NCBI GenBank assembly: GCA_903923205.1
Contig: CAIXXC010000363.1
Span: 1 to 38,021 of the forward strand
DNA length: 38,021 nucleotides
Origin: an uncultured Rhodospirillales bacterium
Lineage (GTDB): Bacteria > Pseudomonadota > Alphaproteobacteria > ATCC43930 > CGMCC-115725
Direction of reading: 5' to 3'
A model generated the notes under the pieces. That model ran no database searches, had not been told where the DNA came from, and saw only the letters and a program-made list of their open reading frames with translations. The position numbers and the translations under genes are program-made. Of the stretch, positions 1-38,021 are shown in pieces (position 1 is the stretch's first letter; each line of letters starts with the position of its first letter).

Positions 1-67
1 CAGGAACGCCGCGCTCGGCCAACAATTTCTCGATCTGCTCTGCTTCGAGCTGTTGCACGATATTCAC
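1..67 (-). CDS. rplS: 50S ribosomal protein L19, N-terminal fragment
   Basis: Ribosomal protein L19 sits at the interface of the two ribosomal subunits. Only the first 22 codons lie in the window; the rest runs off the left edge. The reading begins with GTG at 65-67 and gives an N-terminus starting (V)[14 protein letters not shown], which is how alphaproteobacterial L19 proteins usually begin. The start overlaps the trmD stop as GTGA, and a GAGG stretch just upstream can serve as ribosome binding site. The order rpsP-rimM-trmD-rplS is the classic operon order, which supports the call although the fragment is short. Confidence 0.85.
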
Positions 68-828
68 TTCTGCACCTCTTCTGCATGCGTGCCGGCGCCT
101 TCGCCGGGCACGGTTCTTGTGATGATGTCGCGCGACCCCTGGCGATCCCGATACCGGGACCATAGGTCAGGACGTCGCGCCTTGGTGACGGCTTCCGCTT
201 CGGCCCGCCGCCAGGCCCTGATCTTCTGATGGTGGCCGGACAACAACACGTCCGGCACCACCCGCCCCTGCCACTCTTGCGGACGAGTGTAGTGGGGGTA
301 TTCCAACAATCCGGCCTCGAAGCTTTCTTCCTCGAGGGTCGCAGGCGCGCCCAAAACGCCAGGCAGGAGCCTGATCACGGCATCGAGCAGCGCGATCGCC
401 GCCGGCTCGCCGCCGGACAACACGAAATCGCCGAGGCTTACTTCGTCGAGTTCCCAGGCGTCGATCACCCGTTGGTCGATCCCTTCGAACCGACCGCACA
501 AGAGAACCACACCCGGCTCGCGAGAAAGCTCCCGCACCATCGCCTGATCCAGCACCCTGCCGCGAGGGCTCAGATAAATCCGACGACCCGGCTTGCCGAC
601 CTGCGCCGAAAGTGCCGCATCGAGCACATCCGGGCGCATGACCATCCCAGGTCCACCGCCGAAGCCGGAATCATCAACCGTGCGGTGGCGATCCTCGGCG
701 AAGTCACGAATATCAATGGTCTCGCAGGACCAAAGCCCGTCCTTCAATGCCTTACCCGCAAGCGACTGGCCAAGCGGACCCGGCAGCATTTCCGGAAAGA
801 GCGTCAGGATGGTTGCAGCCCAAGTCAT
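64..828 (-). CDS. trmD: tRNA (guanine-N1)-methyltransferase TrmD
   Basis: TrmD methylates N1 of G37 next to the anticodon, using S-adenosylmethionine, and so prevents +1 frameshifting. The protein is 254 residues, the usual length. It opens with the family pattern [10 protein letters not shown], and has [13 protein letters not shown] near residue 60 and the SAM-binding trefoil-knot segment around [12 protein letters not shown] and [14 protein letters not shown] (about 110-145). The start overlaps the rimM stop by four bases (ATGA, 825-828) and its stop overlaps the rplS start, so the three are translationally coupled. Nothing appears to be missing. Confidence 0.97.
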
Positions 829-1403
829 TGGCTGATCTCCATCAGGGCCTTTTCCTGAGCATCGCGAGACGATGGCGGCTCCGGCTTTTCGAGCAATCCG
901 ACCGGCGGATCGATCACCAACCGCCCACCAGGAACGTCAATGACCGGGACCGCCGCCTTCGTGAACGGGACCATCACGGTCTCGCGGTCTCCGGTCGCAA
1001 TTTCCAGGGACTGTCCGGCACCGAAATCATGCAGCGCCGAAACCGTGCCCAGAACCTGCCCATCGACCATTTCCGCCCGCAAACCGATCAGATCGGCATG
1101 ATAGAACTCCTCTTCCTCGGCGGGTGGGAGCTGATCCCGATCGACGAAGAGTTGCAGTCCTTTCAGGGCCTCAGCGGCGTTGCGGTCGCCCACGCCGGAA
1201 AGTTCAGCGATGATCGCCCCCTTGACCGCGCCGGTAATGCGCAAGGTAAAGCGGCGTGCCCCTGCCTCGTCAGACAGCGGGCCATAGGCACCGATATCCG
1301 CGGGCTCGGCCGTGAAGCTCTTGAGGCGAACAGCGCCACGGATCCCATGGGGTCCGGTGACGATACCGACGCAGAGCTTTTTCGACGCGGGGCAGGCGAT
1401 CAT
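825..1403 (-). CDS. rimM: 16S rRNA processing protein RimM
   Basis: RimM helps mature the 3' domain of 16S rRNA and binds ribosomal protein S19 in the 30S head. The protein is 192 residues. The N-terminal RimM barrel is seen in [20 protein letters not shown] (about 12-31), with the characteristic GxHG(I/L)xG pattern. The C-terminal PRC-barrel half holds [12 protein letters not shown] and [13 protein letters not shown], followed by [20 protein letters not shown]. It lies between rpsP and trmD as in most bacteria. The ATG is 30 bases after the rpsP stop. Confidence 0.95.
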
Positions 1404-1433
1404 GTCAGGAGACTCGAGCCTTGCGATACCGGC

Positions 1434-1784
1434 TTAGGCTTCGACCGCGACCTTGGCAGCGCGCTCCTTGGCGCGCTCAATGGCCTTTTGGCCCGGAGCC
1501 GACTGCTTCGGGGTCTCGCGACGTTCCGGCTTGGCGATCAGCGAGGCGTCGCCGAGGAAACGGGCGACCCGGTCCGTCGGCTGCGCGCCAACCGACAGCC
1601 AGTGGGTGATGCGTTCGGTCTTGAGGGTCAGGCGTTCCGGATGGTCCTTTTCGACCATCGGATTGTAGGTGCCAACCCGCTCGATAAAGCGGCCATCGCG
1701 CGGGCTGCGCGCGTCGGAGATGACGATGCTGTAAAACGGGCGCTTCTTGGCGCCGCCACGGGACAGACGAATCTTCAATGACAT
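1434..1784 (-). CDS. rpsP: 30S ribosomal protein S16
   Basis: S16 is an assembly protein of the 30S subunit. The 116-residue product has the conserved start [20 protein letters not shown] and the core [10 protein letters not shown]. After about residue 80 comes a Lys/Ala/Glu-rich tail, a common extension in alphaproteobacterial S16. An AAGGA ribosome binding site stands about eight bases before the ATG. The gene follows ffh by 39 bases, with no obvious terminator between them, so ffh-rpsP-rimM-trmD-rplS probably forms one transcript. Confidence 0.97.
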
Positions 1785-1823
1785 TTAGTTTTCCTTTGGT
1801 TGATCGGTAAATTCTGACGAGTT

Positions 1824-3194
1824 TTAACGCTGAAACGGGTTGCCCATGCCGGAAAGCATTCCACCAAGGCCACCACGCATCAATCCCTTCTTCCCGACCT
1901 TCTGGACGTGCTTCATCATCGCCGCCATATCCTGGTGCTGTTTGAGAAGCTTGTTCACATCCTGGACCGAGGTCCCTGAACCGACGGCGATACGGCGCCG
2001 GCGCGAGGCATTCATAATCTTCGGGTTCTTCCGCTCCGCCTTGGTCATGGACGAGATAATCGCCTCCTGACGCTTGATGATGCGATCGTCGATATTGGCT
2101 TCGTTCAGCTGCTTCTTGATCTTCCCGATGCCCGGCAGCATCCCCATCACACCGCTCAAACCGCCCATCTTGCGGAGTTGGCGCAACTGCATGGCCATAT
2201 CGTCGAGATCGAAATTCCCTTTTTCCATCTTGGCCGCGAGCTTTTCAGCTTCGGCCTGATCGACCGTCTCAGCCGCCTTCTCGACAAGACTGACGACGTC
2301 ACCCATGCCAAGAATACGACCGGCGATACGGTCGGGATGGAAAGTTTCGAGCGCATCAAGCTTTTCGCCCATGCCCAGCAGTTTGATCGGCTTTCCGGTC
2401 ACCGCGCGCATGGACAGCGCCGCGCCGCCGCGGGAATCGCCGTCGACGCGGGTCAGGACGATCCCGGTGATGCCGATGCGATCGTTGAAACTCTTGGCAA
2501 CGTTGATGGCATCCTGGCCGGTCATGGCATCGGCGACGAGGAGGGTTTCATGCGGCTTGGCAAGGTCGCGGACACCAGCGACCTCGAACATCAGACCCTC
2601 GTCGATATGAAGACGACCGGCAGTATCGAGCAGCAGGACATCGAAGCCGCCGAGCGTCGCGGCGTTGATCGCGCGCTGCGTGATCGCCAGCGGCTGCTCG
2701 CCCTTGACGATCGGCAGTGTCTCGACCTCGATCTGCTTGCCGAGAATTTGCAGCTGTTCCTGCGCCGCCGGGCGGTTGACGTCGAGCGAGGCCATCATGA
2801 CCTTGCGCTTTTCCCGGTTCTTGAAGCGCAGCGCAATCTTCGCCGTCGTTGTCGTCTTACCGGAGCCCTGCAGGCCAACCATGAGATAGACCACAGGGGG
2901 CACGGCTTGCAGCGACAGGTCGGTCGCACCAGCGCCAAGCACCTCGACAAGATGATCGTGGACGATCTTCACAACCATCTGCCCGGGACTGACCGAGCGG
3001 ATAACATCCTGACCGACAGCCTTCTCACGCACCGCGTTGATGAAATCCTTCACCACCGTCAGGGCAACATCAGCCTCAAGCAGCGCGATCCGAACTTCTC
3101 GGAGCGCCGCCGTGACGTCAGCCTCCGACAGCGCCCCGCGTTTGCGCAGGCGGTCGAAGACGTCACCGAGTCGGCTGGTGAGACTATCGAACAT
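1824..3194 (-). CDS. ffh: Signal recognition particle protein Ffh (SRP54)
   Basis: Ffh binds the SRP RNA and hydrophobic signal sequences emerging from the ribosome, and brings the complex to FtsY at the membrane. The 456-residue protein has the N domain (1-95), the GTPase G domain with P-loop GLQGSGKTT (107-115), DTAGR (190-194) and the SRP-GTPase signature TRVDGDSRGGAAL (248-260), then a methionine-rich M domain (about 295-456) that binds RNA and signal peptide. An Arg replaces the usual Lys in the TKxD motif, a mild variant. The start at 3194 follows a structured leader (see 3226-3314). Only about 32 bases separate the leader's T-run from the ATG, too few for a separate promoter. Confidence 0.98.
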   Translation of the reverse strand: MFDSLTSRLGDVFDRLRKRGALSEADVTAALREVRIALLEADVALTVVKDFINAVREKAVGQDVIRSVSPGQMVVKIVHDHLVEVLGAGATDLSLQAVPPVVYLMVGLQGSGKTTTTAKIALRFKNREKRKVMMASLDVNRPAAQEQLQILGKQIEVETLPIVKGEQPLAITQRAINAATLGGFDVLLLDTAGRLHIDEGLMFEVAGVRDLAKPHETLLVADAMTGQDAINVAKSFNDRIGITGIVLTRVDGDSRGGAALSMRAVTGKPIKLLGMGEKLDALETFHPDRIAGRILGMGDVVSLVEKAAETVDQAEAEKLAAKMEKGNFDLDDMAMQLRQLRKMGGLSGVMGMLPGIGKIKKQLNEANIDDRIIKRQEAIISSMTKAERKNPKIMNASRRRRIAVGSGTSVQDVNKLLKQHQDMAAMMKHVQKVGKKGLMRGGLGGMLSGMGNPFQR

Positions 3195-3225
3195 CGTGTA
3201 AGCGACCTCTCCTCAAGGCGTGCGG

Positions 3226-3314
3226 CACAAAACAAAAAGCGCCAGTGCGCGACACTCGCGGACTGGCGGAGCTTCCCTGGTGGGAAGCAAGACCGGGCAG
3301 AATTTCTTCTGCGA
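3226..3314 (-). ncRNA. Three-hairpin structured RNA upstream of ffh (leader/attenuator or small RNA)
   Basis: Reading the minus strand from about 3314, three perfect inverted repeats follow one another. The first is GCAGAA with a GAAA loop and TTCTGC (3297-3312). The second is GCTTCCC with a 4-base loop and GGGAAGC (3271-3288). The third is a longer hairpin with outer stem ACTGGCG/CGCCAGT and inner CGCG/CGCG (3240-3268), followed by TTTTTGTTTT. A good promoter lies just upstream. The transcript would be about 85-90 nt. It lacks the SRP RNA domain IV signature, so it is not an obvious 4.5S RNA. It could be an ffh attenuator or an independent RNA. I believe a conserved motif named after ffh is catalogued in alphaproteobacteria but cannot verify it here. 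Confidence 0.65.
3228..3268 (-). terminator. Intrinsic terminator just before ffh
   Basis: On the minus strand, a 7-bp outer stem (3240-3246 with 3262-3268), a mismatch, a CGCG/CGCG inner stem and a 5-base loop are followed by C, TTTTT (3238-3234), G, TTTT (3232-3229). This is a textbook rho-independent terminator. It sits 33 bases before the ffh start codon and could end the upstream gene at 3395-3742, the short structured RNA, or act as an ffh attenuator. Confidence 0.75.
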
Positions 3315-3320
3315 AGGGGA

Positions 3321-3350
3321 GTGATACGCCAACCCCGAACGGCGTGTCAA
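3321..3350 (-). promoter_or_regulatory. Sigma-70-like promoter for the ffh leader
   Basis: The minus strand carries TTGACA (3350-3345, a perfect -35) and TATCAC (3326-3321, -10) separated by 18 bases. The predicted start is near 3314, exactly where the first hairpin of the structured RNA begins. It lies between the stop of the upstream gene (3395) and ffh. Confidence 0.6.
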
Positions 3351-3394
3351 GGTTACCAGGCAATGACGCAACTAGGCGTGCCCGGGCGAGGGCG

Positions 3395-3742
3395 TCAGTG
3401 AGCCGGATCGAAGCTCGGCGACGCTTCCCGCTGTAGGCGACGATCAAGCCCGTTGAGGACTCTGCCGCAGGCGACAATCAGGGCCGGTTCGCGGAGGCGC
3501 AGGGCAAAACGCTGAATATCCAGGAGATCGCGCCGGATACCACGGTCAAGTTGCGCGCGCTCCCACGCGAGATCCGACGATACCGCGACGGCGGCATCGC
3601 TGGCACAACGTCGCATCACCGGATCAATCTCGCTCAGGAGTTCCTTGGGGAGACGGGTGGCGATTTCAGCCATCACGCGGGTGACATCTGTCACTTCGGC
3701 GCAAACATGCGCTCTCTCCGTCGTTGTTGACGTGCCGCTCAT
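3395..3742 (-). CDS. Hypothetical protein, 115 residues
   Basis: I do not recognise this protein. It is 115 residues, soluble, without a signal peptide or membrane segment. It looks mainly alpha-helical, with charged helices such as LPKELLSEIDPVMRR, WERAQLDRGIRRDLLDIQ and LNGLDRRLQREAS. Two or three cysteines are scattered. A GGAAGGGA ribosome binding site precedes the ATG at 3742 at proper spacing, and codon third positions are GC-rich like the neighbours, so the reading frame is probably real. It is transcribed towards ffh, and the terminator at 3228-3268 could end its message. Confidence 0.65.
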   Translation of the reverse strand: MSGTSTTTERAHVCAEVTDVTRVMAEIATRLPKELLSEIDPVMRRCASDAAVAVSSDLAWERAQLDRGIRRDLLDIQRFALRLREPALIVACGRVLNGLDRRLQREASPSFDPAH

Positions 3743-3969
3743 GGGGTATTCCCTTCCGAATCACCCAGTTCTTGCGCCGGGTTTTGGCAAAAAAACGATA
3801 GATATTAGCAAATCCCCCACGACGTGGATATTCTGAATTTAAGCGCGGACATTTCGCCTCAATTTCGCCACGACAATTCCACAGGACTGCCGCGGACTAG
3901 AAGGCCTGACGGTGCGTTGTCTTGTTGTCTCACCATCGAGACGATGCAGACTCATCAAGGAGCAAATCT

Positions 3970-4266
3970 ATGTCCCTAAATCTCGTTTCCCGGCTCGCGC
4001 TGGCATTCGGCGCGCTCAGCATCGCGACGCTGCCGGCCTTCGCGGAAACAAGCCCGGCGATCGCCCCCGCCCCAGCGGCCACGGTCGCAAGCCCGACACC
4101 CCCGGCTGCCGACGCCGGCAAAACAATCGTGAAGCATCACGCCAAAAAGGCGGCGCTGCATCACAAGAAGGCGGCCAAGAGGGAAGCCGTTGAAAAGACG
4201 GGCTTGACCGATGTGAAGCCGGCAAGCCCAGCTGATGCAACAGCCCCGGCGACGCCAAAGCTCTGA
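3970..4266 (+). CDS. Small secreted Lys/His/Ala-rich protein (acid-shock-protein-like)
   Basis: The 98-residue product starts with a clear Sec signal peptide (basic MSLNLVSR, hydrophobic LALAFGALSIATL, cleavage after PAFA at residue 25). The mature part is an Ala/Pro-rich stretch followed by a basic segment of repeated Lys-His-His/Lys-Lys units (for example KHHAKKAALHHKKAAKR, about 52-68) and another Ala/Pro tail. The composition recalls the periplasmic acid-shock protein Asr of enterobacteria, but low complexity makes homology uncertain. The start at 3970 is chosen because AAGGAG stands seven bases upstream and the signal peptide begins there; an in-frame ATG at 3922 would bury it. Confidence 0.7.
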   Translation: MSLNLVSRLALAFGALSIATLPAFAETSPAIAPAPAATVASPTPPAADAGKTIVKHHAKKAALHHKKAAKREAVEKTGLTDVKPASPADATAPATPKL

Positions 4267-4292
4267 CACGAGCAACTGGATTCTGAAAACTC

Positions 4293-4323
4293 CCCCCTCG
4301 CCTTAACCACTCGGACGAGGGGG
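4293..4323. terminator. GC-rich hairpin between convergent genes
   Basis: CCCCCTCG (4293-4300) pairs with CGAGGGGG (4316-4323) around a 15-base loop. It lies between the stop of the secreted protein (4266) and the stop of the minus-strand membrane gene (4334). On the minus strand a TTTT follows, so it is a better terminator for that gene; on the plus strand no T-run follows. Confidence 0.55.
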
Positions 4324-4333
4324 TGCTGCGATC

Positions 4334-4636
4334 TCAGCGGCGGTGACGTCGCCCGCCGCCGAGATTGTCAATCAGCAACAGAAGTCCACCTAGCCCCAGC
4401 AGGGCAGCAAACGCCCAGACCGTTGCCAGCCATCCTCCTAGAGGTTCAAGCACAGCGCGCAAGGCTAATCGTCCGAGATCATTGAGAACCGGGCCAATCT
4501 GCGACCAGGCGAGGACGGCACCAAAGGAAATTGGATGGAAATTCCGATGTTCCAACCAGGGGGCGAGAGCGTCCCGCAGGCCCAGACCGAATCCCACCAG
4601 CACCATCACCCAGCCGGTAAAGCGTAACGCCGACAT
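4334..4636 (-). CDS. Small inner-membrane protein of unknown function
   Basis: Not recognised. From the internal ATG at 4636 the product is 100 residues with two or three hydrophobic segments: ALRFTGWVMVLVGFGLGL (about 3-20), a moderately hydrophobic middle containing FGAVLAWSQIGPVL, and WAFAALLGLGGLLLLI near the C-terminus, ending in a basic GGGRRHRR tail that should face the cytoplasm. A longer in-frame start at 4750 would overlap the divergent DUF952 gene region and add 38 poorly hydrophobic residues; the shorter form is preferred but the ribosome binding site is weak for either. Confidence 0.55.
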   Translation of the reverse strand: MSALRFTGWVMVLVGFGLGLRDALAPWLEHRNFHPISFGAVLAWSQIGPVLNDLGRLALRAVLEPLGGWLATVWAFAALLGLGGLLLLIDNLGGGRRHRR

Positions 4637-4793
4637 TCCGCAATTTCCCCCTATCACAGCCCCGCGAAGCCATATCGCAAGCGCGAGAAAACCGACAGCC
4701 CCGCTTCCATCATACGTGATTCCGCGATAGGGTGCTCCAGCAAGCCGCATGCCCGGCTTATCCCCTCCAAGCCTTCGAGATGTGTCGCCCCCT

Positions 4794-5147
4794 GTGTCCC
4801 TGATTTATCATATGTGCCGACGCGATGAGTGGTCAGCCGCCGAGGCGTCTGGGGCCTATCACGGGTCGTCACAAGACCAGGCTGACGGCTTCATTCATTT
4901 CTCGACCGCCGAGCAGATCGTTGAAAGCGCGGCACGTCACCGGGCTGGTCAAAGTGGCCTTGTGCTGCTCGGCGTAGAACCTGTCGGACTTGGCGTCGCA
5001 TTGAAATGGGAACCCTCCCGCGCGGGCATGCTGTTTCCGCACCTCTATGGCGCCCTTCCGGTTGCGGCGGTGAGTTGGGTTGCCGATCTACCGCTGGGCC
5101 CAGACGGTCTTCATATCTTTCCCGCACTTGACCAGGTTGCGGCGTGA
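4794..5147 (+). CDS. DUF952 family protein
   Basis: A DUF952 protein of 117 residues; the family is small, cytoplasmic and of unknown biochemical role. Family features are the opening SLIYHMCRRDEW, the central DGFIHFSTAEQIVESAARH, LVLLGVEPVGLGVALKWEPSR and FPHLYGALPVAAV. The GTG at 4794 is chosen because the conserved region begins two codons later; an in-frame ATG at 4749 adds a Pro/Ser-rich stretch not typical of the family. The stop overlaps the pyrD start as GTGA (5144-5147), so the two are translationally coupled, a neighbourhood also seen in other alphaproteobacteria from memory. Confidence 0.85.
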   Translation: MSLIYHMCRRDEWSAAEASGAYHGSSQDQADGFIHFSTAEQIVESAARHRAGQSGLVLLGVEPVGLGVALKWEPSRAGMLFPHLYGALPVAAVSWVADLPLGPDGLHIFPALDQVAA

Positions 5148-6268
5148 TAACCGCGACCTCTCGATACCTGTTGCCGTGGCTGCGGTTGTTGCCCGCGGAA
5201 ACCGCGCACAAATTGACCATTCGGGCACTTTCCGCCGGCTGGTATCCGCGCGGCGTGCCCGGCGATGACGTGATCCTGGCGACCCGCATCTGGGACCTCG
5301 ACTTCCCCAACCCAGTCGGATTGGCGGCAGGCTTCGACAAGAACGCCGATGCCGCGGACGCCATGCTCCAGTGGGGCTTTGGATTCGTGGAATGCGGGAC
5401 GGTGACGCCAAGGCCTCAGGTCGGCAACCCCCTACCCCGGCTGTTTCGCTTGCCCGAGGATCATGCGGTCATCAACCGGATGGGCTTCAACAACGCCGGC
5501 CTTACGACTTTTGCCGCGAAACTGACGAAGCGTCAGGGCCTGCCAGGGATCGTGGGGTCCAATCTTGGCAAGAATCGCGATAGCGCCGACGCCACGGCGG
5601 ATTATTGCACCGGGGTCCGAAGCCTTGGCCCGCTTTCCGACTATCTTGTCATCAACGTGTCGTCGCCGAACACGCCTGGCCTGCGCGAGTTGCAGCGTCG
5701 CAGCGCCCTTCGGAACATCATCGACGAGGTCACGGCGGCTCGTGACGGCCTTCCGGGCACCCGCCGTCCGCCATTGCTTGTCAAGGTGGCGCCGGACCTC
5801 ACCCAAGACGAGGTAGAGGATATCGCGGCCACTGCGCTCGATACCGATGTCGATGGCTTGATCATTTCCAATACCACCGTCGCGAGACCAGCCGAATTAC
5901 GCAGCGCCAATGCGCCCGAGCCAGGCGGCCTGAGCGGTGCGCCGCTATTCGAGCCATCGACCGCGCGACTGCGCGCCTTCTATCGCCTTATCGGGGGGCG
6001 TATTCCCCTGATTGGTGCGGGCGGCATCAGCAACGGCGAACAGGCCTACGCCAAGATCCGCGCAGGTGCCTCCCTCGTGCAGCTGTATACCGCGCTGGTC
6101 TATCAGGGACCAGGTCTGGTCAATGAGATCAAACGCGATCTCGCGACCCTGCTGCGCAGGGATGGCTTTTCCTCAGTCACTGCGGCCGTCGGGGCCGACC
6201 ACCCTCAAATCCCGCCCAAAGCGGGCAGCGCCACGACTGCGCGCAGGGAGAATGACCATGGCGCGTGA
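5144..6268 (+). CDS. pyrD: Dihydroorotate dehydrogenase (quinone), class 2
   Basis: PyrD oxidises dihydroorotate to orotate in pyrimidine synthesis and passes electrons to quinones at the inner membrane. The 374-residue protein has the N-terminal helical region of class 2 enzymes (1-45), FMN-site segments GLAAGFDKNADA (59-70) and GTVTPRPQ (85-92), NRMGFNNAG (111-119), and NVSSPNTPGLREL (171-183) with the catalytic serine of class 2 enzymes. LIGAGGI near residue 290 binds FMN phosphate. The GTG start overlaps the DUF952 stop. The C-terminal 30 residues are a Pro/Ala-rich extension whose coding region contains the next gene's start. Confidence 0.97.
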   Translation: MITATSRYLLPWLRLLPAETAHKLTIRALSAGWYPRGVPGDDVILATRIWDLDFPNPVGLAAGFDKNADAADAMLQWGFGFVECGTVTPRPQVGNPLPRLFRLPEDHAVINRMGFNNAGLTTFAAKLTKRQGLPGIVGSNLGKNRDSADATADYCTGVRSLGPLSDYLVINVSSPNTPGLRELQRRSALRNIIDEVTAARDGLPGTRRPPLLVKVAPDLTQDEVEDIAATALDTDVDGLIISNTTVARPAELRSANAPEPGGLSGAPLFEPSTARLRAFYRLIGGRIPLIGAGGISNGEQAYAKIRAGASLVQLYTALVYQGPGLVNEIKRDLATLLRRDGFSSVTAAVGADHPQIPPKAGSATTARRENDHGA

Positions 6269-6455
6269 TGCAGATGACGAGTTTACCCGCTCGCCCCCGC
6301 TTGTCGGATTAACCGGGCGCGATCTCGGACCGATGTCGGTCGATGAGTTGCTCGCCTATATTGTTGCGCTAGAGCAGGAAATTTCGCGCGTGCGCAACGA
6401 CATTGCCGCAAAACAACGGCATCGTAGCGGGGCGGAAAGTATATTCCGGCGTTAG
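6258..6455 (+). CDS. DUF1192 family small protein
   Basis: A 65-residue protein of the DUF1192 family, common in alphaproteobacteria and of unknown role. The hallmark is the C-terminal half: MSVDELLAYIVALEQEISRV then a charged helix (RNDIAAKQRHR) that probably forms a coiled coil, and a short tail after it. The ATG at 6258 is preferred to the one at 6252 because AGGGAG at 6245-6250 gives sensible spacing to it. It begins inside the last codons of pyrD (overlap of 11 bases), so translation is probably coupled to pyrD. Confidence 0.85.
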   Translation: MARDADDEFTRSPPLVGLTGRDLGPMSVDELLAYIVALEQEISRVRNDIAAKQRHRSGAESIFRR

Positions 6456-6493
6456 GCCGGTCCCATCTAGCCCTTATATCAGGAGACATTCGC

Positions 6494-7279
6494 ATGAGCT
6501 TGCAAGGCAAGACCGCCATCGTTACCGGATCGACCAGTGGCATCGGCCTGGGCATTGCCACCGCCCTCGCCCAGAACGGCGCCAATATCGTCCTGAACGG
6601 CTTCGGGGATGCGACGGAAATCGAAAATCTGCGTGCAAGCCTTGCCAAGGAACATGGTGTCGCGGTGACCTATTCCGGTGCCGACGTATCGAAAGCATCC
6701 GAGATCAAAACGATGGTGGCGGATGCGGCAACGGCACACGGCTCCGTCGATATCGTCGTGAACAACGCCGGCATTCAATTCACCTCACCCGTGACTGATT
6801 TCCCGGATGACAAGTGGGATGCCATCATCGCCATCAATCTTTCCTCTGCCTTCCACCTGTGTAAAGCGGCGCTCCCTTTCATGAAGGCTAACGGTTGGGG
6901 CCGCGTGATCAATATCGCGTCCGCGCATGGCCTGGTCGCGAGCCCGCAGAAATCGGCCTATGTCGCCGCCAAGCACGGCCTGATCGGGTTTACCAAGGTC
7001 GTCGCGCTTGAAACCGCCAATAACGGTATCACGGCGAACGCGATCTGCCCGGGATGGGTTCTGACGCCGCTCGTGGCAAAGCAGATCGCCGACCGAGCTG
7101 CGACGAATAAGTCAAGCGTTGCCGCCGAAGAAGAGAAGCTACTGGAAGAAAAGCAGCCGATGCACAAGTTCACCACGCCCGAACATCTGGGTGCGCTTGC
7201 CTTGTTCCTCTGCTCGGATGCCGCCGCGACGATCACCGGTTCGTCCTACAGCATGGACGGCGGCTGGACGGCGCAATAG
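6494..7279 (+). CDS. bdhA: D-3-hydroxybutyrate dehydrogenase (SDR family)
   Basis: Oxidises (R)-3-hydroxybutyrate to acetoacetate with NAD, typically to use polyhydroxybutyrate or ketone bodies. The 261-residue protein is a classical short-chain dehydrogenase: TGSTSGIG cofactor loop (11-18), NNAG (90-93), and the catalytic Ser143, Tyr156 and Lys160 in SAHG and YVAAK. The substrate-specific segment (residues 190-230, with TPLVAKQIADRA and an EEEKLLEEKQP helix) and the C-terminal SYSMDGGWTAQ match 3-hydroxybutyrate dehydrogenases closely. An AGGAGA site stands seven bases before the ATG. It follows DUF1192 by 38 bases and may be read with pyrD or alone. Confidence 0.93.
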   Translation: MSLQGKTAIVTGSTSGIGLGIATALAQNGANIVLNGFGDATEIENLRASLAKEHGVAVTYSGADVSKASEIKTMVADAATAHGSVDIVVNNAGIQFTSPVTDFPDDKWDAIIAINLSSAFHLCKAALPFMKANGWGRVINIASAHGLVASPQKSAYVAAKHGLIGFTKVVALETANNGITANAICPGWVLTPLVAKQIADRAATNKSSVAAEEEKLLEEKQPMHKFTTPEHLGALALFLCSDAAATITGSSYSMDGGWTAQ

Positions 7280-7296
7280 CCGACATCCCTGGAACA

Positions 7297-7322
7297 GTCC
7301 TCCCCCTTGGATGGGGGAGGAC
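7297..7322. terminator. Perfect 10-bp GC-rich hairpin after bdhA
   Basis: GTCCTCCCCC (7297-7306) and GGGGGAGGAC (7313-7322) form a perfect 10-bp stem with a 6-base loop between the convergent ends of bdhA and the hsp20 gene. Neither strand has a strong T-run after it, so it may stabilise 3' ends or be a short palindromic repeat rather than a classic terminator. Confidence 0.6.
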
Positions 7323-7354
7323 CATCATGCTTACGAAGGTCGATGCCTTCGCGT

Positions 7355-7816
7355 TCAAGCTGCCGATCGGTCGATCAACGCCGCGCCCGACCCGGTATTG
7401 ATTGCGATCCGGCGCGGCTTCAACACTTCCGGCACCTCGCGGGTCAACTCGATATCGAGCAAGCCATGATTGAGGCTCGCCCCGGTGACCTTGATGTGAT
7501 CGGCGAGTTGGAAGCGGCGTTCGAACGCGCGACGGGCAATCCCCTGATGCAAAAAGGTCTGAGGTTTGTCGTCAGGCTTTGCTGCCTTGCCAGAAACGAC
7601 GACGGCTCCGTCCTTGGTGACGACCTCAATATCGTCAGCCGTGAAGCCCGCGACCGCCATCGTGATCCGGTAGGCGTCCTCGCTCAACTTCTCGATGTTA
7701 TAAGGCGGATATCCGAGCGAGGTTTCATCAACGCGCTGGACGTTGTCAAGCAGTTGGGATAAGCGATCAAAGCCAACGGTCGACCGAAAAAGTGGGGAAA
7801 GATCATAGCTACGCAT
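7355..7816 (-). CDS. Small heat-shock protein, Hsp20/IbpA family
   Basis: An ATP-independent holdase that keeps unfolding proteins soluble for DnaK and ClpB. The 153-residue protein has an N-terminal arm with GFDRLSQLL (16-24), an alpha-crystallin domain from about 38 (YPPYNIEKL) to 128, with AGFTADDIEV and FERRFQLADHI, and a C-terminal tail holding an I-x-I motif (RRIAI, about 135-139) used for oligomer assembly. The ATG at 7816 is chosen because AGGAG lies nine bases upstream; a second in-frame ATG at 7822 is too close to that site. The 5' leader carries a ROSE-like thermometer and a heat-shock-like promoter. Confidence 0.95.
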   Translation of the reverse strand: MRSYDLSPLFRSTVGFDRLSQLLDNVQRVDETSLGYPPYNIEKLSEDAYRITMAVAGFTADDIEVVTKDGAVVVSGKAAKPDDKPQTFLHQGIARRAFERRFQLADHIKVTGASLNHGLLDIELTREVPEVLKPRRIAINTGSGAALIDRSAA

Positions 7817-7818
7817 GG

Positions 7819-7925
7819 CCATATTCTCCTGTGAGCAACATGGATTAGGGATCCGAAGCGCCAGCCCAAGCATAAGCCTTGGGTTGAAGGCGCTGCAGGT
7901 CAGGCCCAGAATTGGCACCCGACAG
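7819..7925 (-). promoter_or_regulatory. ROSE-like RNA thermometer in the hsp20 5' leader
   Basis: On the minus strand, TTGCT (7838-7834) faces the Shine-Dalgarno AGGAG (7830-7826) across a 3-base loop. Pairing is U-G, U-A, G opposite G, C-G, U-A, the imperfect geometry that defines ROSE elements, and CCAT/ATGG (7843-7840 and 7822-7819) closes the hairpin. Upstream is a stable supporting hairpin: AGCGCC (7894-7889) with GGCGCT (7862-7857), and inside it CCCAAG (7883-7878) with CTTGGG (7870-7865). Heat would melt the weak last hairpin and free the ribosome binding site. Confidence 0.75.
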
Positions 7926-7931
7926 ACATTG

Positions 7932-7959
7932 ATTTAGGCAATGAATTTGTCGGTTCAAG
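7932..7959 (-). promoter_or_regulatory. Probable heat-shock (RpoH-type) promoter of hsp20
   Basis: CTTGAA (7959-7954) and CCTAAAT (7938-7932) are separated by 15 bases and lie about 110 bases before the ATG. The -35 fits the sigma-32 consensus; the -10 is a partial match. The same bases could also serve sigma-70 (TTGAAC, 16-base spacer, TAAATC). The predicted start near 7925 places the whole ROSE-like structure in the leader. Confidence 0.5.
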
Positions 7960-8013
7960 AGGGCAAAACATTAAAGACAGGGTAAGCCTCATCGTGGCAC
8001 GCTCCCTGTCATC

Positions 8014-8469
8014 ATGGCGATGCCGGCAACAACCACCTTCTTTTACCGAACCTATGATGAGGCGCTGAGCCTTCTGACAGAGGCGAGAAACTATGTCGCC
8101 GGCCTGTATATCCACGAAGCGGGGTCGTTCTCGGCGACGCTTCGGATGGCGCAGTGCTGCGAGACAATGCGGCTGACTGCCCGACTGACACATGTGATGG
8201 CATGGCTACTCGCGCAGCGTGCCGTTTATGCCGGCGAAATTACCCTGGAAGAATCAGTGTCCGAGAAATTCTGTCTTGGCGGGCGCAGCATCTGTCTGGA
8301 AGAGAGCCATTATCTCGACTGCATCGATGACAAATCTCTCGGGACGCTCCTGGATCGTAGCCTGCGCTTGTACATCCGGATTTCACGTCTCGACATGATG
8401 GTCAAGGACCGGGTCGCAAAAGCACTCGGCACCGGAAGCCTGAGCACCGGTGCCGATTTTTTGGAATAG
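8014..8469 (+). CDS. DUF1465 family protein, RcdA-like protease adaptor
   Basis: The family includes RcdA of Caulobacter, an adaptor that helps ClpXP degrade the cell-cycle regulator CtrA and other substrates. The 151-residue protein has the family start TTFFYRTYDEALSLLTEARNY and three long helices: about 10-35, 38-75 (RMAQCCETMRLTARLTHVMAWLL) and 110-140 (LLDRSLRLYIRISRLD). The linking segment LEESVSEKFCLGGRSICLE is also conserved. The short C-terminal tail, where RcdA binds cargo, is only about ten residues here. The gene is divergent from hsp20. No strong ribosome binding site is visible. Confidence 0.85.
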   Translation: MAMPATTTFFYRTYDEALSLLTEARNYVAGLYIHEAGSFSATLRMAQCCETMRLTARLTHVMAWLLAQRAVYAGEITLEESVSEKFCLGGRSICLEESHYLDCIDDKSLGTLLDRSLRLYIRISRLDMMVKDRVAKALGTGSLSTGADFLE

Positions 8470-8501
8470 CAAGGTGCGCGGATGCGCGCCCCACGCGTTC
8501 C

Positions 8502-8729
8502 TTAATACTTGATTCCGAAGCCCTGGAAGCGCTTGTTGAAGCGCGCCAACTGGCCTGCCTGTTCGTTCATCCTCGCCGAACCCCCGGTCCATGCCGGGTG
8601 CGACTTCGGGTCGACGTCGAGACGCAGCGTATCGCCCGCCTTGCCATAGGTCGACCGCGTGGTGTAGCTGCTACCGTCGGTCATGATGACGGTGATCTCA
8701 TGGTAATCAGGATGGATTTCGCTCTTCAT
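8502..8729 (-). CDS. rpmE: 50S ribosomal protein L31
   Basis: L31 bridges the two ribosomal subunits. The 75-residue product starts [18 protein letters not shown], then [25 protein letters not shown] and ends in [13 protein letters not shown]. The zinc-binding cysteines of E. coli L31 are replaced (DVDPKSHP instead of a CxxC pair), so it is the cysteine-free type common in alphaproteobacteria. The ATG at 8729 is taken because the conserved start begins there and GGAG lies upstream; the open frame extends further but not as L31. It converges with the RcdA-like gene, leaving 32 bases between stops. Confidence 0.93.
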
Positions 8730-8852
8730 CGCCCAACGCTCCAATGCAAGGCGCGGCTCATACCAAACCACAGCCCTAAAAGCAACCCCGTCCGCGCGCA
8801 GCCGCCCTGCGACGATACGTAGAAACCGTTCTAAAGGAAGGCTATCGATACC

Positions 8853-9704
8853 ATGACGATGTCTCAGCAGCGCCACCTGTGCCTCGGCCTAAAGGGCTTC
8901 CACCATATGGCCTTTGTCGAATGGCGTCACACCGAAGGAGAGGGAGGAATTCCCACGATCTGCGTCCATGGGCTGACCCGCAATAGTCGCGATTTCGATG
9001 CTCTGGCAAGAGTCCTGTCGAAAACCGGTCCGGTGCTTTGCCCCGACGTCGTCGGGCGTGGCAAGAGCGATTGGCTGCGCGATTCGACCTATTACTCCGT
9101 ACCCTACTACGCCGCCGATATTTCCAGCCTGATCGCACGTCTTGGGGTCGAGGAAGTGAACTATGTCGGCACGTCTATGGGTGGCATGATTGGCATGGCC
9201 ATCGCCAGCCAGCCAGGATCCCCCGTCCGCCGCCTCGTCCTCAACGATATTGGCCCGCTGATTCCCAAGGCTTCGCTTGAGCGGATCGCGGGTTATGTCG
9301 GCAGTCTCCAGCATTTCGACAGTCTGAAAGCGCTTGAGCAATATCTGCGTACCGTCCACGCACCGTTCGGCCCGCTCACCGATGACCAATGGGCCCATAT
9401 GGCGGAATACAGCCATCGCAGGACCGATGATGGCGGGTTCACCCTGTCTTACGACCCGGGGATTGCGGTGCCGATGCAGGGTCCGATCAACGACGTCGTG
9501 TTGTGGCCCCTTTACGATCAGATCACCTGTCCGACCTTAGTGATTCGCGGCGAGAGCTCGGATCTGTTGCTGCCCGAAACCGCGATCGAGATGGCAGCGC
9601 GTGGACCAAAGGCAGAAATTTACGAAGTTGCCGGCTGCGGCCACGCCCCGGCCTTGATGGCCAACGATCAGATCGCGCGCATCAAGGCGTTTCTGGCGTC
9701 ATAG
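8853..9704 (+). CDS. Alpha/beta-fold hydrolase
   Basis: A 283-residue serine hydrolase of unknown substrate. The catalytic triad is visible: Ser108 in the nucleophile elbow GTSMGG (106-111), Asp237 in [11 protein letters not shown], and His264 in GCGHAP. The oxyanion-hole segment [13 protein letters not shown] (37-49) carries the HG motif, and [10 protein letters not shown] (65-74) is the usual loop after strand 4. No signal peptide is seen. Esterase, dehalogenase-like or C-C hydrolase functions are all possible. It diverges from rpmE and its 3' end overlaps the 3' end of aroA by 23 bases. AAGGAAGG precedes the ATG by 11 bases; a second ATG two codons on is an alternative. Confidence 0.9.
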
Positions 9705-10971
9705 CGACACCAAGCGCCGCCAGCGCATCCCAGTACCCTGGATAGGTCTTCGCCACACAAGCGGGGTCCAGGATTGTGATAGCGCCGATTTTCAGCCCGG
9801 CAAGCGCGAAGCTCATGGCAATGCGGTGGTCGGCGTAGGTCTCGATCCGGGTCGGCAATATCTGGCCGGCGAGACCGGGGTCCGACGCCACGAGCAGGTC
9901 GTCTCCCGCCTCCACGCCCAGCCCAGGACGGATGCGGGAAAGCTCGGTGGCCAGCGCGCTGATGCGGTCGCACTCCTTGACCCGCAGATTGGCGATGCCC
10001 TTAAAACGGACTGGGGCTTCGTTAAAAGCAGCGAGCACAGCCAAGGTTGGCACCGCGTCCTGCATCTGCGACCCGTCGATGACCGCCGGCATATTCGGGA
10101 ACGTGGAAATCACATCATAGGCGCGGGCGTCGGGTTGCGAGAAATCACGCGCAGCGACGCCAAGATCGATTGCTCCACGGGTCAGCACCTCCGCCGCCCA
10201 GAGGTATGTCGCCGCCGATGCATCTGGTTCAACGCGAAAATCGGTGGCGTTGTAACCGGTCGGCAGCACACGCCAAGCGGCGTCACTCAAAACCTCGACC
10301 TGCGCTCCGAATTTTGTCATCGCCGCCACCGTGAGATCGACATAGCCGCGCGCACCGATCTCTTCGCCCCGCAAGACCACCTCGACAGAACTACGTCCAC
10401 AGGCGGCAAGTATCAGCAGTGCCGAGACATATTGGCTCGAGAGCCCGGCATCAATCTCTACCCGACCACCCGCGATACCGCCCTTGCCGTACACAACGAC
10501 CGGCGGACACCCAGTTGGCGCATCGACCGCGACGCCGAGATCACGCAACGCCGTCACAAGCGGCCCGATTGGGCGTTTGCGCATATGAGCATCGCCATCG
10601 AGCACGACAGCGCCATCAGCAAGCGCCGCTGCCGCAGTCAGAAATCGCGTCGCCGTGCCCGCATTGCCAAGAAAGAGCGGAGAAGACGGTGCCCGTAAAT
10701 GCCCGGTTCCCGTAACCCGAAAGCTGGTCTCATCCGGCGCGGCGATGGCAACGCCCATCGCGGCAAGCGCCTCCGCCATCCGTGCGGTATCGTCACTGCG
10801 CAGGGTGCCAGAAAGCAGGCTGTCGCCCTTAGCCAGCGCGGCGAGCAGCAGAGCGCGATTGGTGATCGATTTCGACCCTGGCGGGGTAACCCGGCCATGC
10901 AGAGGGGCTGCGACCGGCGTGATCGTCAGCGCCCGCCCCCACCGCGCCAGCGAACCGGCGTTATCGGGCAT
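9682..10971 (-). CDS. aroA: 3-Phosphoshikimate 1-carboxyvinyltransferase (EPSP synthase)
   Basis: AroA joins phosphoenolpyruvate to shikimate-3-phosphate in chorismate synthesis. The 429-residue protein shows PPGSKSITNRALLLA (30-44), LGNAGTATRFLTA (101-113), DGDAHMRKRPI (125-135), SSQYVSALL, RVKECDRI and TYADHRIAMSFAL, all active-site elements. The glycine of GNAGTA is kept and the sequence reads as a class I (glyphosate-sensitive type) enzyme. The ATG lies three bases after the hemB stop, so hemB-aroA is an operon. The last 23 bases overlap, tail to tail, with the hydrolase gene on the other strand. Confidence 0.96.
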   Translation of the reverse strand: MPDNAGSLARWGRALTITPVAAPLHGRVTPPGSKSITNRALLLAALAKGDSLLSGTLRSDDTARMAEALAAMGVAIAAPDETSFRVTGTGHLRAPSSPLFLGNAGTATRFLTAAAALADGAVVLDGDAHMRKRPIGPLVTALRDLGVAVDAPTGCPPVVVYGKGGIAGGRVEIDAGLSSQYVSALLILAACGRSSVEVVLRGEEIGARGYVDLTVAAMTKFGAQVEVLSDAAWRVLPTGYNATDFRVEPDASAATYLWAAEVLTRGAIDLGVAARDFSQPDARAYDVISTFPNMPAVIDGSQMQDAVPTLAVLAAFNEAPVRFKGIANLRVKECDRISALATELSRIRPGLGVEAGDDLLVASDPGLAGQILPTRIETYADHRIAMSFALAGLKIGAITILDPACVAKTYPGYWDALAALGVAMTPETP

Positions 10972-10974
10972 CGT

Positions 10975-12015
<1,041 letters not shown>

Positions 12016-12129
12016 TTATGCCCAGTTTAGAGCGCTGGCAACGGGATCGGACGAGATTGACCAATAAAGTCCCGCCAGGCTTTGGGCCCTTTCGCGCACA
12101 AAGGGACAATGGAGGCAAACCAAAGCCAT

Positions 12130-12156
12130 AGCCCTCCCCCATCGCGGGGAAGGGCT
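12130..12156. terminator. GC-rich hairpin downstream of the permease gene
   Basis: AGCCCT-C-CCCC (12130-12140) faces GGGG-A-AGGGCT (12146-12156) with a single C/A mismatch and a 5-base loop. It lies 14 bases past the stop of the minus-strand permease. The remaining gap to hemB (to 11977) also holds a 6-bp CCCTTT/AAAGGG hairpin (12087-12105) and presumably the hemB promoter, which I could not fix with confidence. Confidence 0.5.
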
Positions 12157-12169
12157 GTCATGGGCAAAT

Positions 12170-13573
12170 TTATTCTGCAGGCGCCGTGATCATGGGGCCC
12201 CGATAGCCAGAGGGGCGATAGAAGAAGATGCCGATAAGCAACCCGCCAATCCCAACGATCTTGGTCAGCATGTCAAAGGTGGTGATGGCATAGATCCCGA
12301 GCACCATGAGAGAGACTGCGCTCAAGAACGGATAAAGCGAGTAGAGCACCCATTCGCCCATCGAGTGCTTGTAGCTGCCACGAAACATCCAGGCAGAGAC
12401 CAGCCCGGCAAGGCCATAGTAATAGCAGACCTGGACGGCAACCGCACTGACCGAGTCGGAGAGGATCTTTCCAACCGACGGCAGGAAGCTCGACAGAAAG
12501 ATCATGATCAGGCCAAGTCCAAGCAGCACGTACATGGTGCGAACCGGCGTCACCGTCTTGGCATGAACCACACCCATTGCCGATGGCATTGAGCGGTCGC
12601 GACCCATTGCGAACAACGTCCTCGAGAACTGCAGCATTGTGGTTTCAAGTGTCGCGATGCTGGACAGAATCACAGCGAACGAGGCCAGCAATCCACCGGT
12701 CTTACCGAGGCCTGAGGCCAGGGCGATATGATAGACGATGTTGTCGCTGAACCCTTGCGCGTCAGAGAGGCTGAACAGGAACATCGCTGCAAGCACGAAT
12801 GCGACGAAATAGGCAATCGTGATGAAGACACTATAAAATCCACCGTTGCCTGCGGCATTCGGCGGATGGTCGATCGTCTCTTCGCTCAGATTCGATGTGA
12901 CATCCCAGCCCCAGTAAAAGAACACCACGACCAGCGCCGAGGAAGCAAAAGTCCCCGGCGCATAGCCGAAGCCGAACCAGGCCCAGGTGAATGGGTTCAC
13001 AGCACCGGCGTGCGAGGTGTGGATAAACGCCGCAATTGCGATCGTCGTCAGAATCAGCAGTTCAATCGTGGTCATGACCACCTGGATTTTACTGGTGAGG
13101 CCGATTCCCGCGATCAGCACGACGCCGATGACGACGAACCACAAGGCACCCACAGACGTCGTCAGCAACACATTGTTCGCCAGATCTGGATTGATGATCG
13201 TCAACGTGGCCGTGCCGAGCGGTACACTTCCTGTGATCATGAAAACCATGGACGCGATCAGGAGCGCCCAGCCAGAAAAGAAGCCGAAGAACTTGCCAAA
13301 TCCCTGCGTCGTCCATTCATAGGCGGCGCCGGCATTGCTCATCTTCATGTTGAGCCCCTTGTAGGCAACCGCGATCCCCAGCATGGGAATGGCGAACAAC
13401 AAGAGTGCCCCTGGGGAGACAGTGCCGGCGCTCCCAAGCAGGGCGGCTGTCGTGACGGCGATAGAGAATCCTGGCGCGCTGCCAGCGATCCCCATGATGA
13501 CAGATTCGAACAGGCTGAGACTGTTGGCTCGCAATTCTGTTGACACGCTCGGCAGCTCCATTTCTAGGGACAT
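12170..13573 (-). CDS. APC-superfamily amino acid permease
   Basis: A 467-residue secondary transporter predicted to have about 12 membrane helices. The first helix shows the APC substrate-binding GIAGSAPG pattern (SVIMGIAGSAPGFSIAV), and helix 3 NAGAAYEWTTQGFGK matches the conserved GGAYxW-like region of the family. FYWGWDVTSNLSEET in helix 6 is typical of amino-acid permeases of the archaeal/bacterial APC group, and ATLETTMLQFSRTLFAMGRDR in helix 8 is also conserved. The substrate cannot be told from sequence. The ATG at 13573 is chosen; an upstream TTG at 13639 would add 22 residues with no obvious role. No ribosome binding site stands out. Confidence 0.88.
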   Translation of the reverse strand: MSLEMELPSVSTELRANSLSLFESVIMGIAGSAPGFSIAVTTAALLGSAGTVSPGALLLFAIPMLGIAVAYKGLNMKMSNAGAAYEWTTQGFGKFFGFFSGWALLIASMVFMITGSVPLGTATLTIINPDLANNVLLTTSVGALWFVVIGVVLIAGIGLTSKIQVVMTTIELLILTTIAIAAFIHTSHAGAVNPFTWAWFGFGYAPGTFASSALVVVFFYWGWDVTSNLSEETIDHPPNAAGNGGFYSVFITIAYFVAFVLAAMFLFSLSDAQGFSDNIVYHIALASGLGKTGGLLASFAVILSSIATLETTMLQFSRTLFAMGRDRSMPSAMGVVHAKTVTPVRTMYVLLGLGLIMIFLSSFLPSVGKILSDSVSAVAVQVCYYYGLAGLVSAWMFRGSYKHSMGEWVLYSLYPFLSAVSLMVLGIYAITTFDMLTKIVGIGGLLIGIFFYRPSGYRGPMITAPAE

Positions 13574-13772
13574 CGGACAGGATGAGATCGGGAGGTTGCG
13601 CCCACCCCTAACATGGGTAAGGGCGTCATAGTCGGTCAAACGGGTTGGCAGGTCTTCGAGTGCAGTGCGCGATCGCGTAGGATCACGATCAGCAACGCAA
13701 CTGCAACATCGTTATAACAAACTGTCAATGGAGGAGGATGGCCCGGCGGCATTTCCTGACAGGACTGAAGGA

Positions 13773-15041
13773 TCAGCCGTTGCCGCCAACCAATTGAGGC
13801 AGATGATCGAGCGGGTCGATCGGCTTTACCCCCTGGCGCAACTCGAAATGCAACTGGGGTGCTGACACACCCCCGGTATTACCCAGCCGTGCGACCGGCT
13901 GGCCTCTCCTAACCCGGTCGCCTCGTCTAACCAGGAGAACATCATTGTGAGCATAGGCGCTCACCCAACCACCGGGATGCTTGATCAGCAGGAGATTGCC
14001 AAAGCCTTTGAGCGCATCCCCAGCATAGGCAACGGTGCCGTTCTCGGCCGCGCTGACGATCGTTCCCAGCGGTGCGGAAATATTGATGCCGTCATTGTGG
14101 GTCCCGCCGGGAGCGGGGCCGAAAACCGCGATCACGCGGCCACGAACAGGCCAATAGAATAGCGGCGCCGAGGGCGGATCATGTGCGGCGACGAGCGCGG
14201 CGACCCGAGCTTCGCTTGCATTGGGCAGGGACTGTTCCGGCGGTACCGGCGCGGGTTGTGGCGTCGGCATCTCAGCTACTGGAGTCGAAGAAGGCGAGAG
14301 TGGCGCCGGCGCTGGCGGCGAGGCACTTGCCAGTGCAGCAAGGGGCGGAGCAGACGTTCCGCTTGGTGGCGCTGCCACCGGGGCACGGGGCGCCCCAACC
14401 GGCGCCGGCGGCGCTTGCGTGGTCGGTTCAGCGATAACGGGAGGCACGGCGCTGGCGCCAAGTTCGACGGTCGGTAAGGGTGCGAGTGGCGCGGTCGATT
14501 CCGACGACGGCTTCGCGGCGCTCTGCGAAGGTGTGGATAGGGGTTGGCGCCATGGGGTCGCCTCGGTCCTTTCCGGCTCGCCAGCGGCCACGACCGATGG
14601 TGGCAGGGTCAGCATTTGGCCCACTTTGAGGCGGTAGGGCGGCACAAGGTGGTTCAGCTGAACCAGGGTCGCGGCCTCTACCCCGTACTGTCTGGAAACA
14701 CGATAGAGTGTTTCGCCATGCTGCACCAGGTGGCCATGGATTGGCGGCACGATCAAGGTCTCGCCCGTGTGGAGATGATAAGGCGGCTGCAGGTGATTGG
14801 CATCAATCAGGGAACGCAGCGGCACGCCTGCGGCGCGCGCGACGGCATAAAGCGTCTGTCCTTTGCGAACGACGACCTTGCCCCCTCCCTGAGTGATGTC
14901 GGCGACAGGCGTCGCCGCGACGGTAGCCAGTGCATTATTGTTCAACACAGGGGCAGGCGGCCCTTGTCGAGCACAGCTGGCGAGAGCCAGAGCGCCCAAT
15001 AAAAGCGCTCCTGGCCACCGCGATTTTTGATGACTCCTCAC
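13773..15041 (-). CDS. NlpD-like lipoprotein: two LysM domains and a degenerate LytM (M23) domain
   Basis: An envelope protein likely to bind peptidoglycan and activate cell-wall amidases at division. The 422 residues hold a lipoprotein signal with lipobox LASC (Cys23), LysM1 (56-99), LysM2 (103-147), a long Pro/Ala-rich linker (150-290) and a C-terminal LytM domain (about 298-415; PVRGRVIAVFGPAPGG to FELRQGVKPIDPL). Two metal-ligand positions look changed: the Asp of HxGxD reads Asn (HNDGIN) and the first His of HxH is Gln (QLHFE), as in non-catalytic LytM factors such as NlpD. The start overlaps the pcm stop by four bases, as is usual for pcm-nlpD. Confidence 0.9.
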   Translation of the reverse strand: MRSHQKSRWPGALLLGALALASCARQGPPAPVLNNNALATVAATPVADITQGGGKVVVRKGQTLYAVARAAGVPLRSLIDANHLQPPYHLHTGETLIVPPIHGHLVQHGETLYRVSRQYGVEAATLVQLNHLVPPYRLKVGQMLTLPPSVVAAGEPERTEATPWRQPLSTPSQSAAKPSSESTAPLAPLPTVELGASAVPPVIAEPTTQAPPAPVGAPRAPVAAPPSGTSAPPLAALASASPPAPAPLSPSSTPVAEMPTPQPAPVPPEQSLPNASEARVAALVAAHDPPSAPLFYWPVRGRVIAVFGPAPGGTHNDGINISAPLGTIVSAAENGTVAYAGDALKGFGNLLLIKHPGGWVSAYAHNDVLLVRRGDRVRRGQPVARLGNTGGVSAPQLHFELRQGVKPIDPLDHLPQLVGGNG

Positions 15042-15721
15042 AGTGGCAGGTCGCGTTGAATCGGATTACGCCTTGGCAGGCCCGGCACGAGAGGCACGAA
15101 GCGAACCGTGCCCAGTTCTTCACTCGCACTGCGCCCCTCGCTTTGGCGGACCCTGACCAATGTCTGATCGCGCCGTTCTCCACCGACAGGAGCGACCAGA
15201 ATACCATCCGGCGCGAGGAGTTGCAGTAGGGCCTGAGGCAGGCTCGCGGCGGCGGCGGTGACGATAATACGATCATAGGGCGCTGGTTCCGCCCAACCGC
15301 GCGTACCATCACCATAGCGGCTGGTGACGTTGCCCAGACGGAGATAGGCAAACCGCTTTTCTGCATCGCGCAGGAGCGACTGATGACGCTCGATCGTGAA
15401 AACGCGACGACAAAGCCGCGCCAATATCGCCGTCTGGTAGCCCGAACCGGTGCCGATCTCAAGCACCTTGTGGCGTTCATTAAGTTCGAGCGCCTGGGTC
15501 ATCGCCGCCACGACGAACGGCTGACTAATCGTCTGTGCATGGCCGATGGGAAGTGCGACATTATCCCAGCAATGCTCACCGAAGGTGGAGGGGACAAAGA
15601 TATCGCGCGGCGTGCGCTCCATAACCGCCAGAACCCGCTCGTCATGAATTCCGGCATCGCGCAGCGCCGCCACCAGGCGGGCCGCTCCGGAACGTGGCGG
15701 CGGATCTGAAACGGAGATCAC
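15038..15721 (-). CDS. pcm: Protein-L-isoaspartate O-methyltransferase
   Basis: Pcm methylates isoaspartyl residues formed by protein ageing, which lets them revert to aspartate. The 227-residue protein has the SAM-binding motif VLEIGTGSGYQTAILARL (about 86-103), the upstream substrate loop ALPIGHAQTISQPFVVA (57-73), and the downstream YDRIIVTAAAASLPQALL and LLAPDGILVAPVG motifs. Four-base ATGA overlaps join it to surE upstream (15718-15721) and nlpD downstream (15038-15041). surE-pcm-nlpD is a conserved cluster in proteobacteria. Confidence 0.96.
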   Translation of the reverse strand: MISVSDPPPRSGAARLVAALRDAGIHDERVLAVMERTPRDIFVPSTFGEHCWDNVALPIGHAQTISQPFVVAAMTQALELNERHKVLEIGTGSGYQTAILARLCRRVFTIERHQSLLRDAEKRFAYLRLGNVTSRYGDGTRGWAEPAPYDRIIVTAAAASLPQALLQLLAPDGILVAPVGGERRDQTLVRVRQSEGRSASEELGTVRFVPLVPGLPRRNPIQRDLPL

Positions 15722-16503
15722 GGAAAAAGTTTCTCCAATTCTGTCAGCGCCGCGCGATGGGTCATGTCCATGTAAATCGGCGTCACGGCAATACCGCCGC
15801 CGTAAACAACGTGAATATCGGTTCCCGGCAGGCTGGAGTCCTCATCCCGCGCCGTACCGAGCCAGTAATAGGGACGTCCCCTCGGGTCTTCATTCCGAAT
15901 GATATTGTTGCCAAGCTTGCGCTGGCCCTGGCGCGCCACCTTGAGGCCGACAACGTCATCGGCCTCGATATCGGGGAAGTTGACGTTCATGAGTGTGTTC
16001 GCGGGCCAGGGCGCCGCCACAAGGCGCCGGATCAACGCGGCCGCATGACGCCGAGGCGTCTCCCAGCGCGGCTTCTCCCGGTCGGGGCAGACAAGGCTGA
16101 GGGCGACACTGGGAACACCAAGCAGTGTTCCCTCCATCGCCGCTGCGACCGTGCCGGAATAGGTTATATCCTCACCCATGTTGCCACCACGATTGACGCC
16201 CGAAAGCAGCAAAGTTGGACGGCGACCGGTGATGATTTCATTCACCGCCAGCATGACGCAATCCGTTGGCGTGCCATCGACAGAAAACCGACGGTCAGCG
16301 ATTTTCCGAATCCGCAAGGGCCGCTGTAATGTCAGCGAGTGACCAGCACCGCTCTGTTCCGTCTCTGGCGCGACGACCCACACATCCCCGCTGAGGCTCA
16401 ACGCGACCTCTTCGAGAATAGCCAGTCCGGGCGCATTGATCCCATCGTCGTTGGAAACAAGGATGCGCGCCGTCGATAGGTCAAAAGGAACAGGGATCAT
16501 CAT
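15718..16503 (-). CDS. surE: 5'/3'-nucleotidase SurE
   Basis: SurE is a metal-dependent phosphatase that removes phosphate from nucleoside monophosphates and is linked to stationary-phase survival. The 261-residue protein shows [10 protein letters not shown] with the metal-binding Asp pair (17-26), [42 protein letters not shown] and AAMEG, all part of the active site. Start at 16503 gives an ATGA overlap with the serS stop; a second ATG immediately follows it. Its own stop overlaps pcm. Confidence 0.96.
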
Positions 16504-17777
16504 CCGCGCAATCCAATAATTTCAAGACCACCCATATAGGGCTGCAGAACCTCCGGAACGGCAATACTCCCGTCGACCTGCTGATAATTCTCAAGAACAG
16601 CGACGAGCGTTCGTCCGACCGCAAGGCCCGACCCGTTCAATGTGTGGACAAAGCGCGTTCCTTTTTCGCCTTTTGAACGAAACCGCGTCTTCATTCGCCG
16701 AGCCTGAAAATCGCCACAGTTGGAACACGAGGAAATCTCTCGATAAGCACCCTGCCCCGGTAGCCAAACTTCGAGATCGTAGGTCTTGCGGGCACCGAAC
16801 CCCATATCGCCCGTGCACAGCAACAATTTGCGATAGGGCAAGCCGAGACGCTCCAGGATGGTCTCGGCGCAGCGTGTCATTCGCAGGTGCTCTGCTTCCG
16901 AGCGGTCCGGATGGACGATACTGACGAGCTCGACCTTATGAAATTGATGCTGACGAATGATGCCGCGCGTGTCGCGCCCGGCCGAACCTGCTTCCGAGCG
17001 AAAACAAAGGGTGTGCGCGGTCCAGCGCAAGGGCAAGGCCTCCTCATCGAGGATCTCGTCAGCGGTCAGGTTTGTCAGCGGCACTTCCGAGGTCGGAATC
17101 AGCCAGCGTCCATCCGTCGTTTTGAACAGGTCATCGGCGAATTTCGGCAATTGCCCTGTGCCATACATGGTCGCATCATTGACCAGGGTCGGCGGGATCA
17201 CCTCGATATAACCGAACTCAGTCGTATGCGTATCAAGCATGAACGTCGCCAAGGCGCGGTCCAGCCGGGCAAGGTCGCCCAGCAGCACGGTGAAGCGAGC
17301 ACCCGAGAGCTTGGCGGCCCTCGCAAAATCCATCTGGCCCAGTGCTTCACCAAGTTCGAAGTGCTGTCTCGGCGTAAAATCGAACTCTCTCGGCGCGCCC
17401 CAACGAGCGATTTCCCGATTGCCGGTCTCGTCCTCGCCCGCTGGAACGTCGTCACCCGGCAGGTTAGGGATTTCAGCCAGCCGCTGCTCAAGCGTCTCGC
17501 CAAGATCGCGATCGACACCCTCTAGTGTTGTCATCCGTTCCTTGATATCGGCAACCACAGCCATCAGAGCCTCGGCGTCGCCACCCTTGCCTCGGACGAT
17601 ACCAATCTCGCGCGAAACCTGGTTGCGCCTGGTCTGCAGATCCTGGAGTTCGGTCTGTGCAGCACGCCGCCGGGTATCAAGGTCAAGCAGTTCCGGCGTC
17701 ACCTCCATCCAGCCACGCCGGGCGAGCGCATCATCGAATGCAGCAGGGTTTTCACGTATTGATTTCAGGTCATGCAT
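16500..17777 (-). CDS. serS: Seryl-tRNA synthetase
   Basis: SerS attaches serine to tRNA-Ser and to selenocysteine tRNA. The 425-residue protein starts [21 protein letters not shown], followed by a long antiparallel coiled-coil arm (about 30-100) that grips the tRNA. Class II motif 2 is seen as [14 protein letters not shown] (about 255-268) and motif 3 as [19 protein letters not shown] near residue 390, with [15 protein letters not shown] before it. It is coupled to surE by an ATGA overlap and stands 39 bases after the small membrane gene. Confidence 0.97.
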
Positions 17778-17816
17778 GGACGGCTCGAAAACGGAATCGT
17801 AGGACGGTTAGGGGCC

Positions 17817-18053
17817 TCAAGATTTTGCTGGCGTTGGCTGCGCTGCCCCAGCGGGGCCAATCAGGCAGGATGGCGTCAGCGCTTTGACGATCATTGGTCG
17901 CGCGGCGAAACCGGTCATGTAGGCCGCGACAACCAACAGTCCGATCGACTTGTATCCGGCTCGCATCATGATCACGCCAAAGATCATGCCAAAAATGCCC
18001 AGAAACGTGATGAACCAGAGCAAAAGGCCGGTATGACCGCAAACAAAAGTCAT
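17817..18053 (-). CDS. Small two-helix membrane protein between tatC and serS
   Basis: Not recognised. The 78-residue product has two hydrophobic segments, GLLLWFITFLGIFGMIFGVI (9-28) and SIGLLVVAAYMTGFAA (36-51), separated by a short basic loop (MMRAGYK), then a Pro/Ala-rich end. Its ATG overlaps the tatC stop by four bases (18050-18053), the same coupling as the rest of this operon, which argues that it is a real gene. A part in Tat export is possible from position alone, but nothing in the sequence shows it. Confidence 0.65.
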   Translation of the reverse strand: MTFVCGHTGLLLWFITFLGIFGMIFGVIMMRAGYKSIGLLVVAAYMTGFAARPMIVKALTPSCLIGPAGAAQPTPAKS

Positions 18054-18919
18054 GGCGCAGGGACACCAGCCGGCTTTTCATCGGACTCGTCATTGTCCTC
18101 ATCGCCCACGTCCTCGTCATCATCGTCGATGCCGGAGGCCTTGCGTCGCTCGTCGCGCTGCCGCTCGACAAGCCCGCAACTCCAGATCGAGACCAGGTAA
18201 AGCAGGCACAGCGGGATGGCGAGCCCGACCATGCTGAGAGCATCCGGAGGAGACAGGATTCCTGCCGCACAAAAGTTTAGCACAATGGCATAACGCCAGT
18301 GTTTTTTCAGGAAAGCGGATGAGATGAGGCCAACCCGTGCCAGTAAGGTCAAGCCCACGGGAAGCTCGAACGCGATGCCGAAAGCAAAGATGAAATTCAG
18401 AACCAGCCCCAGATATTCGCTCACCTTGGGATCTGCCTCGATCGGCAAGGATCCCGATCCACCGACGCTTTCAAAACTGAGAAAGAAGCGGAATGCTTGC
18501 GGGAAGATCACGTAATAGGCCAGCGCGCCGCCCAGAAAGAACAGGATCGGCGTCGCGATCAAATAGGGCAGGAAGGCGCCGCGCTCTTTATCGTAAAGGC
18601 CAGGCGCCACGAACATCCAAATCTGATTCGCAACGATCGGGAACGAAACGAAGCAGGCCGCCCAGAACGAGACTTTAATCCGGGTGATAAACGCCTCCGT
18701 CAGCGCGGTATAGATCAGGTGATGACCGGGCTTGCCGAGTAGCGCCTTCGCAAGGGGCTCGACCAGGAAATCGTAAATCTGACCGCTGAAGTAGTAGCAG
18801 CCCACAAAACTGATGAGCAGAGCGACCATCGAGTACATCAGACGCTGCCGCAACTCGATCAGGTGGTCAATCAGCGGCATCCGCGCGCCTTCGGCCTCGG
18901 CATTCCGGGTGTCGGTCAT
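18050..18919 (-). CDS. tatC: Twin-arginine translocase subunit TatC
   Basis: TatC is the inner-membrane receptor for twin-arginine signal peptides on folded proteins. The 289-residue protein has the cytoplasmic start MPLIDHLIELRQRL (14-27) with the conserved HL.ELR motif, six predicted membrane helices, and the conserved segments YTALTEAFITRIKVS and FVAPGLYDKER. FGIAFELPV belongs to the helix carrying the conserved Glu. After helix 6 comes a charged tail (about 248-289) that is strikingly acidic, with a run of Asp/Glu, ending in Pro/Ala. It overlaps tatB upstream and the small membrane gene downstream by four bases each. Confidence 0.97.
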   Translation of the reverse strand: MTDTRNAEAEGARMPLIDHLIELRQRLMYSMVALLISFVGCYYFSGQIYDFLVEPLAKALLGKPGHHLIYTALTEAFITRIKVSFWAACFVSFPIVANQIWMFVAPGLYDKERGAFLPYLIATPILFFLGGALAYYVIFPQAFRFFLSFESVGGSGSLPIEADPKVSEYLGLVLNFIFAFGIAFELPVGLTLLARVGLISSAFLKKHWRYAIVLNFCAAGILSPPDALSMVGLAIPLCLLYLVSIWSCGLVERQRDERRKASGIDDDDEDVGDEDNDESDEKPAGVPAP

Positions 18920-19404
18920 GGCGCGGGCGGACGATCTGAAGCGTGGGGCGGTATGGCGGATGGCTCCGCTTGTTGCGGCGCCGGCGGCGGCGCGAGATGC
19001 GTCTCAACCGGCTTCGCCGCTGGCTCCTCTATATCGAGCCACTCGATCGGCTCATTCGGATCACGGACGATGTCATAGGAGACAGGCAGATGTTCCCCCT
19101 GCAGCAATACGGGCTCTGCCGGCTCTCCTGTCACGGCAGGCTTGACCGGTGCCGGCAATCCATTCGGTGCCGTCTCTGCGATTTCGAGACCGGCCATCGT
19201 TCTTTTCATATTGTCGCGAATTTCGTCGAGTTCAGCCTCGCGAACGACTTCCTCGAACGTATTCTGGAATTCCCGCGCAAGCGCCCGGCCCCGGCGAATA
19301 ACCTGGCCAGCCACCCTCAGGGCCTTGGGAAGATCCTTCGGTCCGATCACGACCAGGGCGACAACCCCGATGATCGTCAATTCGGACCATGCGAAATCAA
19401 ACAT
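18916..19404 (-). CDS. tatB: Twin-arginine translocase subunit TatB
   Basis: TatB partners TatC in recognising Tat substrates. The 162-residue protein has the short N-terminal membrane helix SELTIIGVVALVVIGP (7-22) with the conserved Glu8, the hinge GPKDLPKALR, an amphipathic helix to about 75 (REFQNTFEEVVREAELDEIR), and a Pro/Ala-rich C-terminal tail. The FDFAWSELTIIGVVALVVIGPKDLP style and the position right before tatC favour TatB over TatA. No tatA lies in the 121-base gap to scpB, where many alphaproteobacteria have it. Confidence 0.93.
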   Translation of the reverse strand: MFDFAWSELTIIGVVALVVIGPKDLPKALRVAGQVIRRGRALAREFQNTFEEVVREAELDEIRDNMKRTMAGLEIAETAPNGLPAPVKPAVTGEPAEPVLLQGEHLPVSYDIVRDPNEPIEWLDIEEPAAKPVETHLAPPPAPQQAEPSAIPPHASDRPPAP

Positions 19405-19479
19405 ATGAAAGCGGTTTCCAACGTCAGCGACTCTAGACCCGTCACGGGCGCGCGGATCATCGCAGAAACGAGGGAGCTA

Positions 19480-19499
19480 GCGCAACGACGGGCTTGCGC
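19480..19499. repeat. Inverted repeat in the scpB-tatB gap
   Basis: GCGCAA (19480-19485) and TTGCGC (19494-19499) form a 6-bp stem with an 8-base loop in the only sizeable gap (19405-19525) in this part of the operon. No T-run follows on the minus strand. It may be a processing or pausing hairpin; no TatA-like reading frame is present in the gap. Confidence 0.35.
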
Positions 19500-19525
19500 C
19501 GTCACGTGAATTCGGTGAAAGATCC

Positions 19526-20155
19526 CTACAATTCCTCTTCACCTGGTGCGCCAGCATTCTCTGCCGCGCCGCCAATCTCCCCGAGCACGCTCGCGGGACG
19601 CGCGTCGAGCAACCCGGCGGCCCGCAACTCCTCCAGTCGTGGCAATTCCGTGATTGCGTTAAGACCAAAATGGCTGAGAAAGCCAGCTGTCGTGCCCCAG
19701 ATGATCGGCTGTCCTGGCGATTCGCGCCGCCCTTGTGGGGCTACCCATCCAGCCTCGATAAGCACATCGAGCGTTCCCTTGGAGAGCGATACCCCTCGGA
19801 TTTCCTCAATCTCAGCACGGGTGACTGGCTGGTGATAGGCGATAATCGCCAAGGTCTCGAGCTGGGGCCGGCTGAGCTTGCGCTGCTCAACACGCTGCGT
19901 TGTCAGCATCCGGGCCAGGTCCGGTGCCGTACGAAAGGTCCAACCGCCCGCGACCAGATAGAGATTGATCCCCCGGAAGCGATAGAAATTCTGCAACTCG
20001 ACGAGCAGCTCCGCGACGGGTTGAGGTGACGGCAGGAGCTCTGAGATGAGCCCCTCCGATAACGGCTCAGGTGAGGCAAAAAGCAACGCCTCGATCAGGC
20101 GCAACGCCTCTTCTGCCGTGTGATCTCCCGTGGCCGGCTCATTCTCGTCGGTCAT
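19526..20155 (-). CDS. scpB: Segregation and condensation protein B
   Basis: ScpB is the winged-helix kleisin partner in the SMC-ScpAB condensin that organises and segregates the chromosome. The 209-residue protein has two winged-helix parts: the first around EALRLIEALLFASPEPLSE (16-34), the second around LSRPQLETLAIIAYHQPVTR and IEEIRGVSLSKGTLDVLIE (about 93-133), followed by GWVAPQGRRESPGQPIIWGTT. The Ala/Glu-rich C-terminal tail is variable in the family. The start overlaps the scpA stop by four bases (20152-20155). Confidence 0.95.
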   Translation of the reverse strand: MTDENEPATGDHTAEEALRLIEALLFASPEPLSEGLISELLPSPQPVAELLVELQNFYRFRGINLYLVAGGWTFRTAPDLARMLTTQRVEQRKLSRPQLETLAIIAYHQPVTRAEIEEIRGVSLSKGTLDVLIEAGWVAPQGRRESPGQPIIWGTTAGFLSHFGLNAITELPRLEELRAAGLLDARPASVLGEIGGAAENAGAPGEEEL

Positions 20156-20928
20156 ATCCGCTCCCCGCGACCGCGGCGCAGGAGGATCGGGCCGAAATTA
20201 TGCTCCTGGCGCAAGTCAAGCCGGCCCAATTTCGCAAGTTCAAGGCTGGCAGCGAAGGTCGCGGCCAGAATTGAACGCCCCAGCGGACCCTCGCGCCACT
20301 GGGGCGGCAGGAAGCTCTCAAGCTGACGCCAGTCGATCGCCCTTCCGATCAGCGTCGATAGACGCTCGATCGCATCGTCGACAGAATAGAAGACCGGGGC
20401 ACCGACATGCAGCACCGGCACCTCATCCCGTGACATCAGCGCGCCATAGGCACTGAGGAATTCATGAAGACTAAGCGTCACCGCCATTTTTGTCGTAGCA
20501 ACAAGGCCTTCGTGGGCCCCACGGGCAAAGATATCGCGCCCAAGCTGCGGTCTGACCTGTAGTTCCTGACCAACCTCCTGCATGGCAGCGAGCCGTTCCA
20601 GCCGAAACTGCAAGACGGAGGCTAGCTCAGCACCACTTGGCTCGTCATCGACGGGAGGATCGGGCAGAAGCAAGCGCGACTTGAGATAGGCAAGCCACGC
20701 CGCCATCACGAGATAGTCGGCCGCAAGTTCGAGGCGAAGGCGATGCGCCTCAAGGACAAAGGCCAGGTATTGCTCAGCGAGTGCGAGGATCGAGATATAT
20801 TTGAGATCGACCTTCTGTTCGCGCGCCAACGCGAGGAGCATGCCGATCGGCCCCTCGAAGCCGTCAAGCGCCAGGATCAGCTCGGCCTCGGGCGCGAGCG
20901 CTCCCAAATCCTCCCCGGCGACGCTCAT
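20152..20928 (-). CDS. scpA: Segregation and condensation protein A
   Basis: ScpA is the kleisin subunit that bridges SMC heads. The 258-residue protein has the N-terminal SMC-binding region LDGFEGPIGMLLALAREQKVD with KYISILALAEQYLAFV after it, the LAADYLVMAAWLAYLKSRLLLP segment typical of ScpA, a charged linker, and a C-terminal winged helix (FAASLELAKLGRLDLRQEHNFGPI). The ATG at 20928 is chosen because it gives a four-base ATGA overlap with the M50 gene, matching the other junctions; the open frame continues 13 codons further upstream. Confidence 0.95.
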   Translation of the reverse strand: MSVAGEDLGALAPEAELILALDGFEGPIGMLLALAREQKVDLKYISILALAEQYLAFVLEAHRLRLELAADYLVMAAWLAYLKSRLLLPDPPVDDEPSGAELASVLQFRLERLAAMQEVGQELQVRPQLGRDIFARGAHEGLVATTKMAVTLSLHEFLSAYGALMSRDEVPVLHVGAPVFYSVDDAIERLSTLIGRAIDWRQLESFLPPQWREGPLGRSILAATFAASLELAKLGRLDLRQEHNFGPILLRRGRGERI

Positions 20929-21617
20929 CCCGTGCCGGACAATCTGACCAGAGTATGGAAAAGCCAATCAGCCGGGCCGCCAACCAGGATGGCGAAAAGG
21001 TCCCAGTTCTGGCCGAACTGGGCGCCGATCACGCGCGGAAGGAAAATGATCGCGAGGAGGATCAGGAGCCCTGCCCCTTCGAGGGATGCCAGCTTCGTCG
21101 CGAGCTGCTTCGGCGCAATGGCGACGAGAATACGGCCACCATCAAGTGGCGGTATCGGCAGCATGTTGAGGACAGCGAGCCAGACGTTGATTTCCGCCGA
21201 ATTATATAAATTCTGAATGATCCACGCTGTTGCACTGTTCATCGTCGATGGAACCAGGTGCATCGCCAGCATCGAGACAAAGGCAAGTAGCAGATTGACG
21301 CCCGGACCGGCAATTGCGACCGCGACGGTTGCGGGACGCGGATATTTCAAGGCACGAAAATTGACGGGTACAGGCTTGGCGTAACCGAACAGGAAGCCAC
21401 CACCGGGGAGCACAAGACAAAGGGCTGGCAGCAAGATTGTTCCGAAGGGATCGATATGCTTCATCGGATTCAATGTGACGCGGCCCAGGCGGGACGCTGT
21501 CTGATCACCGAACAATTTTGCGACAAAACCATGCGCCGCTTCGTGCATTGTGACGGCGAAAATGACTGGTAGGATCCAGACCGTCAGATTGATGATCATC
21601 CCGCCGATTTGACTCAT
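20925..21617 (-). CDS. Site-2-protease-family (M50) membrane metalloprotease
   Basis: A 230-residue intramembrane zinc protease or protease-like protein of the compact S2P group (no PDZ domain). The zinc motif HEAAH is at 25-29 (VTMHEAAHGFVAKLFGD), and the third ligand is in NMLPIPPLDGGRIL (151-164, Asp159). FGTILLPALCLVLPGG and GYAKPVPVNFRALKYPR (79-95) are typical of this subfamily. Five or six membrane helices are predicted. The substrate is unknown. It is joined by ATGA overlaps to nagZ (21614-21617) and scpA (20925-20928), an arrangement common beside scpA. Confidence 0.93.
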   Translation of the reverse strand: MSQIGGMIINLTVWILPVIFAVTMHEAAHGFVAKLFGDQTASRLGRVTLNPMKHIDPFGTILLPALCLVLPGGGFLFGYAKPVPVNFRALKYPRPATVAVAIAGPGVNLLLAFVSMLAMHLVPSTMNSATAWIIQNLYNSAEINVWLAVLNMLPIPPLDGGRILVAIAPKQLATKLASLEGAGLLILLAIIFLPRVIGAQFGQNWDLFAILVGGPADWLFHTLVRLSGTG

Positions 21618-22654
21618 GGCACCCGTCTTTCGGTTACGCCGATGAGGCGGGAAAGTTCTTCCCTCAGGGCGCTGAGATCGTCGGCTTGAGGCGTTTGCCG
21701 ACAGGATAGCGCCGAATTCCAACGCCGCGCCGCCACGACAGAAAGCGGCGCCGCTGCCGCAGCAATTTCAACCATCTCTTCCATCACGCCATTGCAATGT
21801 AGAACCAGATCGCAACCTGCCGCCAACGCGTCACGGGTTCGTTCCGTGAAACTGCCGCCGAGTGCCTTCATGCTCAGATCGTCGCTCATCAGCACGCCGT
21901 CAAAGCCGATGGCATCGCGAATAATAGTATCTATAGTTTTGACGCTTAAGGTCGCGACCCGATCATCCCAGGCTGTGTAGATGACATGAGCCGTCATCGC
22001 AAAGGGCATGTCTGCGAGGGCCTGGAAGGGCGGGAGATCCTGTGCCGCCAGGCTTTCAGAAGAGGCCGTGACTACCGGACAGGAAAAATGGCTGTCCGCC
22101 AGAGCGCGGCCATGTCCCGGGATATGTTTGATCACAGGCAGCACCCCGCCAGCCATCAAGCCTTCGCACATCGCGCGGCCCAGTTCCGCAATCACCTCGA
22201 TGTTCGTCCCGAAGGCCCGATCACCGATAACGTCATGAGCGCCAGGGATAGGAACATCAAGAACAGGCGCACAATCAACATCAATGCCAAGTGCGGACAG
22301 GTCAGCCGCGATCAGCCGAGCGTTGACCCAGACGGCACGGCGTGCGGCGGCAATGTCGCGCGCAGCCAAAACGGCAAAGATCTCAGCCGCAGGCGCAGCC
22401 CGCCATGTCGGCGGCTTCAGCCTTTGGACACGCCCACCTTCCTGGTCGATCAGGATCGGCGCCAAGCGCCCGACACAGGCTCGAAGTTCGGCCGTCAACG
22501 CGCGTATCTGGTCCGGGCTCGCGCAGTTGCGCTGGAACAGAATGAAACCTGCCGGATTGGTTCGGCGGAAAAACTCACGTTCCGCGTCAGCGAGACTGAG
22601 CCCGGCGCAGCCGAAAATGACCGCGCGAGGTGTTAGCTCAGGGCTGTTTGACAA
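21614..22654 (-). CDS. nagZ: Beta-N-acetylhexosaminidase NagZ (glycoside hydrolase family 3)
   Basis: NagZ removes N-acetylglucosamine from recycled muropeptides in the cytoplasm. The 346-residue form has ILIDQEGGRVQRLKPPTWRAAP (68-89), the substrate and acid/base loop KHIPGHGRALADSH (176-189) and the nucleophile motif MSDDLSMKAL (256-265), all hallmarks. The start is uncertain: no ATG or GTG fits near the conserved beginning (RAVIFGCAGLSL), and TTG at 22654 is the best candidate, overlapping the SPOR gene by 17 bases. The open frame runs to 22798, but that part lies inside the SPOR gene. Confidence 0.9.
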   Translation of the reverse strand: MSNSPELTPRAVIFGCAGLSLADAEREFFRRTNPAGFILFQRNCASPDQIRALTAELRACVGRLAPILIDQEGGRVQRLKPPTWRAAPAAEIFAVLAARDIAAARRAVWVNARLIAADLSALGIDVDCAPVLDVPIPGAHDVIGDRAFGTNIEVIAELGRAMCEGLMAGGVLPVIKHIPGHGRALADSHFSCPVVTASSESLAAQDLPPFQALADMPFAMTAHVIYTAWDDRVATLSVKTIDTIIRDAIGFDGVLMSDDLSMKALGGSFTERTRDALAAGCDLVLHCNGVMEEMVEIAAAAAPLSVVAARRWNSALSCRQTPQADDLSALREELSRLIGVTERRVP

Positions 22655-23630
22655 TGATGCACCCGATCCCAGACTCTTTGAGCACTGCACAGCGTTTGAC
22701 AGCATTGGCGCGCGTATCGATCGGCCCTGCCTGGATCCGGTAGAAGACCCCGCGATCACCGAGGTCCACGCGCACGCCGAACGCCTTGAGATCGCCAAGA
22801 ACGTCCATATGGGCGGCCTTCAGGCGTGCCCATTCCTTATGGGCCGATCCGATATCCTTCGTCGCCGCGATCTGGATACGCACCGGACCACCCGTAGCGG
22901 TTTCCGGTTTCGTGGCCTTCGAGGCTGGCAAACTGACCACAGGCTTGGACGTCGCGATTGGAGGGGTTTGCACTAGCGATTTTTGCGTCTCGGCGACAAC
23001 GTGCTGATCGTCACCCGGGGGCACGGCGATCGGCGCTAGGGTCTTTTGTGCCGGAGGCGTTACAGCTGTGGATGCATTCGGGGGTGTCGTCATCGTTGTC
23101 GTCTGCGTCGCGCCGACCACCGGCTGATTGGCACTAGTTGGTCCCGGCGCTACCGGATTGGCGACGACGACCGGCGGAGGCGCGGCCTCTGGTAACGGCG
23201 CCGGCTTTGTCAATGGTTGTTCGGGGCCGGGGAGCAATTGCTCGACCTTTGTCCCGTTACCGGCATTCACGCTGTACACAGGGGTATCGCCGTCCTCGTT
23301 GACGCCGCCGGGATTATCCGGCTTCGACTTCATGGCGGCCTGATCGGCTTTGATCAGCGGCACGCCGCCGCCGGAGACAGCGCTTTTTCCCCGGGAATAC
23401 GCCAACCATAGTCCGCCCGCCGCCAGCGACATGAAAACCAGCGCGATGATGAGCCGCGTCAGGCCAATCCGGAATCCGCTGTAGTCACCAGTGCTCCACG
23501 AATCAGCCGCCCGCTCCGGCTCAGACGTCGCAAATGGCCGATCTGCAGGGTCGATGCGAAACCCACCGCCGCCCTGATCGACTGGTTCGCGGTCACCCCT
23601 CGGCTCATCCCGAAACAGGCCTGGCCCCAT
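22638..23630 (-). CDS. SPOR-domain membrane protein
   Basis: A bitopic membrane protein of 330 residues. A cytoplasmic N-terminus (1-50, Gly/Arg-rich) is followed by one transmembrane helix (about 55-77, LIIALVFMSLAAGGLWLAY), a long Pro/Ala/Thr/Val-rich periplasmic linker, and a C-terminal SPOR domain (last 75 residues: VRIQIAATKDIGSAHKEWARL, VFYRIQAGPIDTRANAVKRC, GCIIV). SPOR domains bind denuded glycan strands at the septum, so a division or wall-remodelling role is likely. The TGATG junction (one-base overlap) couples it to argS. argS-SPOR-nagZ is a familiar alphaproteobacterial order. Confidence 0.9.
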   Translation of the reverse strand: MGPGLFRDEPRGDREPVDQGGGGFRIDPADRPFATSEPERAADSWSTGDYSGFRIGLTRLIIALVFMSLAAGGLWLAYSRGKSAVSGGGVPLIKADQAAMKSKPDNPGGVNEDGDTPVYSVNAGNGTKVEQLLPGPEQPLTKPAPLPEAAPPPVVVANPVAPGPTSANQPVVGATQTTTMTTPPNASTAVTPPAQKTLAPIAVPPGDDQHVVAETQKSLVQTPPIATSKPVVSLPASKATKPETATGGPVRIQIAATKDIGSAHKEWARLKAAHMDVLGDLKAFGVRVDLGDRGVFYRIQAGPIDTRANAVKRCAVLKESGIGCIIVKQP

Positions 23631-25363
23631 CAGCGCAACTCCATCACCGGCTCGACGCCGAAAACCTCCAGTCCGGACGCGATCACGAGAGCTACAGACT
23701 TGACCAGCGCGAGCCGCGCCAAGGTGAGCTCCGGCTGATCAGCCAGGATGAAGCGTAAGGTCGCATCATCCTTGCCCTTGTTCCAGAGGCCATGAAAGCC
23801 ACTGGCAACTTCAGCCAGAAAAAATGCAAGACGGTGCGGCTCATGGGCCTCCGCCGCCGCTTCTACCACGCGCGGCCAGGTCGCGAGCAACCGGATCAAG
23901 GCGATCTCGACAGGGTCGGACAGGTGAGAAAGGTCCGCGCCCGCAATATCCTCTGCCGTCGCCTCGGCGTGGCGCAACACGGATTGCACCCGGGCGTGCG
24001 CATACTGGACGTACCACACCGGGTTATCGCGTGATTGCTCGACGACCTTGGCGAAATCGAAATCCAGGGTCTGATCGTTGCGCCGGGTCAGCATCATAAA
24101 GCGGACGTTATCCTTTCCCACCTCTTCGACGACATCCCGCAATGTCACAAACGAGCCGGAACGCTTCGACATCTTGACCGGCTGGCCCTGATCGTAAAGG
24201 TGCACGAGCTGGCAGATTTTTGCATCGAGGGTAGCGCGGCCTTGCGAAATTGCCGTCACAGCCGCCTGCATGCGTTTGACATAACCCCCGTGGTCGGCGC
24301 CCAGCACGTCGACGAGCAGCGGATAGCCACGTTCGACCTTGTCGAAATGATAGGCAATGTCGGCAGCGAAGTAGGTCCACGAGCCATCCGATTTGCGCAG
24401 CGGACGATCAACATCATCGCCGAAGCTGGTTGCCCGGAACAATGTCTGCGGTCTCGGCTCCCAATCGTCCGGGGTCTTGCCCTTCGGCGGCTCAAGCACA
24501 CCGACATAGAGCAGATCATTGGCCTCTAGGGTCGCCAGAGCGCGATCAACGGCACCGCTGCGATGAAGATCGCGCTCCGAGCTGAAAACGTCGTGATTGA
24601 CGCCAAGGATACGAAGATCCTCCTTGATAAGGAGTAGCATCGCCTCGATGGCAAAATTCCGGATGGGTTCTAGCCAAATGGCTTCATCTTCGGACAGCCA
24701 CTTGGTGCCATCACGCGCAGCAAGCCCCGCGCCGACGGCTTTCAAATAATCGCCAGGATAAAGACCCGCCGGAATTGTGCCGATGTCCTCACCAAGCGCC
24801 TCGCGGTAACGCAGATACGCTGACCGCGCGAGGACATCGACCTGCGCGCCGGCATCGTTGACATAGTACTCTCGACAAACGTCGAAACCGGCTTTTACCA
24901 GGAGACTGGCGAGCACATCGCCAAAAACAGCGCCGCGCGCGTGCCCGACATGCATAGGCCCCGTTGGGTTGGCCGAGACATATTCGACATTGATCCGACG
25001 CCCCTGCCCGACCGTCGAGTCGCCATAGCATGGCCCAGCGGCAAGAATATCACGCAACCGCGCTTGCCAGAAACCGCCGGAAAGCCGCCAATTCAGGAAA
25101 CCGGGACCCGCAACCGAAACGTCGATGACGTGGGGATGTCCGCGCAGCTCGCCCGCGAGCAGTTCCGCCAGTTGGCGCGGTGGAATTCCGGCACCTCGTG
25201 TCAGCACCATGGCCGCATTCGTCGACATGTCGCCATGACTGGCATCGCGCGGTGGCTCAACGGTTACCTTGGAAAAATCAAGCCCACGGGAGAGCTTGCC
25301 CGTGCCAACCAGACGATCCAGCGCCGCTGCAATTTCGGCATCAAAATAGGTAAAAGGATTCAT
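23630..25363 (-). CDS. argS: Arginyl-tRNA synthetase
   Basis: ArgS charges tRNA-Arg. The 577-residue protein starts [15 protein letters not shown] and has the N-terminal tRNA-recognition domain (1-110), the HIGH-type motif in [13 protein letters not shown] (around 130), [15 protein letters not shown] in the Rossmann fold, the KMSK-type motif KMSKRSG (about 395), and a C-terminal helical anticodon-binding domain with [14 protein letters not shown] and the usual [14 protein letters not shown] end. An in-frame GTG at 25396 with AGGA just upstream would add 11 residues; ATG at 25363 fits homologues better but lacks a clear ribosome site. Confidence 0.96.
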
Positions 25364-25462
25364 GGCCCGCTGGCCGCTCGCTTCAAAGTCAATCACAGGG
25401 TCCTGCTTAAGGGTGTTGACGCAAGACGTCCACAGTCTTCACCACCGCAAGGCCCATACCCC

Positions 25463-27127
25463 TCAAGAGGCCGCAACAAAACTATCCGCGCGGGCAATCA
25501 TCCAGGCATGAAGGAACCTCGGGTCCGGGGTGCCATCGAGCAGTTCACCCGGCCGCAACGACGGATACAGCTGTTCAAAATTCTTGACCATTTCGTCCGA
25601 AACACGGCGCGAAATATGATGCGGCCGAAGTTCCCCCGGATGGCGCAGACCCGCCGCGGCGATGAGTTCCGCCAAGGCCGTGAGCGTCGCGCGATGAAAA
25701 TACTCAACGCGCGGCGCCTTGTCTTCGACGACAAGCGCGCGTTGACGCGCCGGATCCTGGGTTGCGACCCCGACGGGGCATTTGTCGTTATGGCAGTGCT
25801 GAGACTGTATGCAACCGAGCGCGAACATGAATGCGCGTGCGGAATTGCACCAATCGGCACCGAGCGACATCACGCGCGCAATATCGAAGGCGGTCGCGAT
25901 CTTGCCACTGACGCCAATCCGGATACGGCTCCGCAAATTAAGGCCGACAAGGGCGTTATGGACAAAGACCAGGCCATCGCGCAGAGGCATACCGACATGA
26001 TCGGCGAATTCCAGCGGCGCGGCGCCGGTGCCCCCTTCAGCGCCGTCGACGACAATGAAATCGGGATATATTCCGGTTGCCAACATAGCCTTGCAGATCG
26101 CCAGAAATTCCCACGGATGGCCGATGCAGAGTTTGAAACCAATCGGCTTGCCCTTGCTGAGTACGCGGAGTTCGGCGATAAACTGCATCAGTTCGATCGG
26201 TGTCGAAAACGCGGAATGCCGGGCGGGCGAGACACAATCCTGGCCGACGGCGACCCCACGCGTCGCGGCGATCTCTGGCGTCACCTTTGCGCCGGGCAGG
26301 ACACCGCCATGGCCAGGCTTTGCGCCTTGCGATAGCTTGATCTCGATCATCTTGATCTGAGGCTCGACCGCAGCGGCGGCGAAACGTTCGGAGGAGAAAG
26401 TGCCGTCCGGATTGCGGCAGCCGAAATAGCCGCTGCCGATCTCCCAGATAATATCGCCCCCATATTCACGATGATAAGGACTGAAGCCCCCCTCACCGGT
26501 GTCATGAGCAAAGCCGCCATGTTTGGCGCCCTTGTTCAAGGCTCGGATCGCCGCCGCACTCAGCGCGCCGAAGCTCATCGCGGAGATGTTCAGGATCGAT
26601 GCCGAATAAGGCTGAGCGCAATCTGATCCGCCGATCGTCACCCGAAACGCATCGGGGTTGGGCTCGACCGGCGCTATGGAATGGGTCAGCCATTCATAGG
26701 ATTCACCATAGACGTCAAGCTCGGTGCCAAACGGGCGCTTGTCGGAAACACCCTTCGCTCGCTGATAGACCAAGGATCGCTTGCGCCGCGAGAACGGCGT
26801 ACCATCGGTCTCGCTCTCGAGGAAATACTGACGAATCTCGGGCCGCATTTCTTCCAGCAGAAACCGGAGCCAGCCGGCAATCGGATAATTGCGCAGGATG
26901 CTGTGGTTGGATTGACGCAAATCCCGGAGTCCAACCAGACTGAGGCCAAGCGCGATGAAGAACACCCACCAGAACAGTGGTTCGAAGAAAGCGACAAAAA
27001 ACGAGATCACGGTGAGACCAACGGCCGCAGTGAGGCTGCCAAACTGTCGCGTAAATGCCATACGAAGAAGGGTCTTGGCAGGAGCGGTCGCACGATTCGG
27101 GTCGAGGAGGCTGTCAAAGGTGGTCAT
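25463..27127 (-). CDS. FMN-binding glutamate-synthase-family protein, membrane anchored
   Basis: A 554-residue protein resembling the FMN/iron-sulphur synthase domain of glutamate synthase (GltB) without the amidotransferase part. After two N-terminal hydrophobic segments (about 30-65, LTVISFFVAFFEPLFWWVF and FIALGLSLVGL) the domain shows SAMSFGALSAAA, KHGGFAHDTGEGG, EIKLSQGAKPGHGGVLPG, VVDGAEGGTGAAP and a cysteine cluster C-x5-C-x4-C (CIQSQHCHNDKCPVGVATQD) for a [3Fe-4S] centre. The true reaction of this stand-alone family is not established. It stands 83 bases after the NrtR-like gene and 66 or more before argS, so co-transcription is likely. Confidence 0.87.
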   Translation of the reverse strand: MTTFDSLLDPNRATAPAKTLLRMAFTRQFGSLTAAVGLTVISFFVAFFEPLFWWVFFIALGLSLVGLRDLRQSNHSILRNYPIAGWLRFLLEEMRPEIRQYFLESETDGTPFSRRKRSLVYQRAKGVSDKRPFGTELDVYGESYEWLTHSIAPVEPNPDAFRVTIGGSDCAQPYSASILNISAMSFGALSAAAIRALNKGAKHGGFAHDTGEGGFSPYHREYGGDIIWEIGSGYFGCRNPDGTFSSERFAAAAVEPQIKMIEIKLSQGAKPGHGGVLPGAKVTPEIAATRGVAVGQDCVSPARHSAFSTPIELMQFIAELRVLSKGKPIGFKLCIGHPWEFLAICKAMLATGIYPDFIVVDGAEGGTGAAPLEFADHVGMPLRDGLVFVHNALVGLNLRSRIRIGVSGKIATAFDIARVMSLGADWCNSARAFMFALGCIQSQHCHNDKCPVGVATQDPARQRALVVEDKAPRVEYFHRATLTALAELIAAAGLRHPGELRPHHISRRVSDEMVKNFEQLYPSLRPGELLDGTPDPRFLHAWMIARADSFVAAS

Positions 27128-27210
27128 GATGAACCCTTTTTCGGTTTCTTGGGCACCGCCCGAACGTTTCCAAGCTATCACGGCATGGTGAAGAAATTAC
27201 GTAGGGCCTC

Positions 27211-28161
27211 TCAGGCAGAACGGGACAACGGCAACTTGGTGCCTGCAACTGCGCGTTCCTGAAGGACCTCGCGGCGGAAACGTACCAATCGCGCGGGCCG
27301 CCCCCCTGTCCCGGCAACGATCTCTCCTGTCTCCTCGACCAGCCGCTGCTGCTCGATGAAGCGGCGAAAATTCTGTTTGTGAAGACGCCGGCCGGCCAAA
27401 GCCTCAACGGCACGCTGCAACTGCGACAAGGTGAAACTGGCCGGCATCAATTCGAAGACGACGGGCCGATACTTGCTTTTAGCGCGGAGCCGGGCAATCC
27501 CGGTCGCAAGGATACGGCGATGGTCATGCACCATCGCCTCGCCAGAAACAAAGTCTGTATTGGTAACGCCCAATTCTCCGGACCGCGCAGCCTCTGGCAC
27601 CAGACCGGCCTCATAGAGCAATTCGAAGCGCTGCAGCACGAGTTCCTCGTTCCAATGGCGTTCGGTCTCGGTGAAGGTTCCACCTATCCGCTGCTCACGC
27701 AGTCGTGCCTGACCCGGATTTCGGGCAGAGGCGGCCCAACTCCGTAGGCGTGGCAGAATGACGTTCTGCACGAGAATATTGGGCCCCTGCCGCCAATCCT
27801 CCCAGGGGAAATAGCGATACCAGTTGCTCCACCCGGATTCAGCGGTCCCGATCTCAGCGGCCTCCCGGGCCAGAGCCAGATAACTAAGGGAAATCAATCG
27901 TGTCGCCGCCAACGTCTGGAGTCTGTCCCGATCGGCGAAGGTATAGAGTTGCTCGACATAGCCGAGCTTCTGTCGCGTCTGCCTTTCGACCCAGGCGCGA
28001 AGGCCGAGCTCCAACGTCCTATGGCCGGATTCGAGCGGGCCCGAGGGCAGCGCTGTGCCGTCACCCACAACCAAAACACGCGGCTCGTCATCCGTGACCG
28101 CAACGATGACGGCACTCAGTTCAAGCCCAACTGGCTCAAAACTTGGATCACGGATAGACAT
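27211..28161 (-). CDS. NrtR-like regulator (degenerate Nudix domain plus winged helix)
   Basis: A 316-residue protein with the layout of NrtR, a repressor of NAD synthesis genes that senses ADP-ribose through a Nudix fold. The N-terminal half is Nudix-like (VIVAVTDDEPRVLVVG, then LPSGPLESGHRTLELGLRAW), but the catalytic RExxEE signature reads RAWVERQT, so hydrolysis is unlikely. The C-terminal part is a winged helix: FELMPASFTLSQLQRAVEAL, RRLHKQNFRRFI, TGGRPARLVRF. The ATG at 28161 is chosen over an upstream TTG. No NAD gene is in the window; the nearest possible target is the glutamate-synthase-like gene just downstream. Confidence 0.8.
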   Translation of the reverse strand: MSIRDPSFEPVGLELSAVIVAVTDDEPRVLVVGDGTALPSGPLESGHRTLELGLRAWVERQTRQKLGYVEQLYTFADRDRLQTLAATRLISLSYLALAREAAEIGTAESGWSNWYRYFPWEDWRQGPNILVQNVILPRLRSWAASARNPGQARLREQRIGGTFTETERHWNEELVLQRFELLYEAGLVPEAARSGELGVTNTDFVSGEAMVHDHRRILATGIARLRAKSKYRPVVFELMPASFTLSQLQRAVEALAGRRLHKQNFRRFIEQQRLVEETGEIVAGTGGRPARLVRFRREVLQERAVAGTKLPLSRSA

Positions 28162-28489
28162 TCTGGATACGGGCAACCTGTTTCGAAAGCAGTGCTGAAC
28201 GAATTATTGATGCCGGTCTAGCTTAGAATACGGACCTGATCACGCAGAATTACATGAACCGAATTCTTGACAGAATGGTCAAGGGGTCTCATCGTCCTGT
28301 CATCATTGATCGATGCTTGAGTGTTCATGTTCAGCCCCTGTCTCCGACGACGTTCCTCACCGCGATACGGCTTGGCCGCTCTCGCGCGTGTCGTTGCCTG
28401 TCGCAGTCGGGCTGGAAACCTCTGACAGTTTCCGTTGGCCCGGATCGCGACAGCCCCGTTCTGTCGTTATCCCTCCAAGGAACTGTAGT
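28162..28489 (+). promoter_or_regulatory. Non-coding 328-base leader region before the acetyltransferase gene
   Basis: This stretch separates the divergent NrtR-like and GNAT genes. It holds a perfect TTGACA at about 28267 without a convincing -10, and a clear hairpin on the plus strand: GGGC (28409-28412) with GCCC (28438-28441) and inside it GGAAAC (28414-28419) with GTTTCC (28428-28433). An open frame runs in from 28313, but its sequence is unlike any acetyltransferase and the GNAT fold begins at 28490. Promoters for both genes must lie here. I see no known riboswitch signature. Confidence 0.45.
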
Positions 28490-29023
28490 GTGATCCAAGT
28501 CATTGAAGAGCGGGCCGGCGATTCCGCGGCAATTGAGAAACTGCTGAACGGCGCCTTCGGCCCAAAGCGTAAGCGGAAAATATCCTATCGGTATCGGCTG
28601 CGGGTCCCGCCAGTGGCGGGCTTGAGCTTTGTCGCGGAGGAAGACGGCGTTATCGCCGGAACGATCCGCCATTGGCCGATCCTGATCACGTCACCCGATC
28701 AGACATCTTGTCCCGCGCTGCTTCTGGGGCCGCTGGCTGTCTCCGTCAATCATCGCGGCAATGGCCTTGGCGCCAGGTTGATCGACCGAGGACTGACGCA
28801 GGCGCGGGAGGCTGGGCATGAATTGGTCATTCTTGTTGGAGACCTTCCCTACTACGCTCGCTTTGGCTTCTCGCCAGCGAGCGAATACGGCATTTCGATG
28901 CCATATGAAAAGCCTGAGAGGGTTCTTGCTCTGAGATTGGAAGCCAGAAGGGCTGTGCCCCAGGGGACCATACGCCATATCGACACCCGGTCGGAAAAGG
29001 CCACTGGGCTTACGGCGGCATAA
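28490..29023 (+). CDS. GNAT-family N-acetyltransferase (YhbS-like)
   Basis: A 177-residue acetyl-CoA-dependent transferase of unknown substrate. It starts VIQVIEERAGDSAAIEKLLNGAFG, has the central strands LSFVAEEDGVIAGTIRHWPI, and the acetyl-CoA-binding motif A: LLLGPLAVSVNHRGNGLGARLIDRGL, with the R/Q-x-x-G-x-G/A element read as HRGNGLG. DLPYYARFGFSPAS is the conserved YYxRFGF segment of this subfamily. GTG at 28490 is chosen because AAGGA lies eight bases upstream and the fold begins there; the frame is open upstream to 28313. The gene faces the GGDEF gene tail to tail. Confidence 0.88.
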   Translation: MIQVIEERAGDSAAIEKLLNGAFGPKRKRKISYRYRLRVPPVAGLSFVAEEDGVIAGTIRHWPILITSPDQTSCPALLLGPLAVSVNHRGNGLGARLIDRGLTQAREAGHELVILVGDLPYYARFGFSPASEYGISMPYEKPERVLALRLEARRAVPQGTIRHIDTRSEKATGLTAA

Positions 29024-29093
29024 CATCATCGCCAACTGTTTGCCGGTCAATATGGCTGCGGGCTTACCATTTATGAGAGCGCCAGCGCGCCAT

Positions 29094-29112
29094 CCCCTCG
29101 CGTTTATAGGGG
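29094..29112. terminator. Hairpin between the convergent acetyltransferase and GGDEF genes
   Basis: CCCCT (29094-29098) pairs with AGGGG (29108-29112) over a 9-base loop. It overlaps the stop codon of the GGDEF gene (29104-29106). The stem is short and no T-run follows, so terminator function is tentative. Confidence 0.3.
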
Positions 29113-30156
29113 AGCGGGTGGATCGTTCGCTGACAGGTCCGTCTCGGATAAAACCCGGTTGCGGCCAGACTGCTTCGCCTTGTATAGGGCCGCGTCCGCG
29201 CGCTCAATGAAGACCGTCACAGGCTCACCAAGCCGGTATGCCGACACCCCGATCGACATTGTCACATTGCCAAGCGTTTCCTTGGTGCCCTTTTTGATCA
29301 AAGTCTTCGACGCGACGGCCCGCCGCAGCTGTTCTGCAACCATCAGCGCTTCCGGCATTTGCGTGTCAGGCATCAGGATGGCGAACTCCTCGCCGCCGTA
29401 CCGGACCGCATGATCACTAGCCTTGACCCCCTCCATCAGGCTTCGGGCAACGAGGCGAAGAACCATATCACCAAATTGATGGCCAAAATTATCGTTGAAG
29501 CGCTTGAAGTGATCGATATCGAGCATCATCAACGCCAATTCGCCGCCATGCTCCATCGCTGCCTGCACGGATTGCTTCATCTGGTAATCGAACATCTTCC
29601 GATTCCCGATCCCGGTGAGCGGGTCCGTCATCGCCTCGCGGCTTGCCGACTCCACTTGTTTGCGTAACTCGCCGATCTCCGCCGTCGATTGAGACAGTTG
29701 CTTCTCCAGCAGGTCGCTGCGATCGATCATCGAACGGGTCTCGCCGATGACGCGATTCACAACCTCGCGCACAAGGCTGGCGCTCGCTCCATTGTCCAGG
29801 CGCGCGGCGGTCTCGCCAAGAACCGCACCATAGCTGCGCGCGTCCTCATGGGCACTATCCAGCACCCCGATGGCATCAGAGACCGCTGTCTCGATCTTGG
29901 TCGAAATCTGACGCAGGATCAGGGTCTGACGCTCAAGCCCGAAAAATCGGTTATACAGATCAGCGCAGACATCGAGAGTAAACTCCTGCCGATTGGAGAT
30001 AAGGATATCCATCGCACGGCGGAGCCCAGGCAAATCCTCGGCATAATAATGGTACCAGACGGTGAAATTTTCTGGCGTCGGAGCGATCTCCAACTGAACC
30101 ATATGCTCCCGAGCTGCCTCGGCGTGTCGACGAGAGCGCGCAAGTGCCGCGTCCAT
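29104..30156 (-). CDS. Diguanylate cyclase (GGDEF domain), soluble
   Basis: Makes cyclic di-GMP from two GTP. The 350-residue protein has no membrane segment. Residues 1-170 are a helical sensory or dimerisation region ending in a coiled coil (LLEKQLSQSTAEIGELRKQV), then the GGDEF domain (177-335) with DPLTGIGNRKMFD, MLDIDHFKRFND and the active-site RYGGEEF (252-258). The product-inhibition site, normally RxxD five residues before the signature, reads KASD (245-248), so feedback inhibition may be weak. ATG at 30156 overlaps the stop of the upstream PAS-GGDEF-EAL gene by one base (TGATG), and AGGGA serves as ribosome site. Confidence 0.93.
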   Translation of the reverse strand: MDAALARSRRHAEAAREHMVQLEIAPTPENFTVWYHYYAEDLPGLRRAMDILISNRQEFTLDVCADLYNRFFGLERQTLILRQISTKIETAVSDAIGVLDSAHEDARSYGAVLGETAARLDNGASASLVREVVNRVIGETRSMIDRSDLLEKQLSQSTAEIGELRKQVESASREAMTDPLTGIGNRKMFDYQMKQSVQAAMEHGGELALMMLDIDHFKRFNDNFGHQFGDMVLRLVARSLMEGVKASDHAVRYGGEEFAILMPDTQMPEALMVAEQLRRAVASKTLIKKGTKETLGNVTMSIGVSAYRLGEPVTVFIERADAALYKAKQSGRNRVLSETDLSANDPPAPL

Positions 30157-32870
30157 CAGAAATTCCCTCGAGTGAGCAGTTCCGCAGCCTTGGTTGCGGG
30201 CACCGGTCGCGAAAAATAGTAGCCTTGCGCGAAATCGCAACCCAGCTCGTGAAGACGCTGGACCTCGGCCTGGGCTTCAACACCTTCGGCGACGATTTTC
30301 AAACCTAGATCATGGCCGAGTTCGATAATCGACCGGACGAGGCGAAGGGCTTCTGCGGCTGATAGCATGCGAGACACGAAGGAGCGGTCAATCTTCAAAA
30401 CGTCGAGGGGGAATCGATGAAGGTAGCTTAACGATGAATACCCTGTGCCAAAGTCGTCAAGTTGTAACTGAATCCCTCGAGCACGCAAAGATTCCAAAAC
30501 CCTTACCATGGCTTCCGGATCACTCATCAAGACGCTCTCGGTAATCTCGAGCTTGATTCGACCGCGATCGATGTTGAGATGATCAAGTAGGGCATGCAGT
30601 CGCGCAACGCTGGCTCGGTCTGAGATCTGACGCGCCGACAGGTTCACGGAAATTGAGAAATTATCATTCGCGATCCCCTGGCCCACCCAATCCTTGATCC
30701 GCGCCGCCGCCATTTCAATCGCGAACAGGCCGAGCGAGCCGATCAGGCCCGCTTCCTCGGCAATCGGAATAAACTGTGCCGGGGAGATTAGACCAAGCTG
30801 CGGATGATTCCACCGCATCAGACTCTCAAAGGCCGCAATACGATAGCCACCATCAGCACCAAGTTCAATGATAGGTTGGTACTCGAAAAAGATCTGCCCA
30901 AGCCGTTCGGCGTTCGTAAGCTCTTTTGCAAGCCGCCGCCGGAGTTGTGTTTCGCGTAACAAGACATCATCGAACAGCTCGACTCGACCACCCCCCATCT
31001 GTTTAGCCCGATCGAGCGCGAGCCTCGCATTGCGCATCAAGTCGGCACCGCAGGCTGCGTCACCTAACGTCGGCGTCGCGATCCCGACGGACAGGGTGAT
31101 GGGGAGTTCAACGTCACCGAGCGCGTAGGGTTCGCTCAGTTCCATGAATATTGATTCGACGATCGATAGCGCTGCCCCATGATCTGAAACATTGTGGAAC
31201 CAGATCGCAAACTCGTCGCCACCGAGGTGACAGAGCGCGTCGTTCGGCTCGATCCGCGTCGCCATGCGGCGCGCGATCGAAATCAGCAACGCATCGCCCG
31301 CGCCGGTGCCCAGGTTCTCGTTGACACGGCGAAACTGATCCAAATCGAACAAGGCAATAGCCTTGCCGACGATCGAGGCCATATCGTTTCTTGTCTCAAC
31401 GAGATGATTGAAGAAAGCCCGGTTGTTGACACCTGTCAGGCGGTCTTCATAAGCCGCATTGAGAAGGTTGGTCTCGTATGTCTTGCGCAGCGTAATGTCA
31501 GATTGTGACCCGGCCATCTGGACCGGTTCCCCATCTTTATTCCTCAGCGCAATTGCTCGACACTGCATCCAGCAGTAATGCCCGTCGCCATGTCTAATTC
31601 GGTACTCCGAATCAAGTTGGCGGGTCTCGCCCCTTAGATGCGCGGCGATTTCCTCCCGCACCCGCGCGCAATCATCCGGGTGGACACGACTAAGCCAGTC
31701 TTCAAGTGAATTCAATGGTTTGTCTGGATCGGCCCCGACAATTTCCTTCCAGCGCGAAGAGTAGTAGACCGTCCCTGCCAGAATGTTCCAGTCCCAGATG
31801 CCGTCATTGGAGGCCCGAGAGATCAGCGCATAGCGGACCTCGCTTGCCAACAGTGCGGCTTCGGCCTCCTTGCGATCAGAGATATCGTAGAAACCACTGA
31901 GAATGGCTTCCTGGTTGTCGAAGGTGATGGCTCGCTCAGCGACAAGGGCCCAGAACCGCGAGCCATCAGCGTGCCACATCTCAACTTCTTGATTGTCAAT
32001 TTCTCCGTAGCGACGAACCAGATCGCGCAATGTCTTCTGGTCCTGCGGATTGACGTAAAGCGTCTCAGCCTCGATCGGGTCGGGTGTATCTTGAGATAAC
32101 GGGAATTGCTCTGCCGCCCGGCGGTTTGAGAAGATAATGCGACCATCTTCTGCACCAGTCAGCGTGACCGGAATGGGCAGAGCGTCCGCAAGAACATGAA
32201 ATCGTTCCCGTCGGGCTGCGGTCCTCGGACTGACAACAAGGCCTAGATCGCCAATCCGAGCACCAAAAAGAATACCGCTCGCAACCGCACCCAGAATCAG
32301 CAGGGCGGACAGCGCAAAGTCCGGGAGATCGCCAGATATGGAGACCGCGCGCAGCACCAGAAGATGGGTTGTTCCCGCCACGCCCAGCACGAGCAGGACG
32401 CCAAACAGCTTCCCGAGCGATTGGGTCATGAGTGATAGGGTGACGCGGATCAAAGCGCAGCCGAGCATCGCCGGCAGGACAGCGATTATGGCCGCCACCA
32501 CACCGATCTGGGTGTCGCCGAGGCCCGGCAGAAGCGTCAGGATATGCCCGGACGCCAGCCCAAGACCGGCAAGGCCGCCCAGAATGGCCCCGAGCCAGTC
32601 CTGTCGTGCTGGCGCAATGGCAAACGCCCAGAACGATGGAAAAGCCAAACCTAAAGCACCGACCTCGTTGAGCCAGGCACCCGAGGAGGGCATTCCGAAC
32701 TCCGACATTTGCAGAAGAAGCTGGATAAGCCAAAAGAGTGAACCCGCGATACCCGCCCGAACCGCCGGCGACGCACGACGCCACAGCGCTCCCGGAGCGG
32801 TCTCCGATAGCGAGGAGGAATCGTCGCTCAAAGACTGGCCTGCGTGGTGACGAAGCGTCTCAGAGGCCAC
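30156..32870 (-). CDS. Membrane PAS-GGDEF-EAL cyclic-di-GMP protein
   Basis: A 904-residue signalling protein. Residues about 38-215 hold several hydrophobic helices forming a membrane sensor, followed by two PAS domains (about 230-345 and 347-470, the second with VHPDDCARVREEI and a PAC segment CWMQCRAIALRNKDG), a GGDEF domain with an intact LGGDEFAIW motif, and an EAL domain (about 650-895). In the EAL part the signature reads ESLMRW; the metal Glu is kept, and NLSARQ, LEITES, LDDFGTGYSSL, LKIDRSF, VAEGVE and QGYYFSRP are all present, so phosphodiesterase activity is likely. The start is GTG at 32870. It is coupled to the downstream GGDEF gene. Confidence 0.93.
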   Translation of the reverse strand: MASETLRHHAGQSLSDDSSSLSETAPGALWRRASPAVRAGIAGSLFWLIQLLLQMSEFGMPSSGAWLNEVGALGLAFPSFWAFAIAPARQDWLGAILGGLAGLGLASGHILTLLPGLGDTQIGVVAAIIAVLPAMLGCALIRVTLSLMTQSLGKLFGVLLVLGVAGTTHLLVLRAVSISGDLPDFALSALLILGAVASGILFGARIGDLGLVVSPRTAARRERFHVLADALPIPVTLTGAEDGRIIFSNRRAAEQFPLSQDTPDPIEAETLYVNPQDQKTLRDLVRRYGEIDNQEVEMWHADGSRFWALVAERAITFDNQEAILSGFYDISDRKEAEAALLASEVRYALISRASNDGIWDWNILAGTVYYSSRWKEIVGADPDKPLNSLEDWLSRVHPDDCARVREEIAAHLRGETRQLDSEYRIRHGDGHYCWMQCRAIALRNKDGEPVQMAGSQSDITLRKTYETNLLNAAYEDRLTGVNNRAFFNHLVETRNDMASIVGKAIALFDLDQFRRVNENLGTGAGDALLISIARRMATRIEPNDALCHLGGDEFAIWFHNVSDHGAALSIVESIFMELSEPYALGDVELPITLSVGIATPTLGDAACGADLMRNARLALDRAKQMGGGRVELFDDVLLRETQLRRRLAKELTNAERLGQIFFEYQPIIELGADGGYRIAAFESLMRWNHPQLGLISPAQFIPIAEEAGLIGSLGLFAIEMAAARIKDWVGQGIANDNFSISVNLSARQISDRASVARLHALLDHLNIDRGRIKLEITESVLMSDPEAMVRVLESLRARGIQLQLDDFGTGYSSLSYLHRFPLDVLKIDRSFVSRMLSAAEALRLVRSIIELGHDLGLKIVAEGVEAQAEVQRLHELGCDFAQGYYFSRPVPATKAAELLTRGNF

Positions 32871-33044
32871 GTCTTCGTTCGCTCAAAGATCATTATCAGC
32901 ACCGACCTCATTGGTTTTCGCCGTTGGCGAGCCAGGGGCAATTCAAACCCTCTGCGGCATCATCCCATCTTTATGTTTCCGAACCGTCAATAAAGGTGCC
33001 CAGATCACCAATTTGGAAATAAAATCTTGCCGATGTGCCTCGTC

Positions 33045-33458
33045 TTAGCCTGATCTCGGCAAGGCGCCAGTCGGCTCAGCTGCAATCCCGAGCGCGATAC
33101 CCAACAGCTTCAGCCTAATCGGCGATATCAGAAGGTCGTCAATTGCCAGGCTTTGCAGGACCGGCCGCCGCAGCACCAAGGACGCATTCGTAAAGCCACA
33201 ACGAATATTGTGGACCGTCGATGGCTCACCAGATGCGACGAGCACCTCAATATCAGGGGCGACAAACCACCAGGAACTCGAGTCAGGGTCAACATGATCG
33301 TGGCCCCCAAGCAGCTCCATTACATTGGCAGCCGCCTCGCGACAGATCGACTGACGTGTCTGCCCGGCGTGCCAGGAAGCGAGCGCTGTTGCCGCAACGA
33401 GACCCCCGATGCAGCCTATCAGAACCGATCGAAATCCAGAACGGAGCGAAAGAACCAT
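33045..33458 (-). CDS. Hypothetical membrane-anchored protein
   Basis: Not recognised. The 137-residue product has one N-terminal hydrophobic segment (SVLIGCIGGLVAATALASW, about 11-29) after a basic start, so it is an anchored or exported protein with most of its length outside the cytoplasm. Two Cys residues follow (ICRE, IRCGF), which could form a disulphide. ATG at 33458 is used because GAGG lies about eight bases upstream and it begins ten bases after the panC stop, so it is probably co-transcribed with panC. Confidence 0.6.
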   Translation of the reverse strand: MVLSLRSGFRSVLIGCIGGLVAATALASWHAGQTRQSICREAAANVMELLGGHDHVDPDSSSWWFVAPDIEVLVASGEPSTVHNIRCGFTNASLVLRRPVLQSLAIDDLLISPIRLKLLGIALGIAAEPTGALPRSG

Positions 33459-33468
33459 AGCGATGGCC

Positions 33469-34407
33469 TCAGGCAAGGCCGGGCGTGCCGCCCGACTGCG
33501 GGATGACAGGCATGTTATCGATCAACCGGGTCTTCCCAAGACGAGCGGCAACGAGAACCCGCGCAGGGCCCGTCACTGTCTCAACGGGGCGCAATGTGGT
33601 CGCATCGCAAACGTGCAAATAATCGATGCTATCGAACCCAGCCGCCAGCAATTTAGCCTTAGCCGCCAGGAGCATTGAGGCCAGAACGACAGACTGTCCC
33701 GTCGCGGTTTCGGCGATTTCCCGCAGCACGCTGGGTAGTCTTGCGGCTATGTCGCGCTCTCGGGTGCTAAGATAGGCATTACGGGATGACAGCGCGAGCC
33801 CATCGGCCTCGCGCACTGTCTCTACAGCTATGATTTCAGTCGCGATATCGAGATCAAGCGCGACGCGGCGAATAACCTGCAATTGCTGGTAATCTTTTTC
33901 GCCAAAGAATGCCTGATCGGCCCCTGTCTGCAGCAGCAGCTTGGTCACAACGGTCGCAACGCCGGCAAAATGACCGGGACGAAATTCGCCGCAGAGACCG
34001 TCGCCGAGGTCCTTTACCGAGACCTCTGTCACGTAGCCCGGCGGGTACATCGCGTCGACGCCAGGCATCCAAACCAAGTCCGTGCCGCCATCGCGCAGTT
34101 TATCGAGATCTCCCGCCTCGTCACGCGGATAGGCGGCAAAATCCTCGTTCGGTCCGAATTGGGTCGGATTGACAAAAATACTGACAACAACGCGATCGCA
34201 TGTCATGCGCGCGCGATCCAATAACGCCAGGTGACCGCGATGAAGCGCACCCATCGTCGGCACGACCCCGATTCTCAGCCCCTGACGACTCCAAGCCTGG
34301 ACAATCTCGCGCAGTATCGGCTTCTCGCGAACGACCTGAATTGCGGTGGTCTTGTCATCGCGTCGTGTGGCATTTGATCCGTCTCTGCGCTGTTGAGGCA
34401 TGGACAT
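33469..34407 (-). CDS. panC: Pantothenate synthetase
   Basis: PanC joins pantoate and beta-alanine using ATP, the last step to vitamin B5. The 312-residue protein has the nucleotidyl-transferase HxGH motif in VPTMGALHRGHLALLD, FVNPTQFGPNEDFAAYPR, GHFAGVATVVTKLL, AFFGEKDYQQLQVIRR and LALSSRNAYLS (the KMSKS-like loop), all standard. An extra 30-residue N-terminal piece (MSMPQQRRDG...) precedes the domain. The ATG at 34407 is preceded by a purine-rich GAAGAAGAA; another at 34401 is possible. panB is not in the window. Confidence 0.94.
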   Translation of the reverse strand: MSMPQQRRDGSNATRRDDKTTAIQVVREKPILREIVQAWSRQGLRIGVVPTMGALHRGHLALLDRARMTCDRVVVSIFVNPTQFGPNEDFAAYPRDEAGDLDKLRDGGTDLVWMPGVDAMYPPGYVTEVSVKDLGDGLCGEFRPGHFAGVATVVTKLLLQTGADQAFFGEKDYQQLQVIRRVALDLDIATEIIAVETVREADGLALSSRNAYLSTRERDIAARLPSVLREIAETATGQSVVLASMLLAAKAKLLAAGFDSIDYLHVCDATTLRPVETVTGPARVLVAARLGKTRLIDNMPVIPQSGGTPGLA

Positions 34408-34543
34408 TTCTTCTTCAATAGTGATGCCGGCCAGTAAACATGACCCCGTCAGACCGGCCCCTCCGATACCACTGCTGGGGAATAATGACAAAACGATGTT
34501 TCGCCGTGCTGGCGCAGGGTTCGAAGCGATTCAGTCGCCGATT

Positions 34544-35443
34544 TTACGGTCCGCCGCTCGCGCTCGCCTCTGACAACGCCAAACGAGCGTCAAGAGCGGC
34601 GAGTTTCTCGGGCAACGCCTCGGTGATGATATCGATCACGGCCACGGTCTCATGGGTTTTGTCGACGATCCTCGTGGAGATATGTTCTTCGAGAGGTCGC
34701 ACGATATCCTTTAGGACATATCCTGACGATCCGTCGTTCAGATCGATCTGCACCCAACCGGGATTCCTCTCCGCCTCGGCCAGCGACGTTGAAGAGGTCA
34801 GTCGCTGACCCTTGCGCAAGGTCGCGATAGGTCGCGCCTTGATGTTGGGATGATCATAAATCCTTCCCAAATCAGTAGCCAGGTAAGGCCGTTCCATCGC
34901 GATCGAGGCGACCGCCACCCCGCTCTTATCAGAATGCGGCGGAAGAGGCCCGTTCCGCTGTGACGCAAGTCTTGCGGCCAATATCTTCTGCGAGGCACTC
35001 GCGATATCGAGAGCGCCATGGGCCGCCTTGATTTCGGCAGGGGCCAGCACATCGGAGCGACAGGCTGCCAGGGTGCCAAACGTTCCGACAAGTCCGGCAA
35101 GAGCATCGTCCGCAACCTGCGCGTCCGCGACAAGACTTGCGGCATCTTCTTTCGGGTTCGACTTCTGCGTGGTCGCCGGCAAGTTCTGGGTGAAACCTGC
35201 TGCCGCGGTCATAAATTCCTGGTGGGTCTGCCCACAGGGATCGGACAGCACAATTTCCGGGGATGGCGTTGGGGCAGATCGCCGCTTATCCGCAGGCGCT
35301 TCGCAAGCACAAAGGCCCGCAACCACGCCGAGAGAGAACAGCGCCAAAATCCCTCGGGACTGGCGCTGCGCCGGATACCCCCTCGTTTCTGCCCCCCAGG
35401 CAAGAGGAGCCTCCCGTTGGATTACAGAAACGACGCCGTTCAT
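34544..35443 (-). CDS. SH3-domain envelope protein, probable lipoprotein
   Basis: A 299-residue exported protein of unknown function. The N-terminus has a basic region, a hydrophobic stretch (ILALFSLGVVAGL) and a cysteine at LCAC, an imperfect lipobox. The middle is helical and Ala-rich. At about 185-250 a bacterial SH3-like domain is visible (DHPNIKARPIATLRKGQRLTS ... GWVQIDLNDGSSGYVLKDIV), the type that binds peptidoglycan or peptides. The start at 35443 has AAGGGG upstream but gives an N-region of about 30 residues, longer than usual for a lipoprotein. It lies 61 bases after leuA and 136 before panC. Confidence 0.72.
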   Translation of the reverse strand: MNGVVSVIQREAPLAWGAETRGYPAQRQSRGILALFSLGVVAGLCACEAPADKRRSAPTPSPEIVLSDPCGQTHQEFMTAAAGFTQNLPATTQKSNPKEDAASLVADAQVADDALAGLVGTFGTLAACRSDVLAPAEIKAAHGALDIASASQKILAARLASQRNGPLPPHSDKSGVAVASIAMERPYLATDLGRIYDHPNIKARPIATLRKGQRLTSSTSLAEAERNPGWVQIDLNDGSSGYVLKDIVRPLEEHISTRIVDKTHETVAVIDIITEALPEKLAALDARLALSEASASGGP

Positions 35444-35504
35444 AGACGATCACCCCTTCGGGCCGACCCTTTACGCCTTCTCGAAGAGGTCATCGTTCTC
35501 CCAT

Positions 35505-37309
<1,805 letters not shown>

Positions 37310-37412
37310 GCATGGTTCGACCCAAGTGACGGAGACCGGCGCAATCTTAAATATATGGGGAATCATGACAATGGTACCAATCACTGGACAGACTCTGGAA
37401 CGCAACAAAACG

Positions 37413-37435
37413 CCGGCGGCAGTTTAAGCAGCCGG
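37413..37435 (-). terminator. Attenuator-like hairpin at the leader peptide stop
   Basis: CCGGC (37435-37431) pairs with GCCGG (37417-37413) on the minus strand, and GTTTTGTT follows one base later. The leader-peptide stop codon lies in the loop, so a ribosome that reaches the stop or stalls earlier on leucine codons would change this stem, as expected for an attenuator. Confidence 0.5.
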
Positions 37436-37477
37436 GGTCATAAGTCGAAGCAGAGTGGTCCGAGAGGTAATGATCAT
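37424..37477 (-). CDS. leuA leader peptide (17 residues, leucine codons)
   Basis: A 17-codon reading frame upstream of leuA gives MIITSRTTLLRLMTPAA. Three leucine codons in four (CTG CTT CGA CTT) lie in its middle, the pattern of amino-acid leader peptides in which leucine shortage stalls the ribosome and prevents a downstream terminator from forming. A hairpin with a T-rich tail begins at its stop codon. No Shine-Dalgarno site precedes the ATG; an in-frame GTG lies two codons upstream. Too short for ordinary gene finders. The function is inferred from position and codon content. Confidence 0.65.
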   Translation of the reverse strand: MIITSRTTLLRLMTPAA

Positions 37478-37483
37478 GGTCAC

Positions 37484-37512
37484 AAACTATCGAGGTCCTC
37501 CCGACCGGTCAA
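37484..37512 (-). promoter_or_regulatory. Probable promoter of the leuA leader
   Basis: TTGACC (37512-37507) and TAGTTT (37489-37484) are 17 bases apart on the minus strand. The -35 is a good match and the -10 is weak. The predicted start is within a few bases of the leader-peptide ATG (37477), so the leader would be nearly leaderless. The rest of the 366-base gap between leuA and the DUF934 gene is the leader described above. Confidence 0.4.
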
Positions 37513-37550
37513 GTCACCGATACGCGCGTGCCTCTCATCCCTGATCCGCC

Positions 37551-38021
37551 CTAAGGCGAGGGGGGCTGCAGTTCCAGACGAGAACGAAGGCCGGAAAGCG
37601 TTGCGTCTTCGTCAAGCATGGACTGATACGCAATATCAAAACTTCGCATGGCCTCAGCCCAACGCTCGCTATTGGCACCATCCGGAATTTCGACGCTATT
37701 GAATCCACAGCGAATCAAGAACGTATATTGGTCCGGCAGTGTATGCCCGGCCGCCCTCAACTCGCCCTTGAACTGATGATGCTCGCGCAACGCCCGCGCA
37801 ATCGTATAGCCACGACCGTCGCGGAATTTCGGAAACTCGATGACGAACAGTGAAACGCGGTCGATCAAATCCGCAAGTTCATCGACCGGAGTGTCCGATG
37901 GCACCAGCACACCAAGCGGAGTGTTGCGGCTCAGCAAGGCATCGTTCTCATTACGCAGTCTGGCCAGCGGGACAATCACGGGGCTCTCAACTGGCAATTG
38001 TTCGCTATCGTCGACCCTACG
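37551..38021 (-). CDS. DUF934 family protein, N-terminus cut by the window edge
   Basis: A DUF934 protein; these small proteins are usually encoded beside sulphite or nitrite reductase genes (cysI) and are thought to take part in assimilatory sulphate reduction, though the chemistry is not established. The visible 156 codons include VDDSEQLPVESPVIVPLARL, LGVLVPSDTPVDELADLIDR, FVIEFPKFRDGRGYTIARALR, KGELRAAGHTLPDQYTFLIRCGFNSVE and AMRSFDIAYQ, all family features. The frame is open through the right edge at 38021, so the true start (and any cysI upstream) lies outside. A TTG at 37997 is not taken as the start because family-like sequence continues before it. Confidence 0.87.
   Translation of the reverse strand, partial: RRVDDSEQLPVESPVIVPLARLRNENDALLSRNTPLGVLVPSDTPVDELADLIDRVSLFVIEFPKFRDGRGYTIARALREHHQFKGELRAAGHTLPDQYTFLIRCGFNSVEIPDGANSERWAEAMRSFDIAYQSMLDEDATLSGLRSRLELQPPSP

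Follow-up and report, generated by a model that had tools for sequence, protein, structure and literature searches.

The ffh gene of this uncultured Rhodospirillales bacterium is preceded by a structured leader, composed of a promoter, three hairpins (H1, H2 and H3) and a U-rich tail (positions 3350-3229 on the minus strand of the 38,021-nucleotide stretch analysed, hereafter the window), which is almost certainly a conserved cis element of ffh. It is an ancient leader element, common to most Alphaproteobacteria. Its sequence and fold identify H3 as a divergent homologue of Rfam family RF01793, the “ffh motif” of Meyer 2009, and the conserved tail that follows H3 appears to be better matched by a pause signal shading into termination than by an intrinsic terminator.

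Architecture of the ffh leader

The features of the leader and of the downstream genes are listed in Table 1. The TTGACA/TATCAC promoter with 18-nt spacing that had been proposed in the initial annotation is present and is conserved in relatives, with the start of the leader RNA expected near position 3314. A scan of the sequence for sigma70 promoters did not list it, since the rule of that scan requires a T as the last base of the -10 element. Judged by conservation, the predicted promoter is far above chance: 77 of 82 genomes of the class contain TTGAC at a distance of 45-125 nt on the 5' side of H3, as compared to 7.6 +/- 2.5 in shuffled DNA. A 115-codon open frame on the same strand (window 3395-3742, minus strand), with no Pfam match, ends about 45 nt 5' of the promoter.

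Table 1. Positions of the leader features and of the genes of the presumed ffh operon in the window
Feature	Position	Strand	Description
Promoter	3321-3350	-	-35 TTGACA at 3350-3345, 18-nt spacer, -10 TATCAC at 3326-3321
H1	3297-3312	-	6 bp, GAAA loop; GCAGAA-GAAA-TTCTGC; expected 5' end of the RNA
H2	3271-3288	-	7 bp, ACCA loop; GCTTCCC-ACCA-GGGAAGC; 2 nt 5' of H3
H3	3240-3268	-	7+5 bp, GTG loop; CGCCAGT-C-CGCGA-GTG-TCGCG-C-ACTGGCG; RF01793 homologue
Tail, CTTTTTGTTTTG	3228-3239	-	T-rich patch at -10 to -6, U-1 at 3229, G+1 at 3228; proposed pause/partial termination site
ffh ribosome-binding site, GAGGAGAGG	3206-3214	-	Purine-rich; likely, from sequence
ffh (SRP54)	1824-3194	-	SRP54 domains; gene downstream of the leader
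rpsP	1434-1784	-	3' of ffh, presumed operon
rimM	825-1403	-	Presumed ffh operon
trmD	64-828	-	Presumed ffh operon

The minimum free-energy structure of the leader consists of exactly H1, H2 and H3 (-39.8 kcal/mol, z -3.76), and none of 200 shuffled sequences was as stable. All three stems described in the initial annotation are found in this fold, with a correction to the third, which is formed by 7+5 bp around a C.C mismatch (C3261 opposite C3247) and not by 7+4 bp. The end of H3 lies 45 nt from the ffh ATG, and the U-rich tail stops 34 nt short of it. Within the presumed ffh-rpsP-rimM-trmD operon, the intergenic gaps are 39 nt or less.

Conservation and covariation of the hairpins

Upstream regions of ffh were gathered from 30 genomes of the same family and from 98 genomes across the class. 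Using a simple hairpin descriptor, H3 was found before ffh in 82 of the 98 class genomes, which form the set referred to below. The descriptor served only for the collection of sequences; significance was taken from a covariance model built from H3 and the tail (R1; match threshold E <= 0.01), from pair counts and from shuffles.

The initial annotation had staked its three stems on covariation among relatives, and in H3 such covariation is present. In an alignment of H3 (A1; 94 sequences, 12 pairs), the 12 pairs show 98.1% standard pairing over 93 distinct sequences, and double-sided changes occur in 11 of them. The double-changed cells number 134; shuffles gave 25.8, and sliding of the pairing partner gave no more than 27. 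Some positions inside H3 hardly vary: the mismatched C on the 3' side is invariant across A1, the opposing C is nearly so, and G12 and C19 of the alignment are also near-invariant.

The two upstream hairpins are conserved more loosely than H3. At the position of H1, many family members carry a hairpin with a rewritten sequence (GCTTCC..GGAAGC type). A hairpin directly 5' of H3 occurs in 59% of the class genomes versus 27% in shuffles, and in relatives it is often GCCTC-CGAG-GAGGC, alongside rewritten equivalents. The stretch from the start site to H3 is more stable than its shuffled counterparts (mean z of -1.43 in 70 genomes; -0.07 in the control). With RNAalifold, the leaders of the family yielded H3 together with 3 bp of H2, but not H1, the sequence of which is too variable for alignment. 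In a DNA search of 61 genomes, the conserved part was the H3 block. The promoter-H1-H2-H3 layout is thus common in shape, whereas H3 and the tail are common in sequence. Complementarity between the H2 loop and the tail, as in a pseudoknot, was barely above that of permuted pairs (9.69 versus 9.26, with 24 of 500 as high), and complementarity to the 50 nt 5' of H3 (13.29 versus 12.63, with 0 of 200 as high) is confounded by genome composition.

Relationship to RF01793 and to 4.5S RNA

A search of the whole window against Rfam at the gathering cut-off gave no match, because the homologue falls below that cut-off. When the leader region (271 bases) was searched alone, the only match was to RF01793 (“ffh sRNA”); it spans the entire model and scores 27.5 bits (E 0.0021; gathering cut-off, 35 bits). 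The catalogued alphaproteobacterial motif associated with ffh, to which the initial annotation had referred, thus exists, and the window matches it below the curated score. Like RF01793, the element in the window is located directly 5' of ffh on the same strand, and H3 is the same bulged hairpin with two conserved cytosines and a covarying stem. Unlike RF01793, which has a 2x2 internal loop and 4 bp, H3 of the window has a 1x1 C.C internal loop and a 5-bp inner stem. Upstream of H3, the RF01793 model covers no more than the 3' portion of the H2 region, which it leaves unpaired, and downstream it stops after 8 nt of the tail; it lacks the promoter, H1, most of H2 and the UU/G step described below. 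H2, the tail and the 1x1 variant of the internal loop could be added to the Rfam seed and structure.

The ffh motif was originally found in Pelagibacter, Rhodobacterales, Sphingomonadales and Rhizobiales, whereas Rhodospirillales and Caulobacterales were reported to lack it; the same work offered no mechanism for it and remarked that Ffh had not been described as regulated, either in transcription or in translation (Meyer 2009, PMC2704228). A literature search under the name “ffh sRNA” found nothing.

The leader is distinct from the small bacterial SRP RNA (4.5S RNA, RF00169), in agreement with the remark in the initial annotation that it was not an obvious 4.5S RNA. RF00169 has no match at the leader locus up to an E value of 10, and the single RF00169 match of the genome, its 4.5S RNA gene, lies on another contig (G000:C436:2200-2295, 57.5 bits). 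The only common point between the two RNAs is that the protein partner of 4.5S RNA is encoded next to the leader. We also considered that the leader might mimic 4.5S RNA, on account of a 9-base likeness seen by eye (CGAGUUUCG); R1 has no match at the 4.5S locus, and the likeness was taken as chance.

Distribution among the Alphaproteobacteria and linkage to ffh

R1 identified the element in 185 of 289 alphaproteobacterial genomes, roughly 100 of which had not been used in building the model. RF01793 matched 88 of the 289, 58 of them over its cut-off, and thus misses more than half of the copies found by the better model. Loci that exceed the RF01793 cut-off and are also matched by R1 include those of Ferrovibrio (L027), Parvibaculum (L036 and L037) and Bauldia (L038 and L039). 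The element appears to be restricted to the Alphaproteobacteria, as R1 gave no match in about 182 genomes from other classes of the phylum. H3 and the tail of the window score 61.1 bits with R1. The window contains no further strong copy, and the element is nearly always present in single copy.

Among the named carriers are Nitrospirillum, Azospirillum sp. B4 and Ferrovibrio; in Nitrospirillum amazonense, the element scores 55.1 bits. Nitrospirillum and Ferrovibrio are placed in the Rhodospirillales by NCBI taxonomy, and the nearest named relatives of the window organism are “Rhodospirillales” MAGs. These carriers widen the range given for the ffh motif in 2009; they do not set the window element apart from it.

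The association with ffh is very tight. Of 111 R1 matches that could be compared with listed ffh positions, 110 are located directly 5' of ffh, on the same strand and 2-106 nt away, which bears out the view of the leader as a cis element of the ffh operon. The lone checkable exception is a second copy in one genome (G047:C63:3990-4033, plus strand, 58.2 bits) near the end of a 4.1-kb contig; it probably derives from a contaminating genome, since the assembly is a MAG with 7% contamination, and its ffh would lie past the contig edge. A possible exception to the strict linkage observed here is MH_s5, an RF01793 match reported on plasmid b of Mesorhizobium huakuii 7653R, apparently away from the chromosomal ffh (PMC5596092).

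The element is absent before ffh in about a dozen lineages (G060, G069, G075, G076, G086, G108, G165, G166, G172, G220 and G258). Its loss may accompany break-up of the ffh operon, because in two of these genomes ffh and rpsP are separated, on different contigs in G060 and by 5.5 kb in G258. Several Nitrospirillum loci (among L029-L035, Nitrospirillum and Azospirillum sp. B4, with about 85 nt from H3 to ffh) contain an open frame of about 8 codons, ATG GGC CTG ... GAC TAG, whose ATG is positioned right after the tail and before the ffh start. This frame is possibly a leader peptide, or a product of chance.

The tail downstream of H3

In the window, H3 is followed at once by a U-run, in the manner of an intrinsic terminator: CTTTTTGTTTT. 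The longer tail reads CTTTTTGTTTTGTGC (3239-3225, minus strand). The initial annotation had regarded H3 as an intrinsic terminator on this account, and the U-run is indeed found in the lineage of the window; as a general description of the element, the assignment fails. Only 17 of the 82 class genomes have at least five consecutive T within the first 12 bases of the tail, and it is a different tail that is conserved.

When the tails are anchored on the hairpin, two blocks appear. T reaches 56-74% at +3 to +5 and 50% at +6, against a background of 22%, and there is almost no A at +6 to +8. T then rises to 91% at +10 and 87% at +11, followed by G at about 65% at +13 and +14. The second block corresponds to a UU/G step located 11-12 nt past H3 (G at +12 or +13), which was found in 65 of the 82 class genomes, as compared to a mean of 7.5 and a maximum of 16 in shuffled tails. 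In the window, the step lies 11 nt from the hairpin. With the UU/G step as the anchor instead, T makes up 44-72% at -10 to -6, and the profile shows U from -3 to -1 and G from +1 to +3. This choice of anchor dictates the step, so that the independent columns are the T patch, U-3, G+2 and G+3. The same two blocks are seen in the hairpin-anchored profile, which is free of that anchoring.

Positions -11 to -6 read CTTTTT in the window, and the class consensus is looser than TTNTTT. The T patch is absent in some relatives, for example CACACGGCGTTTGG and CGCAACCGCTTTGG, and the ffh tails do not conserve the -10 G that belongs to the elemental pause consensus. Among relatives, 17 to 121 nt separate the stem from the start codon, whereas the position of the tail relative to the hairpin is constant; it is therefore the hairpin, and not the ribosome site, to which the tail is tied. 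In 13 terminator-like hairpins taken from 400 kb of the same genomes, T is found at +1 to +7 and the second block is missing, although these cases are few and were chosen for T at +1 to +6. From these profiles, the tail is not that of a plain terminator, and a true U-run is lineage-specific.

NusG and known pause sites

The arrangement of the tail resembles that of hairpin-stabilized, NusG-dependent pauses such as that of the B. subtilis trp leader. The hallmarks of pausing include a duplex 11-12 nt upstream of the RNA 3' end and the step Y-1 G+1, and NusG-dependent pauses carry in addition a T-rich non-template motif, -11 TTNTTT -6, which is read by residues N81 and T82 of NusG; E. coli NusG has S and V at those two residues and is non-functional for such pausing (PMC12288461). 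Like these pauses (PMC12288461), the ffh leader has a hairpin 11-12 nt before a U/G step, a T-rich patch at about -10 to -6, a location in a 5' leader and an NT-type NusG in the same organism. The pause of the ffh leader, by contrast, is a predicted one, its T patch is looser than TTNTTT, and the leader is not known to contain a sensor or effector.

The NusG of the window organism (L328) contains KNTAKVTGF, with the N-T pair as in B. subtilis. Among 30 alphaproteobacterial NusGs, 16 have NT, 7 have DT and 3 others have HT, KT or ST, so that T occupies the second place in 26. The B. subtilis and E. coli NusGs used as references in this comparison had been verified at the published dipeptides only. 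B. subtilis NusG aids termination at suboptimal terminators, and NT and HT NusGs occur in Proteobacteria (PMC8060035). In the literature found, NusG-dependent pausing has not been demonstrated in Alphaproteobacteria.

A proposed mechanism and its alternatives

The best reading, although we rate it at slightly less than even odds, is that H3 and its tail form a cis-acting signal for pausing and partial termination. RNA synthesis would start near 3314 from a sigma70-type promoter, and H1 and H2 would fold as the leader RNA emerges. H3 would then have formed in the exit channel by the time the RNA 3' end has reached U3229, which is 11 nt beyond the hairpin base and is followed by G. The T-rich non-template strand would hold RNA polymerase at this point, probably together with NusG and NusA, and so produce a pause. 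In the lineage of the window, which has the tract TTTTTGTTTT, some of the complexes would probably release a leader RNA of about 86 nt, while the others would continue into ffh. Pausing and release would set the amount of SRP protein, or let some other factor set it. H3 and the tail would thus represent a pause site that has turned into a partial terminator in some lineages, including this one. This reading is suggested by the spacing and the UU/G step of the tail, which fit the pause hallmarks, by the N-T pair of the NusG and by the aid that NusG gives at suboptimal terminators; the DT dipeptide in 7 of the 30 NusGs of the class, the looseness of the T patch and its absence in some relatives, and the lack of a conserved -10 G count against it. 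The attenuator tuning Ffh levels that the initial annotation had envisaged remains the best bet in this broad sense, with a pause-like tail in place of a general intrinsic terminator.

The same sequence could be explained by an ordinary intrinsic terminator at H3, which would yield a discrete, trans-acting small RNA of about 86 nt while ffh is expressed by read-through. This is the small RNA of about 88 nt considered in the initial annotation, and we regard it as unlikely. The strong GC-rich stem followed by TTTTTGTTTT would suit it, Rfam files RF01793 as an sRNA, and the leader is among the small RNAs in Bartonella RNA-seq and in the marine metatranscriptomes cited by Meyer 2009 (PMC2704228, PMC7717549). 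Such listing needs termination or processing, for which pausing alone is insufficient. There is also a precedent in UpsM, an sRNA-like RNA produced by partial termination in the 5' leader of a housekeeping operon (dcw) of the alphaproteobacterium Rhodobacter sphaeroides (PMC5089854). UpsM differs, however, in its operon, in its 268-nt leader with a Rho-independent terminator and in being reported only in Rhodobacteraceae (PMC5089854). The scarcity of U-runs across the class speaks against a separate trans-acting RNA, as do the conserved bases at +10 to +14, which lie past the release point of a terminator, and the lack of the second block at the 13 terminator-like sites, few as these are. Nor would an RNA acting in trans need to stay beside ffh, as practically all checkable strong matches do. 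Although the leader is listed in RNA-seq studies, a separate trans-acting RNA has little support in the sequence.

Somewhat less probable still is that H3 and the tail are a protein site, for Ffh, ribosomal protein S16, Hfq or a ribonuclease, which controls the translation or stability of ffh mRNA. Near-invariant residues within a structure, here the C.C mismatch, G12 and C19, are typical of protein sites, and RNA-binding proteins, of which one is encoded downstream by rpsP, often have autogenous leaders. The element, however, is unlike the Ffh-binding part of 4.5S RNA (also Meyer 2009, PMC2704228), R1 has no match at the 4.5S locus, and the variable distance to the start codon is unfavourable for direct occlusion of the ribosome site. 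Control by S16 was considered and is not supported: neither ffh nor rpsP carries the element in G060, where they are on different contigs, and in G216 and G311, in which about 1.6 kb lies between the two genes, the element is found with ffh. Ffh and S16 are accordingly not favoured as leader-binding proteins by the tests made. Hairpins that merely shield the 5' end of a housekeeping mRNA, with no regulatory role, would account for the way in which H1 and H2 keep only their shape; for the leader as a whole this is highly improbable, since in some 80 families H3 and the tail have retained both a fixed spacing and the identity of particular bases, and a stabilizer needs neither.

Significance

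The motif has been catalogued since 2009; its range, its anatomy and its pause-like tail exceed the record in the literature found. With the promoter, the three hairpins, the pause-like tail and the breadth of its distribution, an Rfam entry that had been an orphan becomes a specific and testable proposal. More tentatively than for the signal in the window itself, we suggest that the ffh motif may act throughout the class as a hairpin pause site of the NusG type, which in particular lineages has drifted to a partial terminator. On this view, it would have been fixed before one gene only, the one encoding the SRP protein, from the ancestor of most Alphaproteobacteria onwards, as a dedicated transcriptional brake on the SRP operon. 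If this is true, factor-guided pausing would constitute a fixed control point on protein targeting across a whole bacterial class.
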